Source: an uncultured Clostridia bacterium
Lineage (GTDB): Bacteria; Bacillota; Clostridia; Oscillospirales; Ruminococcaceae
Reading direction: 5' to 3'
Assembly (NCBI GenBank): GCA_947389015.1
Contig: CANDVA010000017.1
Coordinates: 1-59,237, forward strand
Length of the DNA: 59,237 bases
Part shown: piece by piece, positions 1-59,237 of the stretch
Layout: every line of letters begins with the position of its first letter
How positions within the stretch are numbered: the first letter of the stretch is position 1
Notes under the pieces: generated by a model
Databases searched by the model: none
What the model was told of the DNA's origin: nothing
What the model saw: only the letters and a program-made list of their open reading frames with translations
Program-made: the position numbers and the translations under genes

Positions 1-5
1 TGACG

Positions 6-34
6 AAAAACTTTTATTCCGCGCTTCGCGCGGA
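6..34 (-). terminator. Rho-independent terminator of the YbaK-like gene
   Basis: On the minus strand a perfect 7-bp GC-rich stem (TCCGCGC/GCGCGGA, 3-nt loop, 18-34) is followed by an A/T stretch ending in a T run. It lies about 30 nt past the stop of the deacylase gene, so it probably ends that transcript. Confidence 0.7.
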
Positions 35-64
35 GAGTGCTGCTAATATAAATTCCGATTTACT

Positions 65-544
65 TTACTCCGCCGCGATATCCGCAAACTCCCCCGAGCA
101 GGCCTTGACAAGATCCTCGGGAGTAAGCTCTAGCTGCAAGCCCAGCCGTCCGCCGCTTACTATGATACGCTCCAATTCCCGCGCGCTCTCGTGAATCACC
201 GTGCGGTAGGGCTTCTTCATTCCGAGAGGTGAGCACCCTCCGCGTATGTATCCCGTCACGGTGAGTATATCCTTGACGTGTACGGGCGTGAGCGCTTTCT
301 CTCCGACCGCGCGGGCGCATTTTTTCAAGTCCATTTCGCGGTCGACGGGCAGACAGAATACGAAATACTTCCCGCTCTTCCCGACCGTGACAAGCGTTTT
401 GAACGTCATCGCCGTATCCTCGCCCAAAAGCTCCGCTATCTGTACTCCGTCCACAAAATTCTCACATTCGTAGGTATGTGAGACATACGGTATCTTAAGC
501 TTATCAAGCATACGCATTGCGTTGGTTTTATTGTCCTTTGCCAT
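65..544 (-). CDS. ybaK: YbaK/EbsC-type aminoacyl-tRNA deacylase
   Basis: The 159-residue protein matches the YbaK/ProX editing-domain family, which hydrolyses Cys-tRNA(Pro) and related mischarged tRNAs in the cytosol. Family features seen are an N-terminal helix region (TNAMRMLDKLKIPY), the segment around FKTLVTVGKSGKYFVF, the conserved Lys of the LKKCARAVGEKAL helix, and the glycine-rich stretch GYIRGGCSPLGMKK that shapes the active site. I chose the ATG at 544 because GGGAG lies 7 nt upstream; a longer reading frame to 574 has no SD. Length is normal for a stand-alone YbaK. It is last in a leftward series after the small membrane peptide. The exact tRNA substrate cannot be read from sequence. 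Confidence 0.9.
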   Translation of the reverse strand: MAKDNKTNAMRMLDKLKIPYVSHTYECENFVDGVQIAELLGEDTAMTFKTLVTVGKSGKYFVFCLPVDREMDLKKCARAVGEKALTPVHVKDILTVTGYIRGGCSPLGMKKPYRTVIHESARELERIIVSGGRLGLQLELTPEDLVKACSGEFADIAAE

Positions 545-564
545 TTGTTTTCTCCCACACCAAA

Positions 565-609
565 CACCGCCCAAAGCCTCGCGCTTTCAAAAAGCCGCTT
601 GGGGCGGTG
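565..609 (-). terminator. Inverted repeat, possible weak terminator or attenuator
   Basis: CACCGCCC (565-572) pairs with GGGCGGTG (602-609) around a loop of about 29 nt that could fold further. On the minus strand it lies between the stop of the 45-codon gene (631) and the start of ybaK (544). The following T stretch is short, so termination would be partial. Confidence 0.45.
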
Positions 610-630
610 CGTTTATTCGTTTTGATGCGA

Positions 631-768
631 TCAGATCTCGTCGTCGTCAATATCGAGATCCCACTTATCGAGCAGCTCGGTCTTGCCGAGCAGGAAGTAA
701 GCGACGGCAGCCGCCGCCATTGCCGCGATTGCGATAATGCCCGAGATAATAACGATCTTTTTAGTCAT
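631..768 (-). CDS. Small single-pass membrane peptide, 45 aa
   Basis: This short reading frame encodes 45 residues: a basic start (MTKK), one hydrophobic helix of about 22 residues (IVIISGIIAIAAMAAAAVAYFLLG) and a highly acidic tail (DKWDLDIDDDEI). A very strong SD (GGGAGGAATTATC then ATG) supports translation. It starts 30 nt after the terD stop on the same strand, so it is probably co-transcribed with terD. Predicted topology is Nin-Cout. I do not recognise a family; single-helix acidic peptides often bind a larger membrane complex, but that is inference. Confidence 0.7.
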   Translation of the reverse strand: MTKKIVIISGIIAIAAMAAAAVAYFLLGKTELLDKWDLDIDDDEI

Positions 769-798
769 GATAATTCCTCCCTTACGTTATAGAAAAGC

Positions 799-1389
799 TT
801 ACTGGAAACGCGCCGCGATATCCGCTATGCCGTTGTCGTTCGTGGGCTCGCCGACAGCGCCGAACTTCCATTCTCCGTTGTAGCGGTAAACCTCGCCGAA
901 GATCATAGCGGTCTTGCCCTCGTAGTTCTCGGAGAGATTGTACTTGCAGAGCTCCGTGCCAGTGTCCGCGTCAACGATCCTGATGAACGCGTTGCGGATC
1001 ATGCCGAACTGCTGTTTACGCTCTCTTGCCTGATAGATAGTAACCACGAAAACTATCTTGTTGTAATCGGCGGGAACTCTGTTCAGCTCGACGATTATCT
1101 GCTCGTCATCGCCGTCGCCCGCGCCCGTGAGGTTGTCTCCGCAGTGACGCACCGCGCCGCTTCTGTGCTGAAGCTGACCGTAATAAACAACGTCGATTGG
1201 ACCCGCCAGCTTGCCCGTGCTCTCTGTAATAAGGATAGCGGACGCGTCGCAGTCGATATCCTCCTGCTTGCTGAACAGCGAGAACTTCTTGGGAGCCTCG
1301 TCCCAGCCCAGTCCGACAACAAGGGATTTCAATCCCGCGTTGCTCTTTGTAAGGTCGACCTTCTGACCCTTTTGAAGATTTACAGACAT
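799..1389 (-). CDS. terD: TerD-family stress protein
   Basis: A 196-residue cytosolic TerD/CABP protein. Visible family features are the N-terminal MSVNLQKGQKVDLTK, the central Ca2+-binding acidic loop GAGDGDDEQI (about residue 90) and the C-terminal motif KTAMIFGEVYRYNGEWKFGAVGE. TerD-like proteins bind calcium and belong to stress or conflict systems linked to tellurite, phage and metal resistance. No other ter genes (terB, terC, telA) are nearby. The only close partner is the 45-codon membrane peptide downstream. SD is AGGAGG 8-9 nt before ATG; a promoter (1451-1479) and a palindrome (1418-1433) lie upstream. Solo TerD proteins are common in Firmicutes and their role is unsettled. Confidence 0.93.
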   Translation of the reverse strand: MSVNLQKGQKVDLTKSNAGLKSLVVGLGWDEAPKKFSLFSKQEDIDCDASAILITESTGKLAGPIDVVYYGQLQHRSGAVRHCGDNLTGAGDGDDEQIIVELNRVPADYNKIVFVVTIYQARERKQQFGMIRNAFIRIVDADTGTELCKYNLSENYEGKTAMIFGEVYRYNGEWKFGAVGEPTNDNGIADIAARFQ

Positions 1390-1417
1390 ATTTTTTCCTC
1401 CTCGGAATAAAAAAATT

Positions 1418-1433
1418 CAACATTATAATGTTG
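1418..1433. promoter_or_regulatory. Perfect 16-bp palindrome in the terD leader
   Basis: CAACATTATAATGTTG is a perfect inverted repeat lying between the predicted -10 box of terD and its SD. It is placed like an operator that blocks early elongation, though it could also hold a second -10 (TATAAT on each strand). Confidence 0.45.
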
Positions 1434-1450
1434 TATTGCCACACAATTTT

Positions 1451-1479
1451 ATTATACTACATATTTGTCCAAAATGCAA
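1451..1479 (-). promoter_or_regulatory. Sigma-A promoter of terD
   Basis: On the minus strand TTGCAT (-35) and TATAAT (-10) are separated by 17 bp, about 60 bp upstream of the terD start. Confidence 0.7.
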
Positions 1480-1496
1480 TAGGGGAGTGGAAATTT

Positions 1497-2420
1497 TTAC
1501 TCCCAGCCGACGTCTATCCGCTTTTCATTGAAGTCGACGCTCGCGCTTGCCGCGTGACCTCCGAGCTCAAGCGTTCCTTTTGTTACGATAAGCTCAAGGT
1601 CGACGGAAAACAGCTTATCTGAATTGCAGACCGTAAGGCTGTATACCGCGAGCACCTCGCGGAGCGTTTCGAGAGTGTACGGCTCGCCGTTTTCGTCGGT
1701 CTCCTCGTACTCCTCGGCTATCTCGAGCAGATCGGGACAGACACGCTCCAGTATCTCGTCCTTGTGCTCGTATATCCCGCGTACCGCGCGGAATATCCTC
1801 TCACGGTCGCTTTCCTTGTAATCGGCAACGATTAGCTCCGCGGGATCGGACGCGCCAAACGGCGGCAGTGTTATCTCCTCGGATCTGAGCTCGTTGAATT
1901 TGCTGTCGAAACGGAACTTCATTTTGCCGAGGAACTCGTCCTCGATAACGATCTCGGAAACGTATTCCCGTTCGTATTCCGCCTTTGCATCCGATTCCTT
2001 TTTGGCGGAGCGCCTGCTTTTGACCGTATGTGTCGCGATCGTGACCGCCCACCAGACCGCTATAAGAACGGTCCATATAAGCCACCCGCCTTCGTTATAA
2101 TATGCGCCGATAATGCCGACGTGGAGGGCGGCGAGCGCCAGCATCCACAGCACGTACAGGACAGTCCTGCCGACCGTCGCCGCCTTTGACGGACGAGGCT
2201 TTTTATAGTACGTTCCGCCGTATACCGCGCCGGGGAAATTATCGTAAATAATATAAGTACCCACAGACAGTATCCACCAGATAAGTATGAAAACCACCGC
2301 AACGAACCAGTCGCCGTCCTCGTTATCACACGACGCGGCTATCCCCAGATGAAAGAAAGCCAATATCAGTACCCATATAACGCCGAAAAACACTTTGATG
2401 AATTTAAACAGTTTTTCCAT
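1497..2420 (-). CDS. Four-TM membrane protein with DUF2262-like C-terminal domain
   Basis: The 307-residue protein has two similar halves of a membrane part: helices near residues 8-30 and 40-60, then near 85-105 and 112-132. Each half contains a run like LAFFHLGIAAS / LAALHVGIIGA, suggesting an internal duplication. A basic-acidic linker follows, then a soluble domain (from about residue 160, SEIVIEDEFLGKMKF) resembling the DUF2262 family. ATG at 2420 is chosen because AAAGGAG lies 7 nt upstream; a TTG 6 nt earlier would overlap the SD. A strong promoter sits directly upstream. Function unknown. Confidence 0.8.
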   Translation of the reverse strand: MEKLFKFIKVFFGVIWVLILAFFHLGIAASCDNEDGDWFVAVVFILIWWILSVGTYIIYDNFPGAVYGGTYYKKPRPSKAATVGRTVLYVLWMLALAALHVGIIGAYYNEGGWLIWTVLIAVWWAVTIATHTVKSRRSAKKESDAKAEYEREYVSEIVIEDEFLGKMKFRFDSKFNELRSEEITLPPFGASDPAELIVADYKESDRERIFRAVRGIYEHKDEILERVCPDLLEIAEEYEETDENGEPYTLETLREVLAVYSLTVCNSDKLFSVDLELIVTKGTLELGGHAASASVDFNEKRIDVGWE

Positions 2421-2448
2421 TGACAAGCTCCTTTACAATACTTGTTTC

Positions 2449-2477
2449 ATTATATATCATAAAAAGGAAAAAGTCAA
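2449..2477 (-). promoter_or_regulatory. Sigma-A promoter of the DUF2262-like gene
   Basis: Minus-strand TTGACT, 17-bp spacer, TATAAT, ending about 30 bp before the start codon. Confidence 0.8.
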
Positions 2478-2509
2478 GCGCAACACGCTAAAAAATCTTT
2501 CAAATCCTC

Positions 2510-2538
2510 TTGAAATTTGTATATGAAAGTGTTATAAT
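2510..2538 (+). promoter_or_regulatory. Sigma-A promoter of the MATE gene
   Basis: TTGAAA and TATAAT separated by exactly 17 bp. The predicted start of transcription near 2545 gives a leader of about 57 nt. Confidence 0.8.
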
Positions 2539-2565
2539 TATCGTTGCAATGTCGGAAACAAGTTC

Positions 2566-2601
2566 GAGGGGAGGGGCAGAGCGCGGCTTTGCCATTAAAA
2601 C
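2566..2601 (+). promoter_or_regulatory. SD separated from the start codon by a stem-loop
   Basis: The only purine-rich SD (GAGGGGAGG, 2566-2574) is 27 nt from the ATG, too far for normal initiation. The gap holds a 7-bp hairpin GGCAGAG/CTTTGCC with a 5-nt loop (2575-2593, one G-T pair). If folded, it leaves 8 nt between SD and ATG, a normal spacing. Confidence 0.5.
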
Positions 2602-4002
2602 ATGAAAGACTTGACCAAGGGCAGACCGATAAAGCTGATAGTGCTTTTCGCGCTGCCGATACTGTTAGGCAATATTTTTCAGCAGATGTACAGTCTCGCG
2701 GACATAATGATTATAGGCAAAAATCTCGGCAACAATTCCATTGCCGCGGTAGGGGCGACGGCGCCCGTCGTCTCGCTGATGTTCAATATCATAAACGGCT
2801 CTATAACGGGATTTGCGATCATCGTCGCCAAGTGCTTCGGAGCGGGCGACCACGACGAGCTGCACAGGACTGTCGCGCGTATGGCGGTGTTCGCCGGCGG
2901 GCTTACGGTGCTGATAATCGCGGTAATGGCTGTGTTTATCGACCCGCTTCTGCACGCGCTCGACGTTTCGGAGTCAATATTTGCCGAGGCGCGGAGCTAT
3001 CTGATTATCGTGGCGTACGGGCTTGTCGTGACACTGTTGTACAACTTTGAGGCGGGAATTCTCCGCGCGGTCGGCGACAGCGTTGTGCCGCTCGTTATTC
3101 TCGTTATCTCGACCATACTGAATATTCTGCTCGACCTGCTTATGGTGTGCGTATTTCATATGGGTGTAGTCGGCGCGGCGCTCGCTACGGTAGCGGCGCA
3201 GGCGATATCGGCGGCGGTTTGCTTGGTTTACCTGATAAAGCGCCGTCCGTTTCTGCTCGTCGGGAAAAAGGACTTCGTGTTCACGGCGGGGAGCACTGCG
3301 GAGCTGCTCAGCGCGGGCTTCGGAATGGCGCTTATGTACTCGATAGTGGATATCGGCTCTATCGTTCTGCAGAACGGCATAAACGGCTTCAGGGAGGATA
3401 TGATAACCGCCCATACCGCCGCGCGCAAGATATTCAGCATTCTGATGATACCGTTTTCGTCGGTAAGCGCGACGCTTATCACTTATTGCTCGCAGAACCT
3501 CGGCGCGGGCAGGTATACCCGTATCCGCAAGGGTATCAGGGATTGTATGCTGATAATGCTCGCTTGGGCGACCCTCGCTGTCGTAACGATCTTTCTCGCG
3601 GGGCGCGGTCTTGTGGGGATGATAGTCACCGATACGGACACGCCGACGGGCGCGGCGATAGCGGATACGGCGGTGCTGTACCTGAAATGGGCGGTGGCGT
3701 TCTTTTATCCGCTTGCGATACTGCTCGGGCTGCGAAGCGCGCTTCAGGGCTTGGGAAGAAGCCTTGTGCCGATAATATGCAGTATTATCGAAATGCTGTG
3801 GAAGGTGGTCACGGTGGCGGTGATGATACCGCTTTTCGGCGGCAAAAACGGCACGGTCGGCGGTACGGTCGAGCAGATAGGCGGCTATTTCGGCGTGGTG
3901 ATCTCCGAGCCGATAATCTGGACGGCGTGTGCGGTAATGATCGGCATTATCACGCTTGTGACGTTGTTTCATATGCCTAAGGAGGACGTTAAGGACGGCT
4001 AA
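2602..4002 (+). CDS. MATE-family multidrug efflux transporter
   Basis: A 466-residue integral membrane protein of the MATE superfamily, which exports drugs or metabolites using a Na+ or H+ gradient. The start MKDLTKGRPIKLI is typical of DinF/NorM-like clostridial members, and about twelve hydrophobic segments are visible. Conserved stretches include ADIMIIGKNLGNNSIAAVGATAP near TM1-2 and AEARSYLIIVAYGL in the fourth helix region. Length is normal. It has its own promoter and a terminator, so it is monocistronic. Translation probably depends on the structured spacer described in its leader. Substrate unknown. Confidence 0.93.
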   Translation: MKDLTKGRPIKLIVLFALPILLGNIFQQMYSLADIMIIGKNLGNNSIAAVGATAPVVSLMFNIINGSITGFAIIVAKCFGAGDHDELHRTVARMAVFAGGLTVLIIAVMAVFIDPLLHALDVSESIFAEARSYLIIVAYGLVVTLLYNFEAGILRAVGDSVVPLVILVISTILNILLDLLMVCVFHMGVVGAALATVAAQAISAAVCLVYLIKRRPFLLVGKKDFVFTAGSTAELLSAGFGMALMYSIVDIGSIVLQNGINGFREDMITAHTAARKIFSILMIPFSSVSATLITYCSQNLGAGRYTRIRKGIRDCMLIMLAWATLAVVTIFLAGRGLVGMIVTDTDTPTGAAIADTAVLYLKWAVAFFYPLAILLGLRSALQGLGRSLVPIICSIIEMLWKVVTVAVMIPLFGGKNGTVGGTVEQIGGYFGVVISEPIIWTACAVMIGIITLVTLFHMPKEDVKDG

Positions 4003-4007
4003 GATCA

Positions 4008-4039
4008 AAAAAAGCCATATATTGCATATGGCTTTTTTG
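4008..4039 (+). terminator. Rho-independent terminator after the MATE gene
   Basis: AAAGCCATAT and ATATGGCTTT form a 10-bp stem with a 5-nt loop followed by a T tract. The A tract on the other side would also allow leftward termination. Confidence 0.88.
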
Positions 4040-4068
4040 TTGACATTTTTTGTATAATATGTTACAAT
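4040..4068 (+). promoter_or_regulatory. Sigma-A promoter of the cellulase gene
   Basis: Consensus TTGACA with TACAAT 17 bp downstream, immediately after the preceding terminator. A TATAAT at 4053-4058 is too close to the -35 to be used with it. Confidence 0.8.
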
Positions 4069-4105
4069 ATAGATAACGTTTTAGACCTAATTGAAGGAGC
4101 GTATT

Positions 4106-6154
4106 ATGAAAAAATTGATATCCAAATCGGCGGCGTTTATTCTGGCGGCTATGCTGCTTTGTACGGGCTGCTACGGGAACGTCACCTCGGAGACGTCGGG
4201 CACGGGGAACGTTTCCGACAGCTCGTCCGTTTCCTCGGAAAGCTCGTCGGAGAGTTCAAGCTCTTCAAGTTCGTCAAGCTCATCTTCAAGCTCGACAAAC
4301 GCTTCAAGCACTTCAAGCACTTCCGACTCGACAAGTTCAGCGACCTCATCGGGCAGTGCTGAGAGCACGTCGGCGGAAAGCAGCTCAACTCCGCAGAGCA
4401 GCACGCCGCAAGGCAGTTCGGCAAGCTCTCCTCAAAGCTCGTCAAGCGTTCAGCAGCCCGCGGGCAGCGTTGAATTCTCGTGGAGCGCGGGAAACTCATG
4501 GGAGGAGGGCGGCAATAAGTGCGGAACCTGCGAGCTGACTATCAAAAACAGCTCGTCAAGCAATATAGGAGGGTGGACGGTGAGCTTTGACGTGCCGAGC
4601 GGATTTAATATATCCAACTCTTGGAACGGCAATTTCAGCGTGAACGGTACAAAGGTGACCGTCGGCAATGTTGAATATAACGGCGATATCCCCGTTGGCG
4701 GGAGCGTGAATTTCGGGTTCAATTACAGCAGCCCGACAACGTTCGCGCCGCCCGAGAACGTGGATTTCAACGGAACGAAGTCAAGCGCGCCGAGCAATAA
4801 CAACGGGAATAACAGCAATAGTCAGAATAATAACTCCGATAATAATCAAAACGATCAAAATAACGATCAGAACAACGACAAAAATCCCGTAGATACCGCG
4901 CCGTCGGGAACCGTTGCGGAGCTTTTGAAGCGCACCGACAAGTCAAAGCAGGGCGACGACTGGTTACATACCGACGGCAACAAGATACTCGACAAGAACG
5001 GCAAGCAGGTATGGCTCACAGGCGTGAACTGGTTTGGCTACAACACGGGTACGAACACGTTTGACGGTTTGTGGAACAGCAATCTGCGCTCCTCGGTAAA
5101 GGGTATCGCAGACCACGGGTTCAATCTGATACGAGTACCGATCTCCGCGGAGCTGCTCAATCAGTGGTCGCGCGGCGAGTATCCTAAAGCCAACTACAAT
5201 AACGCCTCAAATCCCGAGCTTAACGATATGAACAGCCTTCAGATCTTCGATTATTTCCTGAAACTCGCCGAGGAAAACGGGCTTAAGGTAATGCCCGATA
5301 TCCACTGCGCCGAGACCAACGCAATGGGGCATAACGTAAATCTCTGGTATACCGACAAGGTTTCGGTCGACGATTATTATCATGCGCTGGAGTGGATAGC
5401 CGACCGCTACAAGGACAACGACACTATGATAGCGCTCGATATCAAGAACGAGCCGCACGGCAAGCCCAACGAGGGCAGCTCCGCCGCAATTTGGAACAAC
5501 TCGACCGCAAAGAACAACTGGAAATACACCGCCGAGACCGCTGCGAAAAAGGTCCTCGCGAAAAATCCCAATCTGCTGATAATGGTCGAGGGCACGGAAA
5601 TTTATTCCAAGAAGAACGGCGACTATTCCTCGTCAAATTCCGCGGACTACTATTTCAACTGGTGGGGCGGTAATCTGCGCGGAGTCAAGGACTATCCCGT
5701 CGATCTCGGGCAGTATCAGAACAAATTGGTCTACTCGCCGCATGATTACGGTCCTACCGTTTACGAACAGCCGTGGTTCCAAGGCGGTTACAGCTACGAC
5801 AGCCTTATCCGCGACTGCTGGCAGGACAACTGGCTGTACATTCACAAGGACAACACCGCGCCGCTACTTATCGGCGAATGGGGCGGCTTTATGCGCGAGC
5901 CGAATCTCACGTGGATGACTTGTATGCGTAAGCTGATAAAGGAGTATCATCTTAACCACACGTTCTGGTGCTACAACGCGAATTCGGGCGACACGGGCGG
6001 ACTTGTTCTGGACGATTTCACCACATGGGACACCGAGAAGTACAATTTCGTCAAGGAGGTTCTATGGCAGGAGGGCGGCAAGTTCGTCGGTCTCGACCAC
6101 GAGATACCCCTCGGCGCAAACGGCATCACTCTTACCGACGCAAAGGGGTTATAA
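4106..6154 (+). CDS. CBM2 plus GH5 endoglucanase, predicted lipoprotein
   Basis: The 682-residue protein has a lipoprotein-like signal peptide (MKKLISKSAAFILAAMLLCTGC, Cys22 the likely lipidated residue), a long Ser/Thr linker (about 28-118), a CBM2-like cellulose-binding domain (about 120-225, with Trp127, Trp132, Trp157 and Trp173), an Asn/Gln/Asp linker (about 229-262) and a GH5 catalytic domain from about 285. Catalytic residues are visible: acid/base Glu449 in NEPHG and nucleophile Glu591 in GEWGG. It should cut beta-1,4-glucans such as cellulose at the cell surface. No dockerin is present, so it is not a standard cellulosome part. ATG 4106 is chosen because GAAGGAG lies 6 nt upstream. 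Its stop overlaps the next ATG (TAATG). Confidence 0.95.
   Translation: MKKLISKSAAFILAAMLLCTGCYGNVTSETSGTGNVSDSSSVSSESSSESSSSSSSSSSSSSSTNASSTSSTSDSTSSATSSGSAESTSAESSSTPQSSTPQGSSASSPQSSSSVQQPAGSVEFSWSAGNSWEEGGNKCGTCELTIKNSSSSNIGGWTVSFDVPSGFNISNSWNGNFSVNGTKVTVGNVEYNGDIPVGGSVNFGFNYSSPTTFAPPENVDFNGTKSSAPSNNNGNNSNSQNNNSDNNQNDQNNDQNNDKNPVDTAPSGTVAELLKRTDKSKQGDDWLHTDGNKILDKNGKQVWLTGVNWFGYNTGTNTFDGLWNSNLRSSVKGIADHGFNLIRVPISAELLNQWSRGEYPKANYNNASNPELNDMNSLQIFDYFLKLAEENGLKVMPDIHCAETNAMGHNVNLWYTDKVSVDDYYHALEWIADRYKDNDTMIALDIKNEPHGKPNEGSSAAIWNNSTAKNNWKYTAETAAKKVLAKNPNLLIMVEGTEIYSKKNGDYSSSNSADYYFNWWGGNLRGVKDYPVDLGQYQNKLVYSPHDYGPTVYEQPWFQGGYSYDSLIRDCWQDNWLYIHKDNTAPLLIGEWGGFMREPNLTWMTCMRKLIKEYHLNHTFWCYNANSGDTGGLVLDDFTTWDTEKYNFVKEVLWQEGGKFVGLDHEIPLGANGITLTDAKGL
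4218..4360 (+). repeat. Low-complexity AGC/TCG serine-codon repeat
   Basis: Imperfect repeats of AGCTCGTCAAGCTCTTC-like units encode the Ser-rich linker of the cellulase. The tract also creates spurious reading frames on both strands and is a likely site of length variation between strains. Confidence 0.8.
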
Positions 6155-6472
6155 TGCACCTGCTTTTCTTGTGCAGCCGAAATAAGCGGCGAAGTCTTAC
6201 CGCCGAGAAAATTTTCGACGGATATAACGGACATTCCGCGCGCTCGGCGGGAACGGAGAACGATTCAAGAGTTAAAGTAACGTCGGGGCTTCTCGGCTGG
6301 GCGGATATTATTTTCTGTATGGAGAAAAAACACGCGCGGAGAATCAAGGAAAAAATATCCCGATGTCGTCCGCGGCAAAAAGGTTATCTGTCTTAATATC
6401 GACGACGATTACGAGTATATGGACGAGGAGCTTCAAGAGCTTCTCCAAAGCGCCGTAAGCGAATATATCTGA
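6154..6472 (+). pseudogene. Low-molecular-weight tyrosine phosphatase-like protein, frameshifted
   Basis: The start (MHLLFLCSRNKRRSLTAEK) carries the CX5R-S phosphatase signature at Cys7-Arg13, and ARSAGTEND and WADIIFCMEKKHARRI also match small LMW-PTP-like proteins. In frame 0 it ends after 80 residues at 6396 with a non-matching tail. Removing one A from the six-A run at 6350-6355 restores a typical ending (KKVICLNIDDDYEYMDEELQ) that stops at 6472, giving about 105 residues. This is either a true inactivating frameshift, slippage on the A run, or an assembly error. The ATG overlaps the cellulase stop, so translation is coupled. Confidence 0.8.
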
Positions 6473-6510
6473 CAAAACAGTCCGTGAAGCAACATTCACG
6501 GACTTTGTTT
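6473..6510. terminator. Bidirectional terminator between convergent genes
   Basis: AGTCCGTGAA (6479-6488) and TTCACGGACT (6495-6504) form a perfect 10-bp stem flanked by ACAAAAC and TTTGTTTT, so it works for both the phosphatase-like gene and the leftward operon. Confidence 0.85.
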
Positions 6511-7098
6511 TCAGATATTTTCTTCAATAAAATGAACGGTGGAATTATCCCAATATTCTTTGTAAACTCTGCCGCCGTTTCCATCAAGATTTAATTGATA
6601 CATTCTGAACGTTACGGGAAAATTTTTCGGCTGCCATTGCTCCACGTATGAATATTGATAGGTCATTTTTAAACGCTTCATTACCTCGCCGCTTTTCGGA
6701 TTGTTGATATCATGCGTGGCGGTAATGAATGGTATACCGTCCCTTTTCAGCTGTTCAATGACCGCCACGCCCGCCTCGGTAATAAATCCGTTACGCCAAA
6801 AGTCCTTGCGCAGCGCGTATCCGAAGTCATTTGCTCCCTCCGTGCCAACATTTATATATCCTATCGGATAATTATCTTCTTTTAAACATACGGCATAATT
6901 ATACGCGCGTTCTTGATTGTAGACGTTTTCATATCGTTTCAGGTAAAATTCTCTTGTTTCCTCCAATGTTTTTAACGGAAACCACGGCAGAAAGGTGTTG
7001 ACCTCCTCGTCGCCGTAAATTTTAAACAAGGCTTCCGCATCGTTTTCCGTGAATTTTCGCAAAATAAGACGTTCCGTCATAAGCGTCGGTGTGTTCAT
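6511..7098 (-). CDS. GNAT acetyltransferase, RimJ/RimL type
   Basis: A 195-residue GNAT protein of the RimJ/RimL (Acetyltransf_3) type. It has the typical start LMTERLILRKFTENDAEALFKIYGD, the PIGYINVG strand, the acetyl-CoA-binding region around YALRKDFWRNGFITEAGVAVI, and the NPKSGEVMKRLKM helix. Such enzymes acetylate N-terminal or side-chain amines of proteins or small molecules; the substrate here is unknown. Its ATG overlaps the stop of the upstream VWA gene by four bases (ATGA), so it is translationally coupled and is the last gene of the nine-gene operon. Confidence 0.9.
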   Translation of the reverse strand: MNTPTLMTERLILRKFTENDAEALFKIYGDEEVNTFLPWFPLKTLEETREFYLKRYENVYNQERAYNYAVCLKEDNYPIGYINVGTEGANDFGYALRKDFWRNGFITEAGVAVIEQLKRDGIPFITATHDINNPKSGEVMKRLKMTYQYSYVEQWQPKNFPVTFRMYQLNLDGNGGRVYKEYWDNSTVHFIEENI

Positions 7099-8279
7099 TT
7101 TTTCTTCCCCTCCAAGGATTTTACGAACTCTCCCAAGTCCTGCCCTTTCAGCACGCGCTCAAGCAGCTCGGGCAGCCTCTGCGGATTGCATGCGAAGCAG
7201 GGGATACCGAAGCCCGAAAGCTTCTGCGCCATTTGCTCGTCGTAGTACGGCTTGCCCTTGTCGGCGAGCGCCAGCAGACAGACCACGGTCACGCCCGAGG
7301 ACTTCATTTCCTCCATTCGACGTACGAACGCCGCGCGGTTTCCGCCCTCCATAAGGTCGGAGATGAGGAAGAACAGCGTCTTTTTCGGGTTTTCGATGAA
7401 CTGCTGACAGTACACCACCGACTTGTCGATATCCGTACCGCCGCCGAGCTGAAAACCGTAAAGCAGGTCGACGGGGTCGGCGCTCTTTTCGGTGAGGTCG
7501 ACAATGCTCGTATCGAACGCGACGATACGAGTTTTGAGCGCGCTCATGCTCGCGAGTATACAGCTCACCACCGACGAATAGATCACCGATTCGCCCATGG
7601 AACCGCTCTGGTCGATATCGAGAATGACCGTCCACTTGTTCGCGGCGGTCTTTGACGCGCGGTCGAAAAAGTAGAAGTGCTCGGGAACGATCGTTTTCAA
7701 TTCGGGGGAATAATGCTTTAAATTGCGGCTGATCGTCATTTTGTAGTCGAGCGCCGCCGCGGACGGTATCGGCGAATGTGCGCGCTTGTTGACCGCGGCG
7801 GTCACGGCGCGGCGGATATCCTGTTCCAGCAGACGGTTTATCTCCTCGACGATCTTGCGGATAAACGCGCGGACGCTGTCCTTGGAGCGCTTGGGGATCA
7901 TCTCTTTCAGCGTGAGTATCGTCGAGGCGAGGTTGATGTCGGGCTCGGTGTTCTCAAGCAATTCCGGCTCGAAGATGAGCTGCTTCAGACCGCAGCGGTT
8001 CATAGCGTCGTTCTGAATGACCTTGACCAGATCCTTGTCGAACAGTGTGCGCACATCGCCAAGCCAGCGCGATATCTGCGGATTTGAGGGACCATGACCG
8101 GCACCTGTGCCGCCGTTCCCGAAGCCGCCGTTTTCGCTTTTATTGTAGATCGACGCCAGCGCCTTGTCCATTAAGTCCTGCTCCTCGTTGAGCGATGGCA
8201 TATTCATTCCCGAAAGGCGCTTGTCGCTCTCCTGACCGAGGATAAGCCGCCAGCGCTGTAATTGTTGTGTTTGTTCCAT
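7095..8279 (-). CDS. yehP: VWA-domain protein of the YehP/CoxE type
   Basis: A 394-residue cytosolic protein with a C-terminal von Willebrand A domain. The metal-ion-dependent adhesion site is intact: Asp223, Ser225 and Ser227 in DIDQSGSMG, Thr282 in GGGTDID, and Asp308 in LISDLMEGG. The N-terminal half is helical with a Gly-rich loop near residue 51. In MoxR systems the VWA protein is the partner of the AAA ATPase and is thought to bind client proteins through Mg2+. It corresponds to E. coli YehP. Unlike in E. coli it is separated from the DUF5682 gene by three extra genes on the same transcript. Confidence 0.9.
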   Translation of the reverse strand: MEQTQQLQRWRLILGQESDKRLSGMNMPSLNEEQDLMDKALASIYNKSENGGFGNGGTGAGHGPSNPQISRWLGDVRTLFDKDLVKVIQNDAMNRCGLKQLIFEPELLENTEPDINLASTILTLKEMIPKRSKDSVRAFIRKIVEEINRLLEQDIRRAVTAAVNKRAHSPIPSAAALDYKMTISRNLKHYSPELKTIVPEHFYFFDRASKTAANKWTVILDIDQSGSMGESVIYSSVVSCILASMSALKTRIVAFDTSIVDLTEKSADPVDLLYGFQLGGGTDIDKSVVYCQQFIENPKKTLFFLISDLMEGGNRAAFVRRMEEMKSSGVTVVCLLALADKGKPYYDEQMAQKLSGFGIPCFACNPQRLPELLERVLKGQDLGEFVKSLEGKKK

Positions 8280-8295
8280 AGTCCGCTCCTTTGCG

Positions 8296-8718
8296 TTAGT
8301 CGGTCAATTTTAAGATCATATTTACTTCATGGGTGTTTTCATTGTTTACCTCGTCGGTCTCAACAAATCCGACCTTTTCATAAACGTGCTTTGCGTGGTC
8401 GTTGCCGTAAATATATGTCGTCGTCATTGTGTGCATTCCGAAGCTGTTTTTCATGAAGTTTATCAATTCGATAAGCGCCTGCGTACCGTAATGTCTGTTT
8501 TGAAAATCCGTATCGATAGCGTAATCCCACAGGAAGTAACAGCCCTCGTCAAACTTATTCAGCAGCGCAAATCCGATTAGATCGTAATGGTTATAAATAT
8601 CAAACGCTAACGTGGTGGAATAACCGATACATATTTTTATATTATCCGCTGTTTGCAGCATATCTTCCTGCTCTTTAGTAAGCGTTATTTTTATGCCGTC
8701 GGATTCTCTGAAAATCAT
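8296..8718 (-). CDS. GNAT acetyltransferase
   Basis: A 140-residue single-domain GNAT enzyme. Visible are the strand LIGFALLNKFDEGCYFLWDYAID, the acetyl-CoA-binding region DFQNRHYGTQALIELINFM, and the late helix with NDHAKHVYEKVGFVETD. Length is normal. It lies 3 nt downstream of the hydrolase gene and 16 nt upstream of the VWA gene, so it is embedded in the MoxR-VWA operon. The substrate is unknown; its position suggests modification of a small molecule or client protein of the system, which is inference. Confidence 0.87.
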   Translation of the reverse strand: MIFRESDGIKITLTKEQEDMLQTADNIKICIGYSTTLAFDIYNHYDLIGFALLNKFDEGCYFLWDYAIDTDFQNRHYGTQALIELINFMKNSFGMHTMTTTYIYGNDHAKHVYEKVGFVETDEVNNENTHEVNMILKLTD

Positions 8719-8721
8719 TAT

Positions 8722-9504
8722 TTATTCCTCCGAAATTAAGGAAGCGCCGATTTCATTGATGCCTCCTGCGGCTTTGGATAAATGATCAAGTATTACCGCG
8801 TTGACCTCATTCGCCTGCTCTCCGACAAAGTGCGGGCGATGTCCGCCACCTTTGACTTCATAGATTTTTGCGTGAGGTACTTTTTCCTGTAACTCCGCAC
8901 AAGTTCCGAACGGGTCGTGTTCTCCGCTTATAAAAAGCGTGGGACACCTTATTGCAGCCCATTCATTGTCGGTAAGGTTCGGGTGTGTTTTCCAATCCGC
9001 AACAGTCGTTCTCAGATAGGTTTGCCAGTCGCCGCGGTGAGCTTCATAATGTCTGATCCTCATATCCTCAATGAAATCTGTGTCATTTCTGCTTATAAGG
9101 TTCTCGGGCAGAAAATCATCAGCTCCGCCTGGTCTGGGATAAGCTCCGCCGCCAATAGTTACAAGGCTTTTAACTTTGTCGGGATATTTTGCCGCCATAT
9201 AACAGCCGACATACGCACCGAGGCTGTACCCGATCAAATGAGCCTGTGTTATATCCAAAGCGTCAAGGAAATCCGACATATCGTCTGCTATCATTCGGCT
9301 GTTCCAATCGAGGCTTTTGCACACTGTCCGACCGTGACCGCGAAAATCCGGAAACAAACATCGGTAATGTCCCGAAAAGGGAAGTATCTGCCCCGAAAAC
9401 GCAAGCAGTCCGCGGCTGAAAGCGCTGTGAAGAAACAATACGACCTCGCCTCTGCCAAATTCCTCATAAAAAATACCTAACTCATCAAGTTTAACGTACG
9501 GCAT
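8722..9504 (-). CDS. Alpha/beta-fold hydrolase
   Basis: A 260-residue alpha/beta hydrolase. The oxyanion segment LFLHSAFSRG, the nucleophile elbow GYSLGA (Ser at about residue 108), an acid in the ISGEHDPFG region and the catalytic His in GGGHRPHF are all visible, so it is predicted active. Related enzymes hydrolyse esters, lactones or C-C bonds; the substrate cannot be told. ATG 9504 is chosen because AAGGAG lies 7 nt upstream; the ATG at 9510 would be 1 nt from the SD. It is part of the operon, 27 nt after the GyrI-like gene. Confidence 0.9.
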   Translation of the reverse strand: MPYVKLDELGIFYEEFGRGEVVLFLHSAFSRGLLAFSGQILPFSGHYRCLFPDFRGHGRTVCKSLDWNSRMIADDMSDFLDALDITQAHLIGYSLGAYVGCYMAAKYPDKVKSLVTIGGGAYPRPGGADDFLPENLISRNDTDFIEDMRIRHYEAHRGDWQTYLRTTVADWKTHPNLTDNEWAAIRCPTLFISGEHDPFGTCAELQEKVPHAKIYEVKGGGHRPHFVGEQANEVNAVILDHLSKAAGGINEIGASLISEE

Positions 9505-9531
9505 TTTCATTCTCCTTACGTATCCAATAAT

Positions 9532-9993
9532 TTACAGCCTTTTTATCGGAAAAAGTATATAGCTCTTACCCGTTTGCGGACAGGTGAAGTCATGCACCGC
9601 GCCCGCTAACGTGATCCCGTTTTCATCAAGATACCGTATCATATCGGTGAAAGTACTCTCATTTTCGCACTCCACGCGCAGATATTCGTAAGCGGGAACA
9701 GTCCATTTGACCCAGCCCTCGGGAGCCTCCGCGCCGTCGGTACATTCCGCGCCCGCGAGATACAGCCCCTCGCTGAAGTTTTCCCACGGCTCGAATGAGC
9801 GCGAGAAGTCCGACATTGCGCCCCACACTCCTAGCGGAACTCCGTTTTCGTCCTTCTTCGCGAGGTGAGCTATCTCACCGAAATGGGAATTCGCATCCTC
9901 CCACAGCCGCCCGATAAATCCCTCGCCGTCCTTAGTCGAGCCCTCTTTCCCGATAACGGTAACGGCGGGTTTTGTGATTTTTTCGATGTTCAT
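9532..9993 (-). CDS. GyrI-like small-molecule-binding domain protein
   Basis: A 153-residue protein resembling the GyrI-like/AraC effector-binding (SOUL-GyrI) fold: MNIEKITKPAVTVIGKEGST at the start, LWEDANSHFGEIAHL, the YLAGAECTDGAEAPEGW segment and a final strand YILFPIKRL. These domains bind cationic or hydrophobic small molecules as sensors, and some act as hydrolases. There is no DNA-binding domain, so it is not a transcription factor by itself. ATG 9993 is chosen because GGAGG precedes it; a TTG 12 nt upstream overlaps that SD. It lies 14 nt after the DUF5682 gene within the MoxR operon. Confidence 0.85.
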   Translation of the reverse strand: MNIEKITKPAVTVIGKEGSTKDGEGFIGRLWEDANSHFGEIAHLAKKDENGVPLGVWGAMSDFSRSFEPWENFSEGLYLAGAECTDGAEAPEGWVKWTVPAYEYLRVECENESTFTDMIRYLDENGITLAGAVHDFTCPQTGKSYILFPIKRL

Positions 9994-10007
9994 AAATTCC
10001 TCCAAGT

Positions 10008-12305
10008 TCAGATGTCAAAATCAAAATCGTCCAGCGCCGATATCTGCTCCTGCGAGGCGGTATCCAACACGGCGTTGACTGCCTCGCTGACCTCCGCGCC
10101 GTTAAGCCCCCATATCTCGCCGAGATTTTCCGCTATACTGTCCTTTTCGCCCGAGGAGAAGTCCGCGAACGCGCGGCGCAGGAACACCAGCGCCCTCTTG
10201 AATTCCTCGTCGTCGAGCGACCGAATGTACTCGTCAAGGCTCTCCCAGAGCGACAAACGCGCTATCAGTCCGTAGCGGTTCTTGAGCGTCAGACCCTCGA
10301 ACCACCCCGCGCCGAGATCGGCGGGAACGCCCTTTGAGAGCCGCCGCGAGACCTCGGTTTTCAGCTCGTCGTTCGTCATTTGATTGCGCTCGAGAAGCAC
10401 AGCCGACGCAAATCCCGACAGCCGCGTGTTCAGGTCGTCGCGGCGGGCTATCTCTTTAAGCGCGTTCAGCCAGCTTTCCATCTCGAGAAATTCCTGCGCC
10501 AGCTCGACGGAATTTAATCGGTTCATAGCCTCGGATATCGATTGCGAGGCGTTGTCGTCGCAAACGCACGAGCCTGGAAGTATCAGACACGCGCGGTAAT
10601 ATATCTGCTGTAAAATGGGGATAAGCGGCGCGCCGTCGGCTTTTCTTATGTCGCCGTAGGTGATAATGGACGACAGCCGGAACGCCGTTTTCGCAAGCTC
10701 CTCGAACGACGCCGCGTCCACAGCCATTGCCTGCAGCGCGCTTACCGCATAGCTCGCCGCGGTCGGCATTCCGCAAAGAAACGCGTCCTCGACCGCCTCG
10801 GCGACCTCGGACATATTCGCCGACTTTTCGACGTTCTCCTTTATCGCGAACGACGCGGCAAGCTCCACGGTATCGCCGCGCAGCGCCGACTCAACAAGCT
10901 GAATTTCCGATTCCGGAGTCCAGCAGACGACCCACGATTCGCTCCACGTCGCGTTATCCTGATCGGATATCCGAGGCTCGGCGAACGCTATTCCAAGAAC
11001 GCGGAGCTTGTGGAGAAAGAACGAGCGGTTAAGGTCGAGAAACGCCGATTTTTCACCTTTAACGCGCAGATTTTCACGCAGATCGAGCCGCAGATCCTGC
11101 GCGGTCACGGAGCGGTATTTTTCAAGCTTCAAGTCCTTTAACAGCCTATAAAAATCGTCCTGAATACTCGTCCGCGAAACGCCCTCGGGGAGCGCGCCGA
11201 TCTTAGTTCCTATCTCGGTATCGGCGACCGCGACGCTTATCGCCGCGAAGCTGCCCTCGCCCAGACACGTCTCCGCCGCGTCGCGGAGATCGCGCAGCGC
11301 GGGTACGTTTCCGAGTTTTCCGCCGCGCATTTCAGCCAGCGAATTCGCAAGCCGAACAGCCTCGATTATCTGCGCCGACGAAGCCGCGTTCCCGTTTTCG
11401 CGCTGCTTTTCGGCTATCCTGCTGAGGTACGCGTTTGCGGTGAACCGAGGGTCTCCGCGCCGATAGCTCTCCCAGATAAGCTCGTAGTAGGCGGGCGCGC
11501 GGTTTCCCGCGCCGTAGCCCGAGCGCGTGGACAGGCGATAGTAGGAGTAGGGCATAAGCGTGTGCAGGCTATCCGTATGCGGTAATTCGGGGACGTTTTC
11601 CTCGTTTTCCCACGTTTTCAGACCCTCGACGTGATAAGCGCCCGTAACAACAACAATGTCCTCGGGAACGATACCGTCCCCGACCGCCGAACGTATGCAC
11701 AAGCGCATATGCCCCTCGCGTAGCCGAGTTTCCTCGAGGTCGCGCCCTGTTTTCTCGGAAAACTCGCGGATATTAGCGCCGAATAAATTAGCGCCCTCGT
11801 TATAGCTTTCAAAGTCCGCGCAATGCTCGAGAGTGCGCTCCCAGAACGTATCGTGACCCTCGCCGCTTAACTCGTCAAGCTTGTCGTAAACGGACAGTAT
11901 GCGCTCCTCCCCCGAATTTTCGTTGAGCATATCTTCGCCGTCATTTTCGCTCTCGGCGGCTTCCTCCGCGATACGCTTTTCGTAAAGCGCCAGAAAAACG
12001 TCCGACGGCAAGTCCATAAAGCGGAACTCGACCTTATTTTCCCGACACCACAAAATAGCCCGATACTCGGGAGAATACTCCGCGAACGGGTACAAAATCG
12101 TCCTTACGGGCGCGTGATTCGTGTACGCGAGCACGGCGAACGGCGGCTTCGTTTCCGCGCGGACTATATCGTCGGCGGTATCGGCAAAGTCGCTCGGCGC
12201 TTCGATAAGCACCAGCTTCGGGCGGGCGCTGTCAAGGAATTTCTCCAGATAGAATGCGCCCGCGGGGGAGAGATGACGAATTCCGAAAAATTGTACGCCG
12301 CTCAT
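10008..12305 (-). CDS. yehM: DUF5682 protein, YehM type
   Basis: A 765-residue protein recognised as DUF5682. The diagnostic N-terminus is FFGIRHLSPAGAFYLEKFL and LVLIEAPSDFADT, followed by FAVLAYTN and a central VTGAYHVEGL motif, features recalling EreA/TIKI-type domains. The rest is mainly helical and Ala/Leu-rich. E. coli YehM is the counterpart and sits beside YehL. Biochemical function is unproven. The ATG at 12305 overlaps the MoxR stop by four bases (ATGA) and has GGGAGC 7 nt upstream, so MoxR and DUF5682 are translationally coupled, which supports a joint complex. Confidence 0.9.
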   Translation of the reverse strand: MSGVQFFGIRHLSPAGAFYLEKFLDSARPKLVLIEAPSDFADTADDIVRAETKPPFAVLAYTNHAPVRTILYPFAEYSPEYRAILWCRENKVEFRFMDLPSDVFLALYEKRIAEEAAESENDGEDMLNENSGEERILSVYDKLDELSGEGHDTFWERTLEHCADFESYNEGANLFGANIREFSEKTGRDLEETRLREGHMRLCIRSAVGDGIVPEDIVVVTGAYHVEGLKTWENEENVPELPHTDSLHTLMPYSYYRLSTRSGYGAGNRAPAYYELIWESYRRGDPRFTANAYLSRIAEKQRENGNAASSAQIIEAVRLANSLAEMRGGKLGNVPALRDLRDAAETCLGEGSFAAISVAVADTEIGTKIGALPEGVSRTSIQDDFYRLLKDLKLEKYRSVTAQDLRLDLRENLRVKGEKSAFLDLNRSFFLHKLRVLGIAFAEPRISDQDNATWSESWVVCWTPESEIQLVESALRGDTVELAASFAIKENVEKSANMSEVAEAVEDAFLCGMPTAASYAVSALQAMAVDAASFEELAKTAFRLSSIITYGDIRKADGAPLIPILQQIYYRACLILPGSCVCDDNASQSISEAMNRLNSVELAQEFLEMESWLNALKEIARRDDLNTRLSGFASAVLLERNQMTNDELKTEVSRRLSKGVPADLGAGWFEGLTLKNRYGLIARLSLWESLDEYIRSLDDEEFKRALVFLRRAFADFSSGEKDSIAENLGEIWGLNGAEVSEAVNAVLDTASQEQISALDDFDFDI

Positions 12306-13387
12306 TCGTTCAGCTCCCGACACGCCTTGTACAAGCCGCTCCACGACGAGCCGCGCTTTTTCATTATGTTTTCAAGGTATTCTTTCCAAGCGAGAGAGTC
12401 CTTGTCGTCGTCCTTGACGATAGCGCCCTGCAAGCCCGCCGCTATGTCCTCGTCGGAGATCTCGCCGTTTCCGAAGCTGCCGGAAAGCGCCATACTGTTG
12501 CAGAGCAGAGAAATAGCCTCCGCGGACGACAGAACGCCGCCCGGAGCTTTCACCTTTTGCTTCTTGTCCAGAGTTTCGCCCTGACGAAGCTCGCGGAAAA
12601 TCGTGCATATCTTCTCGATGACCGCGTCCTTGGGGAGTGCCGCGTTGAGGTCGAGGTTCTCCGAAAGCTGCGCAATGCGCGTTCTGACGATGTCCATTTC
12701 CTCCTCGAGCGTTTCTGGGGCGGGGAGAACTACGATGTTGAAACGGCGCTTCAAAGCGGCTGACATCTCGTTTACGCCCTTGTCGCGGGTGTTCGCGGTC
12801 GCGATTATTGAGAACCCTTTTTTCGCGGGAACTTCTATCGCCAGCTCGGGCACGGAGATCCGTTTCTCGGAAAGTAGCGAGATAAGCGTGTCCTGAACCT
12901 CGGAGGCGCAGCGCGATATCTCCTCGACGCGCGCGAGCGTTCCCGTTTCCATAGCCGTGAACACGGGGCTTTTCAGCATTGCCTGCTCGCTCGGACCGTT
13001 TGCTATCAGCATTGCGTAATTCCACGAATAGCGTATCTGCTCCTCGGTAGTGCCCGCCGTTCCCTGAATGACCTGCCCCGAGTTGCCGTTTATCGCCGCC
13101 GCAAGGTGCTCCGAAAGCCAGCTCTTGGCTGTTCCCGGTTCGCCGATAAGCAGCAGAGCGCGGTCGGTAACAAGCGTTGATATCGCGATCTCGACAAGCC
13201 GCTCGTGACCTATGTACTTCGGCGTGATCTTGGTTTTCCCGACCTTGCCGCCGCAGATGTAGGTCTTTACCGAGCGCGGCGACATTCTCCAGCCCTGAGG
13301 CACGGGGTCTGTCTCGGCTTTGATAAGCGCGTTCAGTTCTTCCTCAAAAAGCTGTTCCGCGGGCAGTCTTAAAATTTGCTGTTCCAT
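12302..13387 (-). CDS. yehL: MoxR-family AAA+ ATPase, YehL type
   Basis: A 361-residue AAA+ ATPase. Walker A is GEPGTAKS (residues 82-89), the Walker B region is LARVEEISR, sensor 1 is in IIATANTRDKG, and the arginine-finger region is SAALKRRFN. A C-terminal helical lid follows. MoxR ATPases act as chaperone-like remodelers with VWA-domain partners, using ATP to mature or inactivate client proteins. This one heads the coupled MoxR-DUF5682 pair and is equivalent to E. coli YehL. Starts at ATG 13387 with AAGGAGTTTATTT upstream. Confidence 0.93.
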   Translation of the reverse strand: MEQQILRLPAEQLFEEELNALIKAETDPVPQGWRMSPRSVKTYICGGKVGKTKITPKYIGHERLVEIAISTLVTDRALLLIGEPGTAKSWLSEHLAAAINGNSGQVIQGTAGTTEEQIRYSWNYAMLIANGPSEQAMLKSPVFTAMETGTLARVEEISRCASEVQDTLISLLSEKRISVPELAIEVPAKKGFSIIATANTRDKGVNEMSAALKRRFNIVVLPAPETLEEEMDIVRTRIAQLSENLDLNAALPKDAVIEKICTIFRELRQGETLDKKQKVKAPGGVLSSAEAISLLCNSMALSGSFGNGEISDEDIAAGLQGAIVKDDDKDSLAWKEYLENIMKKRGSSWSGLYKACRELNE

Positions 13388-13398
13388 AAATAAACTCC

Positions 13399-15243
13399 TT
13401 AATCATGATCAAACATGGTATTTGCCCATGCTTCAAATTCTTCGATGTTGAACCAGTCGTGCTTCTTTTTGCGTGCGATCTCAATGATAGCGCGAGCCTC
13501 TTCAAGCCTGTACTTATCGTCTCCGGGAACGTCCTGCACAACTCTCTGCACCCACGCCGTGTAGCACTTGCCTTTAATGTTTTTAAAATAATCGACAGCG
13601 AGATTTTTCACGTTGTTAAGTCCGCACCTTTTAATGCAGCCGCACCAGAGCGCGACGTCGGAAAATCCCGTGCCGGAGTAGCTTGCAAGCTGCCGGCAGA
13701 AATGCCGCCCTGCCTTTTCGCAGTATTCCTTGTCGTTCGGGTCTATCCAGTCGCTGAGCAGCCTGTCGTATTCCCAGCACGAACACTTTATAAGCGCGTC
13801 TGACACCGCACCCTTTAACGGCTGAACCACCTCGCGCGACGCGTTTACGATCCACCCGTCGTTTATGGGGTCGTAGCACCTGTTCACCAGATAATACTTC
13901 CCGTTCTCAAAGAAAATTTTACGCAGGATTTTAATTATTCCGCTGTTGTTGACGGACTGTTTGTCCTTGTCGCGCAACTTGTATGCCGCCGTTATCTGCT
14001 CCGCAAACCACTTTGAGCTGTCGTCTTTGCTTAAAAGCCGTGTTGCCGCCTCCGCGCTGACGTAGAGACCTTTGGTTTTCGGCGCGCTGTTAAGCTCCTT
14101 TGCGAGCGTTTTCAGACCCTCGTCGTCCGTCGCAAGTATCGTTTCCTCGAGCCGCATATCCATTGAAGCCGCGCCGTTTGGGTTGGTAAAACCGCGGTAA
14201 AGTTCCTCTATCTCCGCGCCGAATTTACCCCAGAGCGCGGCGTTCATATCCCAGAAGCTCGTCTTTACCTTCAGCTTGACCTTATCGCCGTCCGCCGCCT
14301 GCGAGAGCGTGACCTTGTTTCCCTTATCGTCCACAAGAGCCTCGTTGATGAGCCGCGCGGTAAGCTCGCTCGTCCATTTTGACGAGACTTTTTCCAGTAC
14401 CGAAATGACCTCGGCGGGCTTTTTCTTCGCGTATTCGCCGAAGAACTCCTCGGACTTCTTGCAATCGAACGAAATAAGCGCCGAGAGAGCTGCCGTTTTC
14501 AGCTTGCCCTTTTCGGTTTTCGTAAGCTCGATAAGTCTGTCAGCGTTGCCCTCGTCGTGACGAAGCGCGTATATAAGCGCCTTGCGGATATCTTTCTCGG
14601 AACTTTCAAGCTGTTCGAGGTAAAAATCGTTTTCCTCCGCGCCGCAAAGCTCTTCTATAATATGCAGACGGCGTATCGTATCCTTTTTGCCCTTGGGGTC
14701 GAAATCCTTTTTCAAAAGCGGGATGATCTCTTTTCCCATTCCTTTAAGAATGCTTGCGACGGTATCCGCAAGCTCCGCGTAGGAAGCGTTCAAACCCTTT
14801 ACCAGAGCGGGCTTTATGCGGTAATCATTGAAAAGCTCGGGGGTTTCCCTACGCGCGGTAATTATCGTGTTGAACTGCCCGCCGCCCGTGGAGGTCAAAG
14901 CGTCAAGCACCGCCGAAAGCTGCGAATACGGCGCGTTCACGATTACCGAGGAAACGCCGTTGTCGGGCAGGTCGTTCAATTCACCCTTGACCTCGGCAGT
15001 GCCGAGCGTGGTTATTACCGCGTCAACGAGAGTTATCGTATCGAGCAGACACTCGGGCGAACCGTCCGCGAGCAGCTTTTCGGTCATAGCGTTTATCTTC
15101 GCGAATACGGGAGAAGCCGCCGAAAGCGCCGAGAAATTCTCCGCCGCCTTTTTCAGTCGGAAGTCCTCCGACAGCAGATTTGTACCCGCTATCATAGCCG
15201 CGCGGAGACGCGTTCTGAGTTCATATACGGGAGCGATATCCAT
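13399..15243 (-). CDS. HEAT-like helical repeat protein of the MoxR operon
   Basis: A 614-residue all-helical protein with no signal peptide or membrane segment. The stretch of about residues 130-330 shows repeated paired helices with HEAT-like spacing (for example KGMGKEIIPLLKKDFDPKGKK, SSEKDIRKALIYALRHDEGN, EKGKLKTAALSALISFDCKK). The C-terminal third contains several Cys and Trp residues (CSCWEYDRLLSDW, ALWCGCIKRCG). In related MoxR-SWIM-VWA clusters a large helical protein often fills this slot, presumably as a scaffold. It lies 12 nt upstream of the MoxR gene. I cannot assign a named family with certainty. Confidence 0.75.
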   Translation of the reverse strand: MDIAPVYELRTRLRAAMIAGTNLLSEDFRLKKAAENFSALSAASPVFAKINAMTEKLLADGSPECLLDTITLVDAVITTLGTAEVKGELNDLPDNGVSSVIVNAPYSQLSAVLDALTSTGGGQFNTIITARRETPELFNDYRIKPALVKGLNASYAELADTVASILKGMGKEIIPLLKKDFDPKGKKDTIRRLHIIEELCGAEENDFYLEQLESSEKDIRKALIYALRHDEGNADRLIELTKTEKGKLKTAALSALISFDCKKSEEFFGEYAKKKPAEVISVLEKVSSKWTSELTARLINEALVDDKGNKVTLSQAADGDKVKLKVKTSFWDMNAALWGKFGAEIEELYRGFTNPNGAASMDMRLEETILATDDEGLKTLAKELNSAPKTKGLYVSAEAATRLLSKDDSSKWFAEQITAAYKLRDKDKQSVNNSGIIKILRKIFFENGKYYLVNRCYDPINDGWIVNASREVVQPLKGAVSDALIKCSCWEYDRLLSDWIDPNDKEYCEKAGRHFCRQLASYSGTGFSDVALWCGCIKRCGLNNVKNLAVDYFKNIKGKCYTAWVQRVVQDVPGDDKYRLEEARAIIEIARKKKHDWFNIEEFEAWANTMFDHD

Positions 15244-15255
15244 TTTGAGACCTCC

Positions 15256-16728
15256 TTAATATAACAATCTAACGATAGAATTTTCATCGTCGGGAATAAT
15301 GCACAGCGGCTGCGCGGAAATTCGGCGCTTTTCGGCGTTGTACCAGAAACCGCACAGCATAACGCCGTTTTCGGCGAGTCTCGCGTTCGGGAGAATTTCC
15401 AGCCGTCCGACGGTAGCTTCAAGCTCGGGGAAGTCTTCGAGCAGTATCGTGTCGCCACTTTTCGTTTTAAGCGCGATACCGTCCTCGCATTTTCCTATCT
15501 TCGAGAACGCCGCGAGCTTATACAAAATCGGGCTTGCCATAGCGTTCTGCAATTTATTCTTGATCGTTTTCAGCTCCGCGGAGATCGACTGAGCGGCGAA
15601 CGAGCGTATTTTGTCGAAATCCCCGCCGCAAAGCTCGCGAATAGAAGCGCCGTCCCAGCGCACGCGCGGATTTATTTCGCCGGGGTATATTGCCATTGAC
15701 GGAACGTCCGCCGCGCCGAACACGGAGTCCTCCGCCTTGACGTATTTCAGCGACTTCAGCGGACGGAAGTTCTTTGTAAGATAAATATTCCCGTCGTCGA
15801 GGTCGCACCAAGCGCCCGTGTCGACGTACTCCTTGCGAGCCTCGTCGAACGTTACCCAGAACGACAGCTGAGCCATATGCGCGTCCTTTTTGCACTTGCC
15901 GAGCGCTTCAAGCTCGGAGAGCTTCCAGTTGCCGCCAAGCTCCTCGTAGAGTATCGTATCGTCGTTCGCAACGTCGTCGCTGTCGATCTTCGTATTGATA
16001 TACCCGCGCGACTTTTTTATAAGCGAGTACAGCTTTTCTATCGTGTCTATCGCGTTGTTGTAGTGTATTTCAAGGTTGTCCTTTTGGAATTCGGTGATCT
16101 CGATCATCAGTCGGTTGAACAGTCTCTGCGGACCGTTAAGGTAGTAGTCGCCGAGCTGCTTTGAGAGGTTCTGATAGGTCGGCAGGGAGGCGCCGCCCAT
16201 AGTTCCCAGACCCGCCGAGACCAAGTCCTTGACCGCCTTTTCCACCAAGTCCAGACCCTCGAGCTGCTTTTGCAGCTTCTTTTTTTTCGCGGATCTTGCC
16301 GACTTCTCCGCCGACGCTTTTTTCTTTTCCGCCTTTTCAAGCTCTTCGGGGGTCATATCCTCGGGAGCCTTTGCGGGCGCGGATTTAGCCGCGAGCTTTC
16401 CGCGCTTTCGCTGAATATCCTCGGGTATCTCGCAGACGTCGAACTTCTTGTCCGACATCATCTCGTACAGCAATCCCAACGCGTGCTTGCACGGGAACTG
16501 CCGCGACGGACACGAGCAGCGGAACACGGGGTGATCGGGGTCGATATAGTCCGCGGAGGTTATGTAGGGATTTTTTCCCGAACCATTGCACTCGCCCATG
16601 TACAGCGTATCGTCCGCGGAACGGTACAGCTTCTGAAAGCCGCCGCTCTTGGAAATTTTCTTGCCGTTAGCCGCGGCGGCGGAGTTGGGGGCAAGCGACA
16701 ATATCAGTTGCTCGGTGACATTTTTCAT
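15256..16728 (-). CDS. yehQ: SWIM zinc-finger protein, YehQ type
   Basis: A 490-residue protein with a SWIM zinc finger: Cys71-X-Cys73-X6-Cys80-X-His82 in CSCPSRQFPCKHALGLL. A Lys/Ala-rich, probably coiled segment follows (about 120-165, KAEKKKASAEKSARSAKKKK). The rest is a helical and beta domain without recognisable catalytic motifs. E. coli YehQ is the SWIM member of the yehLMPQ group; SWIM fingers bind DNA or proteins. It is the first gene of the nine-gene operon. ATG 16728 follows GGAG by 9 nt, and its 5' leader of about 200 nt contains a long palindromic element. Confidence 0.88.
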   Translation of the reverse strand: MKNVTEQLILSLAPNSAAAANGKKISKSGGFQKLYRSADDTLYMGECNGSGKNPYITSADYIDPDHPVFRCSCPSRQFPCKHALGLLYEMMSDKKFDVCEIPEDIQRKRGKLAAKSAPAKAPEDMTPEELEKAEKKKASAEKSARSAKKKKLQKQLEGLDLVEKAVKDLVSAGLGTMGGASLPTYQNLSKQLGDYYLNGPQRLFNRLMIEITEFQKDNLEIHYNNAIDTIEKLYSLIKKSRGYINTKIDSDDVANDDTILYEELGGNWKLSELEALGKCKKDAHMAQLSFWVTFDEARKEYVDTGAWCDLDDGNIYLTKNFRPLKSLKYVKAEDSVFGAADVPSMAIYPGEINPRVRWDGASIRELCGGDFDKIRSFAAQSISAELKTIKNKLQNAMASPILYKLAAFSKIGKCEDGIALKTKSGDTILLEDFPELEATVGRLEILPNARLAENGVMLCGFWYNAEKRRISAQPLCIIPDDENSIVRLLY

Positions 16729-16753
16729 TGTGAATTCTCCTTAAATATCCGCA

Positions 16754-16912
16754 GGGCATCTCTAAAAGCCTTGTTTGAGCAAAAACGTGCAAAGCGCGCC
16801 GCCTGCTGCGTCAAACCTCCTCGCAAGGCGTTAAGCCTTGCTTCGTCGGCTTTCCTTGCTGCCGTCGCACTTTACCCGTTTTTGCTTTTCAAACCGGCTT
16901 TTAGAGTTGCCC
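16754..16912. repeat. 159-bp palindromic MITE-like element in the MoxR operon leader
   Basis: The ends GGGCATCTCTAAAAGCC (16754-16770) and GGCTTTTAGAGTTGCCC (16896-16912) are 17-bp inverted repeats with one mismatch. Pairing continues inward with gaps (GAGCAAAAACG against CGTTTTTGCTTTTC, GTGCAAAG against CTTTACCC-like), and the centre is a perfect hairpin GCAAGGC-GTTAA-GCCTTGC (16823-16841). No protein is encoded. It lies downstream of the operon promoter, so it would be transcribed as a long hairpin in the 5' leader. It fills most of the 333-bp gap between the yehQ-like and AraC genes. Confidence 0.75.
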
Positions 16913-16938
16913 ACAAAATAATGTGGTAGTTCAAATAA

Positions 16939-16967
16939 ATTATACTACATATTTCACAATAAGTCAA
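16939..16967 (-). promoter_or_regulatory. Sigma-A promoter of the MoxR-VWA operon
   Basis: Minus-strand TTGACT and TATAAT with a 17-bp spacer. Predicted transcription start is near 16932, giving a leader of about 200 nt that includes the palindromic element. Confidence 0.8.
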
Positions 16968-17028
16968 TAGCACGAAATGTATTTTAGGTGAAAAATGAAG
17001 ATATTTTACAAGACTTTTTTCGCGGTTT

Positions 17029-17038
17029 GTGCTATAAT
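17029..17038 (+). promoter_or_regulatory. Extended -10 promoter of the AraC gene
   Basis: TGTGCTATAAT contains an extended -10 (TGnTATAAT). No good -35 lies 17 bp upstream, consistent with extended -10 use. Confidence 0.55.
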
Positions 17039-17061
17039 AAATTCCGTAAAGGGGTGATATT

Positions 17062-17889
17062 ATGAGAAAGGAAACAAGAATGTCGGTATTCGACGACGAA
17101 CTGCGTATTGAGGCATACCGTTTCGAGGGCATCGCGCAGCCGTTCCCAAACCATTTTCACGACTATTACGTTGTCGGACTGGTCGAGGGCGGTGCGCGGA
17201 GGCTGTTGTGCAATAACCGCGATTACACGCTTTCGGCGGGCGATATGCTGCTGCTGAACCCCTCGGACAGTCACGGCTGCGTGCAGACGGACGGAGGTAC
17301 GCTAGACTACCGCGCTCTGAACATTTCCAAGGAAATAATATCGGAGCTGTCGCGCGAGATAACGGGGGAGAGCGTCCCGTGCTTTTCTGAGAACATATTG
17401 AACGACGGAGATACCGCCGACTGCTTTCGGAGGCTGCACGATATGATAATGTGCGGTCACAGCGGGTTTGAAAAGGAGGAGGCGCTCCTGATCCTGATAT
17501 CATCGCTGATAAAGCTTGTGGGCAAGCCGTTTCTGGAGTGCGTTTCGCGCCGTTCCGAGCCGATAGAGCGCGCCTGCCGTTTTATGGACGGGCATTTTGC
17601 CGAGCATATCACGCTGGAGCAGCTCTGCAAATGCAGCGGACTAAGCAAGTCGACGCTGCTGCGGTCGTTCACGAAAGCAAAGGGAGTAACGCCGTACAGA
17701 TACCTTCAGGCGGTGCGCATAGGCAGGGCAAAGGAGCTGCTGGAGAAAGGCGAGAAGCCCGCCGAGGTCGCGCTGCAAACGGGATTTTCCGATCAGAGCC
17801 ACTTTACCGATTATTTTGGAACGTTTATCGGATTACCGCCCACGGCATACAGAAGGTTCACGGAAGATAAGGAGAATAAAGATGAATGA
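17062..17889 (+). CDS. AraC-family transcriptional regulator
   Basis: A 275-residue regulator with an N-terminal cupin sensor domain (HFHDYYVVGLVEGGARRLLCN, then GDMLLLNPSDSHGC) and a C-terminal AraC double helix-turn-helix (about residues 170-268). The latter includes ITLEQLCKCSGLSKSTLLRSFTKAKGVTPYRYLQ and the signature GFSDQSHFTDYFGTFIGLPPTAYR. This architecture fits a ligand-responsive activator. It overlaps the next gene (DUF2000) and may control it, or the divergent MoxR operon 330 bp away; both are inference. Start ATG 17062 with AGGGGTG upstream. Confidence 0.92.
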   Translation: MRKETRMSVFDDELRIEAYRFEGIAQPFPNHFHDYYVVGLVEGGARRLLCNNRDYTLSAGDMLLLNPSDSHGCVQTDGGTLDYRALNISKEIISELSREITGESVPCFSENILNDGDTADCFRRLHDMIMCGHSGFEKEEALLILISSLIKLVGKPFLECVSRRSEPIERACRFMDGHFAEHITLEQLCKCSGLSKSTLLRSFTKAKGVTPYRYLQAVRIGRAKELLEKGEKPAEVALQTGFSDQSHFTDYFGTFIGLPPTAYRRFTEDKENKDE

Positions 17890-18277
17890 CGAAAAATGTG
17901 TAATTGTTGTAGATGAGGCTCTTCCTCTCGGATTGATAGCGAACACCGCCGCGATACTTGGGATAACGCTCGGCGCGCGACTTCCCGGGGTAGTAGGCGC
18001 GGACGTCCGCGACGGCGACGGCAACGGTCATATGGGTATAATCGAGCTCCCCGTGCCGATACTCAAAGCGTCCTCCGATACGCTGAACAGCATACGCCTG
18101 TCGCTTTACGGCGGCGAATACGCCGACTTCACGGACATAGCGCAGAGCTGCAAGACCTACGACGAGTTCATAGACAAGATCGGAACGGCGGAGGAGCTTC
18201 GGTATTTCGGCATAGCGATATGCGGCGCGAAGAAAAAGGTCAACAGGCTCACGGGAAGTTTACCGCTACTAAGATAA
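17882..18277 (+). CDS. DUF2000 family protein
   Basis: A 131-residue cytosolic protein matching DUF2000: MNDEKCVIVVDEALPLGLIANTAAILGITLG at the start, then the conserved GHMGIIELPVPILKA and a C-terminal YFGIAICGAKKKVNRLTGSLPLLR. The family resembles peptidyl-tRNA hydrolase-II-like folds, but its activity is not established. ATG 17882 is used because AAGGAG lies 7 nt upstream, and the gene overlaps the AraC stop by 8 nt, so the pair is translationally coupled. Confidence 0.85.
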   Translation: MNDEKCVIVVDEALPLGLIANTAAILGITLGARLPGVVGADVRDGDGNGHMGIIELPVPILKASSDTLNSIRLSLYGGEYADFTDIAQSCKTYDEFIDKIGTAEELRYFGIAICGAKKKVNRLTGSLPLLR

Positions 18278-18355
18278 AAGAAAAACGGCAAGTTAATAGC
18301 GCGGAATTTATTTTTATAAAAAATGGAATATTTTACAAAACTTTCACATATTCCA

Positions 18356-18384
18356 TTGACAAATCTGCATAATTGTGATATAAT
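18356..18384 (+). promoter_or_regulatory. Consensus sigma-A promoter
   Basis: TTGACA and TATAAT, both perfect, with a 17-bp spacer, about 45 bp upstream of the secreted-protein gene. Predicted to be very strong. Confidence 0.9.
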
Positions 18385-18429
18385 GAACTACCAAGCATTT
18401 TACACAAAATTCATTTAGGAGGTTTCGTT

Positions 18430-19098
18430 GTGAAGAAAATTTTTTCGATGGTTATTGCATTGGCTACTGCAATAACCGCAACAACATCAGCTTACGCTGC
18501 CGATGTTTCGACCATGAGCGATTTAAACGAGGTCGGAGAAACTATAAACATCGGCGGCTATGAGTGCTACGAGAGGGATGGGCAATATTGGACGATTGAC
18601 GACGGAGATGAATGTCTTGTCATCGATGTTGGCAACTGTGACGATTACGAGGTATGTGCGCCGGTAAGCCTGAACGAAGATGTTCCCTTTCCGCCCGATT
18701 GGACGAATTCCAGAATTCTTTATTCTCCGCATAATACAGAGCGCGAGGATACAGCGGATATAAGCGCAGGGGATTATTGTAGCCCGCTTTTCAAGGTTTT
18801 TCCTGTTGATGGTGATGCTGAGACAAATGTCAGCTACAAAATAAAGTGCGGTTTTGTATTTAACACAACGATAAATATGACTTTTTACACCTATAACACT
18901 CGTGATCAGTATTGGAGAGATTACAACAATCCGTACACTTTTAACGGTGTTAAGAGTGGCTGTGTTATATTGGTGGGGTCTGAAATAAATACTTTGAGGG
19001 GCATAGCTGTGCGCTTTCACAAAAACGGAAGTGATAATTTGTCCTCGTTTAATTACAAGTTTGAAGCAAAAGCGCTTGCTATGTACCCAATCAGTTGA
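18430..19098 (+). CDS. Secreted protein of unknown function
   Basis: A 222-residue protein starting with a clear Sec signal peptide (basic MKKIFS, hydrophobic core to about residue 20, cleavage after AYA in TSAYAADV). The mature part is acidic, rich in Asp, Tyr and Asn, with four Cys (in YECYERD, ECLVID, GNCDDYEVC) that could form disulfides, and looks beta-rich. I do not recognise a family. The start is GTG 18430 with AGGAGG 7 nt upstream. The gene is more AT-rich than its neighbours, has a near-perfect promoter, and is followed by a membrane protein gene with which it forms an operon. Confidence 0.85.
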   Translation: MKKIFSMVIALATAITATTSAYAADVSTMSDLNEVGETINIGGYECYERDGQYWTIDDGDECLVIDVGNCDDYEVCAPVSLNEDVPFPPDWTNSRILYSPHNTEREDTADISAGDYCSPLFKVFPVDGDAETNVSYKIKCGFVFNTTINMTFYTYNTRDQYWRDYNNPYTFNGVKSGCVILVGSEINTLRGIAVRFHKNGSDNLSSFNYKFEAKALAMYPIS

Positions 19099-19112
19099 GG
19101 AGTGTGATTTTT

Positions 19113-19733
19113 ATGTCAATACTAACTAAACCGATCCATTTACCTAAGTTACCTAAGCCTGTCGGTATCACCGTAAGAGTTGTACTTATCGCAATTGCGG
19201 CTTTGTTTTTCATATGGCTGGCGTTGTTTATACACGCCACGACATTCACCGCCGATTACGTGAACGCCACATCTCGGCGACCAGCTCATGACGCCGATTA
19301 CAATGCGTATCTTAAAGAGAATTCTTATGAAATAAACCTTCCTTTTTTTGGTAATTCTACGCTGCTTGCGGGCAACGGCGGAGGTATGGGCTACAGCGTT
19401 CCCGTTTATATGGAGGGCGGACTTGTCGAATACGCCTATTGGCAGATAATGAATGCATATAATAATATAAATTTTGTACTTGACTCATACACATTTATGA
19501 TCGCGGACAAATACGAAGGTCGCGCAAAGGTAAATTATACCGTCGAAAAGAAAGATGGTCTGCTGACCGTGCGTTTTGACGGTGCGGGGTACAACGCGGA
19601 CGGTTCACTTGCGGAAAACATCAGCAAGGAGTTCGTATTTGATGTAAAAGGCGCGTCCGCGTTTAATTTCCCCAAGTGGATCAACCGCACTCCCGAGGAC
19701 GACTGGTTCGCAAGCGATTTAGAGCTGATGTGA
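19113..19733 (+). CDS. Single-pass membrane protein with extracellular domain, unknown
   Basis: A 206-residue protein with a short cytosolic Pro/Lys-rich start (KPIHLPKLPKPVG), one hydrophobic helix (about residues 21-44, VVLIAIAALFFIWLALFIHA) and an extracellular domain of about 160 residues. The outer part holds GNSTLLAGNGGGMGYSVPVYMEGG and WINRTPEDDWFA. No family recognised. ATG 19113 is preferred over an upstream TTG because GAGGAG lies about 10 nt before it. It starts 14 nt after the secreted-protein stop; the pair probably works together at the envelope. Confidence 0.8.
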   Translation: MSILTKPIHLPKLPKPVGITVRVVLIAIAALFFIWLALFIHATTFTADYVNATSRRPAHDADYNAYLKENSYEINLPFFGNSTLLAGNGGGMGYSVPVYMEGGLVEYAYWQIMNAYNNINFVLDSYTFMIADKYEGRAKVNYTVEKKDGLLTVRFDGAGYNADGSLAENISKEFVFDVKGASAFNFPKWINRTPEDDWFASDLELM

Positions 19734-19756
19734 AGTCCTCAAATAGCTGAATAATT

Positions 19757-19786
19757 TTAAAAAGCGGCTCAAAAGAGCCGCTTTTA
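19757..19786. terminator. Bidirectional terminator
   Basis: AAAGCGGCTC-AAAA-GAGCCGCTTT is a perfect stem flanked by A and T runs, between the convergent membrane-protein gene and the FAD-protein gene. Confidence 0.88.
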
Positions 19787-21373
19787 TGCTTTATACCGTT
19801 CCATTATCGCGACCGCGGTCTTTATCCCGTCCACCGCCGCGGACATTATCCCGCCCGCGTAGCCCGCGCCCTCGCCGCAGGGGTAGAGATTATCGCAGTT
19901 CACGGCGACCGCGGCTTCGTTGCGCGGTATCCTCACGGGCGACGACGACCGCGTTTCTATCGCGGTAAGTACGCTGTCGCCGTCGGAAAACCCGCGTATG
20001 CGGCGTTCAAATTGACGTATTCCCTTGGCTAGATATTCGTTCACGAAATCGGGAAACAGCTCCCTCAGATCGCACGGCTCAACCCCGAGCGGATAGGTCG
20101 GAACGACGCGCCCGAGCGAGAACGCCGTGCCGCCTCCGATAAACTCACGGGTGAGCATTGCGGGAGCGGAGCCGGTTTTGCCGCGCGCCGCGCCCATTTC
20201 ATACGCCCTGCTCTCTAGCCGCCGAATGAATTCCGCGCCCGAAAGCGGCTCCGACCCGAAGTCCTCGGGCGAGACCGAGACCAGCACGGCGCTGTTGGCG
20301 TTGTTGCCCGCGCGGTCAAAATAGCTCATTCCGTTGGTGACGATACTTCCCGCGCTGCTCGCCGACGCGACCACAAATCCCCCGGGACACATACAGAACG
20401 TATATACGCCGCGCCCGTTCTCGCGATGGGAGAGCGTGTATTCGGCAGGGGGAAGATTAGGATGACCTGCGTATCTCCCGTACAGCGCCTTGTCTATATC
20501 GGTTTGAAGATGTTCGATGCGCGCGCCGACGGAAAACGGCTTTGGGACAAGCTCCACGCCGTTTTTAAGCAGCATTTCAAAGGTATCGTGCGCCGAATGT
20601 CCGATAGCGAGCACAAGCGCTCCGCACCGCATTTCGCCGCCGTTTACGCGCAGCGAGCTGACGCGTCCGCCCCGTACCGAAATATCCTCCAGCGGCGACA
20701 GAAACCGCACCTCTCCGCCAAGCTCAATAATACGCTCGCGCAGATTTTTTACTACGCTTCTCAGCTTGTCCGTGCCGATATGCGGCTTTGCCTTGGTTAG
20801 TATCTCCTCGGGAGCGCCGAACTCGCACAGCTTTTCGAGAACGCGCGAGCAAAGAGGGTCGTTGATACGCGTGGTGAGCTTGCCGTCTGAAAACGTTCCC
20901 GCGCCGCCCTCGCCGAACTGTACATTCGTGCGCGGGTCGAGAACGCCGCTTTTCCAGTAGCTTTCGACCGCCGTGATACGTTCGTCCATTGCCGCGCCGC
21001 GCTCGATAACCACGGGCTTGTATCCGAATTCGCACAGCGTGAGAGCGCAGAACATTCCCGCGGGACCGAACCCCGCAATGACGATATCGCCGTCAAGCGT
21101 CTCCGCGCCGAATTTTACGGTCAGCTCTCCGTGAGTATACGGCTTGACGTTCTCATGCTTTTCGGCGAGAACGCGCTCCTTTTTTTCGCTGTACAGCTCG
21201 ATTATCACGGAGCTTACGAACAACACCTCGCGCCGCGCGTCGACGGAGGTCTTGTAAATTTTCGCGGACTTAACCTCGCTTTCGGACAGCCCAAGCAGCG
21301 CGATCGCCTTTGAGACTGCCCGATCGCGCTGCTCGTCTATGCTTGTCCGTATCTGCGAAACGATAACCGCCAT
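19784..21373 (-). CDS. FAD-dependent dehydrogenase-like protein (COG2509)
   Basis: A 529-residue flavoprotein. After an N-terminal alpha/beta domain of about 90 residues, the Rossmann motif GFGPAGMFCAL binds the ADP part of FAD, and RGAAMDERITAVESYWKSG plus FGEGGAGTFSDGKL match the COG2509 family. The C-terminal GEGAGYAGGIMSAAVDGIKTA is the second FAD contact. Redox partner and substrate are unknown; family members are sometimes annotated as uncharacterised FAD-dependent dehydrogenases. Its ATG overlaps the cdaR stop by one base (TAATG type), so it is translated as the third gene of the cdaA-cdaR operon, in the slot often held by glmM. Confidence 0.9.
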   Translation of the reverse strand: MAVIVSQIRTSIDEQRDRAVSKAIALLGLSESEVKSAKIYKTSVDARREVLFVSSVIIELYSEKKERVLAEKHENVKPYTHGELTVKFGAETLDGDIVIAGFGPAGMFCALTLCEFGYKPVVIERGAAMDERITAVESYWKSGVLDPRTNVQFGEGGAGTFSDGKLTTRINDPLCSRVLEKLCEFGAPEEILTKAKPHIGTDKLRSVVKNLRERIIELGGEVRFLSPLEDISVRGGRVSSLRVNGGEMRCGALVLAIGHSAHDTFEMLLKNGVELVPKPFSVGARIEHLQTDIDKALYGRYAGHPNLPPAEYTLSHRENGRGVYTFCMCPGGFVVASASSAGSIVTNGMSYFDRAGNNANSAVLVSVSPEDFGSEPLSGAEFIRRLESRAYEMGAARGKTGSAPAMLTREFIGGGTAFSLGRVVPTYPLGVEPCDLRELFPDFVNEYLAKGIRQFERRIRGFSDGDSVLTAIETRSSSPVRIPRNEAAVAVNCDNLYPCGEGAGYAGGIMSAAVDGIKTAVAIMERYKA

Positions 21374-22677
21374 TATTCCGACTCCTCGGCTTGCTGCTCT
21401 TGCTTTGCGGCGACGTTTATCGTCACCTTATATTCTCCCGATATCCAGTACTGCTGATTGGTTCCCCGCGTCTGAATGGTTACGCCTACGTCCTGTGAGC
21501 CCTCGTGCAGCGTCACTCCCAGCAGGTTGACGTTGACGGTGAGATCGTTCGCCGTAAGTCCCATTATTCTGGAGCTCGGACCGATCACCTTGAGCAGCAA
21601 CTCGTTGGTGATCATGGTCACGTCGTAGTTGTCGGGAGGATTGGAGATATTGACGTTCTCCTCGGTCAGGTTGACGGCGATATCCACTGTTCCGTAATTC
21701 TCGAGATCCCACTCTATACGCGCGTTGTTATTGCCCGAAAGGTTCTTGTAGCCCTCGGGGAGCACTATCGGGATAACGGAGTTGCGGTTGAGCTGAATGT
21801 CCGAAATGTCGATGGTCCCGATATTCAGCTCGCTCAGACTGTCGATATTATCGTCTGGAGCGGCAATGGTTATCGACTTCGGCAGTATCTCGTATTTAAG
21901 GCTGTTTATGTTGAAGTTGCTCGGATAGCCGACAATGGAGAGCTTGAGCGGCAGCTCCTTGGTCTTGAGAATATTTATGTTCACAAAAACATTGTTTGTG
22001 GACAGTTGAACGTCGTCGAGGATATCCTCAACGGGAATTCTTGTATTGTTGCTGTAAATGTACAGCTCGCTGTTGGTCTGCCGCGACTCGGACAGCTCGC
22101 CGTGATAAAAGCTCCTTGCCTCGATATGGGTTATCTTGTTGAGCGCTTCCGCCGAGCCCGTCAGCGTGATCTTTTCGGGCGTTGCGGTAATGCTGTCGGC
22201 GTAATAGCCCTCGGGCAGGCTGATATCGGGAGCCGTACCGGTCAGCGTAAACTCTTTGGAAATTATCTCGTCGATCTTCAGCGTAACCGCGCGCGGCTCA
22301 AATCTTACGAGTTCGTATTCCTTGTCGGACTTTCCCGAAACTTCGATAGGCAGCGTATACGTGCCCGCCGAGCGCACCCCCGAGAGGTCGACTGAGGCGA
22401 AGAAATCGTCCTCGGTGAGGTCGCTTATTTCGTAGCGCCGTCCCTCGATCTTGATGTTCGCAAGGTCGGAAATACCCGTAACTATCTCAAGGTTGTTCTG
22501 CACCATGTATTCCGTGGGCTGTGCCTGTATCCCTATGCCCTTTATGTCGATATCGGTAGTTGGGAACACCTGTATGGATGCTACCACCCAGAAGCCGAAC
22601 GCGACAAGAAACGCGAGGATAAGCGTTTTGTAGTTCTTTTTTATATCGTTGAGAAAGTTCAGAATAAGATTTTTCAC
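21373..22677 (-). CDS. cdaR: CdaR, YbbR-domain regulator of diadenylate cyclase
   Basis: A 434-residue protein with an N-terminal membrane helix (about residues 17-36, TLILAFLVAFGFWVVASIQVF) and about four extracytoplasmic YbbR beta repeats, seen as recurring units like YxxxxITATPEKITLTGS. CdaR binds CdaA and tunes c-di-AMP synthesis, linking it to the cell wall and osmotic balance. It lies 11 nt after cdaA, the usual Firmicutes order. The C-terminus ends with a Glu/Gln-rich tail (KQEQQAEESE). Confidence 0.92.
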   Translation of the reverse strand: MKNLILNFLNDIKKNYKTLILAFLVAFGFWVVASIQVFPTTDIDIKGIGIQAQPTEYMVQNNLEIVTGISDLANIKIEGRRYEISDLTEDDFFASVDLSGVRSAGTYTLPIEVSGKSDKEYELVRFEPRAVTLKIDEIISKEFTLTGTAPDISLPEGYYADSITATPEKITLTGSAEALNKITHIEARSFYHGELSESRQTNSELYIYSNNTRIPVEDILDDVQLSTNNVFVNINILKTKELPLKLSIVGYPSNFNINSLKYEILPKSITIAAPDDNIDSLSELNIGTIDISDIQLNRNSVIPIVLPEGYKNLSGNNNARIEWDLENYGTVDIAVNLTEENVNISNPPDNYDVTMITNELLLKVIGPSSRIMGLTANDLTVNVNLLGVTLHEGSQDVGVTIQTRGTNQQYWISGEYKVTINVAAKQEQQAEESE

Positions 22678-22688
22678 GTTTTACCTCC

Positions 22689-23558
22689 TCACTTGTTCTT
22701 GGAACGCGATTTTTTCTTTTTTTCAAGCGCAGCTCCGGGCATATATTTTCGGAGAATGGTTATAAGCCCCTCGCGGCTCTGATCGCGGGAGAGCTGTCCG
22801 TCAAGCGCGACGGAGATAGTTCCCGTTTCCTCGGATACGACCACGACAAGCGCGTCGGAGTTCTCGCTCATGCCGACCGCCGCCCTGTGACGAGAGCCCA
22901 GCTCCGTCGACAGATACTGATCCTTCTGCGTATTCGGCAGAAAGCAGCCCGCCGCGTATATCCTGTTGTCGCGGATTATCACCGCGCCGTCGTGGAGCGG
23001 AGCCTTGTTGTAGAAAATATTGCAGAACAGCTCGGGCTCGCACTCGGCGTTGATAATGCTTGTGGTCTCCTTTTCGATGATGTCTCCGAGCTTGGTCTGA
23101 CGTTCGATAACGATAAGCGCGCCCGTTTTGCTGTCGTGAAGTCTCGCGCAAGCGTCCGCTATGCCGAGAATGGCTCTGTCACGCGCAGAAGCGTTCCCCG
23201 CGCTTTTTTCCACCGACTGCGTGAAGGTGCTCACCTTTGTGCGCCCCACCTTTTCGAGGATGCGCCGCAGTTCGGGCTGGAACACGATTATGATCGCGAT
23301 GATCCCGACCTGCAAAAAGTTGTCGATAATAAAGCCCATTACCTTTAACTGGAATATCTCGACCAGCACAAATATGGCGATTATGAAGAATATACCTTTC
23401 AGAAGCTGTATAGCGCGCGTCTCGCGCATCAGCTTTATCAGAAAATATACAAGCAGCGTCAGAATTAAAATATCCAGCACGTCGAAAATATTGATCGACT
23501 GGATTATCCGCAGGAAATTCTGAAAAATATCGCTGATAAATTCAACTGCTCTTTCCAA
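22689..23558 (-). CDS. cdaA: Diadenylate cyclase CdaA
   Basis: A 289-residue membrane enzyme that makes the second messenger c-di-AMP from two ATP. Three N-terminal helices (about residues 22-42, 50-68 and 76-95) precede a DisA_N cyclase domain with the catalytic DGA motif (APLHDGAVIIRD) and RHR motif (GSRHRAAVG). The C-terminal tail is strongly basic (EKKKKSRSKNK). Start is TTG 23558 with AAAGGAG 7 nt upstream; no ATG fits. First gene of cdaA-cdaR-FAD protein. c-di-AMP governs K+ and osmolyte transport and is essential in many Firmicutes. Confidence 0.95.
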   Translation of the reverse strand: MERAVEFISDIFQNFLRIIQSINIFDVLDILILTLLVYFLIKLMRETRAIQLLKGIFFIIAIFVLVEIFQLKVMGFIIDNFLQVGIIAIIIVFQPELRRILEKVGRTKVSTFTQSVEKSAGNASARDRAILGIADACARLHDSKTGALIVIERQTKLGDIIEKETTSIINAECEPELFCNIFYNKAPLHDGAVIIRDNRIYAAGCFLPNTQKDQYLSTELGSRHRAAVGMSENSDALVVVVSEETGTISVALDGQLSRDQSREGLITILRKYMPGAALEKKKKSRSKNK

Positions 23559-23598
23559 AGCGATGCTCCTTTACAATGTCGGAATGTCGTGAAGCCGA

Positions 23599-24471
23599 TT
23601 ACTTGCGCTCCTGTCCCCTTATGATAACGCCTATGAATTCGGGACCCGCGTTGCAGCTTACCACAACGCCGCATTTTTCAACCAGCGTGGGCGCGTAGCC
23701 GACCTTTTTCGTCATCTTGTCGATAAACTCCTTTTCGAGATCGGGACGCGTCGTCGTGATAACGCTGTACGGGGTTTTCGGTATCATACGCGAGGAGATG
23801 GTCTCCACCGCCGCCTCTATTACAGCCTTTTCGCCGCGCGCCTTTTTCAGCACCTCGGTCTTTTCGTCGTACAGGACTATCAGCGGCTTTAAGCCCATAA
23901 GCTCGCCGAGGAACGAAGCCGCCGCAGAAATGCGCCCCGACTTCTTCATATGCCGCAGCTCAAAGCCGATAATGAACGCTTCGGTGTGGCTCGCCCAATC
24001 CTTAAGGTAGCTTACCACGCTCTCGACGGGCTGACCCTCGGAGAGCTTCTTGCACGCCTCCAGCACGGGATAGCCGTAGCAGAGCGTATAGCAGCGCCCG
24101 TCGATAACGTAAACTGCCAGATCGGGGAATTCCTCGAGAAGATTGTCGGCGGCAAGCTGCGCCTGAGCGCAGGTCTGCGAGCCGTGGGAATTGATAACGT
24201 CGACGATTATATCGCGGACGCCCTCGGCGTACAGCTCGCGGTACTTGTCCTCAAACTGTATCGCGGTGATCTGCGAGTGCTTGGGTATCTCGTCGTTTTC
24301 CTTGAGAACCTTGTAGAACTCGTCGGGAGTGATGTCTATTCTGTCAAGATAGGTCTCGCCGTTGATAGTGACCGCAAACGGCATTACTACCAGATATTTA
24401 GCCCATTCCTTTTCCGCTTCGGGCGAGATATCGCAGCCGCTGTCGGTGATAATTCTTACTTTTTCATTCAT
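23599..24471 (-). CDS. DegV-family fatty-acid-binding protein
   Basis: A 290-residue DegV protein. Family signs are the N-terminal VRIITDSGCDISPE, the TSQITAIQF-type segment, the HGSQTCAQAQLAA helix and the C-terminal IGVIIRGQE. DegV/FakB proteins bind a fatty acid and present it to the FakA kinase, which phosphorylates it for phospholipid synthesis; no fakA is in this window, so the role is by family only. ATG 24471 with AAAGGG upstream. It lies about 40 nt before the cdaA start on the same strand and may share a transcript. A MITE-like repeat sits 30 nt upstream of it. Confidence 0.9.
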   Translation of the reverse strand: MNEKVRIITDSGCDISPEAEKEWAKYLVVMPFAVTINGETYLDRIDITPDEFYKVLKENDEIPKHSQITAIQFEDKYRELYAEGVRDIIVDVINSHGSQTCAQAQLAADNLLEEFPDLAVYVIDGRCYTLCYGYPVLEACKKLSEGQPVESVVSYLKDWASHTEAFIIGFELRHMKKSGRISAAASFLGELMGLKPLIVLYDEKTEVLKKARGEKAVIEAAVETISSRMIPKTPYSVITTTRPDLEKEFIDKMTKKVGYAPTLVEKCGVVVSCNAGPEFIGVIIRGQERK

Positions 24472-24500
24472 ATTTTTACCCTTTCTGTTGGTTAATTTAC

Positions 24501-24668
24501 TTAGGGCGTGTTCACATTAACCGAAATGCTTGGATTTCGAAGCGGATTTTTTGCAGAACAAGGCGAAAATTCGCAGATGTACTGTATGTACTTCAAGAAT
24601 TTTCAACGGAGTTCTGCGGAAAATCCGCCGAAAGACGAGCGTTGAGCGTTAATGTGAACACGCCCTAA
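24501..24668. repeat. 168-bp MITE-like element with 21-bp perfect terminal inverted repeats
   Basis: The ends starting TTAGGGCGTG and finishing CACGCCCTAA are perfectly inverted over 21 bp (24501-24521 and 24648-24668). The interior is also palindromic: GCGGATTTTTTGCAGAAC pairs with GTTCTGCGGAAAATCCGC, and the centre is GTACTGTATGTAC. Flanking TTAC on both sides (24497-24500 and 24669-24672) looks like a 4-bp target duplication. No coding capacity, so any transposition would need a transposase in trans. It shares core sequence with the element at 42997-43121. Confidence 0.85.
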
Positions 24669-25343
24669 TTACTTCGCCAGTCCGAAATGCTTTGCCAGAA
24701 GTTTAAGCGTTTCCTCGCGCGTATCGGTCTCGAAATCCGAGCGCGTCACGCTGAAAAATCCCGTATTGCTCCAATCTATCTCGACGGGATGGTGATACAG
24801 CGCCCACGAGTTGAAATTTTTCAGAGCCGCATCGGGGTCTTTACACTTTTTTATTTGCTCCAGCATAAACTTTTTGTCGGGATCGTCGCGGTCGAAAAAA
24901 CGCGTCGCGCAGATGTCGGGCGGGTCGCAGAGCATTATCGCGACATGATCGTGATCGGATATCCCGCGCAGCACATCCGGCGGGATATTCGTGTCGGCAA
25001 TGATCTTCCGTCCGTCCGCGGACAGTCTTATCAGCTCAAGTATCTCAAGTTCAACGCACTCCTGTGATACGTTATACGTCCATTCACAATGCTCCTCGGG
25101 GGTCATATTCAGCCATTCCTCCCAGCCCGACATCGTGTCGAAATAGCATAAGGCAGGCTGCTTCCAGCGCGACAGCTTTTCACGAGGGAACGCGTCGTGA
25201 TAGTTCTCGCCGCATAATATCATATCGTACCGCTCGGAAAGCAGCTTCGCCATAGTCGACTTTCCCGCATAGCTGTGCCCGTTGATAAAATACACGTTAC
25301 GAAGATAGTGCTTTATTAAATTGTCGCTTATCTGAATTTTCAA
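24669..25343 (-). CDS. P-loop kinase-like protein
   Basis: A 224-residue soluble protein with a Walker A motif GHSYAGKST near its N-terminus (YFINGHSYAGKSTMAKLL) and a likely Walker B/lid region (RKIIADTNIPPDV, then CDPPDICATRFFDRDDPD). This resembles small nucleotide or metabolite kinases (AAA_18/shikimate-kinase-like) with no specific assignment. The start is TTG 25343 because AGGAG lies 9 nt upstream; longer readings have no SD. The stop codon at 24669-24671 directly adjoins the MITE-like element, so that insertion may have trimmed or just missed the gene end. Confidence 0.8.
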   Translation of the reverse strand: MKIQISDNLIKHYLRNVYFINGHSYAGKSTMAKLLSERYDMILCGENYHDAFPREKLSRWKQPALCYFDTMSGWEEWLNMTPEEHCEWTYNVSQECVELEILELIRLSADGRKIIADTNIPPDVLRGISDHDHVAIMLCDPPDICATRFFDRDDPDKKFMLEQIKKCKDPDAALKNFNSWALYHHPVEIDWSNTGFFSVTRSDFETDTREETLKLLAKHFGLAK

Positions 25344-25360
25344 ATGTTCTCTCCTAAAAT

Positions 25361-25864
25361 TTATTCCGCCTGCGACCAGTCGAATTTTGTCAGGCTGCCG
25401 AAGTTCTGAAGTTCGGGGAAATCCCATTGCCGCAAGACCTCATATGCCGCTATCGCCACGCTGTTTGACAGATTGAGACTTCGTAGCGTGGGCATCATCG
25501 GTATTCGGACGCAGTCGTCCTTGTGACGGAAAAGCAGCTCTTCGGGAAGTCCCGCGTCCTCGCGCCCGAACACGATATAGCACCTGTCGGGATATTTCAC
25601 GTCGGTGTAGCGGTTTTGCGCCTTGGTCGTGAAGAAAAAGCATTGCCCGTCAGCTTTCGCGAAAAAGTCCTCAAAGCCGTCGTAGTAGCTTATATCCAGA
25701 TAATGCCAATAGTCCAGCCCCGCGCGTTTGAGCTGCTTATCGGTCGGCTCGAAGCCCATGGGCTTGATGATGTGCAGCCGAGCTCCCGTGACTGCGCACG
25801 TGCGCGCGATATTTCCCGTGTTCTGCGGTATCTGCGGTTCGCCGAGAACGATATTAAGCTCCAA
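25361..25864 (-). CDS. trmL: tRNA (cytidine(34)-2'-O)-methyltransferase
   Basis: A 167-residue SPOUT methyltransferase that methylates the wobble ribose of tRNA-Leu using SAM. The family pattern is clear: MELNIVLGEPQIPQNTGNIARTCA, then GFEPTDKQLKRAGLDYW, IVFGREDAGLP and the trefoil-knot end IPMMPTLRSLNLSNSVAIAAYE. Length is normal for TrmL. Start is TTG 25864 with GGGG upstream. It has its own promoter and is followed 17 nt later by the P-loop gene. Confidence 0.93.
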   Translation of the reverse strand: MELNIVLGEPQIPQNTGNIARTCAVTGARLHIIKPMGFEPTDKQLKRAGLDYWHYLDISYYDGFEDFFAKADGQCFFFTTKAQNRYTDVKYPDRCYIVFGREDAGLPEELLFRHKDDCVRIPMMPTLRSLNLSNSVAIAAYEVLRQWDFPELQNFGSLTKFDWSQAE

Positions 25865-25900
25865 ACCAAATCCCCGCCTTTATTAACAGTATACCTAATA

Positions 25901-25929
25901 ATTATAACACAATCCGCGGCTTATTGCAA
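25901..25929 (-). promoter_or_regulatory. Promoter of trmL
   Basis: Minus-strand TTGCAA, 17-bp spacer, TATAAT preceded by TGT (extended -10). It is divergent from the promoter at 25949-25977. Confidence 0.75.
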
Positions 25930-25948
25930 TACATTTTTACAAAATAAC

Positions 25949-25977
25949 TTGAAAAAAATGGTATGGTGTGTTATAAT
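25949..25977 (+). promoter_or_regulatory. Sigma-A promoter of the SGNH hydrolase gene
   Basis: TTGAAA and TATAAT with a 17-bp spacer, about 30 bp before the start codon. Confidence 0.8.
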
Positions 25978-26006
25978 TATAGATAATAAAATACGGGGGT
26001 ATGATT

Positions 26007-26636
26007 ATGAATGACAAGGAAATGAAGCTTGAGCGGTACCGCGCGGATAACATGACCGTAAAGCACGGAGAAACCGTATTCGCGGGTTCGTCGCTTATGG
26101 AGATGTTCCCTATAAACAAGCTTCTCGCCGAGCATGGCGACGATACAGTTATATATAACAGGGGCATAGGCGGCTTTGTTTCGCGCGAGCTGCTGGAGGC
26201 CGTTGACGTGTGCGTTATCGATCTGAAGCCCTCGCGCGTGTTTATCAACATAGGCACGAACGATCTCAGCGACAGCCGTATCCCGATGTCTGAGCTTACG
26301 GATAATTATGATAAGATCGTCACTGCGATAGAGAACGCGCTGCCCGAAGTCAAGATATATTTTATGGCGTATTATCCCGTGAATTACGATGCGGCGGCGG
26401 AGGATATGAAGGAATGTCTGAGGATACGCAATAACGGGAAGATCGCCGCAGCCAACGCCGAGGTGAAAAAGCTCGCCGAAAAGCACGGACAAAGGTATAT
26501 CGATATCAATAAGAATCTTAAAGACGAACAGGGCAGACTGAAAGCGGAATACACCATTGAGGGTCTGCATATCAACGAGGAAGGATACCGCGCAATTTAT
26601 GACGATATAATGCGGTACGTTAAAGAAAAAACGTGA
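26007..26636 (+). CDS. SGNH/GDSL-family hydrolase
   Basis: A 209-residue intracellular esterase-like protein. Block I is FAGSSLMEMF (catalytic Ser), block II has the conserved Gly of NRGIGGF, block III is INIGTNDLSDS, and block V holds the catalytic Asp/His in EGLHINEEGY. There is no signal peptide. Such enzymes deacetylate sugars or cleave lipid esters; the substrate is unknown. ATG 26007 is preferred to the ATG at 26001 because GGGGG lies 7 nt upstream of it. It is followed by the RACo-like gene 13 nt later. Confidence 0.9.
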   Translation: MNDKEMKLERYRADNMTVKHGETVFAGSSLMEMFPINKLLAEHGDDTVIYNRGIGGFVSRELLEAVDVCVIDLKPSRVFINIGTNDLSDSRIPMSELTDNYDKIVTAIENALPEVKIYFMAYYPVNYDAAAEDMKECLRIRNNGKIAAANAEVKKLAEKHGQRYIDINKNLKDEQGRLKAEYTIEGLHINEEGYRAIYDDIMRYVKEKT

Positions 26637-26649
26637 TCGGAGAAATATT

Positions 26650-27720
26650 TTGATCTCACAAATCCACATAATAAACCAAAAATACAGAACGGAGCGCAGT
26701 GCGGATATCGCCGCCGCCTGCGATATCACCGCGAATTCGATAAGCGTTGTGTACTACGACCTTGAGCTGAAACGCCGTTACGCGCGGACTGCGCTCGTCG
26801 GTACGGCGGTGACGGCGCTCAACGCCGATAAGGAGCTTGCGCGGCTGCTGATAACGTCAATGAGTGAATATAATATCGGAGCGTCGGTGATAAAAAGCGT
26901 CGGCGTTGCCGCGCCCGTGCATATTGAGAGCGTTCTCGACGGCGAGCTGTCCGCGGACGCGTTGCATCTGCCGCCCGAGACGGAGATCTTTTTCGTGCCG
27001 TACATCTCCGCGGGGATAAGCGGACGGTTCACCGCGTCGCTGCTTACGCTGCCCGACGGTGAGTGCGTTGCGGCGGATATCGGGCAGTCGCTCTGTATCG
27101 CGCGCAAGAGCACCGACGGCATTGTCTGCGCGGCGTTTCCGCTGACGGGAGCGTTCGACGGCTCTGGCATAGAGAGCGGAATGCCCGCCGAGAACGGCGC
27201 TATCGACGCGGTACGGCGTGAAGATGACGGTTCGATAGTCTACGAGGTGGTCGGAGACGGCGACAGCATAGGCGTTTCGCCGTGCGGAGCGGCTATGGCG
27301 GTGAACGTGATGCGCGGCACGGGCAGCGTCGACAGCGACGGCATAATGACCGACCGCGACCTCTTTTATATAGGAGAGGACTTTTTCGTCTCACAGAGCG
27401 ACGTTCGCGCGATACAGTCCGACAAGGCGCGGTGCAGAGCGGCGTTTGAGGTGTTTCCGAGGACGGAGAGGGCGTTCCTGTCGGGCGAGCCGTTTGCGAC
27501 CGAAACGGGTTTGCGGACAATGCTCGAGCTGGGAGCGCTCCCCGAGCTGTTCCGCGGCGCGGGCTTCTGCCGCAATTCGGCGGAGCAGGGTATAATAATG
27601 TATATTGAAAGCGCTGAAACGCGGAAAAAAGCCGTCGATATTGTCCACAATGCCCGCGACATTACCGAGGAGCTTGTGGAAGAATTTGACAATTGCTACT
27701 TCGATAATCTTTCATTTTAA
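26650..27720 (+). CDS. RACo-like ASKHA-domain protein (DUF4445 type), no ferredoxin domain
   Basis: A 356-residue protein similar to the ASKHA ATPase part of RACo/RamA reductive activators of corrinoid proteins. Matching features are VPYISAGISGRFTASLLTLP, CVAADIGQSLCIA (phosphate-binding loop), the GSGIESGMPAENGAIDAV segment, a GVSPCGAAMAVNVM helix and the C-terminal FFVSQSDVRAIQSDKARCRAAFEV motif. The 2Fe-2S ferredoxin domain typical of RACo is missing, as is a Cys-rich C-terminal cluster. Start TTG 26650 with CGGAG 7 nt upstream. No corrinoid methyltransferase is nearby, so the role is open. Confidence 0.75.
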   Translation: MISQIHIINQKYRTERSADIAAACDITANSISVVYYDLELKRRYARTALVGTAVTALNADKELARLLITSMSEYNIGASVIKSVGVAAPVHIESVLDGELSADALHLPPETEIFFVPYISAGISGRFTASLLTLPDGECVAADIGQSLCIARKSTDGIVCAAFPLTGAFDGSGIESGMPAENGAIDAVRREDDGSIVYEVVGDGDSIGVSPCGAAMAVNVMRGTGSVDSDGIMTDRDLFYIGEDFFVSQSDVRAIQSDKARCRAAFEVFPRTERAFLSGEPFATETGLRTMLELGALPELFRGAGFCRNSAEQGIIMYIESAETRKKAVDIVHNARDITEELVEEFDNCYFDNLSF

Positions 27721-27772
27721 ACCCGAATTAGGAAAGCATTTGAAAAAATTGTGAAAAATTGATAAAAAGCAC

Positions 27773-27801
27773 TTGATTTTTTCTATCAATAGTGTTATAA
27801 T
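27773..27801 (+). promoter_or_regulatory. Sigma-A promoter of rplS
   Basis: TTGATT and TATAAT with a 17-bp spacer. Predicted transcription start near 27808 gives a leader of about 240 nt before rplS. Confidence 0.8.
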
Positions 27802-27805
27802 AATA

Positions 27806-28047
27806 GGGCATTTAGTATCCGCCGGTATTGCTATGCCCAAATTCAAACCGCAATATGTGGGTTTGGGTAAGCGGTAAGGCGTGTGTTAATGCGCGCGGGT
27901 GTCAGCATCGGCACTCTCAAACATTAAAAACGGGTAGTCCGCTGAACGCGCGGGAACCGACCCGCGGCAGATCAAAAAGCCTGCGCACAGGCTTCAAGTC
28001 CGAAAACGTCGGGTTCAAGAATATCCGAAAATCAACAGGAGGAAAAA
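27806..28047 (+). ncRNA. Structured 5' leader of rplS (L19 mRNA leader candidate)
   Basis: This gene-free stretch of about 240 nt is full of inverted repeats: GGGCAT/ATGCCC (27806-27811, 27833-27838), CAAACC/GGTTTG (27844-27849, 27860-27865), AGCGG/CCGCT enclosing a large domain, CGCGGG/CCCGCG (about 27948-27965) and a perfect AAGCCTG-CGCA-CAGGCTT hairpin (27977-27994). No T tract follows any stem, so control, if any, would be at translation. Ribosomal-protein leaders that bind their own product are known for L19 in Firmicutes; I cannot confirm that this matches the published L19 consensus. Confidence 0.55.
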
Positions 28048-28389
28048 ATGGACGCATTAAAATTGATTGAACAGAGCAGCATGAAGGAGACCGCTCCTCA
28101 GATCGAGATCGGCGACTTCGTAAAGGTGTACGTGCGCATCAAGGAGGGCGACAAGAGCCGTATCCAGATGTTCGAGGGCACCGTTATCGCCAAGAAGCAC
28201 GGCGGCATCAACGAGACGTTCACCGTAAGACGCGTGGCTCACGGTTGCGGCGTGGAGAGGGTATTCCCCATTCATTCGCCGTCCGTAGACAAGGTAGAGG
28301 TCGTAAGAAACGGTAAGGTTCGCAGAGCTAAGCTGTATTACCTGCGTGACAGAGTCGGTAAGGCTGCAAAGGTTAAGTCCAGAGTTTAA
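28048..28389 (+). CDS. rplS: 50S ribosomal protein L19
   Basis: A 113-residue ribosomal protein, full length. It matches L19 throughout: [58 protein letters not shown] and [14 protein letters not shown]19 sits at the 30S-50S interface. A strong AGGAGG SD precedes the ATG by 7 nt. It opens the rplS-lepB-rbgA-rnhB-yraN block, an order conserved in Firmicutes, and is preceded by a long structured leader. Confidence 0.98.
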
Positions 28390-28398
28390 TCCCCGAAA

Positions 28399-28490
28399 AT
28401 CCCCGGAATTCCCGTTTGCGGACAGCGCTTGACTGCGGGATCGCGTTGTTGAGCCGTTTGTGTTCCGCTTTACGGGAATGCTTTGGGGAT
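28399..28490. repeat. Large imperfect inverted repeat between rplS and lepB
   Basis: ATCCCC (28399-28404) pairs with GGGGAT (28485-28490) and ATTCCCGT (28408-28415) with ACGGGAAT (28472-28479), enclosing about 56 nt. There is no T run, so it is more likely an RNA processing or stability structure than a terminator. Confidence 0.5.
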
Positions 28491-28513
28491 AATTTTGAGA
28501 AAAGAGATGTGTC

Positions 28514-29164
28514 ATGAACGAGATCAATGAGGAACTTAAGCAGACAAAGCAGACAGAGCAGATCCCCGAGAATGGTGAGCCCGAGGAAAATGAAGAGAAG
28601 CCTAAAAAGCCCTTTTCCGACGCTCTTGACTGGGTGAGCAGCATCGTTTACGCGGTGTCGGCTATGCTTGTGCTGAATTTGTTTTTCTTCCGCTCGATAA
28701 CCGTTTCGGGACCGTCTATGTTAGATACGCTTGAGGACGGCGATCAGGTCGTCGCGACCAATTTCTGCTATACTCCCAAGTACGGCGATATCGTGATAAT
28801 TCAGGCGAACAAGCTGAAAAACGATATTACCGATATGTGGGGCGAGCCGATAATAAAGCGCGTTATCGCCGTTGAGGGCGATACGGTGCGGATAAATTTC
28901 GACAGAGGCGAGGTCTACCGCAACGGAGAGCTCCTGGAGGAGGATTATATAAAGGATCTGACTTTCTTCCGCCACAATGATACGTGGATGGAGAGCAATA
29001 AGGAGTATACCGTGCCCGAGAACTGTGTTTTCGTTCTTGGTGATAACCGTCCCGTATCGAACGACAGCAGAAATCTTCCGCAGGTCGGCTTTATCGATAC
29101 CGATTTCATTATGGGCAAGGCGTTTGTTCGTGTTGCTCCGTCCGACAAATTCAAGTGGCTATGA
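28514..29164 (+). CDS. lepB: Type I signal peptidase
   Basis: A 216-residue membrane-anchored serine protease that removes signal peptides of secreted proteins. A hydrophilic Glu/Lys-rich N-terminus of about 35 residues precedes one membrane helix (about 41-59). The catalytic Ser is Ser68 in SGPSML and the general base is Lys115 in IIKRVIAVEGD; box D/E appears as VLGDNRPVSNDSR. The single helix and short length are typical of Gram-positive Sip-type enzymes. The stop overlaps the rbgA start (ATGA), so translation is coupled. Confidence 0.96.
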   Translation: MNEINEELKQTKQTEQIPENGEPEENEEKPKKPFSDALDWVSSIVYAVSAMLVLNLFFFRSITVSGPSMLDTLEDGDQVVATNFCYTPKYGDIVIIQANKLKNDITDMWGEPIIKRVIAVEGDTVRINFDRGEVYRNGELLEEDYIKDLTFFRHNDTWMESNKEYTVPENCVFVLGDNRPVSNDSRNLPQVGFIDTDFIMGKAFVRVAPSDKFKWL

Positions 29165-30021
29165 GTGACGCGGGAAATATTCAGTGGTTTCCGGGGCATA
29201 TGACCAAGACGAGACGGCTTATCGAAGCCGACTTGAAAATGGTCGACGCCGTTGTGGAGGTCACGGACGCGCGCATTCCCGAGAGCAGCAGAAATCCGAT
29301 AATGGACGAGCTGGTGGGAACAAAGCCGCGTATTATGATAATGAACAAATGCGACGTCGCCGACGAAAAGACGACGAACGCGTGGCGAAAATATTACGAG
29401 AGCCGCGGAATATGTGTTATCGTTTGCGACTGCCGCAGCGGGAAGGGGATCAACAGATTTCTCCCGACCGTGAAGCAGCTGCTTTCGGAGCTTATCGAGC
29501 GGCGTAAAGCGCGCGGTATGATAGGAAAGGCGCTGAGGCTGATGGTGGTGGGGATCCCGAACGTCGGGAAGTCCTCGTTTATCAACCGTATGGCGAATTC
29601 AAAGAAAACTAAAGTGGGAGACCGTCCGGGCGTTACGCGCGGAAAGCAGTGGGTCTCCATTGACAGGGACGTTGAGCTGCTGGATATGCCGGGCATTTTG
29701 TGGCCTAAGTTCGAGGATAAGGACGTGGCGCAGAGACTGGCGTTCACTGGAGCTGTCAAGGATGAGGTCATGGATACGGCGGCGCTTGCGAGGGCGCTCG
29801 GCGAGGTGCTTATGCGCGATTATCCCGAGCTTGTAAAGGCGCGGTATAAGATAGCGGGCGAGGGCGATATCCTCACGGAGATCGCAAAGGCGCGCGGTAT
29901 GCTTGTTTCGGGCGGCGAGCCCGATACGGAACGCGCGGCGGCGGCGCTGCTCAATGAGTTCCGCGGCGGAAAGCTCGGCAGGATAACGCTTGAAATGCCG
30001 CCCGAAACGAACGGAGTGTGA
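29161..30021 (+). CDS. rbgA: Ribosome biogenesis GTPase RbgA (YlqF)
   Basis: A 286-residue circularly permuted GTPase needed for late 50S subunit assembly. Motif order is permuted: G4 MNKCDV first, then G1 GIPNVGKSSF, G2 region RPGVTRGKQW and G3 DMPGILWP. The N-terminal IQWFPGHMTKTRR is the RbgA hallmark, and the C-terminal domain binds rRNA. The start is ATG 29161 overlapping the lepB stop; a GTG six bases earlier is less likely. Next gene is rnhB, 2 nt downstream. Confidence 0.96.
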   Translation: MSDAGNIQWFPGHMTKTRRLIEADLKMVDAVVEVTDARIPESSRNPIMDELVGTKPRIMIMNKCDVADEKTTNAWRKYYESRGICVIVCDCRSGKGINRFLPTVKQLLSELIERRKARGMIGKALRLMVVGIPNVGKSSFINRMANSKKTKVGDRPGVTRGKQWVSIDRDVELLDMPGILWPKFEDKDVAQRLAFTGAVKDEVMDTAALARALGEVLMRDYPELVKARYKIAGEGDILTEIAKARGMLVSGGEPDTERAAAALLNEFRGGKLGRITLEMPPETNGV

Positions 30022-30023
30022 CT

Positions 30024-30716
30024 ATGGCTTATCAGAGCAAGCACAAAAAGAGCCGCGAAACGCAGCTTGTTATCGAGGGCGTTTCGTTTGAGGGGCTGTC
30101 GCTCCGCGAGTTTGACGGGATAGTTTCGGAGCGTTACGGCTTGGTCTGCGGAATCGACGAGGCGGGAAGAGGTCCCGTTGCCGGACCGGTCGCGGCGGCA
30201 GCGGTAATTCTCGACCCCGAAAATCCGATAGCCGGCTTGAACGACAGCAAGAAGCTCACTCCGAAGAAGCGTGAATCGCTTTATAAGGAGATCTGGGATA
30301 AGGCTTTGTTTTGCTCTGTTTCGTTCGTGTCCGCAGAGGATATCGACAGGACGGATATTTTGTCGGCTGATTTGCTGGCAATGAAACGGGCTTTTGATAA
30401 TATCGGGAAAAAGTGCGGGATAGTTCTTGTCGACGGTGACGTTCTTCCCGATATTGAGGTCGGCGGTGCGCTGAAAAACGTTATCGGCGGCGACGCTAAG
30501 TCCGAGGCGATAGCGGCGGCGAGTATTCTCGCAAAGGTAGAGCGTGACCAATATATGTGCGAAATGGCGGAGAAGTACCCGGGCTACGGCTTCGAGAAGC
30601 ACAAGGGCTACGGAACAAAGGCGCATTACGAAGCTATTGACAGATTGGGTTTGTGCCCGATACATAGGAAAACGTTCCTGAAAAAGTATATAACCGAAAA
30701 TGGACAGACAGACTAA
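30024..30716 (+). CDS. rnhB: Ribonuclease HII
   Basis: A 230-residue RNase HII that removes ribonucleotides from RNA-DNA hybrids. Catalytic acids are in GIDEAGRGPVAGPV (Asp-Glu) and VDGD, with DSKKLTPKKRE and DAKSEAIAAASILAKVERD also conserved. ATG 30024 follows GGAG by 7 nt; a GTG six bases earlier would sit on the SD. A stretch of about 40 residues precedes the core domain. It overlaps yraN by 17 nt. Confidence 0.95.
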   Translation: MAYQSKHKKSRETQLVIEGVSFEGLSLREFDGIVSERYGLVCGIDEAGRGPVAGPVAAAAVILDPENPIAGLNDSKKLTPKKRESLYKEIWDKALFCSVSFVSAEDIDRTDILSADLLAMKRAFDNIGKKCGIVLVDGDVLPDIEVGGALKNVIGGDAKSEAIAAASILAKVERDQYMCEMAEKYPGYGFEKHKGYGTKAHYEAIDRLGLCPIHRKTFLKKYITENGQTD

Positions 30717-31086
30717 GGGCAGGCTAGGCGAGGACGCGGTCTGCGCGGAGCTTGAAAGGCGCGGACACACGATAATCGCGAGAAATTATCACAAGAGGGT
30801 CGGAGAGATCGACATAATCTCTCAAATCGACCGATATATAGTGTTTACCGAAGTGAAAACGCGCAAGCTCGGGAGTATGGTCTCGGGGCTTGAGGCGGTG
30901 AACTTCACCAAACAAAAGAAAATAGTGCTGACGGCGGACGCGTATCTTACGGAAAATCCGACGGGATTGCAGCCGCGCTACGACATCGCCGAGGTGACGG
31001 TCACGCGCGGGGATTTCCCGAGGATAACGCGGATCGATATTTACGAGGACGCGTTTTCGACCGACGGCATATACACAATAAACTGA
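30700..31086 (+). CDS. yraN: YraN family (UPF0102) nuclease-like protein
   Basis: A 128-residue UPF0102 protein with the PD-(D/E)XK-type core: GRLGEDAVCAELERRGHTIIARNYHKRVGEIDII followed by FTEVKTRK, giving Glu/Asp and Glu-X-Lys residues. The family is predicted to act on nucleic acids, but the cellular role is unclear. It starts within the end of rnhB and closes the ribosomal block. thrC begins 14 nt later. Confidence 0.93.
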   Translation: MDRQTKGRLGEDAVCAELERRGHTIIARNYHKRVGEIDIISQIDRYIVFTEVKTRKLGSMVSGLEAVNFTKQKKIVLTADAYLTENPTGLQPRYDIAEVTVTRGDFPRITRIDIYEDAFSTDGIYTIN

Positions 31087-31100
31087 AAGGATGACGGTTT

Positions 31101-32594
31101 ATGAATTACGCAAGCACAAGAAATTCCTCCCTTAAAGTGACGAGCGCTCACGCTATCGTAAAGGGACTGTCCGACGAGGGCGGACTGTATGTTCCCGAGA
31201 GCGTTCCCGCGCTGTCCGAGGAGGAAATTCTCGGTCTTTGCGGTAAGAGCTATGTGGAGCGCGCGTTTGAGGTGTTCTCGAGGTTCCTTACGGATTTCAC
31301 CGAGGAGGAGCTGCGGCACTGCGTCGAGAGCGCGTACAACACCAAAAATTTCGATACCGACAATATCGCGGAGATCGCGAAGTTAAAGGGTGGAAGATAC
31401 GTTCTCGAGCTCTGGCACGGTCCGACCTGCGCGTTCAAGGATATGGCGCTGCAAATTTTGCCGTATCTGCTGACGACCTCGGCTAAGAAAGAGGTCGACG
31501 GAAGGCAGATTGCTATTCTCGTCGCGACGAGCGGCGACACCGGAAAGGCGGCGCTCGAGGGCTTCAAGGACGTTGCGGGCACATCTATCTCGGTATTCTA
31601 TCCCGAGGACGGCGTATCGCCAATGCAGAAGCGTCAGATGATCACGCAGGAGGGCGATAACGTAAGCGTCTGCGCGGTCGTCGGCAACTTCGACGACTGT
31701 CAGAACGGGGTCAAGGCTATCTTCACCGATAAGGGGATCGAGGATAAGCTCGCGAAGAAGAACATACTGCTGTCGAGCGCCAACTCCATCAACTGGGGCA
31801 GGCTCGCGCCGCAGATCATTTACTATATCTCCACCTACGCTCAGCTTGTACATGACAAGGAGATCGCTTACGGCGACAAGGTGAATATTGTAGTGCCGAC
31901 AGGCAATTTCGGCAATATCCTCGCGGCTTATTACGCCAAGCTTATGGGTATCCCCGTGAACAAGCTGATATGCGCGTCCAACAGCAACAACGTGCTTACC
32001 GACTTCATAAACACGGGCGTTTACGACAGAAACAGAAAGTTTTATACCACTATTTCGCCGTCTATGGATATCCTTATCTCGTCCAATCTGGAGAGACTGC
32101 TGTATCACCTCACGGGCGGGAACGACAAGCTCATCAACGAGTGGTTCAGCGCGCTGAAAACGTCTGGTAAGTACGAGGTCAGCGACGATGTAAAAAAGCA
32201 GCTTTCCGAGCTGTTCTACGCGGGCTGCTGCTCCGACGGGGATACCAAGGCTCAGATACACAAGACATTTACCGAGGAGCATTATCTGCTCGATACGCAC
32301 AGCGCAGTCGCGGTCAAGGTCTATGAGGATTACAGGGCTAAGACGGGCGACGATACCAAAACGATAATCGCGTCCACAGCAAACCCCTACAAGTTCGGCA
32401 GAGCGGTTTATGAAGCTGTCGGCGGTAAGGGCGATATTGAGGACGAGTTCGAGCTTATCTCTCGTCTTGAGAGCGAAACGGGAACGAAGATGCCCGCTCC
32501 GCTCGCGGCTACCAAGGACAAGGCGGTTCGCTTTACGCAAACGGTCGAGAAGCAGAAAATGGGTGATTTCGTACTTGATTTTCTTGGCAAATAA
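31101..32594 (+). CDS. thrC: Threonine synthase
   Basis: A 497-residue PLP enzyme that converts O-phosphohomoserine to threonine. The N-terminal MNYASTRNSSLKVTSAHAIVKGLSDEGGLYVPE is typical of the long class; the PLP lysine is in GPTCAFKDMA, phosphate-binding loops are ATSGDTGKAALEGF and VPTGNFGNI, and NSINWGR is conserved. No T-box or attenuator was seen in the 14-nt gap upstream, so it is probably transcribed with yraN. No other threonine genes are close. Confidence 0.97.
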   Translation: MNYASTRNSSLKVTSAHAIVKGLSDEGGLYVPESVPALSEEEILGLCGKSYVERAFEVFSRFLTDFTEEELRHCVESAYNTKNFDTDNIAEIAKLKGGRYVLELWHGPTCAFKDMALQILPYLLTTSAKKEVDGRQIAILVATSGDTGKAALEGFKDVAGTSISVFYPEDGVSPMQKRQMITQEGDNVSVCAVVGNFDDCQNGVKAIFTDKGIEDKLAKKNILLSSANSINWGRLAPQIIYYISTYAQLVHDKEIAYGDKVNIVVPTGNFGNILAAYYAKLMGIPVNKLICASNSNNVLTDFINTGVYDRNRKFYTTISPSMDILISSNLERLLYHLTGGNDKLINEWFSALKTSGKYEVSDDVKKQLSELFYAGCCSDGDTKAQIHKTFTEEHYLLDTHSAVAVKVYEDYRAKTGDDTKTIIASTANPYKFGRAVYEAVGGKGDIEDEFELISRLESETGTKMPAPLAATKDKAVRFTQTVEKQKMGDFVLDFLGK

Positions 32595-32624
32595 TTTGCG
32601 CGGCGGACGAGAGGAGGCTGACGC

Positions 32625-33311
32625 TTGATCTATACAATAGGCGATCTTCATCTCTCGCTTGGGTGCGACAAGCCTATGGATATCTTCACGGGGTGGACGA
32701 ATTATCTTGAACGTCTTCGCGAAAACTGGAACAGCAAGATCACCGATGACGATACGGTGGTGCTGGTGGGGGATCATTCGTGGGCGCTGAAGCTCAAAGA
32801 CGCTTACAAGGATTTCGAATTCATTCACAAAGAGCTAAAGGGCAAAAAGATTCTTGTTAAAGGCAATCATGACCTTTGGTGGTCTACGTTGAGCAAAATG
32901 AATGATTTTGTGAGCGAAAACGGTTTTTATACTATTCGCTTTCTGAACAACAATGCATACGCTGCCGAAGGTATAGCGATATGCGGAACGCGAGGCTGGA
33001 TTCGCGAAAACGGCGAGCCTGCCGATCAGAAAATTCTTAATCACGAAGCTTTGCGGTTGGAGATGTCGCTTCAAGAAGCTGTAAAGCTTGGCGGCGAGCT
33101 CGTGGCGTTTATTCATTATCCGCTTATCTATGGCACGGAGGAGAATGTTCTGCTGACGGAAATTCTCCGCAAATACGATGTAAAGCGCTGCTATTACGCG
33201 CACCTGCATGGGTACAGCATAAAGGGCGCGCTGAACGGCGAACGCGGGGGAGTGAGCTATAAGCTTGTTTCCGCGGACAGCCTCGGATTTGATCCGATAA
33301 AAGTAAATTAA
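32625..33311 (+). CDS. Metallophosphoesterase
   Basis: A 228-residue calcineurin-like phosphoesterase. Metal ligands are visible in GDLH (Asp7, His9), GDHSWA, GNHD, FIHYP and HLHG. The second block is GDHSWA where relatives usually have GDISWA, a change next to the conserved Asp that may affect metal site polarity. Start is TTG 32625 with GGAGG 7 nt upstream. Substrate unknown; relatives are annotated as cytosolic phosphohydrolases. It lies 30 nt after thrC. Confidence 0.88.
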   Translation: MIYTIGDLHLSLGCDKPMDIFTGWTNYLERLRENWNSKITDDDTVVLVGDHSWALKLKDAYKDFEFIHKELKGKKILVKGNHDLWWSTLSKMNDFVSENGFYTIRFLNNNAYAAEGIAICGTRGWIRENGEPADQKILNHEALRLEMSLQEAVKLGGELVAFIHYPLIYGTEENVLLTEILRKYDVKRCYYAHLHGYSIKGALNGERGGVSYKLVSADSLGFDPIKVN

Positions 33312-33349
33312 AAATAAAATTGTCCTTACGGACAAGGAAGGAATTTGAT

Positions 33350-34633
33350 ATGGAAATTATATCTCAGAACAACACGGCGACAAATACTTATGCGATTGAA
33401 GTAAAATTCAGCGCAGATGAATTCGAGACGGCTCTCAATACCGTCTATAACCGTCAGAAGTCCAAGATCACTATCCCCGGCTTCCGCAAGGGCAAGGCAA
33501 CGAGAAAGCTGATCGAGACACACTACGGCGCTAACGTTTTCTATGAGGACGCGGTAAATACTCTGTACAACGACAATATCGAGGAGATCGTCGACAAGAC
33601 GGGTCTCGAGGTGATCAACGTTGAGAATACCGAGGTAGTCGAGGTAAGTAAGGAGAACGGCGTTTCGATGAAAGCCGACATAATCGTTAAGCCCGAGGTA
33701 GAGGTTTCCGATTATAAGGGTATAAGCGTAAAGAAAACCGTCAAGACTGTTACCGATGAGGCGGTAAACGAGGAGATCGACAAGATGCGCGAAAGAGTTG
33801 CGCGTATCATTACCGTTGAGGGAAGAGCCGTACAGGACGGCGACACAGCCGTTATTGACTTCGAGGGCTTTGTTGACGACGTTGCGTTCGACGGCGGCAA
33901 GGGCGAAAAATTCCCGCTCGAGATCGGTTCGCACACCTTTATCCCCGGTTTCGAGGAGCAGGTCATCGGCAAGAGCGTTGACGAGGAATTTGACGTAAAC
34001 GTAACTTTCCCCGAGGATTACCAGGCGGAAAACCTCAAGGGCAAGCCCGCGGTATTCAAGTGCAAGCTCCACGAGATCAAGGCTAAGGAGATGCCGGAGC
34101 TGGACGACGACTTTGTAAAGGACGTATCCGATAAGGACACCGTTGACGAGCTTAAGACCGAGATCAGGGAAAAGCTTGAAAAGCAGTATGCCGAGGAGGC
34201 TGAGGACGCATCCGATACCGAGCTCATGGACAAGATGCTCGAGAATATGAAGGCTGAGATCCCGCAGGTAATGTACGAGCGCCGTATCGACGAGATCGCG
34301 CGCGAGTGGGTTGCGAGAACCCGCATCAACATCAACGATTATCTGAAGTATACGGGCATGACCATGGCTCAGTTCCGCGCTAATTTCAAGGACGCGGCAA
34401 AGCGTCAGGTGGATATGCGTCTCTGCCTTGAGAAGATCGCAAAGCTTGAAAACATCGAGGTATCCGCGGAGGATATCGAGAAGGAGTACAACGAGCTTGC
34501 GGAGCAGTACAAGCTCGACGTTGCGAACGTTAAATCGGCGATCTCCGAAAAGACCCTTACTACCGATCTCATGATCGAAAAGGCTCTTGACCTTGTAAAG
34601 GACAACGCGAAGGTCGAGGAAGTCAAGGAGTAA
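33350..34633 (+). CDS. tig: Trigger factor
   Basis: A 427-residue ribosome-bound chaperone and prolyl isomerase. The ribosome-docking loop is GFRKGKATRK in the N-terminal domain, an FKBP-type domain spans about residues 155-245 (VIDFEGFVDDVAFDGGKG to IPGFEEQVIGK), and the C-terminal chaperone arms follow. ATG 33350 is selected from AAGGAAGG upstream. A small hairpin (TTGTCC-TTAC-GGACAA, 33320-33335) sits just before the SD and may affect initiation. It heads the conserved tig-clpP-clpX set. Confidence 0.97.
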   Translation: MEIISQNNTATNTYAIEVKFSADEFETALNTVYNRQKSKITIPGFRKGKATRKLIETHYGANVFYEDAVNTLYNDNIEEIVDKTGLEVINVENTEVVEVSKENGVSMKADIIVKPEVEVSDYKGISVKKTVKTVTDEAVNEEIDKMRERVARIITVEGRAVQDGDTAVIDFEGFVDDVAFDGGKGEKFPLEIGSHTFIPGFEEQVIGKSVDEEFDVNVTFPEDYQAENLKGKPAVFKCKLHEIKAKEMPELDDDFVKDVSDKDTVDELKTEIREKLEKQYAEEAEDASDTELMDKMLENMKAEIPQVMYERRIDEIAREWVARTRININDYLKYTGMTMAQFRANFKDAAKRQVDMRLCLEKIAKLENIEVSAEDIEKEYNELAEQYKLDVANVKSAISEKTLTTDLMIEKALDLVKDNAKVEEVKE

Positions 34634-34678
34634 TTGCGTTTAAACGGCATTCCGCGTATGCGGAGAAAGGAGCTTACA

Positions 34679-35284
34679 ATGCCATATATCCCTTATGTAG
34701 TGGAACAAAGCAGTCACGGAGAGCGTTCTTACGACATTTTTTCGAGACTGATGAACGACAGGATCATTCTGCTGCACGACGAGGTGAATTCCGCGACGGC
34801 GAGCGTTATCGTCGCTCAGCTGCTGTATCTTGAGGGACAGGATCCCGACAAGGATATCTGTCTCTATATCAACAGTCCGGGAGGCTCCGTATCCGACGGA
34901 ATGGCTATTTACGATACAATGCAGTATATCAAATGCGACGTTTCCACGATCTGTACGGGTATGGCGGCGTCTATGGGTGCGTTCCTTCTGTCGTCGGGGG
35001 CTAAGGGCAAGCGTATCGCGCTCCCGAACAGCGAGATCATGATTCATCAGCCGCTTATTTCGGGCGGCGGCATATCGGGACAGGTAACGGATATCCAGAT
35101 ACGTTCAAAGTACCTTCAGCGCACCAAGGATAAGCTCAACCGGATCCTGAGCGAAAACACTGGCAAGGACTACGACACCATATGTCACGACACGGAGCGC
35201 GACAATTTCATGACCGCCGAGGAGGCTCTCGAGTACGGTCTTATCGACAAGGTTTACAGCAGACGCGACGAAAAGAAGAGCTGA
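34679..35284 (+). CDS. clpP: ATP-dependent Clp protease proteolytic subunit
   Basis: A 201-residue serine peptidase. The catalytic triad is Ser98 (GMAASMGA), His123 (MIHQP) and Asp171 (CHDTERD), matching the standard positions. [19 protein letters not shown] is also conserved. ClpP forms a double heptamer chamber loaded by ClpX. ATG 34679 is chosen because AAGGAG lies 6 nt upstream. Located between tig and clpX as in most bacteria. Confidence 0.98.
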
Positions 35285-35301
35285 GCGGAGGATTACCGAA
35301 A

Positions 35302-36618
35302 ATGTTGATTTGTTCCTTTTGCGGAAGAAATGAAAATCAGGTGAGCCGTATTCTGTACGGCATGGGCGAGAATTCCGTCATCTGCAGCGATTGTATAGTA
35401 ACTTCGTACAATATGCTCGTGGAAAGCGGAGACGTTCGTCCCGCCAAGGGAGGAAAAAACGTCCGCACGGGAAAGGAAAACTCCAACTTCCTTTCCAATG
35501 CCGACGAGCTTATGACCCCCGAGGAGATCAAGGCGTATCTCGACGACTATATAATCGGTCAGGATGAGACCAAAAAGGTTCTCGCGATCTCCGTTTACAA
35601 TCACTATAAGCGTACATTCCTCAACAGCAAGGAAGCGGACGACGTTGAGCTTCAGAAGTCCAACGTTCTGCTGCTCGGTCCTACGGGCGTGGGCAAGACA
35701 ATGCTTGCGCAGTCGCTTGCGAGACTGCTGAATGTGCCGTTTGCTATCGCTGACGCTACCACGCTCACGCAGGCGGGCTATGTCGGCGAGGACGTCGAAA
35801 ACGTGCTGCTGAGGCTCGTGCAGGCTGCCGATTACGATATCGAGGCTGCTGAGCGCGGCATAATCTACATTGACGAAATTGATAAGATATCCCGCCGCAG
35901 CGAGAACACCTCCATTACCAGAGACGTAAGCGGCGAGGGCGTTCAGCAGGCGCTGCTGAAAATAATCGAGGGGACCGTGTCCAACGTTCCTCCGCAGGGC
36001 GGCAGAAAGCACCCGCATCAGGAGTTTATTCAGGTCGACACCAAGAATATTCTGTTTATATGCGGCGGCGCGTTTGAGGGCATTGAAAAGATGATCGCGC
36101 AGCGGGTTTCGAGCTCAGCGCTCGGCTTCGGCGCCGACGTAAAGAGCTCAGCCGACAAGGAGAGCGCCGAACTGCTCAAGCAGGTGACGCAGCAGGATCT
36201 GATGAAGTTCGGTATCATTCCCGAGCTTATCGGTCGTCTGCCTATCGTAACGCCGCTCAACGCGCTTGACGAGGACGCTCTTGTGAGAATTCTCGACGAG
36301 CCGAAGAACGCGCTTATCAAGCAGTATAAGTGCCTGTTTATGGCTGACGGAATCGAGCTGGAGTTCGACGAGGAAGCTAAGCGCGAGATCGCTAAAAAGG
36401 CGATCGCGTCCAAGACGGGCGCGCGCGGACTGCGCTCCATAGTCGAGGATGTTCTGCGCGAGATCATGTTTACCGCGCCGAGCGATGTAACGATCTCCAA
36501 GGTCACTATAACGGTCGACTGCGTGAACGGCACGGGAAAACCGCTTATCACACGCGATAACGGAAAGGCGAGGGCTATCGCCAAGCCGTCAAAAAAGAGC
36601 ATTAAGAAAATAGGCTGA
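35302..36618 (+). CDS. clpX: ClpX ATPase subunit
   Basis: A 438-residue AAA+ unfoldase. The N-terminal zinc finger uses Cys4, Cys7, Cys28 and Cys31 (CSFC and CSDC). Walker A is GPTGVGKT, Walker [11 protein letters not shown], and the ClpP-contacting IGF-type loop is present as LGFG. The long arginine-rich frame upstream of 35302 is not coding; GGAGG precedes ATG 35302. No lon gene follows, unlike in many Bacilli. A terminator ends the tig-clpP-clpX unit. Confidence 0.98.
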
Positions 36619-36624
36619 TTTTAC

Positions 36625-36658
36625 AAGGCAATGCCGAATGGTGTTGCCTTTAGTTTTT
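36625..36658 (+). terminator. Terminator after clpX
   Basis: AAGGCAA (with two further G-T and two C-G pairs) pairs with TTGCCTT around a GAAT tetraloop, followed by TAGTTTTT. Confidence 0.82.
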
Positions 36659-36671
36659 AGAGGAGGCGCGT

Positions 36672-37160
36672 ATGCTGCTTGACAATACGGAGCGATACAG
36701 GGAGGTCTGGGACAGGGTTTACGGCGAGCTGGGATTTCGTCCTTCAATGCGCGAATTTTCGCCGTTTGACATTCAAGTGCCGCATGCGGTTTACGGCATC
36801 GAGAATATGACCGAAGCGCAGATCAATGATATGGAAAATATTGCCAAGGAAATATTTGCGAGGATATCCGACGGCATGGTCTACGCGCTTGACTGGCAGC
36901 ACAGCGCTCTGCTGTACGACCCGAAGAACCCCGGCGAGCAGCGCGATTTTTGGGTAGATGACGATCGCTATATCGGCGGCGGCTATAACGTATATTTCCC
37001 GTCGTTCTATCCCGACGGCGACTACTTTTTCTTTATCGCCGAGGATTTCTCGTTCGGCTGGCTCGGTCACCCGTGGCGTCGGGAGGTGTGGATATTCGGC
37101 GAAAGGCTGCTGCAGGAGATCGAGGCAGTCTATGGGGATCTGGGCTGGACAAGAAAGTGA
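36672..37160 (+). CDS. DUF2716-like protein
   Basis: A 162-residue acidic cytosolic protein that resembles DUF2716: W-rich core with YALDWQHSALLYDP, a central FPSFYPDGDYFFFIAEDFSFGWLGHPWRREVWIFGE segment and an ending around EAVYGDLGW. Family function is unknown; relatives are often found singly or near toxin-immunity loci. ATG 36672 follows AGAGGAGG. It is 7 nt upstream of the next gene, so they form an operon. Confidence 0.75.
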   Translation: MLLDNTERYREVWDRVYGELGFRPSMREFSPFDIQVPHAVYGIENMTEAQINDMENIAKEIFARISDGMVYALDWQHSALLYDPKNPGEQRDFWVDDDRYIGGGYNVYFPSFYPDGDYFFFIAEDFSFGWLGHPWRREVWIFGERLLQEIEAVYGDLGWTRK

Positions 37161-37167
37161 GGATATA

Positions 37168-38082
37168 ATGGGAAAGGTTTACAGAAAGCAAACGGTGGAG
37201 GGCGTGACCGTCCCCGCGATAATCAAAAACAGCAGCTACTTCTGGCACAGCATGGCGGTATACGAGGACGGCACGGTGAGCTGCTGGAAAAAGACCGATC
37301 TGTACGACGTTCCGCAGATACTTTCCTCGGGGTGGCTTCAATTCTCAGTTCCCGACGGGAAAGAGCTAAGCGTTTTCGAGCTTTGCTGCCTGAAAATAGT
37401 ATCGTCAAAGTGGCTGTTCAGCGGGAAAAGCTACTTTAAATATATAAAGGACACGGTTCGCTCGTTAAATCCCGAAATGGAAAATATCTACAAGACCACT
37501 CGGCGCGAGCGCGACAAGTGGGATAAATACCGCGTAGGTTTTACCGCAAGCCCCGTGCCGTGCAAGCTCAAGGGAAACATAGGCTATGATCTGCTCGACG
37601 GCGATAACGCTCATATTTTCCTCCATAAGAACGGAAAGCTGCTGCTGACCGAGGTGTACGCCTACAAGGACGGCACGTTCTCGGTGGACGGCTTGGACGG
37701 GGAGTACTTGTCGTTCGAGGATATTACGAGGCTGTTCAAGGATAAAACGCTCCGTACCGCGCCCGAAAACGGGGAGACGGTGAGCTTTGGCACACTCGGC
37801 GAGGCGGTCGTTGAGGTCGTATACAAGCCTGTTTCGCCGAAGCAAAAGCTTGCCGAACTGGAAAACAAGTCTCTCCGTGTGCAAAATAAGCCGGACGCTC
37901 ATGAGCGCTGTATAAAGGCGTATCACGCGTATCTCGTCGAGCCTACCGATTTTTACAAGGAGGAGCTGCGCAAGGCTTACGAGGCGGTTCCCGAGCACGA
38001 GCGCTGCTATCTTGGCGATATGGACACGCGTGACGGTGATTTTCGGCGGATACTTTATACCAATGACAAGAGGGAAGTGTGA
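37168..38082 (+). CDS. Hypothetical cytosolic protein, unknown family
   Basis: A 304-residue soluble protein. The first 110 residues form a compact domain (VYRKQTVEGVTVPAIIKNSSYFWHSMAVYEDGTVSCWKKTDL, then GWLQFSVPDGKELSVFELCCLKI). A middle part has YKDGTFSVDGLDGEYLSFEDITRLF, and the C-terminus is helical (DAHERCIKAYHAYLVEPTDFYKEELRKAYEAVPEHERCYLGDMD). I do not recognise it. ATG 37168 has GAGGATATA directly upstream. It overlaps the MGMT-like gene by 4 nt (GTGA). Confidence 0.75.
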   Translation: MGKVYRKQTVEGVTVPAIIKNSSYFWHSMAVYEDGTVSCWKKTDLYDVPQILSSGWLQFSVPDGKELSVFELCCLKIVSSKWLFSGKSYFKYIKDTVRSLNPEMENIYKTTRRERDKWDKYRVGFTASPVPCKLKGNIGYDLLDGDNAHIFLHKNGKLLLTEVYAYKDGTFSVDGLDGEYLSFEDITRLFKDKTLRTAPENGETVSFGTLGEAVVEVVYKPVSPKQKLAELENKSLRVQNKPDAHERCIKAYHAYLVEPTDFYKEELRKAYEAVPEHERCYLGDMDTRDGDFRRILYTNDKREV

Positions 38083-38393
38083 CCGTGACAACATTTGAAA
38101 AGATCTACGAGGTTGTTAGGAGGATTCCCCGCGGCAAGGTCGCGACCTACGGGCAGATAGCGCAGCTCGCGGGGAATTCAAAATGGGCGAGGGCGGTCGG
38201 CTATGCGCTCCATGCCAATCCCGACCCCGACGGAATACCGTGCTACCGCGTGGTGAACCGATTCGGAGGGCTTGCACCCGCGTTCGCGTTCGGCGGGATA
38301 AACGTGCAGGCGGATATGCTGAGGGCGGACGGGATAGAAGTCCGCGCCGACAATACCGTCGACCTTGATGAGTATTTGTGGGACGGGCTTTGA
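38079..38393 (+). CDS. MGMT/ATL-family DNA alkylation repair protein
   Basis: A 104-residue protein with only the C-terminal DNA-binding and active-site domain of O6-alkylguanine-DNA alkyltransferases. The helix IPRGKVATYGQIAQLAG and the motif PCYRVVNRFGG are present. The acceptor Cys is kept, but the usual PCHRV His is Tyr, so it is intermediate between active MGMT and alkyltransferase-like (ATL) proteins, which lose the Cys. GTG 38079 overlaps the previous stop; GTG 38085 is an alternative with better SD spacing. Confidence 0.88.
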   Translation: MTVTTFEKIYEVVRRIPRGKVATYGQIAQLAGNSKWARAVGYALHANPDPDGIPCYRVVNRFGGLAPAFAFGGINVQADMLRADGIEVRADNTVDLDEYLWDGL

Positions 38394-38452
38394 CTGATTC
38401 GGTCGAACAAAGTAAATTTTTCATATTATTAGGTAAAAATTTGCAAAATGTA

Positions 38453-38481
38453 TTGATTTTTTGACGCAAATATGAGATAAT
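38453..38481 (+). promoter_or_regulatory. Promoter of the P-type ATPase-like gene
   Basis: TTGATT and GATAAT with a 17-bp spacer, about 45 bp upstream of the start codon. Confidence 0.7.
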
Positions 38482-38526
38482 AAAAGAGAGTGTACATGCA
38501 TCTAATGTAGAGAAAGAAGTTTTTAT

Positions 38527-40992
38527 ATGGCAAAGTTTTTTAATTTTGACGAGGAGTATTTCGGACTAACCGAAAACGAGATCGAAAAAAAGCTGTCGAT
38601 GTACGGCTTGAATACATATACAGGAGCGCCGCGCGCGTTTACGGGCTTTTCGTATGCCGATATTTTTCTGTCGCCGTCGGTGCTGCTGATGCTTATCGCG
38701 GGAGTGCTGTGCTTTTTCGGCGCGGGCGGCATCGGTATGGGCATAGCCGTGCTGCTTATCGACGCGTTCTATGTGTGTATGGAGATACATTTCCGCAAGA
38801 CCGAGGACGACAGGCTGGATGAGATTGAGGAGACCACCGCCACGAAATTCCGCGTTATCCGTTCGGGTAAGCCCGAGCTTATTGAAAAGGAGCTTATAGT
38901 TCCCGAGGACGTTATAGTCGTGCAGGCGGGGGAAAGAGTTCCCGCGGACGCGTTCATTCTCGAGTCACGCGACCTTACAGTTGACGAGGGGATATTCACG
39001 GACGACAATACTCCCGTGGCAAAATACGTCGGAGCGATGTCCAAAAACGACCTTAAGCCGACGTTCGTATACAGCGGTACTATGATAATTTCGGGTATAG
39101 CGATATGCAAGGTAAGCGCTACGGGCGTGGATACCAAATATTTCCGCAAGTACGGCGAATCCGCCGACCGTCATCCGTATTACACCAACCTCGAAAAGGT
39201 AGTGCGCTCGATAGTTCCGATGTGCAGCGCGATCGCGGTGGTTCTTGCAGCCGTCTCGGCAGTTCTGAAGACCGTATCGGGCGGCGAGGTCATACCGTCC
39301 GTGCTCGGCGGCATAACGCTCGGACTGTGCTTTATCCCTACGGGAATCGGCTCGGTCATCAGAATGTATTACACCAAGGGAGCTATGAGCCTTATAAAGG
39401 GCGGCGCGGTCGTAAAGTCACTGTCCGATATCGAAAAGCTCAACTCTCTGTCCGTGCTCTGCGTGGAAAAGGAGGGGGCGATATCCAAGAACTCACTTGA
39501 GGTAAGGGGAGTATACGCCAAAAGCGAGGAGCTGCTGTACAAGGTTGCGGCGCTTGCCTGTGAGCCTAACACTATCGATCCCGCGGAGCGCGCTCTTATG
39601 GTAAAGGCGACATTCTTTGACGACAAGATCGCGGACGTTTACACCGACAACGTTTTCATAGAGAAAGTAGCCGAGGGTGAGTCGATGAACGGCGCGGTAT
39701 GGAGCGTCGGCGGCGCTAAGATATGCTGTATAAAGGGCATTCCCGAGCAAATACTGCCGATGTGCAGACTGAATGGCGACGATCTTTTTGCCGCGCAGAA
39801 AAAGTACGAGGACTACTACGCCAAAGGGTGCAGCGTAATGGCTGTTGCGTGCGTCGACGCGGATAATGAGGATATGGACGTAACGGCGGGATTTTCGTAT
39901 ACGTTCGTGGGATTTGTGGCGTTCTCCGCTCCGTTGCGCGATTCGGTATCGTCGGCTGTTAAGACATGCCGCCGCTCGGGAGTACGCGTCGTTATGCTGA
40001 CCGAGGAAAACCCGAGCGTCGCCGAGTCGACGGGCAAGATGATCGGGCTGTCCACAAGCTCCGTTATTACGGGCAAGCAGATCGAGGAGTCGGTTGAGTA
40101 CGGCACTCACCTCGATTTTGACGCAGATATCTACGCCAAGCTTACCCCCGAGCAGAAGCTGTACGTTATCGGAAAACTGAAGGAAAACGGCGAGGTGGTC
40201 GCTATGACGGGCACCCGCACGGGCGATGCTGACGCGCTTGAGGCGGCGGACGTGGGAATTACCATTTCGCAGCACTCCGCGGGCAGCGCATACGAGGCTG
40301 CCGACGTGATAATGAACGACGACAACTTCTCAACTATCGCTGATATGATCGCCGCGGCAAGGCAGATACACCGAAACATAAAGCGCGCGGTCTCGCTGAT
40401 GATATCGGGCTATATCGGGCTTATCGTGCTGATAATGATAAATCTTTTCAGCGACGTACAGCTTATGCTCACGCCAGCTATAATCGCGCTCGTTTCCATG
40501 ATATTTCTGCCTATGGCGGCGCTGGGATATGTTGACTGTCGCGCGGATATTCGCTCGGTAATGCCGCCGTCGGAGTTCGTTGCCGAAAGGAAGATAAATT
40601 ACCGCTTTATCGGCGGCGCGGCGCTTTTCGGAGCGCTTTCGGGCGCGGTTGCCATTGCTTCGTATCTGTTTATGTTCAACGGTACCAATTTTAATTCCGC
40701 GAGGAGCTGTGCGCTGATATCCTACGCGTTCTGCTCGGCGGCGTTTGCGGTGCTCCGTCATTCGGACGACGAGCCGTTCAGGGAATTCGGCAGGGCAGGA
40801 ATGCTTGCAAAGGCGTCCGTGGCGGTATTCGCGTTAGCGCCTGTATTTCTTGTGTATGTTCCGTTTGTGAATTCCGCGTTCGGCTTTGAGGAAATCGACA
40901 TTTTCGCGCTATTGATAAGCGTCGCGACGGGAATTCTGCCCGCTGCCGCGTATTATTTCGCAAGACATTTTTTTAAGAACTTTTCCACATAG
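38527..40992 (+). CDS. Degenerate P-type ATPase-like membrane protein, probable pseudoenzyme
   Basis: An 821-residue protein with P2-type ATPase architecture: cation-ATPase N domain (residues 12-30), TM1-2, actuator domain, TM3-4, P and N domains, and about six C-terminal helices. Key catalytic motifs are changed. The phosphorylation motif DKTGT is EKEGA (Glu314), the actuator TGES is TDDN (158-161), the TM4 ion-site PEGL is PTGI, DPPR is APLR, and TGDGVNDAPAL is TGTRTGDADAL (561-571, keeping only the last Asp). The N-domain KGxPE (KGIPE) and P-domain PEQK remain. The frame is open throughout with normal codon use, so it is kept as a protein but probably cannot form the phosphoenzyme. Monocistronic with its own promoter. 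Confidence 0.9.
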   Translation: MAKFFNFDEEYFGLTENEIEKKLSMYGLNTYTGAPRAFTGFSYADIFLSPSVLLMLIAGVLCFFGAGGIGMGIAVLLIDAFYVCMEIHFRKTEDDRLDEIEETTATKFRVIRSGKPELIEKELIVPEDVIVVQAGERVPADAFILESRDLTVDEGIFTDDNTPVAKYVGAMSKNDLKPTFVYSGTMIISGIAICKVSATGVDTKYFRKYGESADRHPYYTNLEKVVRSIVPMCSAIAVVLAAVSAVLKTVSGGEVIPSVLGGITLGLCFIPTGIGSVIRMYYTKGAMSLIKGGAVVKSLSDIEKLNSLSVLCVEKEGAISKNSLEVRGVYAKSEELLYKVAALACEPNTIDPAERALMVKATFFDDKIADVYTDNVFIEKVAEGESMNGAVWSVGGAKICCIKGIPEQILPMCRLNGDDLFAAQKKYEDYYAKGCSVMAVACVDADNEDMDVTAGFSYTFVGFVAFSAPLRDSVSSAVKTCRRSGVRVVMLTEENPSVAESTGKMIGLSTSSVITGKQIEESVEYGTHLDFDADIYAKLTPEQKLYVIGKLKENGEVVAMTGTRTGDADALEAADVGITISQHSAGSAYEAADVIMNDDNFSTIADMIAAARQIHRNIKRAVSLMISGYIGLIVLIMINLFSDVQLMLTPAIIALVSMIFLPMAALGYVDCRADIRSVMPPSEFVAERKINYRFIGGAALFGALSGAVAIASYLFMFNGTNFNSARSCALISYAFCSAAFAVLRHSDDEPFREFGRAGMLAKASVAVFALAPVFLVYVPFVNSAFGFEEIDIFALLISVATGILPAAAYYFARHFFKNFST

Positions 40993-41047
40993 CCCGAAAG
41001 CCGCCTTTAAGCGGCTGTGTGAAAAGACTAGGGTTTAAGGAGCTGTC

Positions 41048-41890
41048 ATGAAAAAATTTATTGAGTATCTTAGATATTTTCTGTGCGGACTGGTTTTCGG
41101 CACGGCAAACGTTATCCCCGGGGTAAGCGGCGGCACTATGCTGGTCGTTTTCGGGGTGTTCGACAGGCTGACCGAGGCTATATCGGGTATTAAAAAGATA
41201 TTCCAAAACTTCTGGTTTCTGTTTACGTTTGCGCTTGGAGCGGGCGGGGGAATAGTGCTTTCGGCGTTTGTTATCTCCTCGCTGTTCGAGAATTTCGGTG
41301 TGCAGACGAACATGTTCTTTATCGGACTGATACTCGGAGGCGTTCCGCTTATATACAAATTCGGCACCGAGGATAAGAAGGTAAAGCCCTCCTGCGCTGT
41401 CCCGTTCGTGATCGCAATGGCGGTCGTTATCGGACTGACGGTGCTGGAAAAGATGGACGTGTTCAAGCTCGCGCCCGACGTTGTGACGGGCTTTGACCTT
41501 GTTATCTCACTTAAGCTTATCGTCTGCGCGGTGATAGCGGCGGTGACAATGATGATCCCGGGCATATCGGGCTCGTTCGTTATGATGCTGCTGGGCGTTT
41601 ACGAAACGATAATCGGAGCTATCAAGGATATGAACTTCTACGTCATTATCCCGTTCGCGATTGGCGCGGTCATAGGAATAATCGGCGGCGCGAAGCTTAT
41701 ATCGATGCTGATAAAGAAGAACAAGCTCATGGTATATTCGGCGCTTATGGGGCTTGTTATCGGCTCGGTCTACGCGATACTTCCGGACGGCTTCGGGTTC
41801 AATCTGCAAACGGGCTACGGTTTCGCGTGCGCGCTGTTCGGCGTAATGGCGGCTACTCTCGTTGAAAAGCTCGGCGGCTCGGAGGAATGA
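41048..41890 (+). CDS. popT: DUF368 polyprenyl-phosphate transporter (PopT type)
   Basis: A 280-residue membrane protein with about eight helices. It matches DUF368: the N-terminal FLCGLVFGTANVIPGVSGGTM and a repeated motif TMMIPGISGSFVMMLLGVYE show the two inverted half-repeats. Members have been shown to return undecaprenyl phosphate across the membrane for wall and capsule synthesis. ATG 41048 follows AAGGAG. The stop is 4 nt before the next gene start, so it is co-transcribed with the MBL gene. Confidence 0.9.
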   Translation: MKKFIEYLRYFLCGLVFGTANVIPGVSGGTMLVVFGVFDRLTEAISGIKKIFQNFWFLFTFALGAGGGIVLSAFVISSLFENFGVQTNMFFIGLILGGVPLIYKFGTEDKKVKPSCAVPFVIAMAVVIGLTVLEKMDVFKLAPDVVTGFDLVISLKLIVCAVIAAVTMMIPGISGSFVMMLLGVYETIIGAIKDMNFYVIIPFAIGAVIGIIGGAKLISMLIKKNKLMVYSALMGLVIGSVYAILPDGFGFNLQTGYGFACALFGVMAATLVEKLGGSEE

Positions 41891-41894
41891 CAAA

Positions 41895-42890
41895 ATGCTT
41901 GAGCGCAAGGTAAGGCGCGATAAGATAATAAGGCGGAAAGAATTCGTTTCCGCGCTGATAAGCATTGCCGCGTCGGCTATTCTCGCGGCAGTGCTTTTTC
42001 TGTATATTAACGACCATTATCTCCATATCCAAGCGGTGCCGTCGACTTATGACGTTATCAGATTTTTCGGCGGCGGCGCGAGACCGTATGCGGAGCTTTC
42101 CGATAACGAAATGGCGGTGAGCTTTATAGACGTGGGGCAGGGCGACTGCGAGCTTATTTCGGTCAACGGCTGTAATATACTGATCGACTGCGGCGACACC
42201 GACAAGATCGACAGCGTTATCGGCTTTCTGAAATACAGCGGCGTTGAGCATCTCAATGCGGTGATAATAACTCATCCTCACGACGATCACTACGGCGGAA
42301 TGTACAAGCTGTTAAGCCGTTTTGAGGTCGGCGAGGTGATAATGCCCCGGCTGGAGGTGAACAGCGTTACATATCAGCGGCTGAGCAAGGTCATAAACGA
42401 CAAAAATATCCGTTTTCGGTACGCCAAAGCGGGCGAACGTCTGACACTCGGCGAGGACATATTTCTTGATATTATCGCGCCGATTTATTTCGATTACGGC
42501 GAGGAAAACAATTTTTCGGCAGTAGCGCGGCTGGTTTACGGTGAAACGTCGTTTCTTTTCACGGGCGACCTTGAACGCGCGGGAGAGCTTGACCTGATAG
42601 ACGCCGGTCTGAACTTGCGGGCGGACGTACTCAAGGTCGGTCATCATGGGAGCGCGGGTTCGAGCAGCGCCGAATTTCTTGAAAAGGTCACGCCGAGAAT
42701 TGCGGTATTCGAGACGGGCGCGATAAATTATTACGGTCACCCGAGGAGCGAGGTGCTTGACAGGCTCGCGGAGGTCGGCTGTGAGGAGGCGTATTCCACC
42801 GCCGCAAACGGAAATATCGTGATAGTAAGCGACGGCAGGGAGCTGCGCGTATTGACCGAAAAGGAAAAGGCATACAGCTTTAATGAATAA
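41895..42890 (+). CDS. ComEC-like membrane-anchored MBL-fold hydrolase
   Basis: A 331-residue protein with an N-terminal helix (about residues 18-40) and an extracytoplasmic metallo-beta-lactamase domain. Metal motifs are HPHDDHYGG, TGDLE and HHGSAGS, and SFIDVGQGDCELI is typical of the ComEC/Rec2 C-terminal domain, here without the DNA channel part. Stand-alone forms are thought to cleave phosphodiesters outside the cell. ATG 41895 has GGAGG upstream. Last gene of the popT-MBL pair, followed by a terminator. Confidence 0.88.
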   Translation: MLERKVRRDKIIRRKEFVSALISIAASAILAAVLFLYINDHYLHIQAVPSTYDVIRFFGGGARPYAELSDNEMAVSFIDVGQGDCELISVNGCNILIDCGDTDKIDSVIGFLKYSGVEHLNAVIITHPHDDHYGGMYKLLSRFEVGEVIMPRLEVNSVTYQRLSKVINDKNIRFRYAKAGERLTLGEDIFLDIIAPIYFDYGEENNFSAVARLVYGETSFLFTGDLERAGELDLIDAGLNLRADVLKVGHHGSAGSSSAEFLEKVTPRIAVFETGAINYYGHPRSEVLDRLAEVGCEEAYSTAANGNIVIVSDGRELRVLTEKEKAYSFNE

Positions 42891-42924
42891 AAAACACAGG
42901 GCGTCCCGCTCTGTGTTTTTTTAT
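42889..42924 (+). terminator. Terminator after the MBL gene
   Basis: ACACAG-G-GCG and CGC-T-CTGTGT form a stem with a TCC loop, flanked by AAAA and TTTTTTT. Confidence 0.85.
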
Positions 42925-42996
42925 GTGAAATTTTTTCTTACACATTTTTTGGAGAATATCAAGCCCGATTTCCGACAATAATACTTGTACAAAAAG

Positions 42997-43121
42997 AACC
43001 TGTACACATAGTCGCTCAACGCTTGTTTTTCGGCAATTTTTCCGAGTACCGCGTCAAAGCTCTTTTCACTCGAAAAAAATATGCTTCGAAATCCAGGCAT
43101 TTCGGATTATGTGTATAGGTT
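42997..43121. repeat. 125-bp MITE-like element upstream of sigG
   Basis: Ends AACCTGTACACATA (42997-43010) and TATGTGTATAGGTT (43108-43121) are 14-bp inverted repeats with one mismatch. The inside has CGCTCAACGCTTG and GCTTCGAAATCCAGGCATTTCGG, nearly identical in order and orientation to the complement of the 24501-24668 element (CGCTCAACGCTCG and GCTTCGAAATCCAAGCATTTCGG). It is thus a shorter, diverged member of the same family with different tips. Its right end lies 7 bp before the sigG SD. It occupies half of the 251-bp gap between the MBL gene and sigG. Confidence 0.8.
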
Positions 43122-43141
43122 CGGAGTCGGAGGTCGGAAAT

Positions 43142-43912
43142 ATGTATTATAACAAGGTCGAGATAAGCGGGGTCAATACATCTAAGCTGAAGGTGCTCAA
43201 GGAAGCGGAGAAAATGGAGCTGTTAAAGCGCGTGAAGCAGGGTGATATGCAGGCTCGCGAGGAGCTTATCCGCGGCAATCTGCGCCTTGTGCTCAGCGTT
43301 ATACAGCGCTTTATGGGCAGGGGAGAGAGCGCGGACGATCTGTTTCAGGTGGGCTGTATAGGGCTTATCAAGGCGATAGATAACTTCGACATTACTCAGC
43401 CCGTGCGGTTCTCGACGTATGCCGTGCCGATGATAATGGGCGAGCTGCGCCGATATCTTCGCGACAACGCCCCCGTGCGCGTGAGCCGTTCCGTTCGCGA
43501 TCTGGCGTATAAGGCAATGCAGGCAAAGGAGAAGCTGACCGCGGAAAAGGGCTGCGAGCCGCGTGTTGAGGATATCGCCAAGGAGATAGGCGTGCCGAGG
43601 CAGGACGTTGTTATCGCGCTCGAGGCGATAAGCGCGCCGATCTCGCTGTACGAGCCCGTGTTCTCCGAGTCGGGCGACACGATCTACGTACTGGATCAGC
43701 TCGGCGACCACAACGACGATATGAACTGGCTTAACGAGATTTCACTCAAGGAAGCCATAGCACAGCTCGGCAAACGAGAAAAAAGGATACTCAATCTGCG
43801 CTTTTTCCGCGGAAAAACACAGGTCGAGGTCGCCAAGGAAATCGGCATAAGCCAAGCGCAGGTATCCCGATTGGAAAAGGGCGCGCTCAACAAGATCAAG
43901 AACCGTATTTAA
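43142..43912 (+). CDS. sigG: RNA polymerase sporulation sigma factor SigG
   Basis: A 256-residue sigma-70 family protein specific for late forespore genes. The N-terminal [16 protein letters not shown] is the SigG hallmark (anti-sigma contact), region 2 is [38 protein letters not shown] with [19 protein letters not shown], and region 4 is [29 protein letters not shown] 43142 is set by GGAGGT 7 nt upstream. It converges on sigE, the stop codons overlapping by 3 nt, whereas spoIIGA-sigE-sigG are usually in tandem. The upstream sequence is a MITE-like repeat, and I see no clear SigF/SigG promoter in it. Confidence 0.96.
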
Positions 43913-44628
43913 TTGCAGACTTTTTCCAATTCCTCGCGAAGCTGCTTGATTATACGTTTTTCAAGCCGCGAGATATAGCTTTGCGAAATGCCGATCTCGT
44001 CCGCGACCTCCTTCTGCGTTTTCTCCTTACAGCCATTCAGCCCGAAGCGCATTTCCATTATCTTCTTTTCACGCGCGCCGAGATGGTTCACCGCGTCGTG
44101 GAGGAGCTGCTTTTCGACCTCCTCCTCGATATGGGAGTTTACGCAGTCGCTGTCCGTGCCGAGGACGTCCGAAAGCAGCAGCTCGTTTCCGTCCCAATCG
44201 ACGTTCAGCGGTTCGTCTATGGAGATATCGTAACGGTATTGCGAGTACTTGCGCAGATACATCAGGATCTCATTCTCAATGCACCGCGAAGCATATGTGG
44301 CGAGCTTGATATTCTTCCCAACGCTGAACGTATTTACCGCCTTGATAAGCCCGACAGTACCTATCGAGATCAGGTCCTCAAGCCATATCCCCGTGTTCTC
44401 GAACTTCTTGGCAATATACACTACAAGCCGCAGATTGTGAACTATCAGCATATCGCGGGCTTTGTCGAAATCGGTCTCCATAAGCTTGAACGCGGCTTCC
44501 TCCTCGTCCTTGGTGAGCGGCGCGGGGAGCTGCTCCGAGCCGTTTATGTAGTGAATGTAATTTTCGGCTTTCTTGGCGAATAATTTGTCGAGCCGCAGCA
44601 GAATTTGCCGTAAAAATTTCTTTAGCAT
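43909..44628 (-). CDS. sigE: RNA polymerase sporulation sigma factor SigE precursor
   Basis: A 239-residue mother-cell sigma factor made as inactive pro-SigE. The pro-region is the amphipathic start ([20 protein letters not shown]) before [15 protein letters not shown], the area SpoIIGA cuts. Region 2 ([36 protein letters not shown]) and region 4 ([29 protein letters not shown]) are complete. ATG 44628 has GGAGG 7 nt upstream; the ATG at 44634 would be too close to it. It follows spoIIGA by 16 nt. Confidence 0.96.
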
Positions 44629-44644
44629 AGCCATTCCTCCGTAT

Positions 44645-45490
44645 TTAAATCGATATTATTTTCGGGTCAAAAATGCAGTCGATATCATTTCCAAGCGAAT
44701 TTTTCGTTACTCCCACAAGCGCGTCCGCTGCTTTCCCGTCGACCGTTATTCCGTCCGCACCGAATATCGGCAGCAGCGTTTCCGAGGTCACTGTTCTGCA
44801 TGGAATAAGCCGCAGTCCGCAGCTCGCGTAGAGCCCGCCGCTTTCATCCAGAGTGCCGTCGAGGAAATCGCGGGCGTTTTTCGGGGTTATCTCGGCAATT
44901 TTTTCATATTTACATACGATAACGGGCTTTCCGCTGAATATATCGCAGAGTCCGTTTCCCGTGTCACAGAGACCTCTGAGCTGTATTTCCGTGCCGTTCG
45001 CGGATATTTTCACGTTACATATCTTACCGCACCTCAGCCGCCTGTCCGCGAAGTATCGGACCAGTCTCACCGCGAAGTAAGCCGCCGCCGTGAACGCGAT
45101 AATAGCCGTAAGCGGAATGTTGAAGTACGCCACGCCGTTGCCGAATACCATTCCGTAGGGCGCGCAGAACGTCCACAGCGCCGTCATAAGTCCCGCGTAT
45201 ACAAAGCTCACCAGCAGAAAAAACAGCGCGCACACCGCAAAATCAACGGGCTTCTGTCTGCCAAACGCCGCGAACGTGATAAGCGCCCCGATAACTATCT
45301 TTTCCAAGGCGATAACGATAAACGGCAGCTCGGGCAGCAGTATTACAAGCGAGCCCGCCGCGCCGACAGCCGAGGCAAGCAGACACCGTTTCGCTGAAAC
45401 GCTCCTCCGCATAACAAGCGCGCTTGACCTTATCAGAAAGTAATTTATGTACAGGTTAAGTATAACCAAAACGTCAATATAAACAGTCAC
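44645..45490 (-). CDS. spoIIGA: Sporulation sigma-E processing protease SpoIIGA
   Basis: A 281-residue protease: five hydrophobic N-terminal helices (to about residue 145) and a C-terminal aspartyl-protease-like domain with the active-site motif LCDTGNG (Asp176), followed by PVIVCKYE and IPCRTV. It cleaves pro-SigE after a forespore signal. Start is GTG 45490; the nearest SD (GAGGTGAT) is about 12 nt upstream, longer than usual. Co-transcribed with sigE. Confidence 0.94.
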
Positions 45491-45539
45491 GGTATAACAT
45501 TATCACCTCGCTTGTACTTTAATTATAATTCAAACAGGG

Positions 45540-45578
45540 CAAAAAATATGCCGAATTCGGTCGTCGAATCCGGCAATT
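45540..45578. terminator. Terminator between prfC and spoIIGA
   Basis: TGCCGAATTCG and CGAATCCGGCA form an 11-bp stem with one mismatch and a 5-nt loop. A/T runs on both sides let it end leftward prfC transcripts. Confidence 0.8.
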
Positions 45579-45627
45579 TTTATTAAATTTGTGACGCTTT
45601 TATCCGCGACAACGGGAAAAATGTCGG

Positions 45628-47232
45628 TCAGTCGCGATTGAACTCCGCAAGCTCCAGTCCGTCGTTTTTGTCGAGCGCCCACTTGATATTCCATTCGCTT
45701 GTGAATATCAGCAGATAGTTGCCTTTTACGTCCTGAATAAGCTTGGTATCGGAGGTCAGTATCAGCTTCCGAAGCTCGTCCAAGCCGCTCGCAAGGTGTT
45801 TTTCGCTCGTTATCCAGCGGATATATTCGTAGGATAGATCCTCGCGGATTATGTCGACGTTGTATTCGTTCTTCAAGCGGTACTCCAGCACCTCGAATTG
45901 AAGCACTCCGACAACGCCCACGATCACCTCCTCAAAGCCGCTCTGCGGCTCGGAGAATATCTGAATCGCGCCCTCCTGAGCTATCTGCGTGGTACCTTTG
46001 ATAAACTGCTTTCTTTTCAGCGTGTCTTTCTGACGTATACGCGCGAAGTGTTCGGGAGCGAACGTCGGTATGCCCTCAAAGATGACCTTGCTCTTTGGTG
46101 CGCAGACTGTATCGCCTATCGAGAATACTCCCGGGTCGAATACGCCCATAATATCGCCCGCATACGCCTCCTGAATGACCTCGCGGTCGTTCGCCATAAT
46201 CTGCTGCGGCTGCGACAGGCGCATTACACGGTTGTTCTGAACGTGCAGCACTTCCATATCCTTGTCGAACTTACCGCTGACGATACGCATAAACGCTATC
46301 CTGTCGCGGTGTGCCTTGTTCATATTCGCTTGTATCTTGAAAATGAACGCCGAAAAGCTCTCGTCAAACGGGTCGACGATCCCGTTTTCGGTAGTGCGGG
46401 GCAGGGGTGGAGTTGTCATTTTCAGGAAGTTTTCGAGGAACGGCTCAACGCCGAAATTCGTGAGCGCCGATCCGAAGAACACGGGCGACAGCTTTCCGCT
46501 GTTGACAAGCTCCGCATCGAATTCCTCCGACGCGCCGTCGAGCAGCTCAACGTCGTCGCGGAGTGTATTGTAGTTGGTCTGTCCGATAAGCTCTGCGAGG
46601 TTTTCGTCGTTCAGATCTACCTCTGTCTTAGCGACCTCGCGCGTTCCGTTGTTCGCCTCAAACGAGATTATGTGACGTTTCCCGCGGTCGTAAACGCCCT
46701 TGAACTCCTTGCCCGACCCGATAGGCCAATTGACGGGATAGGTCTTTATTCCAAGCTCGTTTTCGATCTCTTCCAGCAGATCGAACGGATTGCGGCTCTC
46801 GCGGTCCATTTTGTTGATAAATGTGAATATCGGGATATTCCGCAGCGTGCAGACCTTGAACAGCTTGCGCGTTTGGTTCTCAACGCCCTTTGCCGCGTCG
46901 ATGACCATAACCGCCGAATCCGCCGCCATAAGCGTGCGGTAGGTATCCTCCGAGAAGTCCTGATGTCCCGGGGTGTCCAGAATGTTTATGCAGTACCCCT
47001 CGTAGTTGAACTGCATTACTGACGAGGTGACGGAAATCCCGCGCTGCTTTTCAATCTCCATCCAGTCGGACGTCGCGTGACGCGCGTTTTTCTTGCCCTT
47101 GACCGCGCCCGCCAGCGAGATAGCTCCGCCGTACAGCAAAAACTTCTCCGTCAGCGTGGTCTTGCCCGCGTCGGGGTGTGAGATTATCGCAAAGGTTCTT
47201 CGCCTTTCAATTTCATGCTTTAAATCAGCCAT
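45628..47232 (-). CDS. prfC: Peptide chain release factor 3
   Basis: A 534-residue GTPase that removes RF1/RF2 from the ribosome. G motifs are SHPDAGKTT, DTPGHQDF and NKMD, with RF3-specific stretches KGKKNARHATSDWMEIEKQRGISVTSSVMQF and a C-terminal GVVGVLQFEVLEYRLKNEYN. Full length. ATG 47232 follows AAGGAAGATCAACAA. It has its own terminator and lies 77 nt after the flippase-like gene. Confidence 0.97.
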   Translation of the reverse strand: MADLKHEIERRRTFAIISHPDAGKTTLTEKFLLYGGAISLAGAVKGKKNARHATSDWMEIEKQRGISVTSSVMQFNYEGYCINILDTPGHQDFSEDTYRTLMAADSAVMVIDAAKGVENQTRKLFKVCTLRNIPIFTFINKMDRESRNPFDLLEEIENELGIKTYPVNWPIGSGKEFKGVYDRGKRHIISFEANNGTREVAKTEVDLNDENLAELIGQTNYNTLRDDVELLDGASEEFDAELVNSGKLSPVFFGSALTNFGVEPFLENFLKMTTPPLPRTTENGIVDPFDESFSAFIFKIQANMNKAHRDRIAFMRIVSGKFDKDMEVLHVQNNRVMRLSQPQQIMANDREVIQEAYAGDIMGVFDPGVFSIGDTVCAPKSKVIFEGIPTFAPEHFARIRQKDTLKRKQFIKGTTQIAQEGAIQIFSEPQSGFEEVIVGVVGVLQFEVLEYRLKNEYNVDIIREDLSYEYIRWITSEKHLASGLDELRKLILTSDTKLIQDVKGNYLLIFTSEWNIKWALDKNDGLELAEFNRD

Positions 47233-47308
47233 TTGTTGATCTTCCTTTATTTTTATTTGCTTCGTCGGTTATTATGTTCTACATCACTGTTTCTCCCGTT
47301 GAATATTG

Positions 47309-48412
47309 TTATTGGTCGCCGCCGATCTCTTTCGAGATCGCCTGCTCCATTTTATCCATGTCAACATTATCGGGCGCGTCAATGCCCTTGTTTTTCAAGG
47401 TCAGCATAAAGCCCATTCCCACCAGTATCGGCAGATAGAACGTGAATATTCTCCACAGCATGGTCGACACGCCCGTGTACGCTCCGAACATATCCTTGAA
47501 AAATCCCGAATATCCCAGCTCCGCCGCGCCCATAGCTCCGGGCAGCGGGATAAACGACGATATCATCAGCACATACGCCTGATACGAGATTATTTTCAGA
47601 AGGCTCTCGCCCTCAAGACCGAATCCTTTATACAGCACAAAGGAAATGCTGAGATACAGCGTAAGCTGAATAAACGTGAAAAAGCACGATTTAACGATTA
47701 TCCACACGTTCTTTTTGAGGAACTTGAAATTCTCGTGGAACTTGTTTACCTCGCGCGTGAAATAAAGCCGCCAGTGCATGGGCTTTTTGACGATATGCAT
47801 TTTCGTGAGCAGCGTGATTATCCAGTTTGCCGCCTTGACCGTGCCGTTCTTCCACAGCGCAATACTGAGCAGAAACACGATGACCGCTGTATTGATAACA
47901 AAACCGATAAGCACGAACGGCATAAGTCCCTTTGCGGAAAGGTCGCCGCCGAATTGATTGAATCCCACGACAAGCGTAAACACCGAGTATACCGTCAAAA
48001 CGAACTGGTACACGATAAACCGCGATAGCAGAGCCGTAAGCCCCGCCCCGAGCGGCACGCCGAACTGCACGAAGTAATACGCCTGCATAGGCTGACCGCC
48101 CGACGCGCAGGGGGTTATGCAGTTGAAGTACTGCCCGATAATGGTATCGAGCCACGTATATCGGAAACGAGCTTTAGGGTGGAGCTCTTTCAGTATCACG
48201 TGAACGGTAGCGCTCTCGCAGAGCCAGTAGCCCAGCATAAACAGAATACACACGATAAGGAAGATCGGGTTGATGTTACGAAGCGCGTTCAATACGTTCT
48301 CAAGCTTGTCCACAAACAGCAGATAAACTATCATGACGATAAACGCGATACCGCAGATGATAAGATTTAATTTGTTGCTTTTCTTCTTTTTAACTTTATC
48401 AGGTTTATTCAT
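47309..48412 (-). CDS. YbhN/MprF-type flippase-domain membrane protein
   Basis: A 367-residue protein of the UPF0104/lysylphosphatidylglycerol synthase TM family with about eight helices. The conserved motif GQYFNCITPCASGGQPMQAYYF and the late SSFIPLPGAMGAAELGY match this family. Such domains flip lipids or lipid-linked sugars; no MprF synthase domain is attached. The N-terminus is strongly basic (KPDKVKKKKSNK). ATG 48412 is chosen with GGGG about 10 nt upstream; the ATG at 48442 lacks an SD. Confidence 0.88.
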   Translation of the reverse strand: MNKPDKVKKKKSNKLNLIICGIAFIVMIVYLLFVDKLENVLNALRNINPIFLIVCILFMLGYWLCESATVHVILKELHPKARFRYTWLDTIIGQYFNCITPCASGGQPMQAYYFVQFGVPLGAGLTALLSRFIVYQFVLTVYSVFTLVVGFNQFGGDLSAKGLMPFVLIGFVINTAVIVFLLSIALWKNGTVKAANWIITLLTKMHIVKKPMHWRLYFTREVNKFHENFKFLKKNVWIIVKSCFFTFIQLTLYLSISFVLYKGFGLEGESLLKIISYQAYVLMISSFIPLPGAMGAAELGYSGFFKDMFGAYTGVSTMLWRIFTFYLPILVGMGFMLTLKNKGIDAPDNVDMDKMEQAISKEIGGDQ

Positions 48413-48552
48413 AATAAAAGTACCCCATATTTTCCGCCACATACATTATTTATTATAACGAAATCCGCCGCGATTGTCAAGGGATTTTTTCTTACAATTC
48501 CGTAATATGGGACGAATTATACCGAAAATTTGCAAAAAAGCTCTTATTAAAC

Positions 48553-48581
48553 TTGACAATTTGGCGTATAAGTGGTATAAT
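48553..48581 (+). promoter_or_regulatory. Consensus sigma-A promoter of aspS
   Basis: TTGACA and TATAAT with a 17-bp spacer. The leader of about 85 nt contains ATACAATA/TATTGTAT (48592-48599, 48625-48632) enclosing TTCGG/CCGAA. It is too short and lacks the motif for a T-box. Confidence 0.9.
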
Positions 48582-48671
48582 AAATTGTTAAATACAATAA
48601 TTCGGAGTTATCCGAAATGCTAAATATTGTATATTTTGAGATTATTTTGCAATAAATAACCGTAGAGGTTA

Positions 48672-50468
48672 GTGAAAGGGTTGAATGTTTTGTTCAGAGA
48701 AAATGAGTACCGCACGCAGTACTGCAACGCGGTGAGCGAAAAGGATATCGGAAAAAAGGTCCGCGCGGCGGGCTGGGTGGAGAATATCCGCGACCACGGC
48801 GGAATTATGTTTGTCGATCTGCGCGATCACTACGGTCAGGTGCAGATTGTGTTCCACAACGAGTCGCTTCTCGAGGGTATCCGCAAGGAGTGCGCGGTAT
48901 CGATCGCGGGCACCGTCCTCAAGCGCGACGAGAGCACCTACAATGACAAGATCGAGACGGGTACGGTAGAGATAGAGGCGGAAGAAGTCCGCATTCTCGG
49001 CAAGGTGATACCCGAGCAGCTCCCGTTCGACGTTGACGAGTCGCGCAAGACAAAAGAGGATCTGCGTCTGAAGTATCGTTACCTCGACCTGCGCAACAGA
49101 AAAATGCACGATAACATCATCTTCCGCTCGCAGGTTATTTCGTTCCTGCGCAATAAGATGACCGAAATGGGCTTTCTCGAGCTTCAAACTCCCATTCTGT
49201 CCACGTCGTCCCCCGAGGGTGCGCGCGACTACCTTATCCCGAGCCGCAAGCACCACGGCAAGTTCTACGCGCTGCCGCAGGCTCCGCAGATCTTCAAGCA
49301 GATATATATGGTATCGGGCTTTGACAAGTATTTCCAGATAGCGCCCTGCTTCCGCGACGAGGACGCGCGCGCCGACCGTTCGCCGGGCGAGTTCTATCAG
49401 CTCGATTTTGAGATGTCGTTCGCGACGCAGGAGGACGTTTTCGCGGTAGCCGAGGAGGTGCTTTCGGAGACGTTCGCGAAGTTCTCCGACAAGCAGGTTA
49501 GCGCCGCGCCGTTCCGCCGTATACCGTTTGAGGAGGCTATGCTGACCTACGGCTCGGATAAGCCCGATTTGCGCAATCCGCTTGTTATCAAGGAGTTGTC
49601 CGATCTGTTCGTGGACAGCGATTTCAAGCCTTTCTGCAACAAGACCGTCCGCGGAATACGCGTTCCGAAAATGGCGAGCCAATCCAAGAGCTTCTTCAAG
49701 AATATGGAGGACTTCGCAACAAACGAGGTCGGAATGAAGGGCTTGGGCTACTTTAAGGTAGAAGAGGGCGAGGACGGCAGAAAATTCAAGTATAACGGTC
49801 CTATCGACAAGTTCCTCAACGACGGGCAGCGTGACGAGCTTGCAAAGCGCTGCGAGCTTGAGATCGGCGACGTATTGTACTTTATCGCCGACACCGCCAA
49901 GAACGCGCCGAAGTTCGCGGGTCAGATACGCACCGAGGTCGCAAAGCGTATGAACCTGATCGACGAGAGCCGTTTCGAGCTTTGCTTTATCGTCGATTTT
50001 CCGATGTACGAGCTTGACGAGGAAACGGGGAAGATCATCTTTACGCACAATCCGTTCTCCATGCCGCAGGGCGGTCTCGACGCGCTGCTGAACAAGAATC
50101 CCTTGGACATTCTCGCGTATCAGTACGATATCGTCTGCAACGGCGTGGAACTGTCGTCTGGCGCTGTCCGCAATCACGACTTGGATATCATGATAAAAGC
50201 GTTCGAGATCGCGGGCTATACCGAGGAGGACGTGGCAAGCAAGTTCGGCGCGCTGTACAACGCGTTCAAGTACGGAGCGCCTCCCCACGCGGGAATGGCG
50301 CCGGGCGTGGACAGAATGATAATGCTCCTCACGGGCGAGGAGAGCATTCGCGAGATAATCGCGTTCCCGCTCAATTCCAATGCGCAGGATCTGCTTTTGG
50401 GCGCGCCTACCGAGGTCACCGAGCAGCAGCTCCGCGAGGTTCATATCAAGGTCAGAAAGCAAATGTAA
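48672..50468 (+). CDS. aspS: Aspartyl-tRNA synthetase
   Basis: A 598-residue class II synthetase of the bacterial type with the GAD insertion. An N-terminal OB fold (GWVENIRDHGGIMFVDLRDHYG), motif 2 (CFRDEDARADRSPGEFYQLDFEMSF) and motif 3 (GMAPGVDRMIMLLTG) are clear. The motif-2 loop reads DRSPGEFYQLD where B. subtilis has DRQPEFTQID, a variant seen in several lineages. The start is uncertain: GTG 48672 is 3-4 nt after GAGG, while TTG 48681 or 48690 are possible. Ends at a strong terminator. Confidence 0.96.
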   Translation: MKGLNVLFRENEYRTQYCNAVSEKDIGKKVRAAGWVENIRDHGGIMFVDLRDHYGQVQIVFHNESLLEGIRKECAVSIAGTVLKRDESTYNDKIETGTVEIEAEEVRILGKVIPEQLPFDVDESRKTKEDLRLKYRYLDLRNRKMHDNIIFRSQVISFLRNKMTEMGFLELQTPILSTSSPEGARDYLIPSRKHHGKFYALPQAPQIFKQIYMVSGFDKYFQIAPCFRDEDARADRSPGEFYQLDFEMSFATQEDVFAVAEEVLSETFAKFSDKQVSAAPFRRIPFEEAMLTYGSDKPDLRNPLVIKELSDLFVDSDFKPFCNKTVRGIRVPKMASQSKSFFKNMEDFATNEVGMKGLGYFKVEEGEDGRKFKYNGPIDKFLNDGQRDELAKRCELEIGDVLYFIADTAKNAPKFAGQIRTEVAKRMNLIDESRFELCFIVDFPMYELDEETGKIIFTHNPFSMPQGGLDALLNKNPLDILAYQYDIVCNGVELSSGAVRNHDLDIMIKAFEIAGYTEEDVASKFGALYNAFKYGAPPHAGMAPGVDRMIMLLTGEESIREIIAFPLNSNAQDLLLGAPTEVTEQQLREVHIKVRKQM

Positions 50469-50469
50469 G

Positions 50470-50507
50470 AATAAGGGGCAAGCTGAAACTTGCCCCTTAT
50501 TTTTTAG
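50470..50507. terminator. Bidirectional terminator after aspS
   Basis: AAGGGGCAAG and CTTGCCCCTT form a perfect 10-bp stem with A and T runs at both sides. The stop codon of the convergent methyltransferase gene overlaps the T tract. Confidence 0.9.
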
Positions 50508-51121
50508 CTTAAATGGTCAGCTTTTTTTCGCTGCAATTTTTTTGAAAGCTTATTGATTTTTTTCTCTTTCTTTTTTACTGTATTTTTTCGCTTCTCCGCC
50601 AAAAAAACATAGTACCCGTTTATTTCATATATTTTTACGCCGCCAAAAATTGAAGTAAGTTTGTTTTTGTACCAATCAAGTCTTTTTGTGACCATAATTA
50701 TCTTTCCGCCAAGAACCAATTTATTAAATCCGACTTCAATGAAATGCTTTGGAACGGAAAAATCCGTATGATACGGAGGATTTGACAGGATCAAAGTAAA
50801 ATCATTATCCGGTACGTTTTGATATCCATTGCTTAATCTGATATCTATATTTGGAACTTCATTCAGTTCCGCATTTATTTTTGCCTGTTTCACAGCGCTT
50901 TCGGAAATATCACACATAATAATATTATCCTGACCTATCAGTTTGCCCGCCAGTATTCCGACGACGCCATATCCGCAGCCCAGATCCAATACCTTGTCGC
51001 TCGGTAAAAAGTCTGTTACGGAAAGCATAGCAAGTGTGCCGGTATCAATATCATTTGGGGAAAAGTTCGAAGAGTCTGTTTCAAATTTCAAGTTTACATT
51101 CTTTATCTCTATTGAGATCAT
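50504..51121 (-). CDS. Class I SAM methyltransferase, RsmC-like
   Basis: A 205-residue methyltransferase. SAM motif I is VLDLGCGYGVVG, motif II region IIMCDISESAV, and the catalytic motif is SNPPYH, typical of enzymes that methylate exocyclic amines in RNA, DNA or proteins; the overall layout suggests RsmC-type 16S rRNA guanine methylation. The last 35 residues are very Lys-rich (VKKKEKKINKLSKKLQRKK), likely RNA-binding. The gene is visibly more AT-rich than its neighbours. ATG 51121 with GAGGTGCGATAT upstream. Confidence 0.87.
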   Translation of the reverse strand: MISIEIKNVNLKFETDSSNFSPNDIDTGTLAMLSVTDFLPSDKVLDLGCGYGVVGILAGKLIGQDNIIMCDISESAVKQAKINAELNEVPNIDIRLSNGYQNVPDNDFTLILSNPPYHTDFSVPKHFIEVGFNKLVLGGKIIMVTKRLDWYKNKLTSIFGGVKIYEINGYYVFLAEKRKNTVKKKEKKINKLSKKLQRKKADHLS

Positions 51122-51209
51122 ATCGCACCTCGTTGTACTCAGAAAACAATGTATGAACAGTCACATTTTATGCGGTGCTGAGAAAGCGTTTTATTTTGCC
51201 TTTTCGCGT

Positions 51210-51641
51210 TCACAGCCATTGAATAAATCCCGTTTTCTCTCCGCGCTTGTATCCCGCGTTCTCGTAGAATTTGAGCGTACTTTCGTTCTTGGAGCCCGTC
51301 AGCAGCGCGATATTGTAGCACCCCGCCGCGACGGCTGTCTCCCTCGCGCGGTCAAGGCACGCGGTAGCCAGTCCTTTTCCTCGGTAGTCGGCGTGAGTAA
51401 CGACGTTTTCAACGCGCGCATACGGGCGCGAACCGTGCGTTAAGTTCGGCACGATAACGACGGTGCAGGAGGAAACGATCTTCCCGTCCTCTTCCGCGAC
51501 GATAATATGATAATTACCGTCCGCAAGTATATGCTCCCATGTCTCCGCCGCTGTTTCGTAGTCGGGAATATCCGTTTCATGCAGATGAAGATACAGCTCC
51601 ATAAGCTGCCGATAGTCGCCGCTGTTTATTTCACGTATCAT
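51210..51641 (-). CDS. GNAT acetyltransferase
   Basis: A 143-residue GNAT protein: MIREINSGDYRQLMELYLHL, then IVSSCTVVIVPNL, the acetyl-CoA loop VVTHADYRGKGLATACLDRA and the ending NESTLKFYENAGYKRGEKTGFIQWL. It should acetylate an amine of unknown identity. ATG 51641 is chosen since GGAGG lies 6-7 nt upstream; a TTG 12 nt earlier overlaps that SD. Confidence 0.9.
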   Translation of the reverse strand: MIREINSGDYRQLMELYLHLHETDIPDYETAAETWEHILADGNYHIIVAEEDGKIVSSCTVVIVPNLTHGSRPYARVENVVTHADYRGKGLATACLDRARETAVAAGCYNIALLTGSKNESTLKFYENAGYKRGEKTGFIQWL

Positions 51642-51692
51642 AAGTGCCTCCAATAAGGGACTGCCCGACTGACAACAGCGGGCAGAGCATAA

Positions 51693-52202
51693 TTATTCTT
51701 CCGTTTTCTCGGCATTTTCGTCGGTCTCGTAGTAAGCCGCCTGAGTTTTCAGCAGATCGCGTATCTCGGTGAGCAGCACGATCTGAGGATCGGGAGCGGG
51801 CGGAGCCGCGGGTGCTTCCTCCTTTTTCTTTTTGTTCGTCTTTTCCTTGATAACGTTCATTACCTTAACGATAGCGAATACGCAGATAGCCGTCAGCAAG
51901 AACGTAAGTATCGCTTGGAAAAAGCTGCCGACAGGAATATGAACAGGCGGCTGATTAAAGAACGACCACGGCAACACAATTTCAAGTGCTTGAAGATTGA
52001 TACCCGCCATTATTATACCGATTATCGGCATAATGATATCGTTAACGAGCGAGTTGACGATAGCCGTAAACGCCCCGCCTATGATAACGCCGACCGCCAT
52101 ATCCAAAACGTTTCCTCTGGAAATAAAGGTCTGGAACTCTTTAAGTACCTTTCCGAAAGCGCTCGGCTTTTTCTCGGTCTGAGGTTTCTGTTCGTCTGCC
52201 AT
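51693..52202 (-). CDS. mscL: Large-conductance mechanosensitive channel
   Basis: A 169-residue MscL channel that opens under membrane tension to release osmolytes. After a 16-residue hydrophilic lead, the hallmark FISRGNVLDMAVGVIIGGAFTAIVNSLVNDIIMPIIG forms the N-terminal helix and pore TM1, and TM2 is FLLTAICVFAIVKVMNVI. The C-terminal tail (KKKKEEAPAAPPAPDPQIVLLTEIRDLL) ends in the expected helical bundle. Length is slightly longer than the usual 130-150 residues because of both tails. Starts at ATG 52202 with AGGAAGATC. Confidence 0.96.
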   Translation of the reverse strand: MADEQKPQTEKKPSAFGKVLKEFQTFISRGNVLDMAVGVIIGGAFTAIVNSLVNDIIMPIIGIIMAGINLQALEIVLPWSFFNQPPVHIPVGSFFQAILTFLLTAICVFAIVKVMNVIKEKTNKKKKEEAPAAPPAPDPQIVLLTEIRDLLKTQAAYYETDENAEKTEE

Positions 52203-52274
52203 TAAAAGATCTTCCTTTCTAAAAAAACATTACAATACAGATTTTACCATAAATTTCGGCTTTTGTCAACCTTT

Positions 52275-55097
52275 TTATAACATTCTTTTCAAATATTTGC
52301 CCGTGTAAGACTTTTTATTCCCGGCAATTTCCTCGGGAGTGCCCTTTGCTATCACCGTTCCGCCCTTGTCGCCGCCCTCGGGACCCATATCGATGATATA
52401 GTCGGCGGTTTTTATCACGTCGAGATTATGCTCGATAACAAGCACGGTATTGCCCGCGTCGGTAAGCCGCTGCAATATATCTATCAGCTTCTTTACATCT
52501 GCGGAATGCAGACCCGTCGTCGGCTCGTCAAGAATGTATATCGTCTTTCCCGTGGAGCGCTTTGACAGCTCAGTCGCAAGCTTTATTCGCTGCGCCTCGC
52601 CGCCGGAAAGTGTAGTTGAGGACTGCCCGATCTTGATATAACCCAGACCGACTTCCTCCAGAGTTTTCAACTTGTTGAAAACTCTGGGAATATTGGCGAA
52701 GAATTCCACGCCCTCGGATACGGTCATTTCAAGCACGTCATAGATGTTCTTGCCCTTGTACTTGACCTCAAGCGTTTCGCGGTTGTAGCGGTGACCTTTG
52801 CAGACCTCGCACGGCACAAAGATATCGGGCAGGAAGTGCATTTCGATCTTGAGGATCCCGTCGCCCTCGCAGGCTTCGCATCTGCCGCCCTTGACGTTGA
52901 AAGAGAACCGCCCTGCCGCGTAGCCGCGCGTTTTGGCGTCGTTAGTCTGCGCGAACAGGTCGCGTATATCCGTGAACACGCCCGTATACGTCGCGGGATT
53001 GGAGCGCGGCGTTCTGCCGATAGGCGACTGATCGATCATAATCACCTTGTCGAGATGTTCCAAGCCCTTCATATCTTTGAATTTGCCCGCGCGGACACGT
53101 CCCTTGTTCAGCTTGCCAAACAAGTGCTTGTACACTATCTCGTTGACAAGCGAGCTTTTTCCGCTGCCGGAGACGCCCGTAACGCACGTGAACACGCCTA
53201 TCGGAATATCGACGTTGATTTTTTTGAGGTTGTTTTCCTCCGCGCCGATAACGCTCAGCCACCTGTCGTCGGGATCGCGCCGCTTTTCGGGAACGGGTAT
53301 CTTTTTCTTTCCGCTGAGATACTGCCCCGTGATCGACTTCTTGCATTTAAGGATACCGTCGACGCTTCCGCTGTACACGACGTTTCCGCCGTGTACGCCC
53401 GCCTCGGGACCGATATCGACTATCCAGTCCGCCGCGCGCATGGTGTCCTCGTCATGCTCGACGACTATCAGCGTATTGCCGAGGTCACGGAGGTTCTTCA
53501 GCGTGGCTATGAGTTTGTCGTTGTCGCGCTGATGAAGCCCGATAGACGGCTCGTCCAAAATATACAGAACGCCCGTCAGAGCGCTACCTATCTGCGTTGC
53601 CAAGCGAATACGCTGGCTCTCGCCGCCCGAGAGCGTTCCCGCCGATCTTGACAGCGTAAGGTACTCCAGACCCACGCTCCGCAGAAATCCTAGCCGCGCC
53701 TTGATCTCTTTGAGTATCTGCCCCGCGATCATCTTGTCGCGCGGAGAAAGCTCCAGATTTTCGATAAACTCCAGAGCGTTCACCACCGACATCTTGCAGA
53801 AGTCGCTGATGTTCAGACCGCCGACCGTGACCGCCAACGCCGCGTCGTTAAGGCGTTCGCCGTGACATTTCGGGCAGACCGCGTCGCTCATGAAGTCTTC
53901 GAGCGCGTCATGCGAATACATTGCGGCGTTAGATTCGTTGTAGCGGCGCTGCAAGTTATTGGCAACGCCCTCGAAGTCGGTGTAGTACTGTCCGCCGCCC
54001 TGATTGCGTGAGCGCTTGACAAGAATTTTTTCGCCCTTTGTGCCATATAAAAGCTCGTCGATAGCCTTTTTCGGAAGCTCGGATATAGGCTGCTCGACGG
54101 AAAATCCGTTGCGCTCCGCAAGCGCGTCGAAGTACATCGCGGCGATAGTGCCTTCGTTGTATGTCCAACCGTAGCCCTTTATACCGCCGTCTTTTATTGA
54201 CAGGTCGGGATTGGGGATTATCAGCGTGGGGTCTATTCGTCGATAGCTGCCGATACCCGTACACTCGGGGCAAGCACCGAACGGGTTATTGAACGAGAAC
54301 ATACGCGGCACGAGCTCGTCCACGGAAACGCCGTGTTCGGGGCAAGAGTAGCTCTGCGAAAAGTGAAGCTCCTTACCGTCAATTATGTCGATATAAATTA
54401 GCCCGCCCGTGAGAGAGCCCGCCGTTTCAATGCTCTCGGAAAGGCGCGTTTTCAGACCGTCCTTGATGACAAGACGGTCGACGATTATCTCAATTGAGTG
54501 CTTGATGTTCTTTTCAAGCGAAATTTTCTCGGAAAGGTCGTAGGTTATCCCGTCGACGCGGACGCGCGAAAAACCCGATTTCCGTGCCGCTTCGAACTCT
54601 TTTTTGTGCTCGCCCTTGCGTCCGCGGACAACCGGCGCGAGTACCTGAAACTTAGTCTTTTCGGGGAGCGCGAGCACCTGATCCACTATCTCGTCGACGG
54701 TCTGCTGCTTTATTTCACGACCGCACACGGGGCAGTGGGGAATACCGATACGCGCGTACATCAGTCGCAGGTAGTCGTATATTTCCGTCACCGTGCCGAC
54801 CGTGGAGCGCGGGTTCTTCGAGGTGGTTTTCTGGTCTATCGAGATAGCGGGGGAAAGCCCGTCGATGCTGTCTACGTCGGGTTTTTCCATTTGCCCCAGG
54901 AACTGCCGCGCGTAGGAGGAAAGGCTCTCCATATAGCGCCGCTGACCGTCCGCGAATATCGTGTCGAACGCGAGCGATGACTTTCCCGATCCCGAAACGC
55001 CCGTCAGCACGACCAGCTTATCGCGCGGTATCGTCACGTCGATGCTGTTGAGGTTGTGCTCCCTCGCGCCCTTTATAATTATCTTATCGTTAGCCAT
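52275..55097 (-). CDS. uvrA: Excinuclease ABC subunit A
   Basis: A 940-residue ABC-type ATPase that detects DNA damage in nucleotide excision repair. Two Walker A motifs (GVSGSGKSS, early and at about residue 640), two LSGGExQRI signatures and zinc-binding Cys pairs ([34 protein letters not shown]) are all present. ATG 55097 follows AGGAG by 8 nt; the longer frame to 55124 has no SD. uvrA and uvrB are on the same strand, separated by two small genes. Confidence 0.98.
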
Positions 55098-55124
55098 TTT
55101 CTTTCTCCTGTTTCTTTTGTACAT

Positions 55125-55424
55125 TTATCCGTTTCGGTATTCAAATGCCAGCTTTTCGAGCTTGACAATACCGTCTTTATCCCATTCGGCTAGCTTGTCC
55201 TTGAGAAACCCGCAAGGAAATTCATAGCACGCGCCGCAGAAATACGCGTTGTGCTCTTCGCAGCACTTGAATATCGCACAGCCGTTTTCCCACATCTTAA
55301 CGCACTTTCCGCCGTTTTCGCGGCATCCGGCGCAGCCGCCGTCGTGGAAAAATCCGCATTGCTCGCAGTTGCCGCCGCAGGGGGTAATTTTAGAAAAATC
55401 CGTTGATATAACCTTACTATCCAA
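55125..55424 (-). CDS. Cysteine-rich DUF3795-like protein
   Basis: A 99-residue protein with 12 Cys in patterned pairs ([40 protein letters not shown]), resembling DUF3795. The pattern suggests zinc or iron-sulfur binding, but the function is unknown. Start is TTG 55424 with GAGGAG 7 nt upstream. It lies between the P-loop gene and uvrA, probably on the uvr transcript. Confidence 0.85.
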
Positions 55425-55447
55425 CTTTTCACTCCTCGGACATTGCG

Positions 55448-56098
55448 TTAAAGGTGCAACGCAAAATGCTCCTCGACCTCAGAAACGGTCTGTTCAATAG
55501 TTGTACTATCGTCCCACATAATATTCTTAACGCCGTTTTTGACGACCCATTCGGGAATTATTCCTTCATTCCCGCCCACGGAGGCGTATGCATTTTGAAT
55601 AATGCTTTCCTTTTCGAATTCGGATAGGTCGTTCCGCTCTTTTATTAAATCAAGATTTTCGTGGTCGGGGCGGTTAAAAAAGTCGAACTTTGTTCCGCGG
55701 TTGCACAGATGAACCGTATGAACTGCAACGGGAATTACCGCCTCATAATCAATATCGCCCTCGCATACTATTACGTCATGCTTTTCCGACAAAACCATAA
55801 GGTCGGTAATGATCATGGGCGTCATTTCGACAAGAAAATGCTTCTCCCTCTCGCCGATAACCTTGCGCGGCAACACCCAGAAGTCTTTGACGCCGTATTC
55901 CTTTTTAAAATCAAAGCACATATACGGCTGATAAATCGGACAGGCAGCCTTGCGGTGACGATCTCTGCTGTCGTCTGTACTGTAAACATAAAAGCCGTAT
56001 TTATCACGCAGTCTGTTTGAAACGGTAGTCTTTCCCCGTCCCCAGATAAAGTACACTTTCGCCAGCCTGTTTCTGATTATGTTGTCGGCTATATACAT
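55448..56098 (-). CDS. P-loop kinase-like protein with shortened Walker A
   Basis: A 216-residue protein of the predicted nucleotide-kinase type (VYFIWGRGKTTVSNRLRDKYGFYVYSTDDSRDRH, then HDVIVCEGDIDYEAVIP, and FDFFNRPDHENLDLIKER). The Walker A reads FIWGRGKTT, lacking the first Gly of GxxxxGK[ST]; homologues of this type usually have two to four more residues here, so the loop seems to have an in-frame deletion. It may therefore be inactive or bind nucleotide differently. The ATG overlaps the uvrB stop by one base, so it is coupled to uvrB. Confidence 0.75.
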   Translation of the reverse strand: MYIADNIIRNRLAKVYFIWGRGKTTVSNRLRDKYGFYVYSTDDSRDRHRKAACPIYQPYMCFDFKKEYGVKDFWVLPRKVIGEREKHFLVEMTPMIITDLMVLSEKHDVIVCEGDIDYEAVIPVAVHTVHLCNRGTKFDFFNRPDHENLDLIKERNDLSEFEKESIIQNAYASVGGNEGIIPEWVVKNGVKNIMWDDSTTIEQTVSEVEEHFALHL

Positions 56099-58086
56099 TA
56101 TTCCTGCAGCTCCTTTATCCTGTCGCGCAGATATGCCGCGTGCTCGAAATCAAGCAGCTTTGCCGCCTTTTTCATTTCGACGGTGTACTGCGCTATCAGT
56201 TTTTCGCGCTCGCGGCGCGGAAGCTTCTTAAGGTCGGACTTTTTGCCCTTATGCCTCTTGTCGTCTCTCTTGGTTATCTCCAGAACGTCGCGAACATCCT
56301 TGATAATGGTTTTCGGGATAATTCCGTTTTCGGTATTATAACGCTTTTGTATCTCGCGGCGGCGCTGCGTTTCCGTGATAGCCAGCTCCATTGAACGCGT
56401 GACCTCGTCAGCGTACATTATGACCGCGCCCTCGGCGTTGCGCGCGGCGCGTCCTATTGTCTGCACGAGCGACGTTTCAGAGCGCAGAAAGCCCTCCTTG
56501 TCCGCGTCGAGAATAGCCACCAGCGAGACCTCGGGGATATCCAGACCCTCGCGGAGCAGATTTATCCCGACCAATACGTCAAACTCGCCCGAACGCAGAT
56601 CGCGTATTATCTCCATACGCTCGATAGTGTCAATGTCGTGGTGCATATAACGGACTTGTATCCCCGCCTTGTCAAGGTACTCAGTCAAGTCCTCCGCCAT
56701 TTTCTTGGTGAGCGTCGTGACGAGAACGCGCTGCTTTTTCTCGACGCGCACGTTTATTTCGGAAATCAGGTCTTCTATCTGTCCCTCGGTGGGCTTGACT
56801 ATAATTTCGGGATCGAGCAGTCCGGTCGGACGGATTATCTGCTCCACTATCTGCGTGGAGCGCTCGCGCTCGAAGTCGCCAGGCGTCGCCGAGACGAACA
56901 CCGCCTGCGGTATTTTCTCGTAAAACTCGTCAAAATTGAGCGGTCTGTTGTCATAAGCGCACGGAAGTCTGAATCCGTAGTCGACAAGGTTTTTCTTTCG
57001 AGCAACGTCGCCGCCGTACATTCCGCGAACCTGCGGCAGAGTAACGTGGCTCTCGTCAACCATAAGCAGAAAATCCTCGGGGAAGTGGTCGATAAGCGTT
57101 ATCGGAGTGCTCCCGGGAGGTCTGCGCGCAAGAACACGCGAGTAGTTCTCAACGCCCTTGCAGGTGCCGATCTCGCGCAGCATTTCCATATCGTAGCGCG
57201 TACGCTGCTCTATTCTCTGCGCCTCCACAAGCTTGTTGTTATCCTTGAAAAATTTGACGCGCTCCTCCATTTCGGCTTCAAGCTCGTTCAGGGCTTCTTC
57301 CATTTTCTCCCTGCCGATAATGTAGTGCGAAGCGGGAAATATCATTGTGTGCAGAATAGTCGCGCGGGTGTTCCCCGTAACTACCTCGAACTCGCTCAGT
57401 CTGTCGATCTCGTCACCGAAGAACTCCACGCGCACCGCCGTTTCGTTGGTGCTTCCCGCGGGGAATATTTCCAGAGTATCGCCCTTGACGCGGAATTTGT
57501 TGCGCACGAAATTCAGCTCGTTGCGCTCATACTGCATTTCAACGAGCTTCTGTATGACTTCCTCGCGTGATATCTCTTGCCCCTGACGCAGCGAAAGCGT
57601 ATTCGAGCGGTAATCCTCGGGACTTCCGAGCGAGTAGATACACGACACCGACGACACGATAATTACGTCGTTCCGCTCCGCAAGCGAAGCGGTAGCCGAA
57701 TGGCGCAAACGGTCTATCTCGTCGTTTATCGCGCTGTCCTTTTCGATATAAGCGTCGGTGGAGGGAATATAGGCTTCGGGCTGGTAGTAATCGTAATAGC
57801 TGACAAAAAATTCCACCGCGTTATTCGGAAAGAACTCGCGGAACTCCGAGCAGAGCTGCGCCGCGAGCGTTTTATTGTGCGCAAGCACGAGCGTGGGCTT
57901 GTTGACGTTCGCGATAATATTCGCCATTGTGAACGTCTTGCCAGAGCCCGTAACTCCGAGCAGGGTCTGCTCCCTGTCGCCGCGGAGCACTCCCTCGGAC
58001 AGCATGGAAATAGCCTCGGGCTGATCTCCCGTAGGCTTGTATTCGGAATGAAGCTCAAACTTCCTTAACGTTTTTGACGTGTCCAC
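56098..58086 (-). CDS. uvrB: Excinuclease ABC subunit B
   Basis: A 662-residue helicase-like repair protein that loads UvrC at damage. Walker A is GVTGSGKT, the beta-hairpin damage probe is [12 protein letters not shown], Walker B is MVDESH, motif VI is QTIGRAARN, and the C-terminal UVR domain ([23 protein letters not shown]) binds UvrC. Start is GTG 58086 with AAGGAG about 12 nt upstream, a rather long spacing; no better start is visible. Confidence 0.98.
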
Positions 58087-58169
58087 GTATCAATAATTCT
58101 CCTTTTGAAATCATATTCATAAATATATTATACTCGTGAACATTGGATTTGTCAAGGGGTTTTTTGAGA

Positions 58170-58865
58170 TCAGCTCCAGATATCTTTCATAAGCTCCATT
58201 GAGCGCAGGGAATGCCCCGTATCTCCGCATACGATAATGTGGTCGGTGAGCGTCAGCCTGAGCTTTCGGAGAAGATTTGCAAACTCGCGTGTGGCGTTGA
58301 TATCGGCGTTCGAGACAATGTTGCTCCCCGAAGGGTGATTGTGTACGAGCACGATATTTACGCAATCGGCAGCGATCGCGTCGCGAACGGCTGTTCTTGC
58401 GTCAAGGTTAGCGAAGTCCGTGCTCCCTCTGCCGACCTCGGACTGCGATATAAGATTTAGCTTGCTGTCGAGATAAAGGGCGTAGATTACCTCCCTGGAC
58501 GTCGGGAGGATGTAAAGCGAGCAGCAATAATCAATAATCTTCTGTGATGAGTTCAGTGATATGTTTTTCGGTGTTTTCGCAGTCAATCCTCTGAAAAAAT
58601 CACCGAAATAGCGGATACGTACAGCCGCTTGTTCGCCAATGTCCTTTACGGTCTTAAGCTCGTCGATACCCGCCTCGAAAACCTTTTCGACCGAGCCGAA
58701 GCGCGAGATCAGTCTGTGGCTGATCTCATTTGTATTGCACCTCGTGTAGACCGAGAAGAGGAGTACCTCAAGCTTTTCATGATCCTCAAAACAATTGATG
58801 CCGTTTTGGACAAATTTTTTGAACATTCTTTGTCTGTGTCCCTTGTGAAGTTCGCCGTCTCCCAA
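58170..58865 (-). CDS. radC: RadC/JAB-domain protein
   Basis: A 231-residue RadC-family protein with an N-terminal helix-hairpin-helix region (LEVLLFSVYTR, VKDIGEQAAVRI) and a C-terminal JAB/MPN+ metalloprotease-like domain. Zinc ligands are in HNHPSGSNIVSNAD with the catalytic Glu in SEVGRGS. Despite the name, a direct role in DNA repair is unproven. Start is TTG 58865 with GAGGTGAT upstream. It is 80 nt upstream of uvrB on the same strand. Confidence 0.94.
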   Translation of the reverse strand: MGDGELHKGHRQRMFKKFVQNGINCFEDHEKLEVLLFSVYTRCNTNEISHRLISRFGSVEKVFEAGIDELKTVKDIGEQAAVRIRYFGDFFRGLTAKTPKNISLNSSQKIIDYCCSLYILPTSREVIYALYLDSKLNLISQSEVGRGSTDFANLDARTAVRDAIAADCVNIVLVHNHPSGSNIVSNADINATREFANLLRKLRLTLTDHIIVCGDTGHSLRSMELMKDIWS

Positions 58866-59097
58866 AATAAATCACCTCATAAATAAAATTTAATGTTGTA
58901 TATTACACGTTTTGTATAACATTACAATTACCCTTATTAAATCAAAAAACCTCTACAAACCGAATAACATTACGGATCGTAAAGGCAATTTTATATCTGA
59001 CCGTTGCCAAAAAGATATTACGCGCTTCAGCAGTATGGATAATAACATTCCCACCAAAACCAACGTTTCAGTGGGAACAGTGGCGGCAGTCTGCCGC

Positions 59098-59174
59098 TGG
59101 TACGCCCGATGCGATTCGAACGCACGACACATAGCGTCGGAGGCTATTGCTCTATCCAGCTGAGCTACGGGCGC
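59098..59174 (-). tRNA. tRNA-Arg, anticodon CCG
   Basis: The minus strand folds as a complete 77-nt tRNA including an encoded CCA. The acceptor stem is GCGCCCG/CGGGCGT (one G-T pair at the end), the D arm is GCTCAGCTGGATAGAGC, the anticodon stem is ATAGC/GCTAT with loop CTCCGAC giving anticodon CCG (codon CGG), and the T arm contains GTTCGAATC. A promoter-like TTACAT-16-TATTAT lies upstream on the minus strand. The region between it and radC (58866-59097) holds short inverted repeats (GCGGCA/TGCCGC, TTCCCAC/GTGGGAA) but no gene I can support. Confidence 0.95.
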
Positions 59175-59204
59175 ATATAAAAAACTGATGTTGTATAATA
59201 AAAC

Positions 59205-59234
59205 TTGACACAATCCATGTAATAGAATTATAAT
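59205..59234 (+). promoter_or_regulatory. Promoter pointing out of the window
   Basis: Plus-strand TTGACA and TATAAT with an 18-bp spacer at the very end. It should drive a rightward gene beyond 59237, divergent from the tRNA. Confidence 0.7.
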
Positions 59235-59237
59235 GAA

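Follow-up and report, generated by a model that had tools for sequence, protein, structure and literature searches.

A predicted pseudo-P-type ATPase encoded beside a dedicated DUF368 subfamily in Ruminococcaceae

Results

The window gene and its altered motifs

The window analyzed here, i.e. the entire 59,237-nucleotide stretch of an uncultured Clostridia bacterium (Ruminococcaceae; contig CANDVA010000017.1), encodes a P-type ATPase-like protein directly followed by a DUF368 gene on the same strand (Table 1). The first of these genes is one uninterrupted, ATG-started frame, as a preliminary description of this DNA had also proposed, and its product is by descent a member of the P-type ATPase superfamily: the standard order of A, N, and P domains and of membrane helices is recognizable by homology, E1-E2_ATPase, Hydrolase, and Cation_ATPase_C exceed their Pfam cut-offs in the expected order, Cation_ATPase_N lies marginally below its own (20.1 vs 20.4 bits), and the general NCBIfam P-type model TIGR01494 passes its cut-off. 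The other 18 NCBIfam models listed, including the transport-specific ones, all fall under their cut-offs, with the top equivalog scoring 225.4 bits where 615.5 are required, and the protein thus belongs to none of the H+, Ca2+, or Mg2+ subfamilies by these models. The best solved relative of the clade is the Listeria Ca2+-ATPase LMCA1 (lmo0841), matched by the clade profile over nearly its full length (E 2.4e-110), and an AlphaFold2 model built from the window protein and three orthologues reached a pLDDT of only 29.9. The promoter that had been ascribed to the gene could not be established, as positions 38300-43000 contain 7 promoter-like sites on both strands compared to 4.5 +/- 1.9 in shuffled sequence.

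Table 1. Locations of the features described in the window and in related loci
Feature	Location	Strand	Basis
Predicted pseudo-P-type ATPase, 821 aa	38527..40992	+	ATG start, single frame; Pfam/NCBIfam match and alignment
TDDN replacing TGES (A domain; residues 158-161)	38998..39009	+	alignment
PTGI replacing PEGL/PEEF (TM4 ion site; residues 271-274)	39337..39348	+	alignment
EKEGA replacing DKTGT (residues 314-318); Glu314 at the phospho-Asp position	39466..39480	+	alignment
APLR replacing DPPR (P domain; residues 468-471)	39928..39939	+	alignment
TEE replacing TGD (P domain; residues 492-494)	40000..40008	+	alignment
GTRTGD replacing GDGVND (residues 562-567); first Asp gone, second retained	40210..40227	+	alignment
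DUF368/PopT-family putative undecaprenyl-phosphate translocase (PF04018)	41048..41890	+	Pfam 143.5 bits, cut-off 26
PF06695 small multi-drug export gene, directly 3' of the pseudo-ATPase at the place of DUF368 in G948	L215:4750-5229		
DUF368 with insert	L117:9491-10585		no Pfam domain above cut-off in insert
DUF368 with insert	L116:9649-10806		no Pfam domain above cut-off in insert
DUF368 with insert	L108:5837-6988		no Pfam domain above cut-off in insert

Alignment bore out the earlier observation that the defining P-type motifs are altered together in this protein and added TEE for TGD as a sixth changed site, which the preliminary description had not included, whereas KGIPE and PEQK are retained as it had stated. 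The four residues expected of a working enzyme, i.e. the phospho-Asp of DKTGT, the Glu of TGES, the first Asp of GDGxND, and the TM4 Glu, are all missing. As judged from the alignment, the protein has lost residues for catalysis, Mg binding, dephosphorylation, and the TM4 ion site and is not expected to complete the phosphorylation cycle any more. With its catalytic residues lost and its gene nevertheless retained and selected, it is a predicted pseudoenzyme. The same genome encodes four further P-type ATPases (L002, L004, L005, and L006) with intact DKTGT and GDGxND-type motifs; one of these (L004) has NGES at the TGES position.

Distribution and phylogeny of the pseudo-ATPase clade

Matches to the gene are found in 41 of the 43 genomes from the window's own genus, including all 27 of the 27 good-quality ones. 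One of the two remaining genomes (G525, 73% complete) has a match to neither the ATPase nor DUF368, and in the other (G540) the DUF368 gene lies 50 bases from a contig end, such that the ATPase could sit off the contig. In a sister genus (g16) belonging to the same GTDB family, 69 of 71 genomes were matched at E 1e-60 and the motifs were read in 50 of these. One of the two unmatched genomes (G974, 72% complete) lacks matches to both genes, and the other (G975) encodes a more degenerate relative beside a DUF368. This locus (L257:1-3349) reads FLAKDTVMF at the phosphorylation site, and its DUF368 belongs to the same clade as those of the other pairs described below. A third genus (g99) contributes a single pseudo-ATPase genome (G099; L013). 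In a sample of the family, the gene was detected in 5/148 genomes and 3/123 genera using the window protein as query at E 1e-60. Among 391 genomes of the class, all 22 loci read in 21 genomes of other families contain DKTGT, a search performed at a threshold of E 1e-130, which more degenerate members could escape just as G975 did at 1e-60. DKTGT is universal only among the loci read outside the pseudo-clade.

In a FastTree phylogeny, 44 pseudo-ATPase sequences are monophyletic with a support of 1.0 and are placed beside 19 active ATPases having PEEFP in TM4; all support values in this tree are of the SH-like kind, and none is recorded for the node uniting the pseudo-clade with the PEEFP group. 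To survey the individual sites, we compared 82 rows from 81 genomes (L199 repeats L053) with 30 active ATPases, using SERCA residue numbers and roles. All 30 active proteins retain each of the five key residues, whereas the clade retains the TM4 Glu and the DPPR Asp in 0/82 rows, the TGES Glu in 1/82, the first GDGxND Asp in 3/82, and the phospho-Asp in 33/82. No row among the 82 combines the phospho-Asp, the TGES Glu, and the first GDGxND Asp. The phospho-Asp position is filled by E (43 rows), D (33), G (4), N (1), or S (1). Other residues persist, including the DKTGT Lys (77/82), the second GDGxND Asp (73/82), and the Lys of the N-domain KG (75/82). The N-domain Phe of active relatives, which functions in ATP binding, is a gap in the own genus, while much of the sister genus has an aromatic residue there. 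Within the TM4 region, Arg279 is nearly invariant in the clade versus a Thr in most active PEEFP ATPases, in several sister-genus rows a Glu follows one position later in TM4 (PAE), and the acidic residues that active relatives have in TM6 were not seen in the clade rows shown in the alignment.

The preliminary description had named the same EKEGA-type motif in several species as an outcome that would support a pseudoenzyme family. This is true of the own genus, where 29/30 rows down to 52% identity have EKEGA and the exception (L083) has EKKGA, but not of the sister genus: EKEGA is a motif of the window's genus only, with other replacements in the sister genus and the Asp sometimes kept. Three sister-genus members (L217, L227, and L228) retain DKTG or DKVG, two of the three retain both GDGxND Asp residues, and L228 has a nearly intact P site (DKTG, TGD, and GDANAD). 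It is plausible from these motifs that all three are intermediates of catalytic loss and might still be phosphorylated.

Retention under purifying selection

Orthologues at 90, 85, and 80% identity occur in three other public assemblies and all contain EKEGA. The outcome that would have spoken for decay in a single strain, i.e. DKTGT in all homologues, is not what we observe, since close homologues share EKEGA. Sequencing error and chance were considered and dismissed, given the same EKEGA in other assemblies and the intact motifs of the other ATPases encoded by the same genome.

Nei-Gojobori estimates of dN/dS were between 0.03 and 0.18 in 17 pairs (14 from the own genus and 3 from the sister genus), several of which have dS values above 1.3 and are close to saturation. 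In three pairs involving the window gene, dN/dS was 0.023-0.035 in the C-terminal half of the P domain compared to 0.09-0.30 in the membrane segments, using domain limits set by hand here and in the conservation survey. Because of these low values in the P domain, the region whose chemistry is lost is among the most constrained of the protein in the own genus. Mean identity of the phospho-site segment is only 0.38 in the sister genus, where the A domain is the best-kept segment (0.53), compared to 0.81 among active PEEFP ATPases and 0.86 within the own genus; membrane segments are the least conserved part of the pseudo-clade in both genera.

It is certainly conceivable that the gene is decaying or is a sequencing artefact, as a loss of motifs by itself would look alike, yet we consider this very improbable in view of its retention in 41/43 genomes, the range of dN/dS values, and the identical motif in other assemblies. 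As judged from these substitution rates, the pseudo-ATPase is kept under purifying selection rather than decaying in one strain. The proposal of a selected pseudo-pump is therefore upheld by the dN/dS values, the retention, and the conserved EKEGA, with inactivity itself being a prediction from sequence.

A dedicated DUF368 neighbor

The DUF368 gene of the window starts 55 nt beyond the pseudo-ATPase gene, and no plus-strand terminator-like sites are listed between the two. DUF368 proteins are described as candidate C55-P translocases in a study in which the requirement for them depends upon pH and, in V. cholerae, also upon Na+ (PMC9876793). A C55-P translocase function is likewise probable for the window DUF368, by extension from other members of the family.

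A DUF368 gene is located 3' on the same strand in 38/38 testable genomes from the own genus (41 have the pseudo-ATPase) and in 60/61 testable genomes from the sister genus (69 have it). The own-genus number is composed of 28/28 testable of 30 surveyed, five others (L105-L108 and L115), and five pairs added by coordinates (G529, G532, G545, G546, and G560). The sister-genus number is composed of 47/48 testable of 50 surveyed plus 13 pairs by coordinates that stand outside the motif reading (G947, G958, G959, G960, G961, G965, G966, G971, G977, G980, G982, G983, and G986); twelve of these 13 matches score far above active ATPases and that of G980 is split across two contigs. The counts leave out genes at or near contig ends, namely those of G538, G542, and G539 in the own genus and of G359, G941, G953, G979, G981, G940, G984, and G987 (219 nt remaining) in the sister genus. 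In G539, where the gene is at or near a contig end, and in G941, DUF368 is unmatched in the genome. The spacer measures -35 to 27 nt in 29 of the first 34 pairs, 51-185 nt in four, and 587 nt in one, and coordinate checks gave approximately 0.4-1.1 kb in seven sister-genus genomes; the adjacency survey (28/28 and 47/48) addresses presence and strand only, as its spacer figures include wrong start calls. Genes upstream of the pair vary between groups, with tig-clpP-clpX found in some own-genus members and other genes elsewhere.

The paired DUF368 proteins are themselves distinct. In a tree of 121 DUF368 sequences, all 36 paired ones form a single clade with a support of 0.986 and 0/85 others fall inside; the 36 include L257 of G975 as well as G540 (L245), which counts as paired solely on account of its DUF368 starting close to a contig end, and exclude L009. 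The pseudo-ATPase is encoded beside a dedicated DUF368 subfamily. Conversely, DUF368 was found 3' of active ATPases at 0/36 loci from the first searches, a set that excludes L056 (identical to L017) and in which the room available was 145 nt at L034 and 625 nt at L030; a weak hit (E 5.7e-4) lies on the 5' side of L066. Similarly, a P-type ATPase lies within approximately 1.5 kb at 0/30 DUF368 loci taken from other genera in this family. DUF368 evidently has no general need of the pseudo-ATPase, since 76/148 family genomes encode the former and 5/148 the latter. The window genome encodes one DUF368 and has no match to DedA/VTT (PF09335), a family present in 13/14 control genomes, so the pair may be the only known C55-P route in this organism. 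Evolutionary distances of the ATPase and DUF368 correlate (r 0.90, 561 species pairs), but the control Tig correlates as strongly (r 0.97 with the ATPase within the own genus). Partial correlations between ATPase and DUF368 range from -0.14 to 0.79 depending on the control gene, values that fit shared descent as well as they fit interaction.

The two halves of the partner DUF368 are separated by an insert of approximately 100 residues in many sister-genus members and in three of the own-genus members read (L107, L108, and L113).

Exceptions to the pairing and other ATPase-DUF368 neighbors

In the third genus (G099; L128), DUF368 is absent beside the pseudo-ATPase and the DUF368 of that genome falls outside the paired clade. 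G948 of the sister genus retains the pseudo-ATPase and has no DUF368 match genome-wide; the place of DUF368 is occupied there by a PF06695 gene (Table 1), a family that we presume to be akin to the DedA flippases.

Active ATPases can also adjoin DUF368. In five sister-genus genomes (L246-L250), an active Ca2+-type P2 ATPase (IPEAL-type) is immediately followed on its 3' side by a second DUF368, which falls in a separate clade with a support of 0.995; these loci were chosen for their adjacency and provide no rate, and five similar ATPases (L251-L255) have no DUF368 alongside. In another family of the phylum (L299), a stretch 50% identical to an active ATPase lies 5' of DUF368. Among 58 DUF368 loci from the class and phylum (some being pieces of one gene), six have a P-type match within approximately 1.5 kb, of which four are of the heavy-metal type and the sixth (L313) is a candidate neighbor only. 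The idea that DUF368 is adjoined exclusively by dead ATPases was rejected on account of L246-L250 and L299. The same loci raise the possibility of repeated pairing, i.e. P2 ATPases may have paired with DUF368 more than once.

Discussion

The fold of the window protein is a familiar one. Active PEEFP P2-like ATPases and LMCA1, a P2A Ca2+-ATPase, share its domain order and align with the clade over their full lengths, and the PEEFP clade groups with LMCA1 in the tree as drawn. Compared to these enzymes, the pseudo-clade is without the TM4 Glu and the DPPR Asp in 82/82 rows, the TGES Glu in 81/82, and the first GDGxND Asp in 79/82. The nearest analogue is human TMEM94 of the endoplasmic reticulum, which has a P-type-like fold, lacks TGES, showed no measured ATPase activity, and holds lipid near M4 (PMC12134183). 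TMEM94 differs in being eukaryotic, is likened to the clade through its published description only, and has a proposed phosphorylation site that is still an Asp (D417; PMC12134183), unlike Glu314 of the window protein. Its status as ERMA is also disputed, as the available text from another group calls it an active Mg2+ pump/ATPase (PMC13322241). The neighboring gene is likewise PF04018 like the DUF368/PopT translocases, yet it differs from these as part of a dedicated clade accompanying a dead P-type ATPase. Our literature search returned no publication containing both 'DUF368' and 'P-type ATPase', and the available portions of the DUF368 study (PMC9876793) and of a review of Und-P (PMC12826051) do not name a P-type-ATPase-like partner. 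As far as the literature was searched (subscription papers being largely outside), neither a described bacterial pseudo-P-type ATPase nor a link of one to DUF368 was recognizable. To the extent of these searches, both the dead clade and its partnership with a putative flippase are new.

On balance, we lean toward a regulatory or scaffolding role for the pseudo-ATPase, as a subunit of the C55-P flippase that its DUF368 partner would represent. Under this scenario, an active P2-like pump would have worked alongside a DUF368 in an ancestor, whereupon a regulatory partnership would have rendered pumping dispensable and allowed the catalytic residues to drift differently in each lineage. In present-day cells, the pseudo-ATPase would be co-produced with DUF368 and bound to it in the membrane, its head serving as a cytoplasmic scaffold or gate that would set the rate or the place at which the cell-wall enzymes are resupplied with recycled undecaprenyl phosphate. 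Of the roles suggested previously, regulation of a lipid transporter thus gains genomic support from the DUF368 pairing, the role itself being inferred, whereas regulation of an ion pump gained none.

Co-regulation alone can account for the adjacency of the two genes, and several alternative roles need to be weighed. The pseudo-ATPase might itself bind or conduct lipid, either C55-P or another anionic lipid, through a passive groove, thus forming a two-part path with DUF368 rather than regulating it. The near-invariant Arg279, at a place where most active PEEFP ATPases have Thr, fits such a path, as does the precedent of TMEM94, a protein lacking TGES and showing no measured ATPase activity, whose M4 holds a lipid resembling phosphatidic acid (PMC12134183). 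However, a conserved substrate path predicts well-kept membrane segments, and the reverse is found, with these being the least conserved and the A domain and others more so; we consider this role unlikely, if still deserving of some weight. Somewhat less likely again is a general scaffold or assembly factor of the envelope, linked to DUF368 through co-regulation only. The presence of the gene without its usual DUF368 in L128 and G948 would be understandable on those terms, yet it is one dedicated DUF368 clade that accompanies the gene in two genera despite their differing upstream gene order.

Neither of the remaining alternatives appears probable. P-type pumps are capable of dimerizing, and the window genome encodes other P-type ATPases with intact motifs, from which one might suppose that the protein regulates or sequesters an ordinary ion pump in the same cell. 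No second member of the ATPase cluster was encountered in the neighborhoods read (heavy-metal types might not cluster), and both the loss of the TM4 ion-site Glu (82/82) and the failure to see acidic TM6 residues among the displayed rows argue against this idea, which is improbable. Marginally more improbable is residual activity, wherein Glu314 or the Asp of other members would still accept a phosphoryl group. The frequently retained DKTGT Lys and second GDGxND Asp, the phospho-Asp kept in 33 rows, and the intermediate appearance of L217, L227, and L228 are all in its favor, but the position varies among E, D, N, G, and S inside a single clade, the three residues of the cycle never coincide in a row, and the N-domain Phe of active relatives is a gap in the own genus.

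The preferred reading, a regulatory or scaffold subunit of the DUF368 flippase, can be extended in one direction that we regard as doubtful and put forward tentatively: P2 ATPases and C55-P flippases would form a recurrent partnership, of which the dead pump half in the window clade would have become an obligatory regulatory subunit controlling the recycling of the cell-wall lipid carrier. In that case, the cation that accompanies C55-P inward may formerly have been expelled by an ion pump. The mechanism of C55-P flipping is called 'currently unknown' in the available text of PMC11474028, and a dedicated protein partner, if true, would provide a handle on the control of C55-P flippases. The clade, if truly inactive, would also constitute a bacterial pseudoenzyme family in a superfamily for which our literature search yielded only the disputed TMEM94, and living species may preserve possible intermediates of its catalytic loss.

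Downstream of the pair, positions 43109-45490 of the window encode two convergent sigma-70-type sigma factors (43109-43912 on the plus strand and 43909-44634 on the minus strand), followed by SpoIIGA on the minus strand. By name, the two sigma factors at 43109-44634 are presumably sigG and sigE.
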